DNA of 43,230 nt from an uncultured Mycoplasmatota bacterium (GTDB lineage: Bacteria; Bacillota_I; Bacilli_A; RF39; UBA660), in NCBI GenBank assembly GCA_947642475.1, contig CANRSQ010000005.1, forward strand, positions 1 through 43,230, written 5' to 3'. Shown here piece after piece: positions 1 through 43,230 of this stretch. The position numbers and the translations under genes were made by a program. The notes under the pieces were generated by a model. The model was not told where the DNA came from and made no database searches. It saw nothing but the letters and a program-made list of their open reading frames with translations. The number at the start of each line of letters is the position of its first letter. Position 1 is the stretch's first letter.

Positions 1-42
1 TCCTCCATGTCCGGCATCAACTACGACTTGTAAATTATTCAT
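1..42 (-). CDS. N-acetylmuramoyl-L-alanine amidase (Amidase_3), 5' end only
   Basis: Only the first 14 codons lie in the window; they read MNNLQVVVDAGHGG. The VVxDAGHGG start is the first zinc-ligand strand of the Amidase_3 (cell-wall amidase, CwlC/LytC type) fold, in which the His binds zinc. A strong ribosome site (AGGAGGAG, about 50-58) sits just upstream, which supports the start. There is no signal peptide before the catalytic motif, so the enzyme begins directly with its catalytic domain, as mother-cell lytic CwlC-type amidases do. The family call rests on a short motif, and the rest of the gene runs off the left edge. Confidence 0.7.
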   Translation of the reverse strand, partial: MNNLQVVVDAGHGG

Positions 43-102
43 AAACGTATCTCCTCCTAGGATAATATATGATATTTATGAAATTTGGTTATATATAATA
101 AT

Positions 103-130
103 AAAAAGATACTAATTAAAGTATCTTATT
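103..130 (-). terminator. Intrinsic terminator of the peptidase/HEPN cassette
   Basis: On the minus strand a 7-bp stem (AAGATAC/GTATCTT, 106-112 with 121-127) is followed by a T-rich run. It ends the two-gene unit to its right. Twenty bases of it (111-130) recur exactly at 1737-1756. Confidence 0.75.
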
Positions 131-159
131 TATTTTCACGTATTATTTTAATACCTATC

Positions 160-1095
160 TTAAAGTGGGACATCAATATATAACTGACCATTGTCTAATT
201 GCTTGGGGTATATGCCAAAATGGTTATACATTTCAATAAATAAGGCGGTTAACTCAGCTAGTTTTGAATCTATATTTTCTAATGTTGGAAATTTCATATA
301 TATTTCATCATATTTTATATACATCTTTTCCCATATTTCAAATAGTCCAGTTGATTCTTTCAGCAGTTTAGTTATATCGTTCAACAAAGAATTTCTGTCA
401 TCATTTAAACCACAAATCATTCCGCATGAATAACTCATATACGTGTTTAATAAAGTCATTTTTTCTTTTGCTAAAATAAATAGTTTATTTATATCACTAT
501 GATATCGGTAATCATCAATTTCTTTTTCTATATCGCGTTTTATTATTTTGTATTGCTCTATAAGAATACCAATATAACAATCAGTGCTTCCAAATAAATA
601 ACGACATAGAAAACGGGAAGCAAAGTATTCCTCCCACATTATTAAAGCAAATTTTTTGGTGCTTTCTGTCAAATTAGAACTTAATGCATATTTCTCATTC
701 AAATGATCAAGGCTGTTACCAATTTTTTCAAAATAATATATATGCGACAACTCATGAAACAAATGTAATATTCCAAACCCCTCCTGTTGTATTATTGCTA
801 ATAATATTTCTTTCCTAAAAAAAATTACACATTTTGTCTTTTTTTCTATTTTTATTTTTAACGTTTTTGCTGAAGCTGAGCCATACTTTGTATTTGTATA
901 TTCGATTGGCAAACCGTGACTTTCTTGATAATCTGAAATTTCCTTATCCCAATCATCAGTAAAAATTATTTTATGTAGGGATGTTATGGAATTCTCTTCT
1001 ACAAATCTATCAATTAATTGTTTTAAATACTTAATTAAATTTTTCTTCGCTTCTTCATCTAATTCGATGTTTATATTTATATCATATTTTAGCAT
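160..1095 (-). CDS. HExxH putative zinc metallopeptidase, unknown family
   Basis: A 311-residue protein with no signal peptide or membrane segment, so probably cytoplasmic. HELSH at residues 114-118 is a classic HExxH zinc site. It is followed about 40 residues later by a WEEYFASRF segment whose Glu could be the third ligand, an arrangement reminiscent of ImmA/IrrE-type peptidases (HExxH then E-x-x-A-x-x-F-A). I do not recognise the rest. It starts 18 bases after the HEPN-like gene with a good GGAGG site, so the two are co-transcribed. Base use is more AT-rich than in the housekeeping genes. Function is unproved; a role in a toxin-antitoxin or defence pair is inference from the partner gene. 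Confidence 0.5.
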   Translation of the reverse strand: MLKYDININIELDEEAKKNLIKYLKQLIDRFVEENSITSLHKIIFTDDWDKEISDYQESHGLPIEYTNTKYGSASAKTLKIKIEKKTKCVIFFRKEILLAIIQQEGFGILHLFHELSHIYYFEKIGNSLDHLNEKYALSSNLTESTKKFALIMWEEYFASRFLCRYLFGSTDCYIGILIEQYKIIKRDIEKEIDDYRYHSDINKLFILAKEKMTLLNTYMSYSCGMICGLNDDRNSLLNDITKLLKESTGLFEIWEKMYIKYDEIYMKFPTLENIDSKLAELTALFIEMYNHFGIYPKQLDNGQLYIDVPL

Positions 1096-1113
1096 AAATA
1101 TTATTTCCTCCCT

Positions 1114-1686
1114 TTACCTATATTTATTGAATTCCTCTATCACTATATTTCTTATTTTATTTATTGTATCTATTATATAATTAAATGTTATTATTCCATC
1201 ATTGTCGTTATATTTTAAAACGAAATAATTGTAATGTTTCCCCTTATTTTCAGGGTATCTTAAAGATTCATATAATTCTTTGGTTGTAGTAATATTATTT
1301 ATTTTCTTAAATTTTGTTATAATTTCGGTTTGTCGTTTATAAAAGCCATTAAGTTCTTTATATATTTCATTTGTTTCTCCATATATATTCTTTAATGTTT
1401 CTATCATGTTGGCCATTTCATGTTCTTGTTTAATCTCACTATTATTTAGCAATAATACCCCTTTAATGAATAGTTCAATTCCTTGATAACAGTTAAAAAG
1501 TGCGGGTATAAATAATGTTGAATCACTTTTGTTAGAGTTTTTTATCATATTACTTCTAGCCTCTATTTCACTTGAACCAAACCCACAATTTAAATTACCA
1601 CTTTCAATCATTGTTTTTAACAATAATTTGCTGGTTTCTAAATATTGATCTGCTAAAATAAAATAATCTTTTGCTCTATCTATCAT
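1114..1686 (-). CDS. HEPN-like all-helical protein, hypothetical
   Basis: A 190-residue, predicted mainly helical protein. The segment FIPALFNCYQGIELFIKGVL followed by a His-bearing helix (HEMANMIETL) resembles the HEPN helical core found beside nucleotidyltransferases and in many RNase toxins. The catalytic Rx4-6H motif is not clear: the nearest candidate is R-x7-H (RYPENKGKH), so RNase activity cannot be claimed. It is the first gene of a two-gene unit with the HExxH protein, and the pair lies between two terminators that share a 20-base direct repeat. It may be a toxin-like or sensor protein. The HEPN assignment is tentative. Confidence 0.35.
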   Translation of the reverse strand: MIDRAKDYFILADQYLETSKLLLKTMIESGNLNCGFGSSEIEARSNMIKNSNKSDSTLFIPALFNCYQGIELFIKGVLLLNNSEIKQEHEMANMIETLKNIYGETNEIYKELNGFYKRQTEIITKFKKINNITTTKELYESLRYPENKGKHYNYFVLKYNDNDGIITFNYIIDTINKIRNIVIEEFNKYR

Positions 1687-1722
1687 ATTATCACTTCATT
1701 TCATCCTTTATATTATATCATT

Positions 1723-1756
1723 AAAAAAGATACTTTACTAATTAAAGTATCTTATT
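1723..1756 (-). terminator. Terminator of the GH25 gene
   Basis: On the minus strand an 11-bp stem (AAGATACTTTA/TAAAGTATCTT, 1727-1737 with 1743-1753) precedes a run of T. It overlaps the stop codon of the lysozyme gene and shares 20 exact bases with the terminator at 103-130. Confidence 0.8.
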
Positions 1757-2942
1757 CGTACATTATATCTATATCAACTGTTTTATCTATTCCGTCAACT
1801 TTACCATCATCACATATTTGCCATAGATTATAAATGTTTTCGTAATTGACATTTTCATTATAGTGGGCAACCCAAACATTATAATTATCGTTCCAAGCAT
1901 ATTGTAAGTAGTTTTTACTACTATAAAGCATACCTTTATATCCTTTGTCTTCTACTGTTTTGATGAAGGTATTGGCGATAGAATTTAAGTGATATAGTGA
2001 TAAGTTGTAGTCTTGGTAATTTGTCCAGTTTTCCCAATCAAATACTACTGGAAGTTCTATTTTGTATTTTTTTATTTTTTTAAGGACCCACTGTGCTTGT
2101 TTTTTGGCTTCTTTGTCATTTTCAGCATAGGAAAAGAAATATATACCTACTGGAATACCTACTTCATTAAAACCTTTAATGTTTTGGATAAAATTAGTAT
2201 CTAAAACATTTTTGCCTTCTTTATCATAACCATAGCCTATTCTTATAAAAGCAAATTCTACACCTGCTTCTTTTACTTTTTGAAAGTCGATATCTCCTTG
2301 ATGATATGAAACGTCGATACCTATTTTGGTATTTTCTTTTTTATATTTGTTTTTTATATCTTCGAAGTTAGTAGTTGTTGGTTCCTGAGGTTTAATGTTA
2401 TTTTCTTTTTCGATAATGTTTAGTGTGAGTGGGATTGTGGTTTCGTTGTTACTACTATCTGTGGCTTTATAAGTAATGTTATAAGCCCCAACTTCGTTTA
2501 AATTATAGTCCCCTATTATTTCACATTTTGGATTATCATCGTAGTTATCAGCGCAGAAAATTTTATTTTCCAATTTTCCTTCATATCCTTTGGTTAGCGT
2601 GATGGCTTTGGCATCACTTAGTATAGGTGCGGTGGTGTCTACGATGTTTATATCGAATGAATATGGTACTTTTATATTTTCATCATTTATATATTCGAAT
2701 TTAATAGTTTGTTTTCCTGTCTTTTTTGTATTTATTGTTTCGTTTTTTAATAATTTTCCGTTTATGGATTTAATTAAATCTTTTAATTTTACTTCACTAT
2801 ATACTTCAATATCTAAGTTATCAACGGTTTTAACGTCTATTTTGGCATGTTTAACACGATAGTCATTATATAAGAATAATGAGATGATTATTAATATTAA
2901 TAGTAATAAAATGATTGTGATTATTTTTTTAATATTCTTCAT
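1752..2942 (-). CDS. Membrane-anchored GH25 lysozyme with DUF5011-like Ig domain
   Basis: Residues about 7-26 form one strongly hydrophobic segment (uncleaved anchor or signal). Residues about 95-175 look like a DUF5011/HYR-type Ig-like domain (DTTAP...GDYNLNEVGAYNITYKATDSSNN). Residues 206-396 are glycoside hydrolase family 25. The lysozyme-type catalytic residues are visible: Asp210 in GIDVSYHQG, and Asp302/Glu304 in PVVFDWENW. The family cleaves the MurNAc-GlcNAc bond of peptidoglycan, so a role in wall remodelling at the cell surface is likely. There is no obvious Shine-Dalgarno before the ATG, unlike most neighbours. A terminator overlaps its stop codon. Confidence 0.88.
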   Translation of the reverse strand: MKNIKKIITIILLLLILIIISLFLYNDYRVKHAKIDVKTVDNLDIEVYSEVKLKDLIKSINGKLLKNETINTKKTGKQTIKFEYINDENIKVPYSFDINIVDTTAPILSDAKAITLTKGYEGKLENKIFCADNYDDNPKCEIIGDYNLNEVGAYNITYKATDSSNNETTIPLTLNIIEKENNIKPQEPTTTNFEDIKNKYKKENTKIGIDVSYHQGDIDFQKVKEAGVEFAFIRIGYGYDKEGKNVLDTNFIQNIKGFNEVGIPVGIYFFSYAENDKEAKKQAQWVLKKIKKYKIELPVVFDWENWTNYQDYNLSLYHLNSIANTFIKTVEDKGYKGMLYSSKNYLQYAWNDNYNVWVAHYNENVNYENIYNLWQICDDGKVDGIDKTVDIDIMYE

Positions 2943-2980
2943 ATTTATATATTACCATAATTTTATTTGTTTTATAACAA

Positions 2981-3004
2981 TAAAAGGCACTTTTTTGTGC
3001 CTTA
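2981..3004 (-). terminator. Terminator of the Fic gene
   Basis: Stem AAGGCAC/GTGCCTT (2984-2990 with 2997-3003), followed on the minus strand by TTTATTG. It overlaps the end of the Fic gene. Confidence 0.75.
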
Positions 3005-4132
3005 TTAAATAAAACTTTTTATATTTAATGTTTTTATTTTTGGCGTTTCTTCGGCTAATTCAGGATTAATTCCAAGCCAGAAGTTAGTTTCGCCGTTTGA
3101 AAAGCTTTTAGTAGTATTGCCTTTTCGCATTAAAATTTCTTTTTCTATTAGTGGCTCTATTTTTTGTTTTACGACTGCACTGATTGATGTTTTTTGATTA
3201 AACCTATTGTAGAAAGTAGCTAATTGTTTAGCAGTCATTGTTCCTTTCATTGAAAGTAAATATTCCATCATTTGGTGTTCTTCTTTGGTTAAATCAAAGC
3301 CAGCATTTTTTTCTATTCCGTGAATGATGTGCTCTTTTTCAAGTTCGGTTTGAACTTGGGTTAGCATATATCTTAAGAATAAAGTTACTTCGCCTTTATT
3401 GATGGAATTTGCAATATATGTTTCATAGTCTCTCCTCGCAAATGAAATGGCTCTATTGAAAACTATATATGGATAGCTTTCGTTATTAAGCAAATACCAC
3501 ATTGCGAGTGTTCTACTGGTTCTTCCGTTTACATCTAAATATGGATGAATATAAACGAAGTAAAAATGGGCAATCTGTGATTTAATAAAGGCTTCCATTT
3601 CGTTATTTGGCATTTCATTATTTAAGAATTCTAGAAGCCTGTTCATATGATCATCTATTTTATCTACTTCAATTCCTTCGGTATAGGCATCTAGTCTACT
3701 TCTTTTTCTTATATAAACTGGTTTTGTTCTATAATACTCTCCTGTATTTTCTTTTCCGTATTCATCTAAAATATCTTCACTTAAATATGAATATAGTTCT
3801 CTTAGACTATCTTTATTTATATCTTGATGACTTAAAATATAGTTATATCCGTGGTATAAATTGATGATTCTTTGTTTTCTTTCTTCGGATATATTTTGGG
3901 CGATTGAATCAATTACTTCGTCTATTAGTGATAAATCATCGGTTATTCCTTCGATGATATTATTGGCTTTAAGTTCTTGACTCATCATTACTTTTTTAGC
4001 AAAGTCTAAGTTATTCATATAATCTAAACCGTCTAGAAATTCGAGCAAATCATATATATAGGGTTTTAAGTATTCTTCGTTAATGATGTATGGTAGATCA
4101 TCTTTCCATGTTAGATTAAGTCTTGTTTTCAT
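3005..4132 (-). CDS. Fic-family protein (putative AMP transferase) with winged helix
   Basis: A 375-residue cytoplasmic protein of the Fic/DOC family, which transfers nucleotidyl (usually AMP) groups to target proteins. The active-site loop HPYLDVNGRTSR is at residues 196-207. It keeps the catalytic His, acidic residue, Asn-Gly-Arg and second Arg, but Val replaces the usual Gly before NGR. An N-terminal helix ends in NNIIEG (57-62), which resembles the (S/T)xxxE(G/N) autoinhibitory motif with Asn in place of Ser/Thr. The C-terminal 90 residues look like a winged helix-turn-helix. The start has a good AGGGGAG site. It is a single-gene unit with its own terminator. The target is unknown; an autoregulated modifier or toxin-like role is possible. 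Confidence 0.88.
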   Translation of the reverse strand: MKTRLNLTWKDDLPYIINEEYLKPYIYDLLEFLDGLDYMNNLDFAKKVMMSQELKANNIIEGITDDLSLIDEVIDSIAQNISEERKQRIINLYHGYNYILSHQDINKDSLRELYSYLSEDILDEYGKENTGEYYRTKPVYIRKRSRLDAYTEGIEVDKIDDHMNRLLEFLNNEMPNNEMEAFIKSQIAHFYFVYIHPYLDVNGRTSRTLAMWYLLNNESYPYIVFNRAISFARRDYETYIANSINKGEVTLFLRYMLTQVQTELEKEHIIHGIEKNAGFDLTKEEHQMMEYLLSMKGTMTAKQLATFYNRFNQKTSISAVVKQKIEPLIEKEILMRKGNTTKSFSNGETNFWLGINPELAEETPKIKTLNIKSFI

Positions 4133-4240
4133 AGTATCTCCCCTTTAAAGCATTTGGTATTTTAACATATTTCTTTAAATTTAACAAATTAAAAGAAATC
4201 ATTATGTAAATTTAATACAAACCATATTATTTAAAATGCT

Positions 4241-4270
4241 TAAAAACATCCAATAAAAATTTGGATGTTT
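4241..4270 (-). terminator. Terminator after the small acidic protein gene
   Basis: Stem AAACATCCAA/TTGGATGTTT (4244-4253 with 4261-4270), with T residues on the minus-strand side. Confidence 0.7.
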
Positions 4271-4304
4271 CAAAATATTGATGCTTTATTATACATATAT
4301 GAAT

Positions 4305-4628
4305 TTATTTAACTTTTTTTCGTGATTTTTTTTCTATACAAGTTCCATCCGTTTTATAAAGTGCAACTTCAGCCACATTTGGTAAAACATTTAAATATCG
4401 TTCTAATAAATCTTCAATAGATATAAAAGCTGGAATATCATTTTCATCTTCTATAGGTTCCACTTCTACAAAATCCATCATAAAATCTTCTACACTTCCG
4501 CTAAATGTTCCAACTGAATAATTGCCATCTTCATAAAAGTAAACAATTCTATAACCGTTTTGATACTTTCCGTGATTAATACCATATTCACTTTTGTATT
4601 TTAAATCTTCAATATTAATATCATTCAT
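4305..4628 (-). CDS. Hypothetical acidic small protein
   Basis: A 107-residue protein I do not recognise. It has a Tyr/Gly-rich beta-looking N-terminal half (GYRIVYFYEDGNYSVGTFSGS), an acidic middle, and a lysine/arginine-rich tail (KKSRKKVK). There is no signal peptide or membrane segment. A GAGGGAG-like ribosome site precedes the ATG. It lies downstream of the short reading frame at 4667-4852 and has its own terminator. It appears to be a real gene, but the function is unknown. Confidence 0.55.
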   Translation of the reverse strand: MNDINIEDLKYKSEYGINHGKYQNGYRIVYFYEDGNYSVGTFSGSVEDFMMDFVEVEPIEDENDIPAFISIEDLLERYLNVLPNVAEVALYKTDGTCIEKKSRKKVK

Positions 4629-4666
4629 AATTATCTTACTCCCTCTTCTTATATTATACTATATTT

Positions 4667-4852
4667 TTATCTTTGAAGTATTTTAATTTTATCATTAAAA
4701 TTAATATTAATATTATTTAATAAATTTTTCATAATCAAATAATACTCATATTTTGATATAGGAAAACCATAAAACATGCGTTCATCTAAACTATATTGCT
4801 GTTGGATATTTTGAATATCGATTGCATCATTACCTGAATACCATTCAAACAA
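4667..4852 (-). CDS. Short hypothetical protein or 5'-truncated remnant
   Basis: The frame opens at a TTG (position 4852) and encodes about 61 residues (FEWYSGNDAID...KIKILQR). The same frame stays open and protein-like for about 16 codons upstream (YAIYFEFGEEAKLLSL) back to a TAA, with no ATG or good ribosome site. That is what a gene that has lost its start would look like. Alternatively it is a small protein starting at TTG. No family is recognised. It may be a leftover of a partner of the neighbouring 107-residue protein. Confidence 0.3.
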   Translation of the reverse strand: MFEWYSGNDAIDIQNIQQQYSLDERMFYGFPISKYEYYLIMKNLLNNININFNDKIKILQR

Positions 4853-4918
4853 TGATAGCAGTTTCGCCTCTTCACCAAATTCAAAATATATCGCATATTA
4901 CATTATTTATTATTTACA

Positions 4919-5842
4919 TTATTTTACTTCGATATCGCCACTGGTCGTATTTATTTCTAGTTTATATGTTCCTTTACCAACTAGTGATGAATTATTTGGC
5001 AGGTTCTTATCACCGCTTACACTATTTAATAGAACGTTACAATGTGAATTTTTATTTAGATTTACATTAATTTCTCCTGAAGTTGAATTTATTTTTGAGT
5101 TACCTTTGATGGTGAAGTGGTCTATTTCAATATCGCCGCTAGTTGTTTTGATATCTAATTTACCTACTATTTTATTTACTTCTACTTCACCTGAAATAGT
5201 GTGCATATAAATATCTTTGCTTGTTAGTGATTTTAAATATAAATCGCCCGAAATACTTTCGATATTTGCATTGTTTGCTTCAATGTTATTTGTTTGTATT
5301 TCACCTGATTTGGTATCTATTCTTATATTGTTTGCTTTTATGTTGTTATTTATTTCAATATCACCACTGGTCGTATTTAGTGATAGATTGTTTAAGTTTA
5401 TATCTAATTCATTTATAGTGATATCGCCTGAAATTTCATTTATGGTTAAATTTTTTGTATAAGTATTTGGAAGATATATTTCATATCTTGTGCCTACATT
5501 AAAGCAAAAGCCGATACAAAAGTCATTATAATTATCTTTTAGTGTTAAGGTATTTGCTTCTTTTTTATAAGTAAACAAATCTTTTTCTTTAGTTTTTTTA
5601 CTACTATATTGAACTACTCTAAGTTCATTTGTATTACTTACATATATTTCGACGTCGTTACTTTTTGTACTGAAGTTTATTTGGTCTATATTTTCTAAAG
5701 AAATAGTTTCATTTTTAACTTGTTTTGTTTCTTTATTAAATGAGTAATTGTCCTTGTTTAGACCCCACATTAATATTCCAAAAAGTATTACTAATAAAAC
5801 TATTAAAAGACAGATTTGTAATATTTTTATCGTTTTATCCAT
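4919..5842 (-). CDS. DUF4097-type beta-helix repeat protein, membrane-anchored
   Basis: One transmembrane segment near the N terminus (LLIVLLVILFGILMWGL, about 12-28) leads into a DUF4097-like domain. The latter half is a ladder of short repeats carrying TTSGDIEI, TKSGEIQT, SISGDLYL, TISGEVEV and similar, spaced about 20 residues apart, typical of a right-handed beta-helix exposed outside the membrane. It is the last gene of a PadR-DUF1700-DUF4097 operon and starts 1 base after the DUF1700 stop. This trio is widespread in Firmicutes; its biochemical role is not established and may concern envelope sensing. Two Cys residues (DFCIGFCF) lie near the middle. Confidence 0.85.
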   Translation of the reverse strand: MDKTIKILQICLLIVLLVILFGILMWGLNKDNYSFNKETKQVKNETISLENIDQINFSTKSNDVEIYVSNTNELRVVQYSSKKTKEKDLFTYKKEANTLTLKDNYNDFCIGFCFNVGTRYEIYLPNTYTKNLTINEISGDITINELDINLNNLSLNTTSGDIEINNNIKANNIRIDTKSGEIQTNNIEANNANIESISGDLYLKSLTSKDIYMHTISGEVEVNKIVGKLDIKTTSGDIEIDHFTIKGNSKINSTSGEINVNLNKNSHCNVLLNSVSGDKNLPNNSSLVGKGTYKLEINTTSGDIEVK

Positions 5843-5843
5843 T

Positions 5844-6458
5844 TTATTTACCTCCTAGTTCTAAACAAAGTTTTACTATTTCCTGAACAACTGCACCCAT
5901 TAAGAATATAACCCAAGTTATATGCCATGCGGAAGTTAAGAAACTAACTAGAATATAAATGATTGTAACTGATATCCATATAATTGCATTTATTCCGTCT
6001 TTTACTTTGTTATTTTCTTTTTTTACTGATTTTACTTCTACTTCGTTATTTTTAGGTAGTGACATAAAGTGATAAATAAGTAAGCATGTTGCGATAGCTA
6101 CTAAGGTTAAAAATCCTGATGCAATAGCAAAATCAGGAGCTCCTGTTTCGGCTAAAACTGTTACAGCTACTATTGATAAAATATAAATAAATACACTTAC
6201 AGATACTACTAGTGCGGTTTTCTTTCGATATTCATTTGTCTTTGGTTCTGGTTTATTTAAACTATTAATAAGTTCGGTAGTATCACCTATACTGGAGATT
6301 ACTTCGTTATAGGCTTCAGTTTTGGTTTTCCCTTCTTCTATTAAATCGTTATATTTTTCGGTTAAATCTAACAATAATTCTTCTTTTAATTCTTCTGCTT
6401 TATTTGTTTTTGGTGCGTCTTTAAATAATTCGTTTACATATTTTTTTATTTTTTCCAT
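5844..6458 (-). CDS. DUF1700 / HAAS-domain membrane protein
   Basis: A 204-residue protein. The N-terminal 70 residues (MEKIKKYVNELF...EELLLDLTEKYNDLIEEGKTK...ISSIGDTTELI) match the HAAS helical signature of DUF1700 proteins. Four hydrophobic segments follow, as two pairs (around 80-100, 108-130 and 155-200). Proteins of this type are encoded directly after PadR regulators and are thought to be membrane partners or anti-regulators, though this is not proved here. It starts 9 bases after the PadR gene, with an AGGAGG site. Confidence 0.85.
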   Translation of the reverse strand: MEKIKKYVNELFKDAPKTNKAEELKEELLLDLTEKYNDLIEEGKTKTEAYNEVISSIGDTTELINSLNKPEPKTNEYRKKTALVVSVSVFIYILSIVAVTVLAETGAPDFAIASGFLTLVAIATCLLIYHFMSLPKNNEVEVKSVKKENNKVKDGINAIIWISVTIIYILVSFLTSAWHITWVIFLMGAVVQEIVKLCLELGGK

Positions 6459-6467
6459 AATATCCTC

Positions 6468-6788
6468 CTAAATTAATTTATCGATTATTTTTTTTGTTTG
6501 TTTCCAATCTTCTTTATCTCTTTCATATGCTTTTTTACCTTTGACGGTGATGCGGTAGTACTTTCTTCTAGCGCCTAAATTTTCATCACCCCAATATGAT
6601 TCGATTAGTTCGTTTTCTTCTAATCTTTTAAAAGCACAGTAAAGTGTGGCTTCTTTTAATTCGTACTCGCCTTTAGTTTTTTCTTTTATCGTTTTATTTA
6701 TTTCATAACCATAGCTATCTTTTTCGTTTAGATGTGCGAGTATTATTGTCTCAGTGTGTCCTCTTATTATATCTGATGTTATAGACAA
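6468..6788 (-). CDS. PadR-family transcriptional regulator
   Basis: A 106-residue protein made of a PadR winged helix: DSYGYEINKTIKEKT (recognition region), LKEATLYCAFKRLEENELIESYW (the diagnostic EATLY...L..L...G/E motif) and the basic wing GARRKYYRIT. It starts at a TTG with AGAGGTGAT upstream. It is first in the operon with the DUF1700 and DUF4097 genes. PadR proteins usually repress their own operon. A palindrome in the promoter spacer (6820-6829) fits autoregulation. Confidence 0.92.
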   Translation of the reverse strand: MSITSDIIRGHTETIILAHLNEKDSYGYEINKTIKEKTKGEYELKEATLYCAFKRLEENELIESYWGDENLGARRKYYRITVKGKKAYERDKEDWKQTKKIIDKLI

Positions 6789-6809
6789 TTTATCACCTCT
6801 TTCGTTTAC

Positions 6810-6838
6810 ATGGTATCATATAGTACTATGTCTGTCAA
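6810..6838 (-). promoter_or_regulatory. padR operon promoter with palindrome in the spacer
   Basis: Minus-strand TTGACA (6833-6838), 17-base spacer, extended -10 TGaTACCAT (hexamer 6810-6815). The spacer holds the perfect palindrome ATAGTACTAT (6820-6829), a likely PadR operator by position. Confidence 0.65.
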
Positions 6839-6891
6839 GGTATCTATGAAATAAAAAAGGCTTTTTGTGTAAAGTCGGTGAATAAACAAGA

Positions 6892-6918
6892 AAACCCTAT
6901 TCGTTTTGAATAGAGTTT
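6892..6918 (-). terminator. Terminator of the ABC exporter operon
   Basis: Stem of 11 bp with one G-T pair (6892-6902 with 6908-6918, AAACYCTATTC type), then TTTTCTTGTTT on the minus strand. Confidence 0.65.
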
Positions 6919-6956
6919 CTTCAATTTTTCTGATGTTTTTTTGTTGTTATTCTTGC

Positions 6957-9287
6957 TTATAGCTCGAACTGTGAATTATAAAGTTCAGCATAGAATCCTT
7001 TTTGTTTCATTAATTCTTCATGATTTCCTTGTTCGATAATGTTTCCATCTTTCATTACTAAGATTAAATCGGCATTTTTGATAGTTGATAATCTATGAGC
7101 AATAATGAATGATGTTTTTCCTTTTGTAAGTTCATCCATAGCTTTTTGAACTAATTCTTCAGTTCTGGTATCAACGTTTGAGGTTGCTTCATCTAAGATT
7201 AGGAATGGTGTATCTTCTATCATTCCTCTAGCAATTGTTAGCAATTGTCTTTGACCAGCTGATACGCTATCGTTATCATCTATTTTTGAGTCATATCCGT
7301 GTGGTAAGGTTTTGATAAAATGTGAAATACCAACAGTATCACATACTTCTTTTATTTTTTCATCACTGATATTTTCTCTATTATAAACGATATTTTCTTT
7401 GACTGTCCCATCAAATAGCCACGTATCTTGAAGAACCATTGTAAATAGTTCATGGATATTGTCCCTTGTTAAATCTTTGGTTGATATTCCATCTATTTTG
7501 ATATCACCATCATTTATATCATAGAATTTCATTAGCAAGTTTACCATTGTTGTTTTTCCGGCACCTGTTGGTCCAACGATGGCGATTTTTTGTCCAGGTT
7601 TTGCTTTGGCACTGAAGTTATTAATTGTTGGTTTTTCGTTACCATCATATTTGAATATAACGTTTTCAAATTCTATTTCACCTTTAACATCTTTTTTGTT
7701 TAAGTGTTTTTTTATGTTTTCTTCGGATTTCATTTCAGGTTCGTCTAAGAATTCAAATACTCTTTCTGAAGCTGCAGCTGTAGATTGTAATGATGTAAGA
7801 GCTTGAGCAATTTGTGAAAGTGGTGATGTAAATAGTCTTACATAGGCGATGAAGGCTACAATAACACCAAAACTAATTACGTTATTTACGGTTAGTAAAG
7901 CCCCTACTATACAAACAGCTACATAGCCAAAGTTTCCAACGAATGACATTATTGGCATCATTAAGCCTGATAAAAATTGGCTTTTTTGATTTGCATTATA
8001 TACTTTATTATTATATTCATCGAATTTTTTGTTTGCTTCTTCCTGCCCGTTGTATGCTTTAACAACGTTTAGTCCGGAATATATTTCTTCGATATGACCG
8101 TTTAAGTTTCCTAGTTCAACTTGTCGAGCTACAAAGTATTTTTGTGATTTTCCAAGAATTAGGAACATTAAGCTAAAGCCTAGTAAACTTGAAATTATTG
8201 CGGTTAGGGCCATTATCCAATTGGTTACGAACATCATTATTATTGTTCCTATGAAAAGGGTTACTGCACTTACTAGGCTTGATAATGATTGGTTCATTGA
8301 TTGAGCGATTGTATCGACGTCGTTTGTAACTCTTGATAAGGTATCCCCTGCCTGATGTTTATCAAAGTATTTAAGTGGAAGTGTATTTATTTTTTCTGAG
8401 ATACTATTTCTTAGTCTTTTGGCAAATTTATTTGATACGGTTGCCATGATTACTGTTTCAATATAAGTAAATAAGGCACTTAATAAATATAGGGTTACCA
8501 AGAATAAAGCGATGGCTTTAATTTTATCCATATTCATATATGGTTCTACTACTTTTTTGATGTTTTTTGGCATTTCATCTATCTTTGAGTATAGTTCGTT
8601 TACCTGTGCATCTTTATCTAAAGTACTCATGATTTCGATAAACCTCGCTTGATCTTTTGGAGTTATTTTGGTTTTATCTATTTCAAAAGTTTTAAATAAG
8701 ATATTTTGAATACTTTCTGGAAATTTAATATCTTTTTTATTTTCTTCTTGGGTTAGTTTTAATAATTCTATTTTATCTTTAGTTGTTACTTTTTGGTTTT
8801 CATATGTTGTTTCTGGAAGAATTATTTCTAAAATAGAATTTGGAAGTTCTGTTAGTTTTTCTAAGGCTTTGGTTTTATCTGAGGATGTACTTATTTCATT
8901 CATGGCTTCCATATATTTTTGTTTTTCTTCTGGGGTTATTGCGCTGGAAGCTGCTATTTTAAAGTTTGTTTCTTCGTTTATATTAAGACTTAATATTTTA
9001 GGAAGTTCTTCTTTTAATGTATCTTCGTTTAAACTTTCAGTGGTTTTTTTAGAAATGGTTTCTAAATTATCTTTATTGACTACAAGTCCATCGGATATTT
9101 GATCTGTAATATCAGCTAGTTTATCTGGAGCGATTATGGAAAGTACTGAACCTAAGGCGGCTAGAATTAGAGCAATTGTGATTAAAATATTGAAGCTTTT
9201 TAATTCTTTAAAGAGTCTTCCTATGGCTTCTTTAAAGTTTTTGGCTTTTTGAGGTGTTTTTTCATTTGGTCCACCAGGTCTAGGCAT
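6957..9287 (-). CDS. ABC exporter half-transporter (catalytic subunit) with large extracytoplasmic insert
   Basis: A 776-residue type IV ABC exporter half. The first membrane helix (about 33-53) is followed by an insert of roughly 200 residues (about 54-255) before helix 2, which should face the outside. The remaining helices and the ATPase domain then follow. Walker A GPTGAGKT (572-579), signature SAGQ (676-679), Walker B with the catalytic Glu (LILDEATSNVD, Glu700) and the AHRLST switch His are all present. It overlaps the upstream half-transporter by 8 bases, so the two form a heterodimer of the LmrCD/YheHI/TM287-288 type, with this subunit supplying the competent catalytic Glu. The substrate is unknown; drugs, lipids or peptides are typical. 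The insert is much longer than usual for the family. Confidence 0.93.
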   Translation of the reverse strand: MPRPGGPNEKTPQKAKNFKEAIGRLFKELKSFNILITIALILAALGSVLSIIAPDKLADITDQISDGLVVNKDNLETISKKTTESLNEDTLKEELPKILSLNINEETNFKIAASSAITPEEKQKYMEAMNEISTSSDKTKALEKLTELPNSILEIILPETTYENQKVTTKDKIELLKLTQEENKKDIKFPESIQNILFKTFEIDKTKITPKDQARFIEIMSTLDKDAQVNELYSKIDEMPKNIKKVVEPYMNMDKIKAIALFLVTLYLLSALFTYIETVIMATVSNKFAKRLRNSISEKINTLPLKYFDKHQAGDTLSRVTNDVDTIAQSMNQSLSSLVSAVTLFIGTIIMMFVTNWIMALTAIISSLLGFSLMFLILGKSQKYFVARQVELGNLNGHIEEIYSGLNVVKAYNGQEEANKKFDEYNNKVYNANQKSQFLSGLMMPIMSFVGNFGYVAVCIVGALLTVNNVISFGVIVAFIAYVRLFTSPLSQIAQALTSLQSTAAASERVFEFLDEPEMKSEENIKKHLNKKDVKGEIEFENVIFKYDGNEKPTINNFSAKAKPGQKIAIVGPTGAGKTTMVNLLMKFYDINDGDIKIDGISTKDLTRDNIHELFTMVLQDTWLFDGTVKENIVYNRENISDEKIKEVCDTVGISHFIKTLPHGYDSKIDDNDSVSAGQRQLLTIARGMIEDTPFLILDEATSNVDTRTEELVQKAMDELTKGKTSFIIAHRLSTIKNADLILVMKDGNIIEQGNHEELMKQKGFYAELYNSQFEL

Positions 9288-11043
9288 TTTCTAATTCCTC
9301 CTTTGAAAGTTGTGATAGCGCTATTTGTTTATAGACCTCACAGTTTTTAAGTAATTCTTTATGGGTTCCAATTCCTACGCACTCTCCATTATCTAATACT
9401 ACTATTTTATCGGCATTCATAATTGTTCCAATTCTTTGAGCAACTATCAAGCTTGTAGCGTCTTTGGTGTATTTTTTTAGTTCTTTTCTTAATGTTGCAT
9501 CGGTTTTATAGTCTAAGGCTGAGAATGAATCATCGAAGATGTATATTTCTGGATCTCTAGCGATGGCTCTGGCGATGGCTAATCTTTGTTTTTGACCGCC
9601 TGAAATATTGGTTCCTCCAGGAGCAATATGGGTTTCATATTTATCATCCATTTTTTCTACAAATTCTGTGCCTTGGGCTACTTTAATGGCTTCTTTGATT
9701 TTTTCTTTTGTTATTTCTTCTTTTCCGTTATCACCGTATGAAACGTTATAGTTTATATCACCATTAAATAGGACAGCTTTTTGTGGAATATATCCTATTT
9801 TATTATGAAGGTAGTTTTCGTCATAGTCTTTAATGTTTACGCCGTCAACTAGTATTTCTCCATCAGTTACGTCATAAAATCTTGGAACTAGATTTATTAG
9901 GGTTGATTTTCCTGAACCTGTTGAGCCAATGAAGGCTACGGTTTCGCCTTTGTTTACTTTGAAGTTTATATTTTTAAGTAAATATTCTTCGGCATCTGGA
10001 TATTTAAATGATACGTTTTTAAATTCTACGGTTCCTGTTTCGTTTGTTTTGTTTTCTTTTAAGTATCCGTTTTCAATTGATTCTTTAGTATCTAATACTT
10101 CATTTATACGTTTTGCGGAAACTTGGGCTCTTGGGAGAATCATAAATATCATGGCTAACATTAGGAATGACATGATTACTTGCATTGCGTAAGATGAGAA
10201 GACGATCATATCTCCAAATAAGTTTAATTTATCGGCCATTAATGAATCTTTGATTATGTAGGCTCCAACGAAGTAAATTGAAAGGGTTAAAAAGTACATT
10301 ACTAAATACATAATTGGCATTAATATAGCGAATGTTTTTTGGTTAAATAGTTGGGTATTTGTTAGTTTGGTATTTACTTCGTTAAATTTTTCTTCTTCGT
10401 ATTTTTCGGCATTGAAAGCTCTTACTACTCTAATACCGGTTAGATTTTCTCTTGTTACGCCGTTTAATTTATCGGTTAATTTTTGAACTATTTTAAACCT
10501 TGGCATTACTATCATAACGATAATACCAATTGTTGATAGTAGTATTAGGACTGCTACTGCGGTAAGGGCACTCCACTCCCAACTTTTATTTAGGATTTTA
10601 GTAATGGCCCAAATAGCGGTTATTGGAGCTTTTACTAATAGTTGTAATCCCATAGCGATTAACATTTCTACTTGAGTTATATCGTTGGTGGTTCTAGTTA
10701 TTAAACTACTTGTTTGGAAGTTTTTTACTTCGCCTAATCCTAGTTTTTGAACTTTAGTAAAGAGTTTTTTTCTTACTCTTTTTGAAAAGTCGGCAGCTAT
10801 TATTGAAATTAGGTATCCTACAATGACTGCAGCTATTAAGCTACCAAAAGCGCATAGTAGCATACCTCCCCCATTTAGGAGAATATCTTTCATTTTGCTT
10901 CCTTCTGTTTGGACTAATACGGTTATTTCTGACATATAATCTGGCATTTTTAAATCTAGCCATACTTGAAACACAATTAGTATGAAACTTATTAAGGCCA
11001 AAAGAAGGTCTTTTTTTGTTAGATTTTTAAGTAATTTTATCAT
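9280..11043 (-). CDS. ABC exporter half-transporter (degenerate-site subunit)
   Basis: A 587-residue ABC exporter half with six predicted membrane helices and a C-terminal ATPase. Walker A GSTGSGKS (373-380) and signature SGGQ (481-484) are intact. In Walker B the sequence is YIFDDSFSALD, so Asp505 stands where the catalytic Glu normally is, and the H-loop region reads VAQRIGT (Gln for His). This is the well-known asymmetry of heterodimeric exporters, where one site binds ATP but hydrolyses poorly. The downstream overlapping gene provides the other half. It overlaps the zinc-ribbon gene before it by 4 bases (ATGA), indicating translational coupling. Confidence 0.93.
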   Translation of the reverse strand: MIKLLKNLTKKDLLLALISFILIVFQVWLDLKMPDYMSEITVLVQTEGSKMKDILLNGGGMLLCAFGSLIAAVIVGYLISIIAADFSKRVRKKLFTKVQKLGLGEVKNFQTSSLITRTTNDITQVEMLIAMGLQLLVKAPITAIWAITKILNKSWEWSALTAVAVLILLSTIGIIVMIVMPRFKIVQKLTDKLNGVTRENLTGIRVVRAFNAEKYEEEKFNEVNTKLTNTQLFNQKTFAILMPIMYLVMYFLTLSIYFVGAYIIKDSLMADKLNLFGDMIVFSSYAMQVIMSFLMLAMIFMILPRAQVSAKRINEVLDTKESIENGYLKENKTNETGTVEFKNVSFKYPDAEEYLLKNINFKVNKGETVAFIGSTGSGKSTLINLVPRFYDVTDGEILVDGVNIKDYDENYLHNKIGYIPQKAVLFNGDINYNVSYGDNGKEEITKEKIKEAIKVAQGTEFVEKMDDKYETHIAPGGTNISGGQKQRLAIARAIARDPEIYIFDDSFSALDYKTDATLRKELKKYTKDATSLIVAQRIGTIMNADKIVVLDNGECVGIGTHKELLKNCEVYKQIALSQLSKEELENA

Positions 11044-11489
11044 TTTTTCATCCTTTCATTATCGGTGATTATTTCTATTTTTTGTTTTCTTAGACAAAGA
11101 AATGTAATTTTGTTTTTGCATGTTGGACATTTTGTGTGTTTTATTCCTCTTTCATAAGGAAGTGGTAATTTTAAAGTTGTTTTACATTTATGACATTTTT
11201 TATAAACTGCTTCTTTTCTTTCTTTAAAATTCCTTTTTATGTTTTTAAATGGTTTTAATATTTTCTTTCTTATTTTTAAATATTTCTGATTTTCTTTTGT
11301 TCTTTTATAAATGTTTTTAGAAAAAAATCTAAATATTACGATGAACAGTAATAATAGGCCTACCATATCGAGAATAAATATTTTGATAAATAGACCTATT
11401 ATAAATATTATGATATAAGTACAAAAGAGGAGCTTAGAAAGCTCATCTACTCCATATCTTCCATACATCATTCTTAGGAAGTTTGACAT
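11040..11489 (-). CDS. Two-helix membrane protein with C-terminal zinc ribbon
   Basis: A 149-residue protein. Two adjacent hydrophobic segments (about 20-38 and 40-57) are followed by a very basic linker and a C-terminal zinc ribbon: CHKC...(about 17)...CPTC (CxxC pairs). It most likely sits in the membrane with the ribbon in the cytoplasm. It is translationally coupled on both sides: its ATG overlaps the stop of the protease gene (TAATG) and its stop overlaps the ABC gene. It resembles small zinc-ribbon membrane proteins seen in Firmicutes, but I know of no assigned function. Confidence 0.65.
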   Translation of the reverse strand: MSNFLRMMYGRYGVDELSKLLFCTYIIIFIIGLFIKIFILDMVGLLLLFIVIFRFFSKNIYKRTKENQKYLKIRKKILKPFKNIKRNFKERKEAVYKKCHKCKTTLKLPLPYERGIKHTKCPTCKNKITFLCLRKQKIEIITDNERMKK

Positions 11490-12166
11490 TAATCATCCCT
11501 ACCGAACATTAAAACCAATCTTGCAAGTTCAAGGATTGCGGCGGCTACACTGGCTACATAGGTTAAGGCAGCGGCTGTAAGCATTGTTTTAGCGCCTTTG
11601 TGTTCTTTTGTATCTAATAGATTTCCATTTTTTATTTCTTTTAAGGCTCTTTTACTGGCATCTATTTCTACTGGCAAGGTTACTAATTGGAATACTAAAA
11701 TAACTATTTCTAGAATAATTCCTATCCATATTAATTTTAATGATGCGAAGATTATTCCAATGATGATAGCTAAGTAACCGGCATAAGATGAGAAGTTTGT
11801 GATTGGAACTAGTGCTGACCTAATTTTCATGAAAATGTATCCATCTTTATCTTGGATAGCGTGGCCGCATTCATGACTAGCTACAGCTACAGCGCCTACA
11901 GAATCACCATTATAGACATTACTTGATAGTCTAATTACTTTACTTGATGGATCATAGTGATCACTTAGATGTCCACCGGTTTCTACTACTTTGATATTTT
12001 CTAAGCCGTTTTTGTCTAAAATGTATCTTGCAGCTTCTTTTCCGGTTATTCCTTTGGTATTTTTTATTTTTGAATATTTTTTATATGAACTATTTACGTA
12101 TATTTGAGCTCCTAAAACAATTACTATTGCAAGAATTGTTAGGCCATAAAATAAAGCTATATCCAT
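11489..12166 (-). CDS. yugP: YugP-type neutral zinc metallopeptidase, membrane-bound
   Basis: A 225-residue protein matching the Zn-dependent peptidase family represented by B. subtilis YugP. An N-terminal membrane helix comes first, then GVAVASHECGHAIQD with the HExxH zinc site (HECGH), then two to three further membrane segments. The characteristic SSKVIRLSSNVYNGDSVGAVAVASHECGH region is present. Substrates are unknown. It is the first gene of the operon leading into the zinc-ribbon and ABC exporter genes. Confidence 0.88.
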   Translation of the reverse strand: MDIALFYGLTILAIVIVLGAQIYVNSSYKKYSKIKNTKGITGKEAARYILDKNGLENIKVVETGGHLSDHYDPSSKVIRLSSNVYNGDSVGAVAVASHECGHAIQDKDGYIFMKIRSALVPITNFSSYAGYLAIIIGIIFASLKLIWIGIILEIVILVFQLVTLPVEIDASKRALKEIKNGNLLDTKEHKGAKTMLTAAALTYVASVAAAILELARLVLMFGRDD

Positions 12167-12321
12167 ATTATCACCTCTTATTTATTATATTTTTCTTTTT
12201 TTATTATAACACGGTTTTGATGTTATTTGAAATTTTTGTCTTTTATTTCACATAAGTTTCACTTTGGTTTTAATACGCAAATCAATTTAATTAAAGATCA
12301 TATTTAATTTTATTAGTAAAG

Positions 12322-12346
12322 AAAAGCCCTCATCTGCGAGAGCTTA
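12322..12346 (-). terminator. Terminator of tRNA-Arg(CCT)
   Basis: An 8-bp stem with one G-T pair (12324-12331 with 12338-12345, AAGCYCTC type) followed by TTTTC on the minus strand. Confidence 0.65.
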
Positions 12347-12355
12347 TTTTTATAA

Positions 12356-12432
12356 TGGCGTCCTAGAGAAGATTCGAACTTCCGACCTATCGCTTAGGAG
12401 GCGATTGCTCTATCCAGCTGAGCTACTAGGAC
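12356..12432 (-). tRNA. tRNA-Arg (anticodon CCT)
   Basis: The minus strand folds as a full cloverleaf: acceptor GTCCTAG/CTAGGAC, D-loop AGCTCAGCTGGATAGAGC, anticodon stem ATCGC/GCGAT with loop CTCCTAA (anticodon CCT, reading AGG), T-arm GTTCGAATC. Discriminator G and CCA are encoded. It is a single gene with its own promoter and terminator. Confidence 0.95.
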
Positions 12433-12441
12433 ATTGTTATA

Positions 12442-12471
12442 ATTATAACATGTTTTTATCTTTTTTGTAAA
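12442..12471 (-). promoter_or_regulatory. Promoter of tRNA-Arg(CCT)
   Basis: Minus-strand TTTACA (12466-12471), 18-base spacer, TATAAT (12442-12447), 9 bases before the tRNA 5' end. Confidence 0.6.
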
Positions 12472-12484
12472 TGGCCCTTTCAAC

Positions 12485-12513
12485 TTGCCAAAGCTTTAAA
12501 AAAAGTATATAAT
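12485..12513 (+). promoter_or_regulatory. Promoter of the RNase J gene
   Basis: TTGCCA (12485-12490), 17-base spacer, TATAAT (12508-12513). The gene starts 39 bases downstream, behind an AAAGGAG ribosome site (12541-12547). Confidence 0.75.
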
Positions 12514-12552
12514 GTATTAAGTCAGTTTTTTAATCTTAAGAAAGGAGAATTT

Positions 12553-14238
12553 ATGAATTTTTTGAAAGACGATGAAACTGCAGTCTTCGCTTTAGGAGGA
12601 CTTGGTGAAGTCGGAAAAAATATGTATTGTGTAATGCATAAAGATGAAATTATTATTACTGATGCGGGTAATTTATTTCCAGAGGGAGATTTAATGGGAA
12701 TTGATTATATTATTCCTGATTATACTTTTTTAAAACAAAATGAGCACAAAATTAAGGGGCTATTTATTACACACGGACATGAAGATCATATTGGTGGTAT
12801 TCCATTTTTATTACAAATGGTTGATATTCCTAATATTTATGCACCAAATCAGGCAGTTGGTCTTATTAGAAGAAAGTTAGAAGACCGTGGTATTAAATAT
12901 AATAATTTACATGTATATACGGAAAAGGATGTATTTAAATACAAATATTTAACGGTTGAGTTTTTTAGAACAACTCACTCTATTCCAGATTCTCATGGAA
13001 TGTGTATTCATACACCTAATGGTAATGTTGTTACTACTGGTGACTTTAAATTTGATTTAACCCCTATTGGACCTATGGCTAATATTCACAAAATGGCTAA
13101 ACTTGGCGCTGAAGGTGTTACTTTATTAATGAGTGATAGTACTAATGCGATGAGTGAAGGTTTTAGTAATAGTGAATCTAAGGTTGATGAAACTTTAGAG
13201 GAATTATTTAGTCGTCATAACAGCCGTATTATTATTGCGACGTTTGCGTCTAACATTTACAGGCTTAAACATATTGTTGATACTTGTAAGAGACATGGTC
13301 GTAAAATTTGTGTATTTGGTAGAAGTATGACTAATAATATCGAAATTTCTATTGAAGGCGGATATATTAAACATAAAGATATATTTATTACTCCAGAGGA
13401 AGCTAAGAATTACCCATCAGATAAAATTTGTTTATTATGTACCGGAAGTCAAGGTGAGCCTTTAGCGGCTTTAAGTAGAATTGCGAATGGTACTTTTAGA
13501 CAAATTAAACTTAGAGATGATGATGTTGTTATATTCTCATCATCGGCTATTCCTGGAAATGCCGTTAGTATTTCTAGAACTATCAATAAATTATATTTAA
13601 AGGGTGTTACTGTTTATACTAATACTTCTTTAAGAGATATTCATACTAGTGGACATGGTAACCAAGATGAGCTTAAGCTTATGCTTAGACTTATTAATCC
13701 AAAATATTTTATGCCTTTCCATGGTGAATATAGAATGCTTAAAACTCATGCAGATTTAGCTATTGAATGCGGAATGCCTAAGGAAAATACTTTTGTTTTG
13801 GGTAATGGTGATGTTTTAATCTTAAAGGATGGCACTGTTAGACAAGGTGGTAAAATTCAAGCTGGAGATGTTTATGTTGATGGTAACCGTATTGGTGATA
13901 TTAGTAATGCGGTGATGAAAGATCGTAAGATTATGGCTAATGATGGTATTATTGTTGTCATTGCTAATATTGATACTAAAACTAATCAATTATTAGGTAA
14001 TCCTAGTATTATAACTAGAGGCTTTGTACTTGTTAATGATAATACTCTGTTATTAAAGAAATTAGAAAAATTAAGTAAGGATGCTATAAATAAGGTAATA
14101 AAAACTGGCGTTAATTATTCAGAAATAAAAGCAGAAATTATTAATTCAGTTTCTAATTACGTTAATACTCATACAGGAAGGAAACCTATTATATTACCGG
14201 TAATTATGGATGTAAAAAAAGATGTTAAAGTTGGTTAA
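12553..14238 (+). CDS. rnj: Ribonuclease J
   Basis: A 561-residue metallo-beta-lactamase/beta-CASP nuclease of the RNase J family, the main 5'-to-3' exonuclease and endonuclease for mRNA decay and rRNA maturation in Firmicutes. The zinc motif HGHEDH lies at residues 74-79 (FITHGHEDHIGGIPFL). Further metal motifs follow (TTHSIPDSHG; GDFKFD; MSDSTNA), then the beta-CASP segment (CTGSQGEP, FSSSAIPGN, HTSGHGNQDE, MPFHGEYRM). The length matches RNase J1 (about 555). It is preceded by a clear promoter and followed by a terminator over its stop codon. With a single copy in view I cannot say whether it is J1 or J2. Confidence 0.96.
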   Translation: MNFLKDDETAVFALGGLGEVGKNMYCVMHKDEIIITDAGNLFPEGDLMGIDYIIPDYTFLKQNEHKIKGLFITHGHEDHIGGIPFLLQMVDIPNIYAPNQAVGLIRRKLEDRGIKYNNLHVYTEKDVFKYKYLTVEFFRTTHSIPDSHGMCIHTPNGNVVTTGDFKFDLTPIGPMANIHKMAKLGAEGVTLLMSDSTNAMSEGFSNSESKVDETLEELFSRHNSRIIIATFASNIYRLKHIVDTCKRHGRKICVFGRSMTNNIEISIEGGYIKHKDIFITPEEAKNYPSDKICLLCTGSQGEPLAALSRIANGTFRQIKLRDDDVVIFSSSAIPGNAVSISRTINKLYLKGVTVYTNTSLRDIHTSGHGNQDELKLMLRLINPKYFMPFHGEYRMLKTHADLAIECGMPKENTFVLGNGDVLILKDGTVRQGGKIQAGDVYVDGNRIGDISNAVMKDRKIMANDGIIVVIANIDTKTNQLLGNPSIITRGFVLVNDNTLLLKKLEKLSKDAINKVIKTGVNYSEIKAEIINSVSNYVNTHTGRKPIILPVIMDVKKDVKVG

Positions 14239-14249
14239 CATCTTTTTTT
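14221..14249 (+). terminator. Bidirectional terminator between RNase J and pilin genes
   Basis: Stem GATGTTAA/TTAACATC (14221-14228 with 14235-14242), with seven T on the plus side and seven T on the minus side. It contains the RNase J stop codon and serves the convergent pilin gene too. Confidence 0.8.
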
Positions 14250-14621
14250 CTAGCAATTTTCTTTATATGTATATTCGTATTGTCTTTTAACTGCTCCTGA
14301 TTTGGTTACATCTTTTATTTCAACACAGGCATTTGTTATAACTTCGTCGGTTGACGGCAATTTGATATCTTTATCAATATATCCACTATTTTGTAATGTG
14401 GTTATTGTTACATTATATGTAGGATTATCTACTAATGTCTGTTTATTATCAGCAGCCCAGTTTCTAGCGGCTAAAACGATATTTTCTTTAATTTGCCTAT
14501 CGGCGTTTTCTTTGCCTTGTTTTATTCCTGAACTGATTACTGGTATGGTAATCATGGCGATTAATACTAGTAATACGATAACGCCTAATAGTTCGATTAA
14601 TGTAAATCCTTTTTTATTCAT
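14250..14621 (-). CDS. Type IV pilin / pseudopilin-like protein
   Basis: About 123 residues from the ATG at 14621 ([12 protein letters not shown]). The N terminus is a class III prepilin signal: short basic leader, Gly, then Phe-Thr-Leu-Ile-Glu with Glu5, and a hydrophobic helix ([17 protein letters not shown]). The C-terminal part has two Cys that could form a disulfide. Prepilin peptidase cuts after the Gly in this family. I prefer 14621 over an ATG at 14633 because GGTGATG sits at the right distance and the second pilin in the window has the same layout. The start overlaps the last codons of enolase. No pilus assembly genes are in the window. Confidence 0.85.
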
Positions 14622-15858
14622 TTGCATCACCATTTATTTTTTCTTCTATTCTAATTAATCTATTATATTTAGCTACTCTATCGGTTCTTGAAAGTGAACC
14701 TGTTTTTATTTGTCCTAAATCTAGTCCAACGGCTAAATCGGCAATGGTTGTGTCTTCTGTTTCCCCACTTCTATGAGAAATTATTGTTTTATAGCCATTT
14801 TGTTTGGCGATATTTATTGTTTCTAGGGTTTCGGTAATTGTACCGATTTGATTTACTTTTAATAAAATAGCATTTCCGGCTTTTAAATCTATGCCTTTTT
14901 GTAAGTATTTTTTATTGGTAACGAATAGGTCATCCCCTACTAACTGAATTTTATTTCCTAGTTTTTCAGTTATTTTGGTAAACCCTTCCCAATCGTTTTC
15001 GTCTACGGGATCTTCTATTGAAACAATTGGGTATTCTTGGATTAAGTTTTCGTAGTATTCTATAAGTTCGTCGGTAGTTAATTTTTTATTTTCGCCTTTT
15101 AGGTTATATAATCCATCTTCATAAAATTCTGAAGCGGCTACATCTAGAGCAATATTGACATCTTCTCCTGGAGTATACCCGGCTTCTTTTATGGCTTTTA
15201 TAATGGAATCTAAGGCTTCTTTATTAGTTTGGAAGTTTGGGGCAAATCCGCCTTCATCACCAACGTTAGTATTATATCCGGCTTCTTTTAATACTTTTTT
15301 TAGATTATGGAATACTTCACTTCCAATTCTAACTCTTTCTTTTATGGTGCCTGCGTTTGGAATTATCATGAATTCTTGGAAATCTAATCCGTTATCGGCG
15401 TGCATTCCACCGTTTAAAATATTCATCATTGGTTTTGGAAGAATCTTTCCATTTCCAATATATTCATATAATTCTTGATTATTTGATAGACTTGCGGCTT
15501 TTAATACGGCCATTGAAACTGCTAGTATGGCATTAGCGCCTAAGTTTGATTTTGTTTCGGTTCCGTCAAGTTCTAACATTGTTTGGTCTATTAATTTTTG
15601 GTTGCTTACATCTAAACCTATTAATGCGGGTTTTATTATATTTTTGATGTTATTTACGGCTTTTTGGACACCTTTTCCCATATATCTATTATCTTTATCT
15701 CTTAATTCTAAAGCTTCTCTTTGCCCAGTTGAGGCACCGCTTGGAACGCTAGCAGTAGCTGTAATACCGTTGCTTAAGATTATATCGGCTTCGACAGTCG
15801 GATTTCCTCTTGAATCTAATATTTCTCTAGCTTTTATGTCTTTTATTGTATTATTCAT
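14614..15858 (-). CDS. eno: Enolase (phosphopyruvate hydratase)
   Basis: A 414-residue enolase converting 2-phosphoglycerate to phosphoenolpyruvate in glycolysis. The diagnostic segments are present: [16 protein letters not shown] at the N terminus, [18 protein letters not shown] (active-site loop), GDEGGFAPN (catalytic Glu), SIEDP (metal), GDDLFVTN (metal Asp) and [16 protein letters not shown] (substrate-binding loop). It is somewhat shorter than the usual 420-435. The ATG has AAAGGAG upstream. The 3' end overlaps the pilin gene. The usual glycolytic neighbours (gap, pgk, tpi, gpm) are absent. Confidence 0.97.
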
Positions 15859-15951
15859 TTTGTATGCTCCTTTACTATTGTTATTATAACATCTTTGATT
15901 AAAAATATAAATATTTGAATGGGCTTCTTTACATTTTATTTAATATTTTAA

Positions 15952-15980
15952 TTGTAATACCATATAATATATATTATAAT
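15952..15980 (+). promoter_or_regulatory. Promoter of the MurF-like gene
   Basis: TTGTAA (15952-15957), 17-base spacer, TATAAT (15975-15980), 24 bases before the ATG. Confidence 0.6.
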
Positions 15981-16004
15981 ATTTGTGTATTAAGGGTGGT
16001 TAAT

Positions 16005-17333
16005 ATGAAGGTTAAAGAAATACTTGAAATTAAAAATTCTAATTTAGTAAATGGCGATTTAGATTTAAGTGTTAATTTTTCTATAAACACTAATGATGTT
16101 TGTGAGAATACTATTTTTATTCCGCTTAAAGGTAATACTGATGGACATGATTATATTTTAAATGGTGTTAAAAATGGGATTAGTGGCTTTTTTGTTGAAC
16201 GTGATCATTTGGATATTGTTTCTTCGGCTTTAAAGTTAAATCCTGATTTAGTTATTATTGAGGTTGATGATTGCCTTTTGGCTTTACAAGATTTGGCGCG
16301 AATAATGCGTAATAAAATAGATGTTCCAGTGATTGCTTTAACTGGTAGTTTTGGTAAAACTAGTCAAAGAGAAATGATTTTTAGTGTTTTAAGAGAAGAA
16401 TTTAATGTTTTAAGTACGACTGGTAATTATAATAATCATATTGGTATGCCTCTTACTTTAATAAATTATAATAATGAGGATGTTGTTTTATTGGAACTTG
16501 GAACTAATCATAAGGGAGAAATTAAGTTTTTAAGGGATATATGTAAGCCTACTATTTCTTTAGTTACGAATATTGGAACAGCGCATATTGGAAATTTTGG
16601 AAGATTAAAAAATACTTTAAAGGAGAAAATAAGTATTTCTAAGGGTTCTAGTTACTTTTTGCGCAATATGGATGATGAGTTACTTAAAAAGGCTAAGGTT
16701 AAGGGTTCTAAGGTAATTGATTACGGCGTTGGTGATGAAAATATTAGTAATATTGTTTTTGGTGAGAAATTAAGATATGCGGCTTTGATTAATGGTAAAA
16801 AATACAAAGTTAATATTAACAGTGATATGGATTATTTGATTAACTACTCTATTTGTGCGATGAAAATTGGTTTACTTTTGGGAATGGATATTAAAAATAT
16901 TGTTAAGGGTATAAGCAGATTTAGGAGTGCTCCTAGCCGAATGGAGAAAAGAATTATTGGTAAAAATATTTTAATTGATGATTGTTATAATGCTTCTTAT
17001 GAAACGATGATTAGTGGTCTTGATTATTTTTGGAATTTAGATGCTAATAATAAGGTTGTTATTTTAGGTGATATTTTAGAACTTGGCAAGATGTCTAAGA
17101 AAATTCATAAAAAGATTGGCGAATATATCGTTAATAATAGTTTATTATTTGAGGAGTTTCATCTGATTGGTGAAAATATGAAGTATGTGTATGATGTTCT
17201 TCAGAAAAATGGTTTTAATGTTTATTTTTATAATAGTGTTTCTGAATTTGATGTTGATATTATGAAAAATAAATCTGTTTATTTAAAATCTTCTCATGGA
17301 ACTGGTTTATATAAAATTGTTCCTACTACTTAA
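16005..17333 (+). CDS. murF: MurF-like Mur ligase (UDP-MurNAc-tripeptide:D-Ala-D-Ala ligase)
   Basis: A 442-residue Mur ligase. It has an N-terminal substrate domain with the FIPLKGNTDGHDYI motif (the F.al.G...dGh.f signature of MurE/MurF), the ATP loop TGSFGKTSQREMI, GTNHKGEI (MurF-type ELG.n..GEI), TNIGTAHIGNFG and the C-terminal DDCYNAS...LGDILELG segment. MurF adds D-Ala-D-Ala to the peptidoglycan stem precursor. I chose the ATG at 16005, preceded by AGGGTGG and matching the domain start; an upstream in-frame ATG at 15915 would add a hydrophobic non-homologous stretch and precedes the promoter. A terminator overlaps the stop. It could be a divergent MurF paralogue. Confidence 0.85.
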   Translation: MKVKEILEIKNSNLVNGDLDLSVNFSINTNDVCENTIFIPLKGNTDGHDYILNGVKNGISGFFVERDHLDIVSSALKLNPDLVIIEVDDCLLALQDLARIMRNKIDVPVIALTGSFGKTSQREMIFSVLREEFNVLSTTGNYNNHIGMPLTLINYNNEDVVLLELGTNHKGEIKFLRDICKPTISLVTNIGTAHIGNFGRLKNTLKEKISISKGSSYFLRNMDDELLKKAKVKGSKVIDYGVGDENISNIVFGEKLRYAALINGKKYKVNINSDMDYLINYSICAMKIGLLLGMDIKNIVKGISRFRSAPSRMEKRIIGKNILIDDCYNASYETMISGLDYFWNLDANNKVVILGDILELGKMSKKIHKKIGEYIVNNSLLFEEFHLIGENMKYVYDVLQKNGFNVYFYNSVSEFDVDIMKNKSVYLKSSHGTGLYKIVPTT

Positions 17334-17357
17334 AACTAGAATTTCTAGTTTTTTCTT
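17331..17357 (+). terminator. Terminator of the MurF-like gene
   Basis: Stem AAAACTAGA/TCTAGTTTT (17332-17340 with 17344-17352), then T residues; it overlaps the stop codon. Confidence 0.75.
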
Positions 17358-17381
17358 GACTTTGATTTTTGGTTATATTAA

Positions 17382-18698
<1,317 letters not shown>

Positions 18699-18730
18699 AA
18701 AGGAAAACGTTATATTGTTTTCCTTTTTTC
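18699..18730 (+). terminator. Bidirectional terminator after purA
   Basis: Stem AAGGAAAAC/GTTTTCCTT (18700-18708 with 18717-18725), T run on the plus side and A run before it. The stop codon of the convergent gene (18710-18712) is in the loop. Confidence 0.8.
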
Positions 18731-19414
18731 TGTATCGATTTCATTAATTCTATTATAGTTTGTCATGTAATTATAATAAAGACTTGCGATGTTCATAAAT
18801 TCTTCGGCGGCTGCTAATTTTTCTGTTTCTTCAAAGTAACTTATTATGTTATGGGTTTTGGTATTTATATTTTGAACGTATGCAGTCCAGTAATCGGGAT
18901 TATAATTACTTTCTCTTAATTCGTGGCGAGCTCTAACTTCGGGATATTTGGGTTTTGGTAATGCGAATAAATCTTCTTGTTTTGATAATATTTCTTTTAA
19001 CAACTGGCTATTTATAGGCTTTTCTTCTTTGGTAATTTGATCTATTAATATATCTTCTTCACAAAAACAATTATATTTATCTAGGGTAATTTGGGTTAAT
19101 GTTTTATTTGTTTTTGCTAATTTGTTTCTGATAGAAAATAGATTTTGGTTGTCTTGAAATTCTGTATCTGGTTTTATTTGATTTAACATGCTTAATAATG
19201 GTGAGGCTATTTCATCTAAAAAGTTTTCTGAATAGTCTAAAATTATTATTTTTTCAAGATTGTCTTTGACATTTTCGCGTTCTAGAGTATAAAGCTTAAA
19301 TAAGGCCTCGCCTATTTCTGCTTCGGTTAATCCTTCTAAATTATATTTGGTTATCGCTTTATTTTTTACTTTTTCAAAATATTGTAGTAGTTCGTCACTA
19401 GTTTTGTTTTCCAT
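18710..19414 (-). CDS. Hypothetical helical protein
   Basis: 234 residues from the ATG at 19414 (MENKTSDELLQYFEKV), chosen because AGAGGTGAAACT precedes it; the longer open frame runs back into the tRNA gene and is not coding. The protein is hydrophilic and probably mostly helical, with a charged middle and no signal peptide or membrane segment. A conserved-looking patch is PKYPEVRARHELRESNYNPDYW. I do not recognise a family. It lies downstream of tRNA-Arg(TCT) and its terminator, so it has its own transcription start. Confidence 0.6.
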   Translation of the reverse strand: MENKTSDELLQYFEKVKNKAITKYNLEGLTEAEIGEALFKLYTLERENVKDNLEKIIILDYSENFLDEIASPLLSMLNQIKPDTEFQDNQNLFSIRNKLAKTNKTLTQITLDKYNCFCEEDILIDQITKEEKPINSQLLKEILSKQEDLFALPKPKYPEVRARHELRESNYNPDYWTAYVQNINTKTHNIISYFEETEKLAAAEEFMNIASLYYNYMTNYNRINEIDTEKRKTI

Positions 19415-19545
19415 AGTTTCACCTCTACTTTTATTATATATGTTTATTACTGTTTTTGTAAAGAAATATGGGTTAAATAATGTGTTTAATGGTGTAAAGT
19501 GAGGGGAAATGATTTTTGGTAGTTTTTTATTTTGTGACACATAAA

Positions 19546-19568
19546 AACCCTTTGAAATCAAAGGGTTA
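19546..19568 (-). terminator. Terminator of tRNA-Arg(TCT)
   Basis: Perfect 10-bp stem AACCCTTTGA/TCAAAGGGTT (19546-19555 with 19558-19567), then TTTAT on the minus strand. Confidence 0.8.
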
Positions 19569-19577
19569 AATTCTAAA

Positions 19578-19654
<77 letters not shown>

Positions 19655-19679
19655 AACTTACACTTCCACGTGCAAGTTA

Positions 19680-19708
19680 ATTATACTATAAATTTTTCTT
19701 TGTTTCAA
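19680..19708 (-). promoter_or_regulatory. Promoter of tRNA-Arg(TCT)
   Basis: Minus-strand TTGAAA (19703-19708), 17-base spacer, TATAAT (19680-19685). It lies inside the last codons of gerM. Confidence 0.7.
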
Positions 19709-20651
19709 GACTTTTCATGGTAGTTTTGTAAATTTCTTTATTATTTACGGTTAAAACTACTTCATCGATGTCGTAATTATCTTTAGCGGAAAGACAAATT
19801 GTGTATATTACTTCTTCTAGGACTTCTTCGGTTGTGACATCATCAAATATATATGAATTGAATTCTAGATTCATTTTTTTGTTATCAATATTACTGGAAA
19901 CTAGTTTGGTTTCTTCGCTTAAAAAACTCATAAGGTTTTGATTATGATTAAAGCCTAAGGTTAATTCGTCTATTATAATTGATATTTTATCTCTACTATC
20001 ATTTAAATATTTGGTTACGGGGACATAATAGTATTTATTGTTTATTTCATTTATATAATAAACGGTAACGTCGTTGATATCTTCGGTTTTGGTAAATTCG
20101 TATTGTTTATTTATTCCGAATGCTCTATCGAGGGTGCTGGGAAGATTTATTTTACTTTTTGGTAAAGTGGTTAATATTTCACCGTCTATATATATTATTA
20201 CTTTATTTACTCCGTCAATTGATGTTAAGGTATAAACTATTGTTTCTACTAATTTTTCTTCTAATTCTTTTTTTACATCTAAAAAATCTTTTGAGAAGTC
20301 TACTTTTAATAAGTCATCATCTAATTTTATACTATTTATTGTTGTATCTGGTGGGATTATGGCACTAAAGCCGCTTGGGATTTTACTGTCGGCGCCCCCT
20401 ACTGTTAAGATATTTAATAGTTCTCTAGCTTTTTCTTCAATGTTTGTTCCTGAAACTGCGACTTCAGTGAGTGCAGCATAACTATTTTTATCCATCAAAA
20501 AGATGGGACTGGTTTGAACTTTTGCGACATATTCTAATTCTGAACTGACATCTAGTTTATTGTCATTACTTGGTATGAGGTAGATTAGCGTTAATGCGAA
20601 TAGTGCGGCGGTTGTGAGTCCTATTTTTCTGATACTTAGTTTTTTGAGCAT
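19686..20651 (-). CDS. gerM: GerM-like sporulation/germination protein
   Basis: A 321-residue protein with an N-terminal hydrophobic anchor (IGLTTAALFALTLIYLIP, about 10-27). Two GerMN-type domains follow: about 70-175 (IPPDTTINSIKLDDDLLKVDFSKDFL...VNKVIIYIDGE) and about 195-310 (TVYYINEINNKYYYVPVTKYL...MNLEFNSYIFDD...IDEVVLTVNNKEI). GerM is a lipoprotein of the engulfing mother cell that contacts the SpoIIIA-SpoIIQ channel; here the anchor has no clear lipobox. It lies directly after gerE, matching the gerE-(racE)-gerM neighbourhood of Bacillus. The start has AGGTGAT upstream. Confidence 0.9.
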   Translation of the reverse strand: MLKKLSIRKIGLTTAALFALTLIYLIPSNDNKLDVSSELEYVAKVQTSPIFLMDKNSYAALTEVAVSGTNIEEKARELLNILTVGGADSKIPSGFSAIIPPDTTINSIKLDDDLLKVDFSKDFLDVKKELEEKLVETIVYTLTSIDGVNKVIIYIDGEILTTLPKSKINLPSTLDRAFGINKQYEFTKTEDINDVTVYYINEINNKYYYVPVTKYLNDSRDKISIIIDELTLGFNHNQNLMSFLSEETKLVSSNIDNKKMNLEFNSYIFDDVTTEEVLEEVIYTICLSAKDNYDIDEVVLTVNNKEIYKTTMKSLETKKNL

Positions 20652-20678
20652 GATATCACCTATTTAAATAATATGAAA

Positions 20679-20704
20679 AAAAAGGTTTTTTATTAACCTT
20701 TTAT
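20679..20704 (-). terminator. Terminator of gerE
   Basis: Stem AAAAGGTT/AACCTTTT (20680-20687 with 20695-20702), then a T run on the minus strand. Confidence 0.75.
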
Positions 20705-20907
20705 AATGAAAGTTCTCCAAGTTTTAATAGTTCTACTACTGCTCCTGCACGTCCTTTAACGCCTAGTTTTTGCATTGCGTTTGAAATGTGGTTTCGAACT
20801 GTTTTTTCACTTATTTTTAATTCTTCGGCTATTTCATTAGTTGTTTTGTTTTTGATTAATAATTCGAATACTTCACGTTCTCTTTTAGTTAGAATACCCT
20901 TTCTCAT
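20701..20907 (-). CDS. gerE: GerE-like LuxR-type sporulation regulator
   Basis: A 68-residue stand-alone LuxR/GerE helix-turn-helix: LTKREREVFELLIKNKTTNEIAEELKISEKTVRNHISNAMQKLGV. The length fits GerE (74 residues in B. subtilis), which adjusts sigma-K dependent spore-coat genes late in the mother cell. The neighbours (gerM downstream, spoIIIAH upstream) support the sporulation reading over a generic LuxR fragment. A sigma-K-like promoter lies upstream at 20953-20979. The start has a GTGAGG site. Confidence 0.85.
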   Translation of the reverse strand: MRKGILTKREREVFELLIKNKTTNEIAEELKISEKTVRNHISNAMQKLGVKGRAGAVVELLKLGELSL

Positions 20908-20952
20908 ATTTCCCTCACTTCCTAAGCTTAAGTGGATTATATTTACTCATAT

Positions 20953-20979
20953 TATTTTATGCAGGTTTTGTATACGAGT
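20953..20979 (-). promoter_or_regulatory. Sigma-K-like promoter of gerE
   Basis: On the minus strand AC (20978-20979), 16 bases, then CATAAAATA (20953-20961). This fits the known sigma-K pattern AC-N16/17-CATAnnnTA. gerE of B. subtilis is sigma-K dependent. The match is short, so chance is possible. Confidence 0.4.
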
Positions 20980-21002
20980 GAGAGAAAATGCCTAGTATAA
21001 AG

Positions 21003-21028
21003 AAAAAACTCTAAAATAGAGTTTTATT
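21003..21028 (-). terminator. Terminator of spoIIIAH
   Basis: Stem AAACTCTA/TAGAGTTT (21006-21013 with 21017-21024), followed by TTTTTC on the minus strand. Confidence 0.75.
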
Positions 21029-21536
21029 TTTGGAATTTTACGGACACAGAAACGTGTTTATCGAATTCACCTTGAACTGTGCGCATTATTTTATTCGCGA
21101 GTGAAGTATCGTGTTTAGTACTGTCAACAACGACTGATACATCACTACCATTTATTTTAACAAAAGCTTTTAACTTATGTTCACTTTTTATTTTTGCTTC
21201 TATGGATTCTTCGGTTCCTCTATTTTGATTTAATTCTTGCATTTTTTCAAATGCTTTGTTTTTTTCATCTGTGCTGGATTTAGCACTTGTTAATACTGTT
21301 TTGAGTTCATTTATTTCATCTAGCATTTGCTCTTCTGACTCTACTCTTAAAGCTACTAATTCAGCGCTTTCACTTTCTTCATCGGTAGTAGCTGAGACTG
21401 TTTTTGTTTCTTTTGTTTCGTTTTTTGCATTGTTTGTTGTCATAAGTAATTCACTTGGCATTGTTATGTAATATACACTAAGTACTAATATCAAACTAAA
21501 AAGCGTTAAAAACCACATTCCTCTTTTATTTATCAT
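21024..21536 (-). CDS. spoIIIAH: SpoIIIAH-like stage III sporulation protein
   Basis: A 170-residue protein. The start (MINKRGMWFLTLFSLILVLSVYYI) is the typical SpoIIIAH N terminus: a short basic leader, then one membrane helix ending VLSVYYIT. An acidic, Thr/Glu-rich linker and coiled helix lead to the C-terminal YscJ/FliF-like ring-building domain (IEAKIKSEHKLKAFVKINGSDVSVVVDS). In Bacillus SpoIIIAH forms the mother-cell half of the SpoIIIA-SpoIIQ channel in the engulfment space. Here it has its own ribosome site (GGAGGGAT) and terminator and is not in a spoIIIA operon. It lies next to gerE and gerM, whose product contacts the same channel. Confidence 0.88.
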   Translation of the reverse strand: MINKRGMWFLTLFSLILVLSVYYITMPSELLMTTNNAKNETKETKTVSATTDEESESAELVALRVESEEQMLDEINELKTVLTSAKSSTDEKNKAFEKMQELNQNRGTEESIEAKIKSEHKLKAFVKINGSDVSVVVDSTKHDTSLANKIMRTVQGEFDKHVSVSVKFQK

Positions 21537-21591
21537 ATTATCCCTCCTAGTACGTTCTAGTTAATTATATTAGGGGTTATGATTTTTATGA

Positions 21592-21622
21592 CAAAAAAAG
21601 AAACAGGTTTTCTATTTCTTTT
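21592..21622 (-). terminator. Terminator of the second pilin-like gene
   Basis: Stem AAGAAAYAG/CTATTTCTT type (21598-21606 with 21612-21620, one G-T pair), with a run of T on the minus strand. Confidence 0.7.
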
Positions 21623-22001
21623 CGGTTACTTCTACTTTTCCTTTATCGTTTAATGTTGCTTTGTAATATTGATTTTGAATATTTACGTTGGTTATTTTCC
21701 CTTTTTCAACGGTTACTGTTCCAGTTCCATCTTCTATTTCACCTTGATATTTTATTTTGTTGGTGCATGTAGTGCATGTGATGTCGTTTTTGTTTAATGT
21801 ATATGTGATAGCTCCTGAACGAGCAAATTCTGCATAATCTAGTGTGACTATATGATTTAGCTCTTCAACGCTTGATTTGAATGTCTTTTTTTCTGAATTT
21901 GTAATTACGTCATCAATAACGGGAAATGTTATTACAGCGATTATTCCAATGATTGCGATTACAGCTAATAATTCTATTAATGAAAATCCTTTTTTATTCA
22001 T
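21612..22001 (-). CDS. Type IV pilin / pseudopilin-like protein
   Basis: About 129 residues from the ATG at 22001. The prepilin signal is MNKKGFSLIELLAVIAIIGI, with Glu5 after the cleavage Gly and a long hydrophobic helix, then a small globular part. A CTTC motif (ITCTTCTNKI) may form a disulfide, and the C-terminal half is beta-rich. GGGTGAT lies before the ATG at the same distance as in the pilin at 14250-14621, which fixes the start. It stands alone with its own terminator. Minor pilin, pseudopilin of a competence system, or surface protein are all possible. Confidence 0.85.
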   Translation of the reverse strand: MNKKGFSLIELLAVIAIIGIIAVITFPVIDDVITNSEKKTFKSSVEELNHIVTLDYAEFARSGAITYTLNKNDITCTTCTNKIKYQGEIEDGTGTVTVEKGKITNVNIQNQYYKATLNDKGKVEVTEKK

Positions 22002-22075
22002 TTGTATCACCCTATTATAAATTATAACATATTTTTGTTTATTTATATATTTTATTTTGTAGTTAATTTGAAAGT

Positions 22076-22104
22076 TTGTTTTTTTGAGGAAAGTGTATTA
22101 TAAT
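22076..22104 (+). promoter_or_regulatory. Putative promoter of a tiny RNA
   Basis: A good -10 (TATAAT, 22099-22104) with a weak -35 (TTGTTT, 22076-22081) at 17 bases. No plus-strand gene follows. Confidence 0.45.
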
Positions 22105-22110
22105 GTAGGT

Positions 22111-22158
22111 GATGAGATTGGTTCCAGCACGTTTGGGTAGGTAGTCAATCTCTTTTTT
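22111..22158 (+). ncRNA. Candidate small RNA of about 48 nt
   Basis: The predicted transcript begins just before the stem GAGATTG/CAATCTC (22114-22120 with 22146-22152), which encloses a 25-base loop with a CCA/TGG inner stem, and ends in seven T. There is no plus-strand gene downstream before the convergent hydrolase. The RNA is therefore a stand-alone hairpin or a promoter-proximal terminator product. A 10-codon frame (MRLVPARLGR) lies inside, but no ribosome site supports it. I recognise no known RNA family. Confidence 0.4.
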
Positions 22159-22178
22159 TGTTTTTGTAGCCTTAATTA

Positions 22179-22886
22179 TCAAATATTGTTATTAATTATT
22201 TCTATAAGTTGTTTTGGATGGGTACTGCCAATATTATGCCCTCCTCCTTCTATCATCTGAATTCTTTTTTTATATTCGTCATTGAAATAATCTATGACAC
22301 CTTTTGGGTTTACCATTTTGTCTTTGTTTCCGTAAATGATTAATAGTTTATTGCTTGGAATTGTGGCAACCTTATTTCTTAAATCTACTCTAACTATTTT
22401 TTGATATGTTTCTCTTAAAAATTTTGTTCCATAAACCATTTCATTTGTCTTTACTATATGAATCAAGTAAAAATCTCTTAAAATATTTCTTAATTTGTCA
22501 AAAACTTTTGGGGTTTTTATGAATTTTTTTGATTTGTCATCATTGCGAATTATAGCTGGTGAAACTAAAATCATACTTTCATCTTTTCCATATTTTAAAT
22601 AGTATGTTATGGCAACAGCGCCACCAAAAGAGTAACCTAAAATATAATCTACTGTCAATTTATTTTGTTCTAAATAATCTTTTATGAAATTACTATAATC
22701 TTCTAGATTCCAACTTTGTTTTGGTTCTTTTTCTCCACAAAATCCTGGTAAATTTAGTTTATACACTTCATAGTCTTTTTCTAATTCTTCTACCATTTCT
22801 TTTCTGTTGTGCCATGCATCTGTCTCTTTGGTTTGGCTAGTATAGTTTCTATAATTCCAACCATGGATTAATAATATTTTTTTCAT
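22179..22886 (-). CDS. Alpha/beta hydrolase
   Basis: A 235-residue alpha/beta-hydrolase-fold protein. The oxyanion region is ILLIHGWNYRNY near the N terminus; the nucleophile elbow is GYSFGGAVAI (Gly-Tyr-Ser-Phe-Gly); a late Asp/His pair is likely in YGNKDKMVNP and EGGGHNIGS. There is no signal peptide, so it is cytoplasmic. Substrate unknown: carboxylesterase, lipase-like or thioesterase roles are all possible. It is a single gene with a GGAGG site. Confidence 0.85.
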   Translation of the reverse strand: MKKILLIHGWNYRNYTSQTKETDAWHNRKEMVEELEKDYEVYKLNLPGFCGEKEPKQSWNLEDYSNFIKDYLEQNKLTVDYILGYSFGGAVAITYYLKYGKDESMILVSPAIIRNDDKSKKFIKTPKVFDKLRNILRDFYLIHIVKTNEMVYGTKFLRETYQKIVRVDLRNKVATIPSNKLLIIYGNKDKMVNPKGVIDYFNDEYKKRIQMIEGGGHNIGSTHPKQLIEIINNNI

Positions 22887-22940
22887 ATTTCCTCCATTTT
22901 CATTATTTATAAAATATTATAGCATAGTTTTTTATATAAT

Positions 22941-22965
22941 AAAAAACTACGAGGAATCGTAGTCT
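22941..22965 (-). terminator. Terminator of lysS
   Basis: Stem ACTACGA/TCGTAGT (22946-22952 with 22957-22963), then TTTTTT on the minus strand. Confidence 0.75.
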
Positions 22966-24449
22966 TAATCTCTTTGTTTCATTGTTGGGAATAAGATAAC
23001 GTCTCTAATTGACTCTTGTTCTAAGAATAACATACATAATCTATCTATTCCATAACCAATTCCACCTGCTGGTGGCATACCATATTCTAAAGCTTCAACA
23101 AAGTCCATATCGATGTCATTTGCTTCATCGTTTCCTAATTCTCTTTCAGCAATTTGTGCTTCAAATCTTTCTAGTTGATCGATTGGATCATTAAGTTCTG
23201 TATAAGCATTAGCGAATTCTTTTCCAGCAATAAATAATTCAAATCTATCTACAAATCTTGGATCTTCTGGATTTTTCTTAGTAAGTGGTGAAATTTCAAT
23301 TGGATGACCATATAAGAATGTTGGTTGTATTAATGTTTCTTCTACATATTTTTCAAAGAAAAGATTGATTATGTGTCCTACTGTTTTTTCATGTTCTTCT
23401 ACTTCAATATGATGTTCCTTAGCAAGTTCTAAGGCTTCTTCTACTGTCATTTCTTTTTTGAAATCTATTCCTACTTTTTCTTTGATTGCATCTGTCATAC
23501 TTATTCTTTTCCATGGTCCTTCTAAGTTGATTTCATGTCCATACCAGTTATAATTCATCTTACCAATTACTTCTTTGGCAATTGTTTGATACATATTTTC
23601 AGTTAGGTTCATCATACCTTCTAAATCACTATATGCAAGATATGCTTCCATTAATGTAAATTCAGGATTATGTTTTGGATCCATACCTTCATTTCTAAAT
23701 ACTCTACCAATTTCATAGACTGCTTCCATTCCACCTACTAATAGTCTTTTTAATGGAAGTTCTAATGCGATACGTAAATACATATCTAAATTTTGAGCAT
23801 TATGATGGGTAACAAATGGTCTTGCTGAAGCACCTGTTAACAGTGTTGATAAGATTGGTGTTTCTACTTCAACAAATCCTTGTTTATCCATATAGTTTTG
23901 AATACATCTAATTATTTTTGGTCTTAGAAGAGCAACTTTTTTTGATTCGTCATTCATTATTAAATCAACATAACGTCTTCTATAACGTTCTTCGATGTCT
24001 GTAAGTCCATGGAATTTTTCTGGTAGTGGTTTTAAGGCTTTTACTAAATGTGTATATTCTAAACATTTTAATGTTACTTCGCCAGTTCTGGTTTTCATTA
24101 CCTTTCCACGAACTCCAACTATATCTCCAATGTCTGCTGTTTTGAATAATGTATAACTCTCTTCACCAATATCATTAATGGAAATATATATTTGAATTTT
24201 TCCTGTTTTGTCTTGAATGGTAAAGAATGATGCTTTTCCCATCTTTCTGATAAACATAATTCTTCCTGCAACTGTGTATTCATCTGTCATATTTTCAAAA
24301 TCATCATGTGGTACATCTTGATATTTTTCTTTTATTTCTTCAGCAAATCCTGTTCTATCAAATTGATGTCCAAATGGATCAATACCAAGATTTTTGATAT
24401 TTTCGGCTTTATCTCTTCTAACTTGTTCTTGTTCTGTAAATTCTCTCAT
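22965..24449 (-). CDS. lysS: Lysyl-tRNA synthetase, class II
   Basis: A 494-residue class II LysRS charging tRNA-Lys. The N-terminal OB fold binds the anticodon (VAGRIMFIRKMGKASFFTIQDKTGKIQIYI). Class II motif 1 is around EVETPILS, motif 2 is FRNEGMDPKHNPEFTLMEAYLAYSD, and motif 3 is GIGYGIDRLCMLFLEQESIRDVILFP. Length and order match bacterial LysS. The start has AAGGAGGAG. It is transcribed alone with its own terminator, upstream of the hydrolase gene. Confidence 0.97.
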   Translation of the reverse strand: MREFTEQEQVRRDKAENIKNLGIDPFGHQFDRTGFAEEIKEKYQDVPHDDFENMTDEYTVAGRIMFIRKMGKASFFTIQDKTGKIQIYISINDIGEESYTLFKTADIGDIVGVRGKVMKTRTGEVTLKCLEYTHLVKALKPLPEKFHGLTDIEERYRRRYVDLIMNDESKKVALLRPKIIRCIQNYMDKQGFVEVETPILSTLLTGASARPFVTHHNAQNLDMYLRIALELPLKRLLVGGMEAVYEIGRVFRNEGMDPKHNPEFTLMEAYLAYSDLEGMMNLTENMYQTIAKEVIGKMNYNWYGHEINLEGPWKRISMTDAIKEKVGIDFKKEMTVEEALELAKEHHIEVEEHEKTVGHIINLFFEKYVEETLIQPTFLYGHPIEISPLTKKNPEDPRFVDRFELFIAGKEFANAYTELNDPIDQLERFEAQIAERELGNDEANDIDMDFVEALEYGMPPAGGIGYGIDRLCMLFLEQESIRDVILFPTMKQRD

Positions 24450-24489
24450 TTTACTCCTCCTTAAAGTTGTTTCTTTGTTAATTATAACA

Positions 24490-24518
24490 AAAAAAAGGCA
24501 AAAATTAAAGCCTTTTGT
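24490..24518 (-). terminator. Terminator of thrS
   Basis: Stem AAAGGC/GCCTTT (24494-24499 with 24510-24515), followed by eight T on the minus strand. Confidence 0.7.
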
Positions 24519-24530
24519 TGTTTACATTAC

Positions 24531-26282
24531 TTAATTTTTGTTATTGATTGTTTCTTTTAAAAGATTGATAAATTCTTCTTGTGAAAGGTTAACTGTTTCT
24601 TCAGTACCATATTTTCTATAACTGATGGTTTTTGTATCTTTTTCTTTATTTCCTATTATTAAAGTAAATGGTATTTTTTTAGTAACGCTTTCTCTCATTT
24701 TATACCCTAGTTTTTCATCTCTAGAATCTAGTTTAACTCTTATATCGTTATCTTTTAGTAATTGTTCTAATTCTTTTGCATATTCTAGGTGATATTCATT
24801 ATTTACGGGAATGATATTTACGCCTATTGGTGCGAGCCAAAGTGGGAATGCACCTTTTGTTTCTTCGATTAAGAAGGCCATAAATCTATCAAATGTTCCT
24901 AAGATAGCTCTGTGAATAACAACTGGTCTTACTTTTTCGCCTTTTTCGTTTGTATATGTTAAATCAAATCTTTCTGGAAGTAAGAAGTCTAGTTGACATG
25001 TTGAAAGTGTTACATCGTGGCCGATTGCTGATTTTATTTGAACATCTAGTTTAGGTCCATAGAAAGCGGCCTCTCCTTTTGCTTCATAGAAATCTAGGTT
25101 AAGTTCTGTTAGTACTTTTCTAAGTTCGTTTTCAGCTTTATCCCACATTTCATCATCGTCAAAGTATTTTTCTTTATCTTCTTTATCTCTTAGTGATAAT
25201 CTAAATGAATAATTTTTTATATTGAAATCTTTATAGACTGATAAAATTAGATTTACAACATTTGATACTTCTTCTTTTATTTGGTCTGGTCTTACGAAAA
25301 GATGAGCGTCGTTTTGGCACATTTGTCTTACTCTTTCTAAACCGCATACAGCGCCTGATGCTTCGTATCTAAAGTCTGGAGCAAGTTCTCCTATTCTTAT
25401 TGGTAAATCTCTATATGAATGTGGTTTATTTTTATATACTAGCATGTGGTGTGGGCAGTTCATTGGTCTTAATACTAGTTCTTCGTTATCCATTTTCATT
25501 ACTGGGAACATATCGTCTTTATAGTGATCCCAATGTCCTGATGTTTTATATAAATCAACACTACCTAAGCTTGGTGTATAAACGTGGTCATAACCTTCTT
25601 TTTCTTCTTTGGTTCTGATGTAGTTTTCTAATTTAGTTCTGACTTTTGCACCGTTTGGTAACCACATTTGTAAGCCTGGTCCAACTAATTCATGTGAAGT
25701 AAATAGTTCTAATTCTTTACCTAGTTTTCTATGATCTCTATTTTTTGCATCTTCTAAGGCTTCTAGGTGTTTATTTAAATCTTCTTCGGTTTCAAAACAA
25801 ACTCCATATATTCTTTGAAGGACTTTATTTTTTGAATCACCTTTATAATAGGCTCCTGAAACTTTTAATAGTTTGAAATATTTTAATTTTTTTGTTGTAT
25901 TTACGTGTGGTCCTCTACAAAGGTCGATAAAATCATCCTGTTTATAAGCTGATATTACTTCATCTTCTGGCATATTTTCAATTAAATCGATTTTATATGG
26001 ATCATCTTTAAACATTTCTAAAGCTTCTTCTTTTGAAAGTTCTATTCTTTTGATTAGTTTATCTGATTTGACGATTTTTTTCATTTCTTTTGATATTTTT
26101 TCTAAATCTTCTTCGGTTATTACTTCACCATCTAAATCGATATCATAATAAAATCCTTCTTCAATTACTGGTCCTACCCAAAATTTTGCGTTTGGATATA
26201 AGTGTTTTACAGCGTGTGCAAGTAAATGGGCTGCACTGTGGTTTAGTGTATTTAGTGTTTCATCTTCTTTTATATTTATCAT
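24531..26282 (-). CDS. thrS: Threonyl-tRNA synthetase lacking the TGS domain
   Basis: A 583-residue ThrRS. The N terminus begins almost at once with the editing domain ([16 protein letters not shown], zinc/editing His15 and His19; RGPHV later). The class II catalytic core follows ([16 protein letters not shown] with the zinc Cys, [45 protein letters not shown]), then the anticodon-binding domain. Full-length bacterial ThrS is about 640 residues with an N-terminal TGS domain of about 60, which is absent here. The T-box leader lies upstream across an unknown 157-residue gene; thrS starts 1 base after that gene's stop, so both are in the threonine-controlled transcript. Confidence 0.96.
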
Positions 26283-26283
26283 A

Positions 26284-26757
26284 TTACCATCCTTTTTTTA
26301 TTAAATTTTTTTCTTTTTCTGGAATATCAAATGAACCAACTGAAGAAATATCAACTGATTCAAGTGTTAAATTTTCTTCTATCATGTCGATGATGTATTC
26401 ATAGTATTCTACTTCATCAAGTGCATCACGGTATGAAATTTTTGGAACTGAATAACTACTGATTTCTTCGTGAATGTCATCTATATTTTTTTGATTTGGA
26501 TTTTTGTATGGTGCGACATTACCATGGGTATCACAAACTAATACGATGCTTCCGTCGTATAAATTTTCTAGTTCTACAGCTTCAAATGGTATGCTTGAAA
26601 CATACAAATTATATATTTCACGGCATACGGTTTTAAATTCTTTATGGGTAAGTCTTGAAAGAAGGTCGACAACGTATTCGTTATCAACTTTAAGACAATT
26701 CCTTAGGAATGTTTCCATTTTAATTTTATTTTGTTTATTTAATGTTTTTTTATCCAT
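26284..26757 (-). CDS. Hypothetical protein between the T-box and thrS
   Basis: A 157-residue acidic, helical-looking protein I cannot assign ([18 protein letters not shown]...[23 protein letters not shown]...). There is no membrane segment or signal peptide. AGAGGGGGAT precedes the ATG. Its stop is followed 1 base later by the thrS start, so it is transcribed with thrS and behind the same T-box; it should rise when uncharged tRNA-Thr accumulates. Its role is unknown, and a link to threonine metabolism or translation is only suggested by position. Confidence 0.7.
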
Positions 26758-26785
26758 TATATATCCCCCTCTTAATAAACAATAT

Positions 26786-26974
26786 AAAAACTCCCCACTA
26801 ATGTGAGGAGTGCTTTGTGCACGGTACCATCCTACCTTTTACTTAATTTTGGATAACGGCTTATACCGGAGCACTTTTCAGTGTCAGCTCTAAGGTAGTG
26901 GTTATTAAAGTTATTTATTTGGCTTACACCGTCCCAAACTCGCTTGAAAACACTTTTTAATAACTGTGTCCTTT
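26786..26974 (-). promoter_or_regulatory. T-box leader (Thr) of the unknown gene-thrS operon
   Basis: The minus strand carries the T-box sequence AGGATGGTACCGTG (about 26820-26833) ahead of a terminator hairpin ACTCCTCAC/GTGGGGAGT (26790-26798 with 26803-26811) and a T run. Stem I pairs GTTATTAAA with TTTAATAAC and closes with AAGG/CCTT. The 3' side of the internal loop reads CACTACC, containing the Thr codons ACT and ACC as specifier candidates. T-box leaders bind uncharged tRNA and switch from terminator to antiterminator, here matching the downstream threonyl-tRNA synthetase. Confidence 0.9.
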
Positions 26975-26998
26975 TCTTTGCTTTTGAATTATATATTT

Positions 26999-27026
26999 AT
27001 TTTATCATGTTTTTATATTTTGTCAA
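26999..27026 (-). promoter_or_regulatory. Promoter of the T-box/thrS operon
   Basis: Minus-strand TTGACA (27021-27026), 16-base spacer, extended -10 TGaTAAAAT (hexamer 26999-27004), abutting the dnaI stop. Confidence 0.65.
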
Positions 27027-27959
27027 TTATTTTCTTAGGTTTTTACTAATTAGTTCTTGGTATTGTGTTAGTTGTTTTATTCTTGAAACTATTCTACCAG
27101 CTTTTACTATTTCATCCCCTTTGTTAGTTATGGCTAAATGGGTTTCTAGAGCTTCTAAATTTAAATTTGAAGTGAAGAATGTTGGTAGTTTTTCATTCAT
27201 TCTATATTGTAAAATTGGACATAGGATTTCATCTCTATTCCATGATGATGTTGTTTCGGCGCCTATATCATCTATTAGTAATAATGGTGCTTTTTTTATT
27301 TTGTTATATTTTTCGTTAAATTCATTTTTATATTCTGAATTAAATGATGCTTTTAGTTCTCTTAAAAATTCTGGCCAAAAGACGATAGCACTTTGGGTTC
27401 CTTCTTTGGCAAGTTCATTAAACATAGCGGAAATTAAATATGTTTTTCCGCAGCCGAAGTTACCACATAGATACAAACCTTTTTGATTTTTGTTTTCTTT
27501 ATATTTTTCTATGAACTGTGTTAGCCAAATAATTGTATCAAATCTTTTTTTATCGGTTTTATATATTTTTGTAAATGATGCTTCTTTTATTTCTTTTGGT
27601 ACATTATATGCATATATGTTATTTTGGTACTGATTTTTTTTGTCTTCTTTTATTTTATATTTGCATGGTCTAAATGTAAATTCTAAGTTGCCTTCGACTA
27701 TACGTGGCAAGTAGGCATATCCATTTATTTTATTTTTGCAGGCTGGAAGTCCTGGACAATTTTTACAATTACTATATTCTTCGGCGGCTTCTTCTAGGGT
27801 TGATGTGTAGTTAATTAAATCTTCTCTTTTCATTTTTAGTTTACAAACTATTTCTTTGAAGTTTTCATTTTTTAAAGCTTCATCATATGTTTCTTCTAAT
27901 TGTGATTTTAGGTTTTTCTTTGGTTTTGTAAGGTCTGTTACTTTTTGCATATTTTTCAC
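27027..27959 (-). CDS. dnaI: DnaI-like helicase loader
   Basis: A 310-residue AAA+ ATPase that loads the replicative helicase onto DNA in Firmicutes. The N-terminal helicase-binding part (about 1-130) carries a zinc-type cluster (NCKNCPGLPACKN). The AAA+ domain has Walker A GNFGCGKT, Walker B APLLLIDDIGAE and a sensor segment TFFTSNLNL. The start codon follows the dnaB stop directly, giving the classic dnaB-dnaI pair. No terminator is visible after it; the thrS T-box promoter overlaps its end, so read-through is possible. Confidence 0.93.
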   Translation of the reverse strand: MKNMQKVTDLTKPKKNLKSQLEETYDEALKNENFKEIVCKLKMKREDLINYTSTLEEAAEEYSNCKNCPGLPACKNKINGYAYLPRIVEGNLEFTFRPCKYKIKEDKKNQYQNNIYAYNVPKEIKEASFTKIYKTDKKRFDTIIWLTQFIEKYKENKNQKGLYLCGNFGCGKTYLISAMFNELAKEGTQSAIVFWPEFLRELKASFNSEYKNEFNEKYNKIKKAPLLLIDDIGAETTSSWNRDEILCPILQYRMNEKLPTFFTSNLNLEALETHLAITNKGDEIVKAGRIVSRIKQLTQYQELISKNLRK

Positions 27960-29240
27960 CTACTTTCTTAGCATAGCTTCTAATTTAGCAATTTCTTCTT
28001 CACTAGCAGTATCTTCTTCTAGGTCTTTGCCATACCATTCTGGTTTTTCTTCTTTTTTTATGGTTTTGGCAGTTGTTTTTATTTGTTTATTTTTATTTTC
28101 TTTTTTACATATTTCCATGGCGTCAACAACGGTTTTTATATTACTACGTTTCCACTGTGAGGCGATGGTTAAGATAAAGTTTTTTGTAAGTTTATTGTTA
28201 TTTATTTTTAGGACATAATCGATTAATACGTTTACTACTCCTGGAGTAAGTTCGTAATCTATAAGCAATGTTTCTAAAAGGTTTAAATCATTTTTACTTG
28301 GTTTTATTCCTTTGTTTCTTCCTGATAGGAAATCATATGGTGACATTGTTTCATAAGTATAAATCATTTTTGATCGTTTGGTATTATCACTTACTTTTTG
28401 TCTTAGATATTCTGGTTGGTTTTTATATATTAATGATGGAGCCATACCTTTGTGTTCGAAAGTATAGTAATTACTGCAATGTTTTCTTAAGGCATTTTTA
28501 TCGATTACATGTTTTTCGTTTATTGAATTTCTAATTAATTCTGTTAATTCTTCTTCGTTTAAATTATAGATAAAAGCAAGTTTATGAATTAATGATTTTA
28601 TTTCTTTAGTGACTGATTTTTTATTTAGAAGTTCATTTGGAATGTTTTCCATAATACTATTTAGATCTACTTTTTCATTTACGATTATATCTACTTGATT
28701 TACTTTTCTAATACCACTTATATTATCGCTTATGAAAAGGTCGGTAGATACATCAAAGGTTTCACTGAAAGTAGCACTTATGTTTTCATAACCGTCAATA
28801 TTTATTTTTGGGATGGTAAAGAATTTTATTATTTTATTGTATTCTCTTTTGCCAACATTATTTTGAAGGGCGGTTGCGAGTATTGGATTTTCTAGAAATT
28901 CTTTTGGTTCAAGGGGTGAATATAGTTCATAAATATAGTTATTTATACTTCCTTTTTTGATATATGTTTTTAGTAATCCGATGGCTTCTAATTTTTCTCT
29001 GGCTTCTAAAATATCTGTTAATTTTAATCTTGTGTTTGTCATTAGGCTATGGTGAGTATATTCGGTTGACATTATTTGTGAGGTATCTAAATCACTCCAT
29101 AGTGTTAGATATAAGGTGATGGAAATGCTGCCAATTATTGGTTGGTATAGTTTAAATAATATGTTTCTATTTTCATTATCTAACACAGTACAATTTTTTA
29201 CTATATATGTATCTGCTGGTAGTAAATTTACTTTGGCCAT
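27960..29240 (-). CDS. dnaB: Replication initiation / membrane attachment protein DnaB (Firmicutes type)
   Basis: A 426-residue protein of the DnaB/DnaD family, which with DnaD and DnaI builds the primosome at oriC. The N-terminal winged-helix region (LFKLYQPIIGSISITLYLTLWSDL, LTDILEAREKLEAIGLLKTYIK) and the C-terminal DnaD-type helical region (SPYDFLSGRNKGIKPSKNDLNLLETLLIDYELTPGVVNVLIDYVL...FILTIASQWKRSNIKTV) are both visible. This is not the ring helicase that Gram-negatives call DnaB. It is the first gene of dnaB-dnaI; the yebC terminator is upstream. Confidence 0.9.
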   Translation of the reverse strand: MAKVNLLPADTYIVKNCTVLDNENRNILFKLYQPIIGSISITLYLTLWSDLDTSQIMSTEYTHHSLMTNTRLKLTDILEAREKLEAIGLLKTYIKKGSINNYIYELYSPLEPKEFLENPILATALQNNVGKREYNKIIKFFTIPKINIDGYENISATFSETFDVSTDLFISDNISGIRKVNQVDIIVNEKVDLNSIMENIPNELLNKKSVTKEIKSLIHKLAFIYNLNEEELTELIRNSINEKHVIDKNALRKHCSNYYTFEHKGMAPSLIYKNQPEYLRQKVSDNTKRSKMIYTYETMSPYDFLSGRNKGIKPSKNDLNLLETLLIDYELTPGVVNVLIDYVLKINNNKLTKNFILTIASQWKRSNIKTVVDAMEICKKENKNKQIKTTAKTIKKEEKPEWYGKDLEEDTASEEEIAKLEAMLRK

Positions 29241-29295
29241 ATTATTCCCCCTATCTCAGTGTGTTTGATATATTCATTTTATCACAGTTTTTGTT

Positions 29296-29322
29296 AAAAA
29301 AAAAGAACTAATTAAAGTTCTA
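29296..29322 (-). terminator. Terminator of yebC
   Basis: Stem AGAACT/AGTTCT (29304-29309 with 29316-29321) and a run of T on the minus strand. Its centre contains CTAATTAA, the same loop as several other terminators in the window. Confidence 0.75.
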
Positions 29323-30028
29323 CATTGTGGTAAACGGTTTGAACATCTTCTACTTCGTCTAACATATTAAGCATTTTTTGGAACGTTTCTAAATCTTCAC
29401 CGGTTAGGGTTACTTTATCTTTAGCGATATATGTTATTTCATCCATATCAAATGATACATTTGGTAATTTGTTTGTTATGGCTTCTTTGATGTTGAATAA
29501 ATCGTTTGGAGCACCATAAATAATTGTTTCGCCATTTTCTACTTCAATATCTTCAGCGTCTACACCGGCTTCTATTAAAGCTTCTAATGTTTCTTCTTCG
29601 TCTAACCCTTTGAAACTTACGATGCAAAGGTGGTCATACATGTAACTAACGCTACCTTGAGCGCCCATTTTAACATGGCATTTATTTACTACGGCTCTTA
29701 CTCCACTAACGCTTCTATTTACGTTATCTGTTAAGCAGGCAACTATTGCGGTTGAACCGTTTGGACCAAAAAGTTCATAGTTTGTAGCTGTATATGTTTC
29801 ATCTACTCCACTATTTACTTTATCAATAGCTCTATTGATGATATCGCTTGGTACTTGTTCTTTTTTTGCTTTATCAACTAATCTTTTAAGGGCACTGTTA
29901 CTTTCGAATTCAGTTCCTCCGTTTTTTGCTGCTTGATATATTTCTTTAGCGTACATTGAATATAATTTTGCTTTTGCAGCTCCTGTTTTTTGAATACTTG
30001 CTTTTCTTACTTCATAAGCTCTTCCCAT
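29312..30028 (-). CDS. yebC: YebC/PmpR-family protein
   Basis: A 238-residue member of the YebC family (MGRAYEVRKASIQKTGAAKAKLYSMYAKEIYQAAKNGG; RAIDKV; YELFGPNGSTAIVACLTDNVNRSVSGVRAVVNKC). Members have been described as DNA-binding regulators, and some as factors that help ribosomes at difficult sequences; which applies here cannot be told from sequence. It starts 5 bases after rnc in the same transcript. Confidence 0.95.
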   Translation of the reverse strand: MGRAYEVRKASIQKTGAAKAKLYSMYAKEIYQAAKNGGTEFESNSALKRLVDKAKKEQVPSDIINRAIDKVNSGVDETYTATNYELFGPNGSTAIVACLTDNVNRSVSGVRAVVNKCHVKMGAQGSVSYMYDHLCIVSFKGLDEEETLEALIEAGVDAEDIEVENGETIIYGAPNDLFNIKEAITNKLPNVSFDMDEITYIAKDKVTLTGEDLETFQKMLNMLDEVEDVQTVYHNVEL

Positions 30029-30033
30029 TTAAA

Positions 30034-30696
30034 TCATCCTTTCTGTGCTTTGGCAAGGGCATCTTTGGCAGCTTCTTGCTCAGCGGCTTTTTTTGAATGT
30101 GCGGTCCCTGTTCCATAAGTAATGTCATCAATAATTACTTCAACGGTGAATTTTTTATTATGAGCAGGTCCACTTTCGTTAATTAGTTTATATTCTAGAC
30201 TTCTTTTATCAGTTTGAACGTACTCTTGAAGAGCGGATTTATAATCGTCAAAGAAATCTATTTCGTGATTTTCGATATATGAAATTACATTTTCATTAAA
30301 GAATTTTCTAGCGGTTTCTATTCCTTGATCTAGGTAAAGTGCGCCTAAAAATGATTCGAAAATATCGGAAACAATGGCTTTTCGGTATTTTCCTCCACTT
30401 TCTGCTTCTCCTTTACCTAGTTTTAAATATTCATTAAGTCCTAGTTTAGTTGAATATTCATAAAGGGCGGTTTCGCAAACATAATGAGCTCTGGTTTTTG
30501 TCATTTCTCCTTCACTGATGTGTTTTGTGTTGTAAAGATAATCGCTCATTAAAAGTTCTAAAACGGCATCTCCTAAGAATTCTAGTCTTTCATAACTTTC
30601 TAAATTATGTTCGTTTGCATATGATGTGTGTGAAAATGCGGTTTCATATAAATTGATGTTTTTTGGTTTTATTCCTAAATCGTCTAATAATTTCAT
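30034..30696 (-). CDS. rnc: Ribonuclease III
   Basis: A 220-residue double-strand-specific RNase. The catalytic helix YERLEFLGDAVLELLMSDYLY and the metal-site segment SDIFESFLGALYLDQG are intact, and a C-terminal dsRNA-binding domain is present (YKSALQEYVQ...YGTGTAHSKKAAEQEAAKDAL). It cuts rRNA precursors, structured mRNAs and sense-antisense duplexes. The ATG at 30696 is preferred over the TTG at 30699 because AGGAG is 7 bases before it. A minus-strand promoter (extended -10 TGaTATAAT, hexamer 30714-30719) precedes it. The candidate antisense RNA locus is adjacent. Confidence 0.96.
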   Translation of the reverse strand: MKLLDDLGIKPKNINLYETAFSHTSYANEHNLESYERLEFLGDAVLELLMSDYLYNTKHISEGEMTKTRAHYVCETALYEYSTKLGLNEYLKLGKGEAESGGKYRKAIVSDIFESFLGALYLDQGIETARKFFNENVISYIENHEIDFFDDYKSALQEYVQTDKRSLEYKLINESGPAHNKKFTVEVIIDDITYGTGTAHSKKAAEQEAAKDALAKAQKG

Positions 30697-30754
30697 CAAA
30701 TCACTCCTAATAGATTATATCATATTTCTTTTTATTTTAGAAGAATTTTATGTA

Positions 30755-30783
30755 TTGTAATAATTTATTTGATGTGTTATAGT
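30755..30783 (+). promoter_or_regulatory. Promoter of the putative antitoxin RNA
   Basis: TTGTAA (30755-30760), 17-base spacer, extended -10 TGtTATAGT (hexamer 30778-30783). Confidence 0.65.
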
Positions 30784-30789
30784 ATTGTT

Positions 30790-30892
30790 AGTGAGGAATA
30801 TTCCTCATAAAAATGGGAAACATTGTAACATATCAATGTCTGCCTAAATGTTTTAGTAAGACACTTAGTCGAATGACTAGGTGCCTTTTTTT
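30790..30892 (+). ncRNA. Candidate antisense antitoxin RNA (about 100 nt)
   Basis: The predicted RNA starts about 7 bases after the -10. It contains three hairpins: GAGGAATATTCCTC (30792-30805), ACATTG/CAATGT (about 30820-30839), and the terminator GACACTTAGTC/GACTAGGTGCC (about 30860-30885, one mismatch) with seven T. It has no plausible coding frame. Its 3' end reaches the stop codon of the small hydrophobic peptide on the opposite strand, so the peptide's mRNA, which has no strong terminator before this point, would be complementary to it. I recognise no known RNA family; an antitoxin role is inference from layout. Confidence 0.6.
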
Positions 30893-30893
30893 A

Positions 30894-30974
30894 TTAAATA
30901 AACTTCCAAAGAAGACTAATTAACAAAATAATGATTATAAGTAGTACTACGATTAAAAAATCTTTCTTACTCAT
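30894..30974 (-). CDS. 26-residue hydrophobic peptide, candidate type I toxin
   Basis: The frame encodes 26 residues: a basic start (MSKKDF), about 17 consecutive hydrophobic residues (LIVVLLIIIILLISLLW) and a KFI tail, i.e. one membrane-spanning helix. A very strong ribosome site (GGGAGG, 30983-30988) lies 8 bases before the ATG. A good promoter (31056-31084) gives a structured leader of about 75 nt. Size, charge pattern and hydrophobicity resemble membrane toxins of type I systems (TxpA/BsrG/Fst-like), without clear sequence identity to any. It converges with the plus-strand RNA at 30790-30892. It could instead be a harmless small membrane protein. Confidence 0.65.
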   Translation of the reverse strand: MSKKDFLIVVLLIIIILLISLLWKFI

Positions 30975-30991
30975 AAACACCGCCTCCCTTC

Positions 30992-31004
30992 CAGGAACCC
31001 CCTG
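30992..31004 (-). other. Hairpin in the leader of the small peptide mRNA
   Basis: CAGG/CCTG (30992-30995 with 31001-31004) forms a short hairpin just upstream of the ribosome site and could influence its access. Confidence 0.35.
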
Positions 31005-31055
31005 AAAAAATGAAAAGCAAGCACCGATAGAGGTTACAATATTTCCGTGGGTAAT

Positions 31056-31084
31056 AATATATATTAATGGTTTTAGTTAGTCAA
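31056..31084 (-). promoter_or_regulatory. Promoter of the small peptide gene
   Basis: Minus-strand TTGACT (31079-31084), 17-base spacer, TATATT (31056-31061). The predicted leader is about 75 nt. Confidence 0.7.
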
Positions 31085-31175
31085 TGGTTTTTACAAAACT
31101 CCTTTTTTGGGGATTTTGTATGTACAGATTTAAGAAATTTGCATGTTTTTTTATGCAGAAATGGGAATTTGGTAT

Positions 31176-31203
31176 TTGATTTTCTTCTTAATTTGATTAT
31201 AAT
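31176..31203 (+). promoter_or_regulatory. Promoter of the ADP-ribosylglycohydrolase gene
   Basis: TTGATT (31176-31181), 16-base spacer, TATAAT (31198-31203). The start codon is 19 bases after the -10, leaving a leader of only about 12 nt (with GGTGAT). Confidence 0.65.
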
Positions 31204-31221
31204 AATGGTCGGTGATTAATT

Positions 31222-32064
31222 ATGTATGGAGCAATTATTGGGGATTTGGCTGGTTCTATGTATGAATATCTTGAGTTTTTAGATTCTTTAAATGGAACTA
31301 TTAACGTTAAACATCGAAAGGAAATTTTGGAAAAGAAAGATCTTTTGGATGATAGATGTTTTTATAGTGATGACACTATTTTAACTATGGCTATTTTGGA
31401 TAGTATTTTAGAGGGTATTGATTATGAGGAAAGTTTAAAATTATATTATGAAAAATATAAATCATTTAAGCCTACTGATGCTCCTTATTTTAAATCTATG
31501 TTTTCACCACGCTTTTCTAAATGGTGTGAAGGCAAAGTGGCTGGAGATAGTTATGGCAATGGGGCGGCAATGAGAATCTCCCCTATTGGTTATTTGTTTG
31601 ATGATGGGGCTACTGTTATTTTAGAGGTTAACAAGGCTACTACCCCATCACATGATAATATTAATGCTATTGCAGGTGCTGAAGTGGTTGCATTAACTAT
31701 TCTTATGGCAAGATGTGGGAATAATCCATATTTTATTAAGGATTTTATTTCATCGACATATAGATATTATTTTAATTATGATTTTAATAACCTACTTTTA
31801 AATAATACTTTTAATGCTTCTTGTGAAGAAAGTGTTAAACAGGCGTTATATTTGGCTTTTTCTTCTAATAATTTTGAAGAAGCTATTCGAAAAGCTGTGG
31901 CTATTGGTGGTGATACTGATACTGTTGCTTGCATTACTGGTAGTATTGCGGAGGCTTTATATGGAATTGATGATGATTTAATTAAAACAGCTAATGAATT
32001 TTTACCTTCTGAATTTAAAGATAAGTTAGAAGAAGGATATAGTAAAGTTAAAAAACTGAACTAA
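31222..32064 (+). CDS. ADP-ribosylglycohydrolase family protein
   Basis: A 280-residue enzyme of the ADP-ribosylglycohydrolase (DraG/ARH) family, which removes ADP-ribose from proteins or other targets. The two-magnesium site motifs are visible: GAIIGDLAGS at the N terminus, FYSDDTILTMAI (SDDT metal site) and the C-terminal AVAIGGDTDTVACITGSIAEALYG (GGDtDT metal site). It is transcribed alone from its own promoter and ends in a bidirectional terminator. It lies 2 kb from the NAD gene block; released ADP-ribose could feed the Nudix enzyme there, but this link is inference. Confidence 0.93.
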   Translation: MYGAIIGDLAGSMYEYLEFLDSLNGTINVKHRKEILEKKDLLDDRCFYSDDTILTMAILDSILEGIDYEESLKLYYEKYKSFKPTDAPYFKSMFSPRFSKWCEGKVAGDSYGNGAAMRISPIGYLFDDGATVILEVNKATTPSHDNINAIAGAEVVALTILMARCGNNPYFIKDFISSTYRYYFNYDFNNLLLNNTFNASCEESVKQALYLAFSSNNFEEAIRKAVAIGGDTDTVACITGSIAEALYGIDDDLIKTANEFLPSEFKDKLEEGYSKVKKLN

Positions 32065-32084
32065 TTAATCGTTCAGTTTTATTT
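32050..32084 (+). terminator. Bidirectional terminator after the ADP-ribosylglycohydrolase gene
   Basis: Stem AAAACTGAAC/GTTCAGTTTT (32052-32061 with 32071-32080); T runs in both directions serve both convergent genes. The loop contains CTAATTAA. Confidence 0.8.
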
Positions 32085-32830
32085 TATCTAACTTTGTTTA
32101 ATGTTTTTATTTTTGGACTATTTATATATTCCTCGGTTATTAAGGCTAAATTGTTTTCGATATCTTCAACAACTAAATTACAAACAATAGTTATTTGTTT
32201 ATCGTTTAATCCTAACTCTTTTAAAAAGATTGTGAAACTTTCTATACCGTGATTATAAGTCATTTGGATATATTCTTTGTTGGCTTCATATGTTTGATAT
32301 GCTTTTAAATATTCTTCGGTTATTTTATTGATTTCTTCTTCATCAATTGTAGTTATAGCTGGCTTTGCTTGGTTTATTTGCATGTGCTCGTCTTTAATGA
32401 TTGAAAATCCGTCTGGCATTTCGGTGGTGTTACGTTTTATAATTTCTTCTAACTGACAAATTTGTTTTTGAATTTCATGATTATTTTTTAAGGATTTATT
32501 ATATGCTTTATAAATTGCAGCAAGAGAAATTACTGAAGCTGCGAAAATAATCAGTGTTGCGGGAACGGCAGCCAAAAATGGTAAACTTCCGATTGTAAAA
32601 AAGGCACTTATATTTATTGGAATATCATATTTTTTGTTTATTTTGTCTTCACTTTGATGAACTTCTTTAAGTTCTTTTATTTTTGCTTCTAGGCTGTCAT
32701 TAGCCATTTGAAGAGTTATTTTCTTTATATATTCTGGACTATGGGCAAATTCTCTAATTGTTGTATCCCCTTTTTTCGTTTGACTAATAACATAGTCTTT
32801 TCCGTCTTTTGTAATAATTATTTTTTTCAT
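32084..32830 (-). CDS. Hypothetical membrane protein with coiled-coil segments
   Basis: A 248-residue protein I do not recognise. A charged N-terminal region (about 1-70) is followed by two adjacent hydrophobic segments (ISAFFTIGSLPFLAAVPATLIIFAASVISLAAIY, about 73-107). A helical, charged stretch (SLKNNHEIQKQICQLEEIIKR) and a long acidic C-terminal region follow. The hairpin of two helices suggests both ends face the cytoplasm. The start has AGGAGAAAAT upstream. It is a single gene, convergent with the ADP-ribosylglycohydrolase gene. The N-terminal ITKDGKDYVISQT fragment is beta-like. Confidence 0.6.
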   Translation of the reverse strand: MKKIIITKDGKDYVISQTKKGDTTIREFAHSPEYIKKITLQMANDSLEAKIKELKEVHQSEDKINKKYDIPINISAFFTIGSLPFLAAVPATLIIFAASVISLAAIYKAYNKSLKNNHEIQKQICQLEEIIKRNTTEMPDGFSIIKDEHMQINQAKPAITTIDEEEINKITEEYLKAYQTYEANKEYIQMTYNHGIESFTIFLKELGLNDKQITIVCNLVVEDIENNLALITEEYINSPKIKTLNKVR

Positions 32831-32892
32831 ATTTTCTCCTTTTGCTTTGATTTCTTATTATTATATTATTTTTCTATGGATTGTCAAATTGT

Positions 32893-32921
32893 TTTACTTT
32901 TTGGTCTATTTTTAGTATAAT
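32893..32921 (+). promoter_or_regulatory. Promoter of yidD
   Basis: TTTACT (32893-32898), 17-base spacer, TATAAT (32916-32921). The ATG is only 8 bases after the -10, so the mRNA would start at or next to the start codon. Confidence 0.6.
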
Positions 32922-32928
32922 GTTTATT

Positions 32929-33165
32929 ATGAAAAAGATATTAATTGGTTTAATCAAAATATATCAAGCTATTCCTGGTCCTTGGCACAGTGCATGCAGG
33001 CATATACCTACTTGTTCTAATTATGCTTTAGAAGCTATCGATGTATATGGTAGTTTCAAGGGATCTAAGATGGCGATTAAAAGGGTTTTGAAGTGTAATC
33101 CGTGGGGAACGCATGGTTATGACCCAGTTATTAAGGAGGATAAAAATGTTGAAAAAAATAATTAG
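32929..33165 (+). CDS. yidD: YidD-type membrane protein insertion efficiency factor
   Basis: 78 residues from the ATG at 32929 (MKKILIGLIKIYQAIPGPW). The family pattern is clear: a short amphipathic N terminus, CRHIPTCSNYALEAIDVYGSFKG, KRVLKCNPWGTHGYDPV, with three conserved Cys. YidD helps YidC insert inner-membrane proteins. An upstream in-frame ATG would place the start before the promoter -10, so 32929 is preferred; there is then no room for a ribosome site. The 3' end overlaps the lipoprotein gene by 20 bases. Confidence 0.92.
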   Translation: MKKILIGLIKIYQAIPGPWHSACRHIPTCSNYALEAIDVYGSFKGSKMAIKRVLKCNPWGTHGYDPVIKEDKNVEKNN

Positions 33166-34015
33166 TGTTTTGGGGTCTTTGGTTATTTTATTTACTTTAT
33201 CTGGTTGTGATATTAAACGTGATACTATGGATGAAATCGATATTTATACAACTAGCTACCCTATTGAATTTATTACTAAGCGTTTATATGGTGATCACAG
33301 TACTATTCATAGTATTTACCCTGATGGTATTGAAATTAACGATTATAAATTAACTAATAAACAAATTAAGGATTATAGTGATAGTGATTTATATATTTTT
33401 AATGGTCTTAGTAAGGAAAAAGATTATGTTACTAAAATGAGAGAAAATAATAAAAATTTAAAAATTCTTGATACTACTTTATCAATGGAATATTTAAATG
33501 GTCCTGAAGAATTATGGCTTGATCCTTCTAATTTACTTATGATGGCTCAGAATATAAAAACTGGTTTTAAAGAATATACTAATAACTATTATTTAAATAA
33601 TGATATTAATGAAAATTATGAAAAATTAAAGATTGAGGCTTCTAATTTAGATGCGAAGATAAAACAAACTGTGGCCAATGCGGACATTAAGGCAATTGTG
33701 GTTTCTGATGATTTATTTAAATATTTAGAAAAGTATGGTTTGACTGTTTATTCTTTGGATCCTGACAGTGTAACTAGTAAAACTATTTCTGATGTTAAAA
33801 GTTTAATTAATAATGGTGATATTGATTATATTTTTATTAAAGAAAATGAGGACTTAAGTAAAACTGTTAAAGATATTGTTGCGGAAACTGGTGTTCAAAC
33901 TTTATCTTGGCATACTTTAGCTAATATAACTGAAACTCAAAGAAATGCGAATGAAGATTATTTTAGTTTAATGAATGAAAATATTGAAGCACTTAAAAAC
34001 GAACTATACAATTAG
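33146..34015 (+). CDS. ZnuA-like metal-binding lipoprotein, metal ligands altered
   Basis: 289 residues from the ATG at 33146 (AAGGAGG upstream). The signal ends in a lipobox (LFTLSGC), so it is a lipoprotein on the outer face of the membrane. The fold segments of ZnuA/TroA substrate-binding proteins are recognisable (YTTSYPIEFITKRLYGDHSTIHSIYPDGIE; LWLDPSNLLMMAQNI; YLEKYGLTVYSL; VAETGVQTL). The His ligands expected in those segments are missing: the 'DPHxYE' region reads YPDGIEINDY, the 'HxWLDP' region reads EELWLDP and the third reads VVSDDLFKYL. No ABC transporter genes adjoin it. It may bind a different ligand. Confidence 0.8.
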   Translation: MLKKIISVLGSLVILFTLSGCDIKRDTMDEIDIYTTSYPIEFITKRLYGDHSTIHSIYPDGIEINDYKLTNKQIKDYSDSDLYIFNGLSKEKDYVTKMRENNKNLKILDTTLSMEYLNGPEELWLDPSNLLMMAQNIKTGFKEYTNNYYLNNDINENYEKLKIEASNLDAKIKQTVANADIKAIVVSDDLFKYLEKYGLTVYSLDPDSVTSKTISDVKSLINNGDIDYIFIKENEDLSKTVKDIVAETGVQTLSWHTLANITETQRNANEDYFSLMNENIEALKNELYN

Positions 34016-34023
34016 TTCGTTTT
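33995..34023 (+). terminator. Bidirectional terminator between the lipoprotein gene and nadK
   Basis: Stem AAACGAACT/AGTTCGTTT (33997-34005 with 34014-34022), T runs on both sides; it ends the NAD operon on the minus strand. It matches 40548-40576 at 27 of 29 positions. Confidence 0.8.
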
Positions 34024-34825
34024 ATTTTAAGAATTTTTCTCTTATTTTATCGATGTAATCATAATCGTTCATACGAAGATATGTTATTTTTTTATCACTT
34101 ATTTTTGTTTTTACATGGGTTACATCGGTATAAAATTCTGGTTTCCCATCAACTATAACTAATAAATCATTGTTTTTTTCATATCTTGGTTCAATTGTTA
34201 TGATGTTTTTTTCTGGAAGAATAATTGATTGTTTTAAGCTTTTATATACTCTATTTACTAAGGGGGCGATTGGTGAGATTTGAACGCAGTTAATATCAAA
34301 AGCAACCATTGCTCCTTCTAATGAGGCATTATAGGCAGTTGAACCTAATGATGTTGATACTAATAACCCGTCACCAGCAAATTCTTCTAAGAGTTTATCA
34401 TTTACTTTGATGATTAAGTGAGTTGTTTTAAATTTATTATCTCTTACAACTATTTCGTTTAATGAATAACAACTATGTTTGTTTTGGTTGGTGGTGATTT
34501 CTGTGTGTTGCAAAGCAATCTTTTCGGTTTTAAAGTTATCGTTATTTAAATTATTTACAAAGTCTTCTAGGTTATCAGGATTTATGTCTTGAAGAAAGCC
34601 TAGGGTTCCAGTATTGATACCAACATAATATGTATTTGTATCGAAATTAAGTTTATGAACGGTATTTATAAATGTTCCATCGCCACCGATAGCAATGGCT
34701 AAATCACTTTTATTATTTGTTATTTCAAAGTTATTGTTTTTTAGAAGTTTTTCTAATTTATTTTTTGTTTCTATTGACATTTTATCATCATTAGCAATTA
34801 TATTTATTTTATTTATTTTTCTCAT
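34022..34825 (-). CDS. nadK: NAD kinase
   Basis: A 267-residue NAD kinase making NADP from NAD and ATP (or polyphosphate). The diagnostic GGDGT loop is in LAIAIGGDGTFINTVHKL, followed by GINTGTLGFLQDI, SLNEIVVRD and DGLLVSTSLGSTAYNASLEGAMV. It overlaps the 3' end of the nrtR-like gene by 17 bases and is the last gene of the NAD block. Confidence 0.95.
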   Translation of the reverse strand: MRKINKINIIANDDKMSIETKNKLEKLLKNNNFEITNNKSDLAIAIGGDGTFINTVHKLNFDTNTYYVGINTGTLGFLQDINPDNLEDFVNNLNNDNFKTEKIALQHTEITTNQNKHSCYSLNEIVVRDNKFKTTHLIIKVNDKLLEEFAGDGLLVSTSLGSTAYNASLEGAMVAFDINCVQISPIAPLVNRVYKSLKQSIILPEKNIITIEPRYEKNNDLLVIVDGKPEFYTDVTHVKTKISDKKITYLRMNDYDYIDKIREKFLK

Positions 34826-35627
34826 TTTTGTATTTGAATAATGCGGATGGTCTATGTCCTCCGCCGGTTTTTACTTTACCTGTTTTTTCTACTTTATTAC
34901 TAATGATACGTCTAAAGGCTGGGTCTAATAGTTTTTTATTTAAGATAACTTCATATACTTGTTGTAATTCGCCTAAAGTAAAATATTTTGGCATCATATT
35001 GAAGACGATATCGGTATATTCGATTTTGTTTTTTAGTCTTTCTATTCCGGTTGCGATTACTAGGGCGTGATCAAAGGCTAAATCTTCATTTTTTATAACT
35101 TCTAATTTTTCTTTACCGTCTTTTTTTACTTTTTTATATTCTAAACTTATATGGACGTTGTTTGGATTATCTAGTGTTATATTTAGTTTTTTGTCATCTT
35201 CTAGTACGGTTATATTAAACCATGAGGCATTTGGCGCGAGCTTATCTGTTAACATATTTTTATCAACTAAGGCCATATAGGCGGTTGAAACTATACGCAT
35301 TCTTGGGTCTCTATTTACGTTTCCAAATGTATATAGTTGTTCCATATATATGTCGTGCAGATTTGTTTCTTTGGCAAGTATTCTTTTTGGAGATTCTTCT
35401 AGATCTTCATCGATATTCATAAATCCCCCTGGCAAGCACCATTTATCTTTGAATGGATATGTATCTCTTTTTACTAGTAATACGCTAAAGTGTTTTTTAC
35501 TTAGTTTGCGGTAGTTGGCTTCTTCTTCTTTTGATACGCTAAATAGTAGAATATCGGTAGTAAGTGATAGTCTATCAAATTTATTTGGATCATAATCTTT
35601 TAAAAATTCTGCTTCGTTTTTATACAT
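34809..35627 (-). CDS. nrtR: NrtR-like Nudix-related transcriptional regulator of NAD metabolism
   Basis: A 272-residue protein. Residues about 45-170 form a Nudix fold (FSVLLVKRDTYPFKDKWCLPGGFMNIDEDLEESPKRILAKETNL). The catalytic pattern REx2EExGx is broken (RILAKETNL), as in NrtR proteins that sense ADP-ribose but do not hydrolyse it. The C-terminal part (YFTLGELQQVYEVILNKKLLDPAFRRIISNKVEKTGKVKTGGGHRPSALFKY) is the NrtR winged helix. Linkage to pncA, pncB, nadE, nadD and nadK strongly supports an NAD regulator. It has its own promoter (35653-35681), so nrtR-nadK may be expressed separately. Confidence 0.88.
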   Translation of the reverse strand: MYKNEAEFLKDYDPNKFDRLSLTTDILLFSVSKEEEANYRKLSKKHFSVLLVKRDTYPFKDKWCLPGGFMNIDEDLEESPKRILAKETNLHDIYMEQLYTFGNVNRDPRMRIVSTAYMALVDKNMLTDKLAPNASWFNITVLEDDKKLNITLDNPNNVHISLEYKKVKKDGKEKLEVIKNEDLAFDHALVIATGIERLKNKIEYTDIVFNMMPKYFTLGELQQVYEVILNKKLLDPAFRRIISNKVEKTGKVKTGGGHRPSALFKYKNEKNK

Positions 35628-35652
35628 AAAATCACCTCTTATTTATATTTTG

Positions 35653-35681
35653 ATTATATCAAATCGATGTTAATGTGACAA
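35653..35681 (-). promoter_or_regulatory. Promoter of nrtR-nadK
   Basis: Minus-strand TTGTCA (35676-35681), 17-base spacer, TATAAT (35653-35658). The plus strand of the spacer holds one TGTTA half-site resembling the pncA operator. Confidence 0.65.
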
Positions 35682-35683
35682 TA

Positions 35684-36229
35684 TTATTTATTATATAGTT
35701 TGTTTTTTTGAATGTAATTTATTATTTTTTTGTCTAGGTATTGGTCTAGATTATTTTGTTTTTCATTTCTGATTATACTGGAAGAAATTGGTTTTACGGT
35801 TATATCAGCGTATATTATTTGTTTGTTTTTGGGCATTTCTTTATTTCTTGGAATACCTAATATTTTATAGTTATTTAATATGTATTTATAATTTTTCCAT
35901 GTGGTTATTTGTTTTATATTATCAGCGCCGGTTATAAAATATATTTGATCATTTTTATATTTATTTCGAAAGTGGTCTAATGTTTGATATGTATAGATGC
36001 CTTTGTTTTGATTTTCATAATTGGATATAATTATATTTTTGTTTTTAAAGATTAGTTTTAACATATTGTATCTATCTTCAAAGTTTATAAGTTTATCTTT
36101 TTTATAGTAATTACCTACTGGGACGATTATTATTTTATCTAAGTATTTTCTTTTTAATAGTTCTTCTACTATTTTTATATGGCTTAAATGAGGCGGATTA
36201 AATGCTCCACCATAAATACCTATTTTCAT
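35684..36229 (-). CDS. nadD: Nicotinate-nucleotide adenylyltransferase
   Basis: A 181-residue NadD, which adenylylates nicotinate mononucleotide to deamido-NAD. The nucleotidyltransferase signature is GIYGGAFNPPHLSHIKIVEELL (PHLSH is the H-x-G-H variant), with FEDRYNMLKL, YFITGADNI, and the C-terminal ISSSIIR (ISSTxIR-type). It overlaps the nadE stop by 4 bases (ATGA), so the two are translationally coupled; nadE converts the product of this enzyme to NAD. Length is close to the family norm (190-210). Confidence 0.95.
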   Translation of the reverse strand: MKIGIYGGAFNPPHLSHIKIVEELLKRKYLDKIIIVPVGNYYKKDKLINFEDRYNMLKLIFKNKNIIISNYENQNKGIYTYQTLDHFRNKYKNDQIYFITGADNIKQITTWKNYKYILNNYKILGIPRNKEMPKNKQIIYADITVKPISSSIIRNEKQNNLDQYLDKKIINYIQKNKLYNK

Positions 36230-36966
36230 ATTCTGTCTATTTTAATAATCCCTTCTTTATGTTTGTTATTATTGTGTTTTTCTTCAATTATTTGTTTTGA
36301 TTTTTGGTTTATGTTATTACCATTTAAATAGTCTTCTATTTCTTTATATGTAACGCCTAATTTTTCTTCATCTGTTTGTTTACTAAGTCCGTCACTTGGC
36401 GCCTTATACAATATTTCTTTTGGGACGTTTAGATACTCTCCTATTTTTATTACTTCAGAAACGGTATAGTTTGAAAGGACATTTATGTCACTCATGCCAT
36501 CACCACCTTTGGTAAAGTAGCCAACATATATTTCGCATTTATTTCCTGTTCCGGCAACGATATAGGGGGCTCCTTTTATTTCTGTAAGTAAGGATGCAAA
36601 ATAGTACAGTGTGGCCATTCTAAGTCTTGGTTTTAGGTTTATATCACTATTTTCTGTTTGCTTTATGTTTTTAAAGTTTTCTTTGAATGCGTCAAATGTT
36701 TTTGTTAGATCAAGGTTATATAATTTAAAGCCAAAGTGTTTACTTATTATTTCGGCATCGGTTTTATCTTTGGCGTTTGAATGGCATGGCATTGTGATAC
36801 CGACAACATTTTCTTTACCTAGGGCTTTGGTGAAAAGCGCGCTTACAACGGCACTATCTTTTCCGCCACTGATACCGATAACTACTCCTTTTAGGTTATT
36901 TTTTTTATAATATTTTTTTATAAATGAAATGATTTTTTCTGTTTCTAGTTTTGGGTTAAATTCCAT
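36226..36966 (-). CDS. nadE: NAD synthetase, ammonia-dependent
   Basis: About 246 residues from the ATG at 36966 (MEFNPKLETEKIISF). It amidates deamido-NAD to NAD. The ATP-pyrophosphatase loop is VIGISGGKDSAVVSALF. Further motifs are ITMPCHSNAKDKTDAE, VAGTGNKCEIYVGYFTKGGDG and APSDGLSKQTDEEKLG. It lacks the glutaminase domain, so free ammonia is the donor. I prefer 36966 to an upstream ATG at 36984 because GAAGGG sits 6-11 bases before it. The start overlaps the end of the Nudix gene by 11 bases. Confidence 0.95.
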   Translation of the reverse strand: MEFNPKLETEKIISFIKKYYKKNNLKGVVIGISGGKDSAVVSALFTKALGKENVVGITMPCHSNAKDKTDAEIISKHFGFKLYNLDLTKTFDAFKENFKNIKQTENSDINLKPRLRMATLYYFASLLTEIKGAPYIVAGTGNKCEIYVGYFTKGGDGMSDINVLSNYTVSEVIKIGEYLNVPKEILYKAPSDGLSKQTDEEKLGVTYKEIEDYLNGNNINQKSKQIIEEKHNNNKHKEGIIKIDRI

Positions 36967-37558
36967 ATTTTTCCCTTCTTTCATATACTTTTTGTAAGGT
37001 AATTATTGAACTGGAACCAACTATTAGTCCTTGGTCTAACATTTCTTTTGTGTCGTCTAAGGTTGTTTCGAAGTATTCGATGTATTCGCTTTCGTCTAGG
37101 GTTTGGTTTTGTATTTTCTGACATCCGGTTGCGACAAAGCAATGGTTTATGGCTGAGGAACAACCGGGATCGCCTTGATATTTTAAAATTTGCGTTAATG
37201 TTTGATAACTATACCCTGTTTCTTCTAATAGTTCTCTTGTAATGGCGTCTTTTGGATTTTCGTTTGCTTCTATATAGCCGGCTGGAAGTTCAAAACCTAC
37301 TGTTAGAGGTGTGAATACTCTTGGCTGGGCGACTAATAGGATTTTCCCTTGGGTAGTAATTGGACATGCGGTAACTACGCTTCCGTCTGAATTACCTCTT
37401 AGGATTTGTTGTCTTGTTATTTTAAAGCCATTATTTAGTGTGACATTGAAGGTTTTTATTTTTATAAAGGGGTGCGTTGGTGTGGGTATTTCTTCTTTGG
37501 TTTTGGTTTTAAATTCATTTATGATTCTATCTATTGTTTGTTTTGTTTGCTGTTCCAT
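36956..37558 (-). CDS. Nudix hydrolase, probable ADP-ribose pyrophosphatase
   Basis: A 200-residue Nudix enzyme with an intact catalytic box: GFELPAGYIEANENPKDAITRELLEETGYSYQ (G-x5-E-x7-REx2EETG). The N-terminal part (FNVTLNNGFKITRQQILRGNSDGSVVTACPIT) and length match the ADP-ribose pyrophosphatase group (NudF-like), splitting ADP-ribose to AMP and ribose 5-phosphate. In NAD regulons ADP-ribose is the NrtR ligand, so this enzyme could tune the signal. The start has AAGGAGG; it overlaps nadE. Confidence 0.88.
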   Translation of the reverse strand: MEQQTKQTIDRIINEFKTKTKEEIPTPTHPFIKIKTFNVTLNNGFKITRQQILRGNSDGSVVTACPITTQGKILLVAQPRVFTPLTVGFELPAGYIEANENPKDAITRELLEETGYSYQTLTQILKYQGDPGCSSAINHCFVATGCQKIQNQTLDESEYIEYFETTLDDTKEMLDQGLIVGSSSIITLQKVYERREKYGI

Positions 37559-37567
37559 ATTTCCTCC

Positions 37568-38239
37568 TTATTTTTGTTTTACCATTTGTTTTGTGGTGCA
37601 TTGTTCCCAAACTAAATCTTCTAATGAATGGTTTTCGTTTATTATGCCATCATGCTTTAGTTTTTCTTTTGAATCGTATAGGTTTTGGTATATACTTACT
37701 ACTTCTTCAAATGGTTTTATTTCTTCTGGAATGTAAATTGGGGAATCACCACATTCGGGGCAATTGTAGTGAGTAATGCCGGCGATTAATTTTTTATCAT
37801 CGATTAATTGCTGCCATGGCTGCGGGGTTAGTTGGTAGTATCTATTCATTTGGTGAGGCTGTTTGCATATAACGCATACTGCATTATGATTTTTAACGGC
37901 ATATAAGGGATGATGACATTTATATTGTTTTAGTGCTTCACGTATGTTACTATGGCATTCGTTTCTTTGGGATGATATTATTTGCTTCATTTCTTGATAC
38001 TGTTTTAATAGTTTTAGATATTCTACAACTGCATCTATTTCTTCGAGTTTGTTTAATTGGTTTAATAAATTGTCGTATTCTTGCTTTAATGGTTCAAGTC
38101 TGCGCAATTGTTGATCTTGTATTTCTCTATAAATTTCTAATGTTAATTCTGGTTTTTCTTCTGGAGTTAAAATTTCTTTTAGGCGCTTGATACCTTTTTG
38201 GTCAAGTGTTACAGGTTTACCTACATTTTTATATGACAT
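37568..38239 (-). CDS. Unknown coiled-coil zinc-ribbon protein in the NAD operon
   Basis: A 223-residue cytoplasmic protein. Residues about 30-95 are strongly helical and probably coiled coil (EIYREIQDQQLRRLEPLKQEYDNLLNQLNKLEEID). A metal-binding pattern follows: YKCHHPLYAVKNHNAVCVICKQPH and, further on, HYNCPECGDSPIY, giving CHH, CxxC and CxxC. It sits between pncB and the Nudix gene with tight spacing and a GGAGTG site, so it is expressed with NAD salvage genes. I do not recognise a family. No nuclease or NAD-related motif is visible. Confidence 0.75.
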   Translation of the reverse strand: MSYKNVGKPVTLDQKGIKRLKEILTPEEKPELTLEIYREIQDQQLRRLEPLKQEYDNLLNQLNKLEEIDAVVEYLKLLKQYQEMKQIISSQRNECHSNIREALKQYKCHHPLYAVKNHNAVCVICKQPHQMNRYYQLTPQPWQQLIDDKKLIAGITHYNCPECGDSPIYIPEEIKPFEEVVSIYQNLYDSKEKLKHDGIINENHSLEDLVWEQCTTKQMVKQK

Positions 38240-38254
38240 TTGAAATCACACTCC

Positions 38255-39679
38255 TTATTTTTGTTTGGCTTTTTTTACCATTTGTTTTTTCTTGGTAAGA
38301 ACTTTTGGAGATAAATCAACATAGTATTTATGTGGTTTATCTAATCTTCTTATTTCAGGGTAAAGGGTTTCCATTTGTTTTGTACAGTAATCTTTTTTTT
38401 CAGTTACTTCTGGGTCTTCATAAACTAGTGAACCATTTATAAAAATTGGGATTTGTAATGGTCTTACGTTATAATTTGTGATGGTTGTTTGGTTTAATTC
38501 GTTTAGTGGATCTATTAGGGTGTAACTATCTTCTTCTATTTCTTCATCGTGACTTGCGATTAAATCACCTAGGGCATAACCGGTTTCTTTACTATAAAAT
38601 CTATATACTTTTTTAAAGCCTGGGTTTATTGTTTTTAAGGCGTCATCGCTTATTTTTATTTTTGGCATTATTTTATTATTTTCTTCTATGGCTACTAGTT
38701 TATATACACAGCCTACTCTTTCTTTTGGGGCGGCTATATTATCACCAGCGCCGATACTATCGATAGGCGCGCCTTGGTTTAATAGACTTTGAAGTGTGTG
38801 TGAGTCGATTCCGTTTGATACGCAAATTTGGGTGTCTTTATATCCGGCTTCGTCTAGCATTTTTCTGGCTTCTTTTGATAGGTATGCTAGATCACCACTA
38901 TCAATTCTTATTCCTTTGAATGGATAACCGTTTGGGGTTAAATATTCTTTGGCTACTTTGATAGCGTTTGGAATTCCGCTTCTTAAGGTATCGTAGGTAT
39001 CTACTAAGAATACGGTATTATTTGGGTATGCTTTGGCGTATTTTAAGAAGGCTTCGTATTCGTTTTCTGCTTCGGTAACTAGGCTATGGGCCATGGTTCC
39101 CATGATTTTTAGGTTATATTTTTGTCCGGCTAAAACGTTTGAGGTTCCTACGCATCCACCGATAACTGCGCATTTACTAGCAAGGACTGCAGCTTCTATT
39201 CCATCGGCTCTTCTGGCTCCAAATTCCATGATTGGAAGTTCTGGTTTTACGTCGGTCATTCTTTTGGCGGCGGTTGTGAATTTTATTTCGGCATTTAGGT
39301 ATGAAAGTAAGGCGGTTTCGATTATTTGTGATTCTATTATATTTGATTTTACTGTTAGGATTGGTTCGTTTGCGAATACTGGGGTTCCGTCTGGAATCAT
39401 GTATATGTCGCCTGTAAATTTAAAGTTTTCTAAATAGTTTAAAAATTCTGTGGTAAATAAATTTGTACTTTCTAAATATTTAATATCTTCTTTTGAAAAG
39501 TGTATGTTTTTTATATATTCGATTATTTCTGTGCATCCACCCATGATGGCATATCCCCCTTCAAAGGGAATATTTCTGAAGAAACTATCAAAGTAAGATA
39601 TTTTGTTTTCTCCATTATTTTCAAAATAGGTTTGAGCCATTGTAAGTTCGTATAAATCGGTCATCATTGTTTGATTCAT
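38255..39679 (-). CDS. pncB: Nicotinate phosphoribosyltransferase
   Basis: About 474 residues from the ATG at 39679. It converts nicotinate and PRPP to nicotinate mononucleotide. Family segments: MTDLYELTMAQTYFENN at the N terminus, FDSFFRNIPFEGGYAIMGG, MEFGARRADGIEAAV, GTMAHSLV, VDTYDT, GIRIDSGDL and VSNGIDSHTL...SIGAGDNI. The ATG at 39679 is preferred over 39688 because the 30-base leader shared with pncA then aligns with identical start spacing. An NrtR-type palindrome (39709-39719) lies 30 bases upstream. Confidence 0.95.
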   Translation of the reverse strand: MNQTMMTDLYELTMAQTYFENNGENKISYFDSFFRNIPFEGGYAIMGGCTEIIEYIKNIHFSKEDIKYLESTNLFTTEFLNYLENFKFTGDIYMIPDGTPVFANEPILTVKSNIIESQIIETALLSYLNAEIKFTTAAKRMTDVKPELPIMEFGARRADGIEAAVLASKCAVIGGCVGTSNVLAGQKYNLKIMGTMAHSLVTEAENEYEAFLKYAKAYPNNTVFLVDTYDTLRSGIPNAIKVAKEYLTPNGYPFKGIRIDSGDLAYLSKEARKMLDEAGYKDTQICVSNGIDSHTLQSLLNQGAPIDSIGAGDNIAAPKERVGCVYKLVAIEENNKIMPKIKISDDALKTINPGFKKVYRFYSKETGYALGDLIASHDEEIEEDSYTLIDPLNELNQTTITNYNVRPLQIPIFINGSLVYEDPEVTEKKDYCTKQMETLYPEIRRLDKPHKYYVDLSPKVLTKKKQMVKKAKQK

Positions 39680-39689
39680 AATTTTCATC

Positions 39690-39719
39690 TTCTTTCTTTT
39701 TAATGTTTTGTTAATAACA
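39690..39719 (-). promoter_or_regulatory. Operator-like element before pncB (copy of the pncA leader)
   Basis: TGTTA-A-TAACA (39709-39719), followed on the minus strand by a purine-rich ribosome-site region. A 30-base stretch around it differs from that before pncA (40353-40382) at a single position. Confidence 0.6.
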
Positions 39720-39730
39720 TATTTTATAAA

Positions 39731-40342
39731 TTAAAGCGTTAATACTTTTTGGATATCTTTTGGCATTTCGGTATTAACACCGGCTTGTTTCATTAAGGTA
39801 AAGGCTAAATTATTATAGTCTTCTCTTTCATGGATATGTGGGATATCGTATGTTTCTACTAAGTCTTGTGGGACTACTACTTCGACATCTTTATCGTTTT
39901 GATTGAAGTAATTGACTAATGGAATGGCAGCGTTTAGGACACATATATCTGTACAGCAACCGGTGATTATTAGTCTTTTTAGATTTTTTAATTTTTCTAA
40001 ATCATCTAGAAAGTTTGGGGCGAATAAAACGCTGGTTGAGTTTTTTAGGTACTGTCTTGCTTTGTTTTCATATTTAATTAATTCTTCTACTAGCTTTGCT
40101 TCTTCGGTGCCTGCTATACAATGAGGGGGAAAGTCTTTGAATTCTTTTGAGCTTGGATTATGACTTTCTTTAACAAATGCTACTTCTCTTTTTGCATTTC
40201 TCATATAGTATTCGATTAGTCTTTGTTGTAATGGAATTAGCCTACTTATATAAGGATCGGCTAATGGTCCTTCTTTTACGAAGCCATTTACCATATCTAT
40301 TACTAGTAAATAGTCTTCGATTTCTTGTAAATTTTCTTTCAT
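39731..40342 (-). CDS. pncA: Nicotinamidase
   Basis: A 203-residue isochorismatase-fold nicotinamidase, deaminating nicotinamide to nicotinate for PncB. The catalytic triad region is visible: Asp16 in VIDMVNGF, a Lys in the middle segment, and Cys134 in ITGCCTDICVLN. The SHNPSSKEFKDFPPHCIAGT segment is the metal-site loop (PPHC typical of nicotinamidases). It is the first gene of the NAD operon, with a strong promoter and palindromic operators upstream. Confidence 0.93.
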   Translation of the reverse strand: MKENLQEIEDYLLVIDMVNGFVKEGPLADPYISRLIPLQQRLIEYYMRNAKREVAFVKESHNPSSKEFKDFPPHCIAGTEEAKLVEELIKYENKARQYLKNSTSVLFAPNFLDDLEKLKNLKRLIITGCCTDICVLNAAIPLVNYFNQNDKDVEVVVPQDLVETYDIPHIHEREDYNNLAFTLMKQAGVNTEMPKDIQKVLTL

Positions 40343-40352
40343 GTTTTCTCAC

Positions 40353-40383
40353 TTCTTTCTTTTTAATATTTTGTTAATAACAA
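40353..40383 (-). promoter_or_regulatory. Operator-like element in the pncA leader
   Basis: TTGTTAATAACAA (40371-40383) with the core TGTTA-A-TAACA, followed by the purine-rich ribosome-site region. It is nearly identical to the element before pncB. Confidence 0.6.
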
Positions 40384-40432
40384 TTTTTAAAAAAATAATA
40401 ACTGTATATTTATATAATATGGATTTCTTCGG

Positions 40433-40459
40433 CTGTTATTAACATTATATTAATAACAG
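40433..40459 (-). promoter_or_regulatory. Palindromic operator over the pncA -10 box
   Basis: A perfect inverted repeat with 10-base arms (CTGTTATTAA / TTAATAACAG) and a 7-base centre. The centre, read on the minus strand, is the TATAATG of the pncA promoter, so a bound protein would block RNA polymerase. Confidence 0.8.
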
Positions 40460-40472
40460 AATATTTTGTCAA
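40444..40472 (-). promoter_or_regulatory. Promoter of the NAD operon (pncA)
   Basis: Minus-strand consensus TTGACA (40467-40472), 17-base spacer, consensus TATAAT (40444-40449). It is the strongest match to the vegetative consensus in the window. Confidence 0.85.
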
Positions 40473-40484
40473 GTGTTTTTTAGA

Positions 40485-40516
40485 AAAAAATAAAAATACA
40501 GAGTTTATCTGTATTT
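40485..40516 (-). terminator. Second terminator after the collar-domain gene
   Basis: Stem AAATACAGA/TCTGTATTT (40494-40502 with 40508-40516), then a long T-rich run on the minus strand. It works in tandem with the one at 40548-40576 and insulates the NAD promoter. Confidence 0.8.
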
Positions 40517-40547
40517 TAGTCAGGTGGTTGACAAAGTCAATGGTCTG

Positions 40548-40576
40548 AAAAACGAACTATATAATTAATTCGTTTT
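40548..40576 (-). terminator. First terminator after the collar-domain gene
   Basis: AACGAA/TTCGTT hairpin ending in T; near copy of 33995-34023. Confidence 0.65.
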
Positions 40577-41220
40577 TAGTATTTTATTATATAATTTACT
40601 ACATTATATGGCTGTAAATTGTTGTGTTTTCCATTTCCCCCAACACTGTTATGTTCATGCGATGCATCTATTGTAAACCCATCATAAGTACCCTGGTTAC
40701 CTGTAGTAGAATAATTGGCCCATTCGGAAGACTTTCTTGCCGAAAAAACTCCTGTGGCGTATACGGCGCCTGATTTATCGGCTGATACGATGTTAGATAC
40801 GTGTCCCGTTAATGTTTTGGTGCCGTGAGTATGGGCTGGAATTTCAGCTGTTGTTAATGTATGCCCTTCTTCGCCTCCGGTTTTTCCTAGAGTATTAAAT
40901 GTTCCGCTATTTTTACCAACAGGAACTTTACCTTGTAAGTTTGGTATATTAAAGGTCGTACTTCCATCTCCAGATCCATATGTTGTTCCTATTACTTTAA
41001 ATAATTCTGAATATGTTGTTCTTGAGACTGCTCTGCCGTCACATAATAAATATCCTTCTGGGGCAGTGGCAGCGGCATATGCTTCAATCATTCCTGGCAA
41101 TGATTTTTGATTGTTATTTACAATTATTTCTGCTTCGGCTTTACTCATATAAAATAGTATAGTAACAGTAAAGATGAATGTAATTAATGCTGTTAAAATT
41201 ATACTTACACTTTTATTCAT
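40576..41220 (-). CDS. Membrane-anchored tail-collar domain protein
   Basis: A 214-residue protein. Residues about 5-25 form an N-terminal membrane anchor or signal (IILTALITFIFTVTILFYM). From about residue 54 it carries a phage tail collar domain (GYLLCDGRAVSRTTYSELFKVIGTTYGSG...FNIPNLQGKVPVG), then a Gly/His-rich C-terminal part (IPAHTHG, HEHNSVG, HNNLQPY) as in microcystin-dependent protein (MdpB) relatives. No phage genes are nearby, so it is likely a cell-surface protein. It is the second gene after the larger paralogue, with GGAGGAAAA upstream. 186 bp are identical to the paralogue. Confidence 0.85.
   Translation of the reverse strand: MNKSVSIILTALITFIFTVTILFYMSKAEAEIIVNNNQKSLPGMIEAYAAATAPEGYLLCDGRAVSRTTYSELFKVIGTTYGSGDGSTTFNIPNLQGKVPVGKNSGTFNTLGKTGGEEGHTLTTAEIPAHTHGTKTLTGHVSNIVSADKSGAVYATGVFSARKSSEWANYSTTGNQGTYDGFTIDASHEHNSVGGNGKHNNLQPYNVVNYIIKY
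40877..41062. repeat. 186-bp direct repeat, copy 1 (collar domain)
   Basis: Identical to 41532-41717 (offset 655) with no differences, including third codon positions; the flanking C-terminal coding parts have diverged. Confidence 0.95.
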
Positions 41221-41230
41221 TTTTCCTCCT

Positions 41231-43006
41231 CTAATATCTGATAATATAATTTATAGTAATATATGGCTGTAGATTATTGTGTTTCTTATTTTCCCCTACA
41301 CTACTATGTTCATGGGTTAAATCAATATAAAATCCATCATAGGTTCCCTGATTACTATCAGTGGAATAAACCAAATATTCATTGGTACTTCTGGCTTTAA
41401 ATATTCCGCTTGTATTTAATATACCTGTACTTAAAGCATGGGAAATATTCGAAACGTGTCCCGTTAATGTTTTGTTGCCGTGAGTGTGGGCTGGAATTTC
41501 AGCTATTGTTAATGTATGTTCCTCTTCGCCGCCGGTTTTTCCTAGAGTATTAAATGTTCCGCTATTTTTACCAACAGGAACTTTACCTTGTAAGTTTGGT
41601 ATATTAAAGGTCGTACTTCCATCTCCAGATCCATATGTTGTTCCTATTACTTTAAATAATTCTGAATATGTTGTTCTTGAGACTGCTCTGCCGTCACATA
41701 ATAAATATCCTTCTGGGACTGCACTACTTGAATGTATTTTTATTGTTCCTGATGGCGTTGGATCAATATTGGTTATAGTATATGATGATGATATTGTATT
41801 TACACTATCACTGGTTTTTGCTAAAACATTTCCATTTGATAAGAATTTTATTTGAAATTCGTCTGACGGGAATACTTTCCATGTTTTTCCTTCATCTATA
41901 CTATATTCGTTTGTGCAATAGGAGCAGTGGGATGTAACTGTTACGATTGCTTCATGATTATATAATTCATTGTCTGGAGTTGCCGTATATGTAGGTGGAG
42001 ACAGTTCATCTGTTTTTATTGATATGGCATTTGTTTCAACTACTTTTCCAGAGTTAGTTATAATTTTAACCTTTATTAAGTATTCTGTATTTTTATTAAG
42101 TTTTGTAAATGTATATATGTTATGGTCACCAACAATCCATTCACCACCATTTATGGAATATTCATATTTACTTATACCGCTTTCTGCGTAAGCGTTTGTT
42201 ACTACAGTGATACTATTGGTAGTCTTTGTAGTAGATAATGTTATTGTAGGTTCTGGTTCTATTTTATATATAGCATATAAAGTTATATTTTCATTTAACA
42301 TATTTAATTCAGTTAATCCTTCAGTCGCATCTTTACTTGTATTCCAACCTATAAATAGATAGCCTTTCTTATCTCCTTTATAATTTAAGTTAACTGATTC
42401 GCCTTCAGCTAAATATTCGTTAAAGTTTGTACAATCTTTTCCGCCGTTTGCCACACAATCATAAGTTACTAGATATTTATCTGTTGGAGTTATTGTTCCT
42501 CCTTCGGCCTGGGTATAATTTAAATCTACACTTATTTCTCCACTGCCTTCTTCTAGTGTTCCTGTGAAGTCTGGATTATATTCTATTTTTACTTTTATTA
42601 TTTGCGATGAGTTTTTAAATAGTTTTTCTCCTTTTGTATATCCTGAAAATGTTATCTTTACAGCTTCGTTTGTTGATTTTATATTTTCTGAAATATTATC
42701 TAATGATGCATCTATTGTTCCATCATTTTGAACTGTAACATCATATTCGATAGAATCTCCTTTTTCATATAGATTAGCTTCCATATAAGCTGTTAGATCT
42801 GTCCATGTTGGAGCTTTTACTTCTTCAGCTCCTCCTGATGTATTTGATTTTGTTACATTGGTTATTTTAATATCCCAATTACTAGAAATACCTGATGTTC
42901 CTTTTATTTTTAGATTTGTTTGAAATGCGGCATATCCTGCCGTCATTAAACATAATAGTCCTAGTAATGAAAATATTATTATTTTGTTTTTTCTTTTTTG
43001 TCTCAT
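41231..43006 (-). CDS. Large mosaic surface protein with collar domain
   Basis: 591 residues from the ATG at 43006 (MRQKRKNKIII; AGGTGA upstream). An N-terminal signal/anchor (IIIFSLLGLLCLMTAGYAAF) leads to a TasA/CalY-like or Ig-type region (about 30-170) and a Listeria-Bacteroides (InlB-type) repeat (YLVTYDCVANGGKDC...YLFIGWNTSKDATEG...ITLYAIYK, about 180-255). Two Fn3-like or Ig-like segments and a C-terminal tail-collar domain identical in part to the downstream paralogue follow. There is no LPXTG motif. The layout suggests an exported adhesin-like protein. It is transcribed from a promoter whose spacer contains 17 C. Confidence 0.85.
   Translation of the reverse strand: MRQKRKNKIIIFSLLGLLCLMTAGYAAFQTNLKIKGTSGISSNWDIKITNVTKSNTSGGAEEVKAPTWTDLTAYMEANLYEKGDSIEYDVTVQNDGTIDASLDNISENIKSTNEAVKITFSGYTKGEKLFKNSSQIIKVKIEYNPDFTGTLEEGSGEISVDLNYTQAEGGTITPTDKYLVTYDCVANGGKDCTNFNEYLAEGESVNLNYKGDKKGYLFIGWNTSKDATEGLTELNMLNENITLYAIYKIEPEPTITLSTTKTTNSITVVTNAYAESGISKYEYSINGGEWIVGDHNIYTFTKLNKNTEYLIKVKIITNSGKVVETNAISIKTDELSPPTYTATPDNELYNHEAIVTVTSHCSYCTNEYSIDEGKTWKVFPSDEFQIKFLSNGNVLAKTSDSVNTISSSYTITNIDPTPSGTIKIHSSSAVPEGYLLCDGRAVSRTTYSELFKVIGTTYGSGDGSTTFNIPNLQGKVPVGKNSGTFNTLGKTGGEEEHTLTIAEIPAHTHGNKTLTGHVSNISHALSTGILNTSGIFKARSTNEYLVYSTDSNQGTYDGFYIDLTHEHSSVGENKKHNNLQPYITINYIIRY
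41532..41717. repeat. 186-bp direct repeat, copy 2 (collar domain)
   Basis: Exact copy of 40877-41062 inside the larger surface-protein gene. Confidence 0.95.
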
Positions 43007-43115
43007 CCAACTCACCTATTTGTATTATTAGTGTTTTTTATTTTCTTATACATATTATAAACCATCGTTATTCATTTAGCAACAATGGCATTCTATTATT
43101 TTTTATTCTATTTCC

Positions 43116-43148
43116 ATTATACCCCCCCCCCCCCCCCCTAAAAGGCAA
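43116..43148 (-). promoter_or_regulatory. Promoter with homopolymeric spacer (possible phase switch)
   Basis: Minus-strand TATAAT (43116-43121) directly follows 17 G (43122-43138 as C on the plus strand). The best -35 is TTGCCT (43143-43148), giving a spacer of 21; removal of four G would give the optimal 17. TTGCC also begins the RNase J promoter -35. Confidence 0.7.
43122..43138. repeat. Homopolymer C17
   Basis: Seventeen consecutive C in a region otherwise very poor in G and C; a hotspot for slipped-strand length change. Confidence 0.95.
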
Positions 43149-43208
43149 GTGTTTTAAATAAGAAAATGGAAAAAACATATTTTGTAGTGGTAAGCTTGTA
43201 GGAATATC

Positions 43209-43230
43209 AAAAAAAGACCATTAGGTCTTT
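43209..43230 (-). terminator. Terminator of a gene beyond the right edge
   Basis: Stem AAAGACC/GGTCTTT (43213-43219 with 43224-43230) with T on the minus strand; the gene it serves is outside the window. Confidence 0.7.

Follow-up and report, generated by a model that had tools for sequence, protein, structure and literature searches.

A run of 17 G residues stands in a promoter upstream of a predicted surface-protein gene, which raises the question of whether the run is a length-variable spacer that could alter expression of that gene. The window (the whole stretch of DNA that was analysed, 43,230 bases with a base composition of 30% GC) is one entire contig, C5, of a 1.1 Mb genome assembled in 73 contigs and 91% complete. 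The source is apparently a gut-dwelling bacterium of the Bacilli, uncultured and host-associated with a small genome, and may belong to the RF39-type group.

Promoter P1 and the G17 tract

All features of the promoter, here termed P1, were read directly on the minus strand. P1 consists of a −35 box TTGCCT (43143–43148), a constant linker TTTA (43139–43142), the G17 tract (43122–43138; C17 on the plus strand), which is the proposed slippage element of the spacer, and a −10 box TATAAT (43116–43121) that adjoins the tract. The spacer is 21 bp long, and the layout is exactly that described by the first-pass annotation. A TTGNNN box occupies the equivalent place in relatives, and in the same genome the linker recurs on contigs C44 (TTTA) and C62 (TTTTA); its sequence and length are species-specific (5–10 nt in other species). 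As in promoters of the porA and vlp type, recognisable boxes flank the homopolymer, the −35 on one side and the −10 on the other (TTGCCT-TTTA-G17-TATAAT).

G17 is the sole G/C run longer than five in the window. The first-pass annotation also held such a run to be improbable by chance, and this was borne out by a first-order Markov model: G/C runs of at least 17 are expected 1.3 × 10^-7 times per window and 3 × 10^-6 times per 1.1 Mb genome, and those of at least 14 are expected 3 × 10^-4 times per genome. The assembled count of 17 is unreliable, because it rests on assembly across a homopolymer and such tracts break contigs; here, 92 bases separate the tract from the contig end.

Upstream of P1, a hairpin resembling an intrinsic terminator (AAAGACC-TAAT-GGTCTTT; 43205–43230, minus strand, stem 43230–43213 followed by TTTT) presumably marks the end of a gene that lies off the contig. 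With this terminator upstream and the ATG 115 nt beyond its end, the tract is outside coding sequence and does not belong to the intragenic frameshift type known from Campylobacter and Bifidobacterium. An inverton at P1 was considered and rejected: in place of conserved flanking inverted repeats only weak AT-rich inverted matches were found, and these were absent from the loci of relatives.

Homopolymer promoters in the same genome

The search for other long G/C runs before surface genes that the first-pass annotation proposed as a check gave two further runs with the same promoter layout. The genome contains only three runs of at least nine G, on contigs C5 (G17), C44 (G14) and C62 (G16), each in the context TTGC.TTTT(T)A-Gn-TATAAT and each less than 100 bases from a contig end. 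On contig C44 both the leader and the P1 region of the window recur, ahead of a gene that is cut off. The C62 tract drives a 242-residue NPXTG sortase-anchored protein unrelated to the window protein.

The window protein has approximately 25 paralogues with a common N-terminus in this genome, and a tract promoter is present in 14 of the 23 for which upstream DNA is available. A second set of approximately 16 such promoters, upstream of these paralogues, carries poly-T in the form ATTACCTTG-T16..T21-GATAAGATG or GATATAGTG, which may be read as a −35 box TTGTTT and a −10 box TAAGAT or TATAGT with a spacer of 15–20. The poly-T spacers (T16–T21) are located at C8:31420, C9:15830, C15:9200, C24:3935, C28:6803, C28:10925, C29:5693, C34:50, C35:942, C39:34, C47:2234, C52:5383, C57:472, C59:1 and C65:4185, where they precede genes of the window protein's family or stand at contig ends. 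A shared box, TATCTAGCAATAATATTACCTTG, was observed upstream of the poly-T promoters. The tract of contig C17 is contracted to T9, and that of C8b is a T8 with the TTG lost; both look like collapsed copies. Loss of mismatch repair was discarded as a cause of instability in this genome. Both MutS1 (848 residues) and MutL are present, so there is no general mismatch-repair loss, a point that was counted against the slippage reading.

Distribution in related genomes

Within the genus, runs of at least nine G occur in 24 of 44 genomes, several of which have 10–33. Related genomes have up to 33 poly-G promoters each, with the maximum in genome G013. In that genome (locus L144 and others; 33 tracts) no MutS_I match was found and MutL is present; incompleteness of the assembly may explain this. 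Across the order, 38 of 288 genomes, from 17 of 102 genera, carry the motif G9-TATAAT; the matches total 209 (summed from the table), and the reversed control gave 0. The motif also occurred in 17 of 296 genomes sampled evenly from the class (control 0) and in 10 of 295 from a phylum-level draw, which returned members of the same class only (control 0). The distribution is patchy yet directional.

A −10 box lies within 3 nt of the tract for 80 of 99 tracts of the genus, compared with a background rate of 0.089. The first ORF after the tract encodes an N-terminal transmembrane segment or signal in 88 of 101 cases, compared with 12 of 39 other window ORFs (p = 2 × 10^-10). Most ORFs downstream of tracts begin M(R/K)n..GYAAF and belong to the family of the window protein. 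Type IV pilin-like genes were also observed behind poly-G promoters, at L181 (G030:C31) and L225 (G177:C72), with starts MKKGFTLAELLG.. and MKNNKAFTLVELLA.., respectively.

A phage origin of the motif was examined and rejected, as 2.9 million viral contigs yielded 13 matches to G10-TATAAT, with a TTGACA-like box at only two. L245, L248 and L252 represent one virus-derived locus on three contigs, with G10, G11 and G13 before TATAAT; this length-variable viral tract is apparently unrelated.

Spacer length and tract length

Linker and tract lengths were compared for 111 tracts from 39 species that have a TTG-type −35 box and a −10 box. Their sum has a median of 19 (interquartile range 18–20), and 94% of the values fall at 17–21. 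Short linkers (4–5 nt) pair with tracts of 12–17, and long linkers (8–10 nt) with tracts of 9–11. At the species level the two lengths are correlated with r = −0.76 (39 species, kinship ignored); for the genus alone, with tracts picked solely by nine G, r = −0.59 (permutation p = 0.0045, kinship ignored). These compensating lengths indicate that selection acts on the distance between the −35 and −10 boxes, as expected of a promoter spacer, and they lend indirect support to a dependence of transcription on tract length. At 19, the modal spacer exceeds the usual optimum by 2 bp and may be read in two ways: either most assembled copies are weak or off, or G-rich DNA shifts the optimum. A candidate cause of the latter is that poly-G DNA has more base pairs per turn.

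Tract lengths were also compared between copies within one assembled genome per species. Promoter copies whose flanks are identical have unequal numbers of G residues in G032 (11 and 12; flanks of 67 + 33 bases), G030 (12 and 13; flanks of 39 + 25 bases) and G013 (17 and 12; flanks of 21 + 25 bases). In G034 two contig ends match except for G15 versus G13, a difference that could be a PCR or assembly effect.

Gene products

The gene downstream of P1 (41231–43006, minus strand) encodes a protein of 591 residues from the ATG, with an N-terminal signal or transmembrane segment (..GYAAF). Its start is likely to be the ATG at 43006 and not the GTG at 43015 called by the tools; the GTG is disfavoured because it lies inside the ribosome-binding site AGGTGAG (43011–43017, minus strand). 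Domain searches gave an all-β Ig-like domain, List_Bact_rpt (PF09479), weak fn3/Big matches, Tail Collar (PF07484) and Gp10_C. There is no cysteine after the signal segment. The model of the N-terminal domain is all-β with a mean pLDDT of 74, and its best PDB matches (FimA variants) had TM scores below 0.5, so that no family was assigned. The target had been described beforehand as exported and adhesin-like. The prediction of a surface product is upheld by the signal or transmembrane segment and the Ig-like, List_Bact_rpt and Collar domains, and in this the gene resembles those of the porA and vlp type; the term adhesin was a guess from the domains.

Ten bases downstream, a second gene (40576–41220, minus strand) encodes another exported Collar/Gp10_C protein and is probably cotranscribed with the first. 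The C-terminal halves (collar ends) of the two proteins are 72% identical, which suggests domain duplication or shuffling. Across 40576–43006 (minus strand), C-termini of the phage Tail Collar and Gp10_C type were observed on an otherwise bacterial surface-protein scaffold.

Leader and second promoter P2

The 115 nt leader of the window gene contains a second promoter-like site, P2 (TTGCTA-17-TATAAT; 43054–43082, minus strand), with its −35 box at 43082–43077, its −10 box at 43059–43054, a fixed spacer and a score of 10/12. In the sister species G035 this place is occupied by TTGCAA-17-TATAAT, and TTGNNN-17-TATAAY lies near this position in the long-leader genes of C47, C59, C17, G034, G025 and G035; in G022 a P2-like site is found slightly further downstream. 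P2 has been conserved in the majority of the long-leader genes in this genus. Individual P2 scores are modest when compared with shuffles (0.007–0.08), and the site was accepted because its position and spacing recur. An Rfam search of the leader gave no real match. A leader hairpin (CCATTGTT..AACGATGG) was rejected as an operator or RNA switch, since unlike the P2 boxes it is not conserved.

P1 and P2 seem separable, because on contigs C15 and C24 the P2 −35 box is gone and T16 and T17 tracts remain, while contig C17 has kept P2 and lost a usable P1 through contraction to T9. The region 43054–43082 may be part of a tandem pair with a variable P1 and a fixed P2. Most tract genes have short leaders, with the start approximately 30 nt after the P1 −10 box and neither P2 nor any other promoter. 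P1 must therefore be their promoter, which makes these genes the best indirect proof of a functional tract promoter.

Alternative explanations

The strongest competitor of the slippage reading, although an unlikely one, is that P2 serves the window gene and that the poly-G promoter is decayed or minor, so that tract length would be nearly irrelevant to this gene. It draws on the high score, optimal spacer and fixed position of P2 in long-leader genes of several species, on the 21 bp spacer of P1 as assembled and on contig C17, where P2 outlived the shrinking of the tract. Against this, both P1 boxes next to the tract are intact, and C44 has a repeat of P1 with its leader; the tracts of C15 and C24 persist beside a P2 that has no −35 box, and most tract genes lack P2 altogether. 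A further account, which we regard as improbable, takes the G run as a structural spacer of functionally fixed length (a G-quadruplex or A-like DNA) that does not switch by slippage. The total spacer is held tightly near 19, a pattern that could arise from stabilizing selection by itself, and quadruplex formation by poly-G has been discussed (PMC9187656). However, poly-T tracts of similar length, which cannot form quadruplexes, serve paralogues in the same genome, and lengths of 9 to 17 are found among near-identical promoters within one species.

The position of the tracts bears on two other accounts. Of 85 tracts, 44 lie less than 200 bases from a contig end, compared with 2.5 expected. This excess fits trouble with G tracts in Illumina sequencing, repeats and length heterogeneity alike, and is not itself evidence of switching. 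It would suit the view that the G runs are artefacts of two-colour poly-G calls or of misassembly at contig ends, as would the known stalling of Illumina chemistry at G tracts (PMC9187656) and some flanks in G022 that are plainly low-quality A/G runs. In that genome (L165–L176), TTGACATA-G10..20 gives way at contig ends to low-complexity A/G runs, apparently where assembly failed after the tract and the loci were lost from annotation. Many tracts nevertheless lie deep in contigs (G025:C6:31376 of 67 kb, G570:C1:199576 and G098:C1:748760), with the linker and TATAAT unchanged on both sides where read, and the motif has one orientation without exception (209 to 0). As an explanation of the existence of the tracts, artefact is largely refuted, and of the accounts considered here we give it the least credence. 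That the tracts chiefly serve recombination or gene conversion between paralogues, and not transcriptional switching, would agree with the nearly identical leaders and N-termini of the paralogues and with the contig breaks at these sites. It is nonetheless very improbable, as the tract sits exactly between promoter boxes with its total length conserved, and the C62 tract serves an unrelated gene.

Discussion

From the sequence comparisons, we judge it probable (approximately 0.78) that G17 is a slippage element in the P1 spacer and belongs to a genome-wide set of homopolymer promoters that vary surface proteins; slippage within clones, its effect on transcription and its purpose are what we infer. 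In this mechanism, G17 would be the part of a σA promoter's spacer that varies. Replication slippage would alter the number of G residues, shifting the −35 box relative to the −10 box and thereby changing the strength of P1. The first-pass annotation proposed a phase-variation switch that turns the gene on or off. Its spacer component is backed by the layout, the length compensation, the enrichment of exported genes and the differences between copies; a strict on/off switch is doubtful for the window gene because P2, whose spacer is fixed at 17 bp, is located downstream of the tract and ahead of the start codon. Slippage at P1 would here probably toggle between high and basal expression, with P2 supplying the basal level, while in the short-leader genes without P2, which are the majority, it would give on/off switching. 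Genome-wide, the poly-G promoters (here also poly-T) would vary exported surface proteins independently and so produce cell-to-cell surface diversity. A wider reading can be offered tentatively: that this small-genome, host-associated lineage of Bacilli has a genome-wide surface phasome of poly-G or poly-T spacers (up to 33 per genome), that many of its long-leader genes pair a variable P1 with a fixed P2 to tune expression between basal and high, and that the optimum of G-rich spacers is near 19 bp as poly-G DNA is underwound.

The mechanism of a homopolymer in a promoter spacer is already known from Neisseria porA and Mycoplasma vlp. The porA promoter reportedly has a poly-G run between its −10 and −35 boxes, and a poly-G run in the spacer of a surface-protein promoter is what it shares with the window lineage. 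In N. meningitidis, promoter spacing at porA sets the level of surface-protein expression (van der Ende, 1995, cited in PMC5084427). Neisseria belongs to an unrelated phylum, whereas genomes of the window lineage contain as many as 33 loci, with longer tracts (9–19) and a modal spacer of 19, and a second promoter that is fixed is often present. The promoter region of Neisseria opc likewise has a poly-C/G run, a poly-cytidine with which expression of the outer membrane protein varies (Sarkari, 1994, cited in PMC5084427); opc is a single gene, whereas in the window lineage the run adjoins the −10 box and is nearly always accompanied by a −35 box. In Mycoplasma hyorhinis every vlp gene has a poly-A tract in its promoter region (Citti & Wise, 1995, cited in PMC10502178), so that both systems comprise a family of surface-protein paralogues, each with its own homopolymer promoter. 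Independent switching of vlp genes gives combinatorial surfaces, a further likeness insofar as the tracts of the window lineage would switch. The window lineage differs in its coding-strand tracts, which are G or T in place of the poly-A of the vlp family proper, in its products, which are not lipobox lipoproteins, in being uncultured and in having MutS and MutL.

G-tracts at surface genes are also found in the gut commensal Bifidobacterium breve, in which slippage controls pilus surface structures (PMC9187656). The characterized tracts of B. breve lie in coding sequence and act by frameshift, whereas the tract here is in a promoter spacer; further G-tracts in promoter spacers are mentioned in the same paper without details. 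Candidatus Mycoplasma girerdii, an uncultured host-associated mollicute, shows repeat-length variation at surface-protein genes in metagenome reads (PMC5476646), mostly in dinucleotide repeats with frameshift effects, unlike the promoter spacers described here. A full-text literature search, with subscription papers outside its coverage, returned no report of the system in this lineage. New with respect to the literature searched are the lineage, the number of loci, the side-by-side poly-G and poly-T sets and the P1/P2 pair.

The linker and tract lengths of 39 species form a natural series and provide a data set on how spacer length and sequence set promoter strength. Loci of this kind would have escaped notice and be under-reported, because assemblies break at the tracts and promoters are passed over by automatic annotation. 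Most of what is known of homopolymer phase variation comes from respiratory and urogenital pathogens and from Campylobacter and Helicobacter. If the present reading is confirmed, a widespread, uncultured, host-associated lineage would vary its surface at a scale like or above that of those pathogens.
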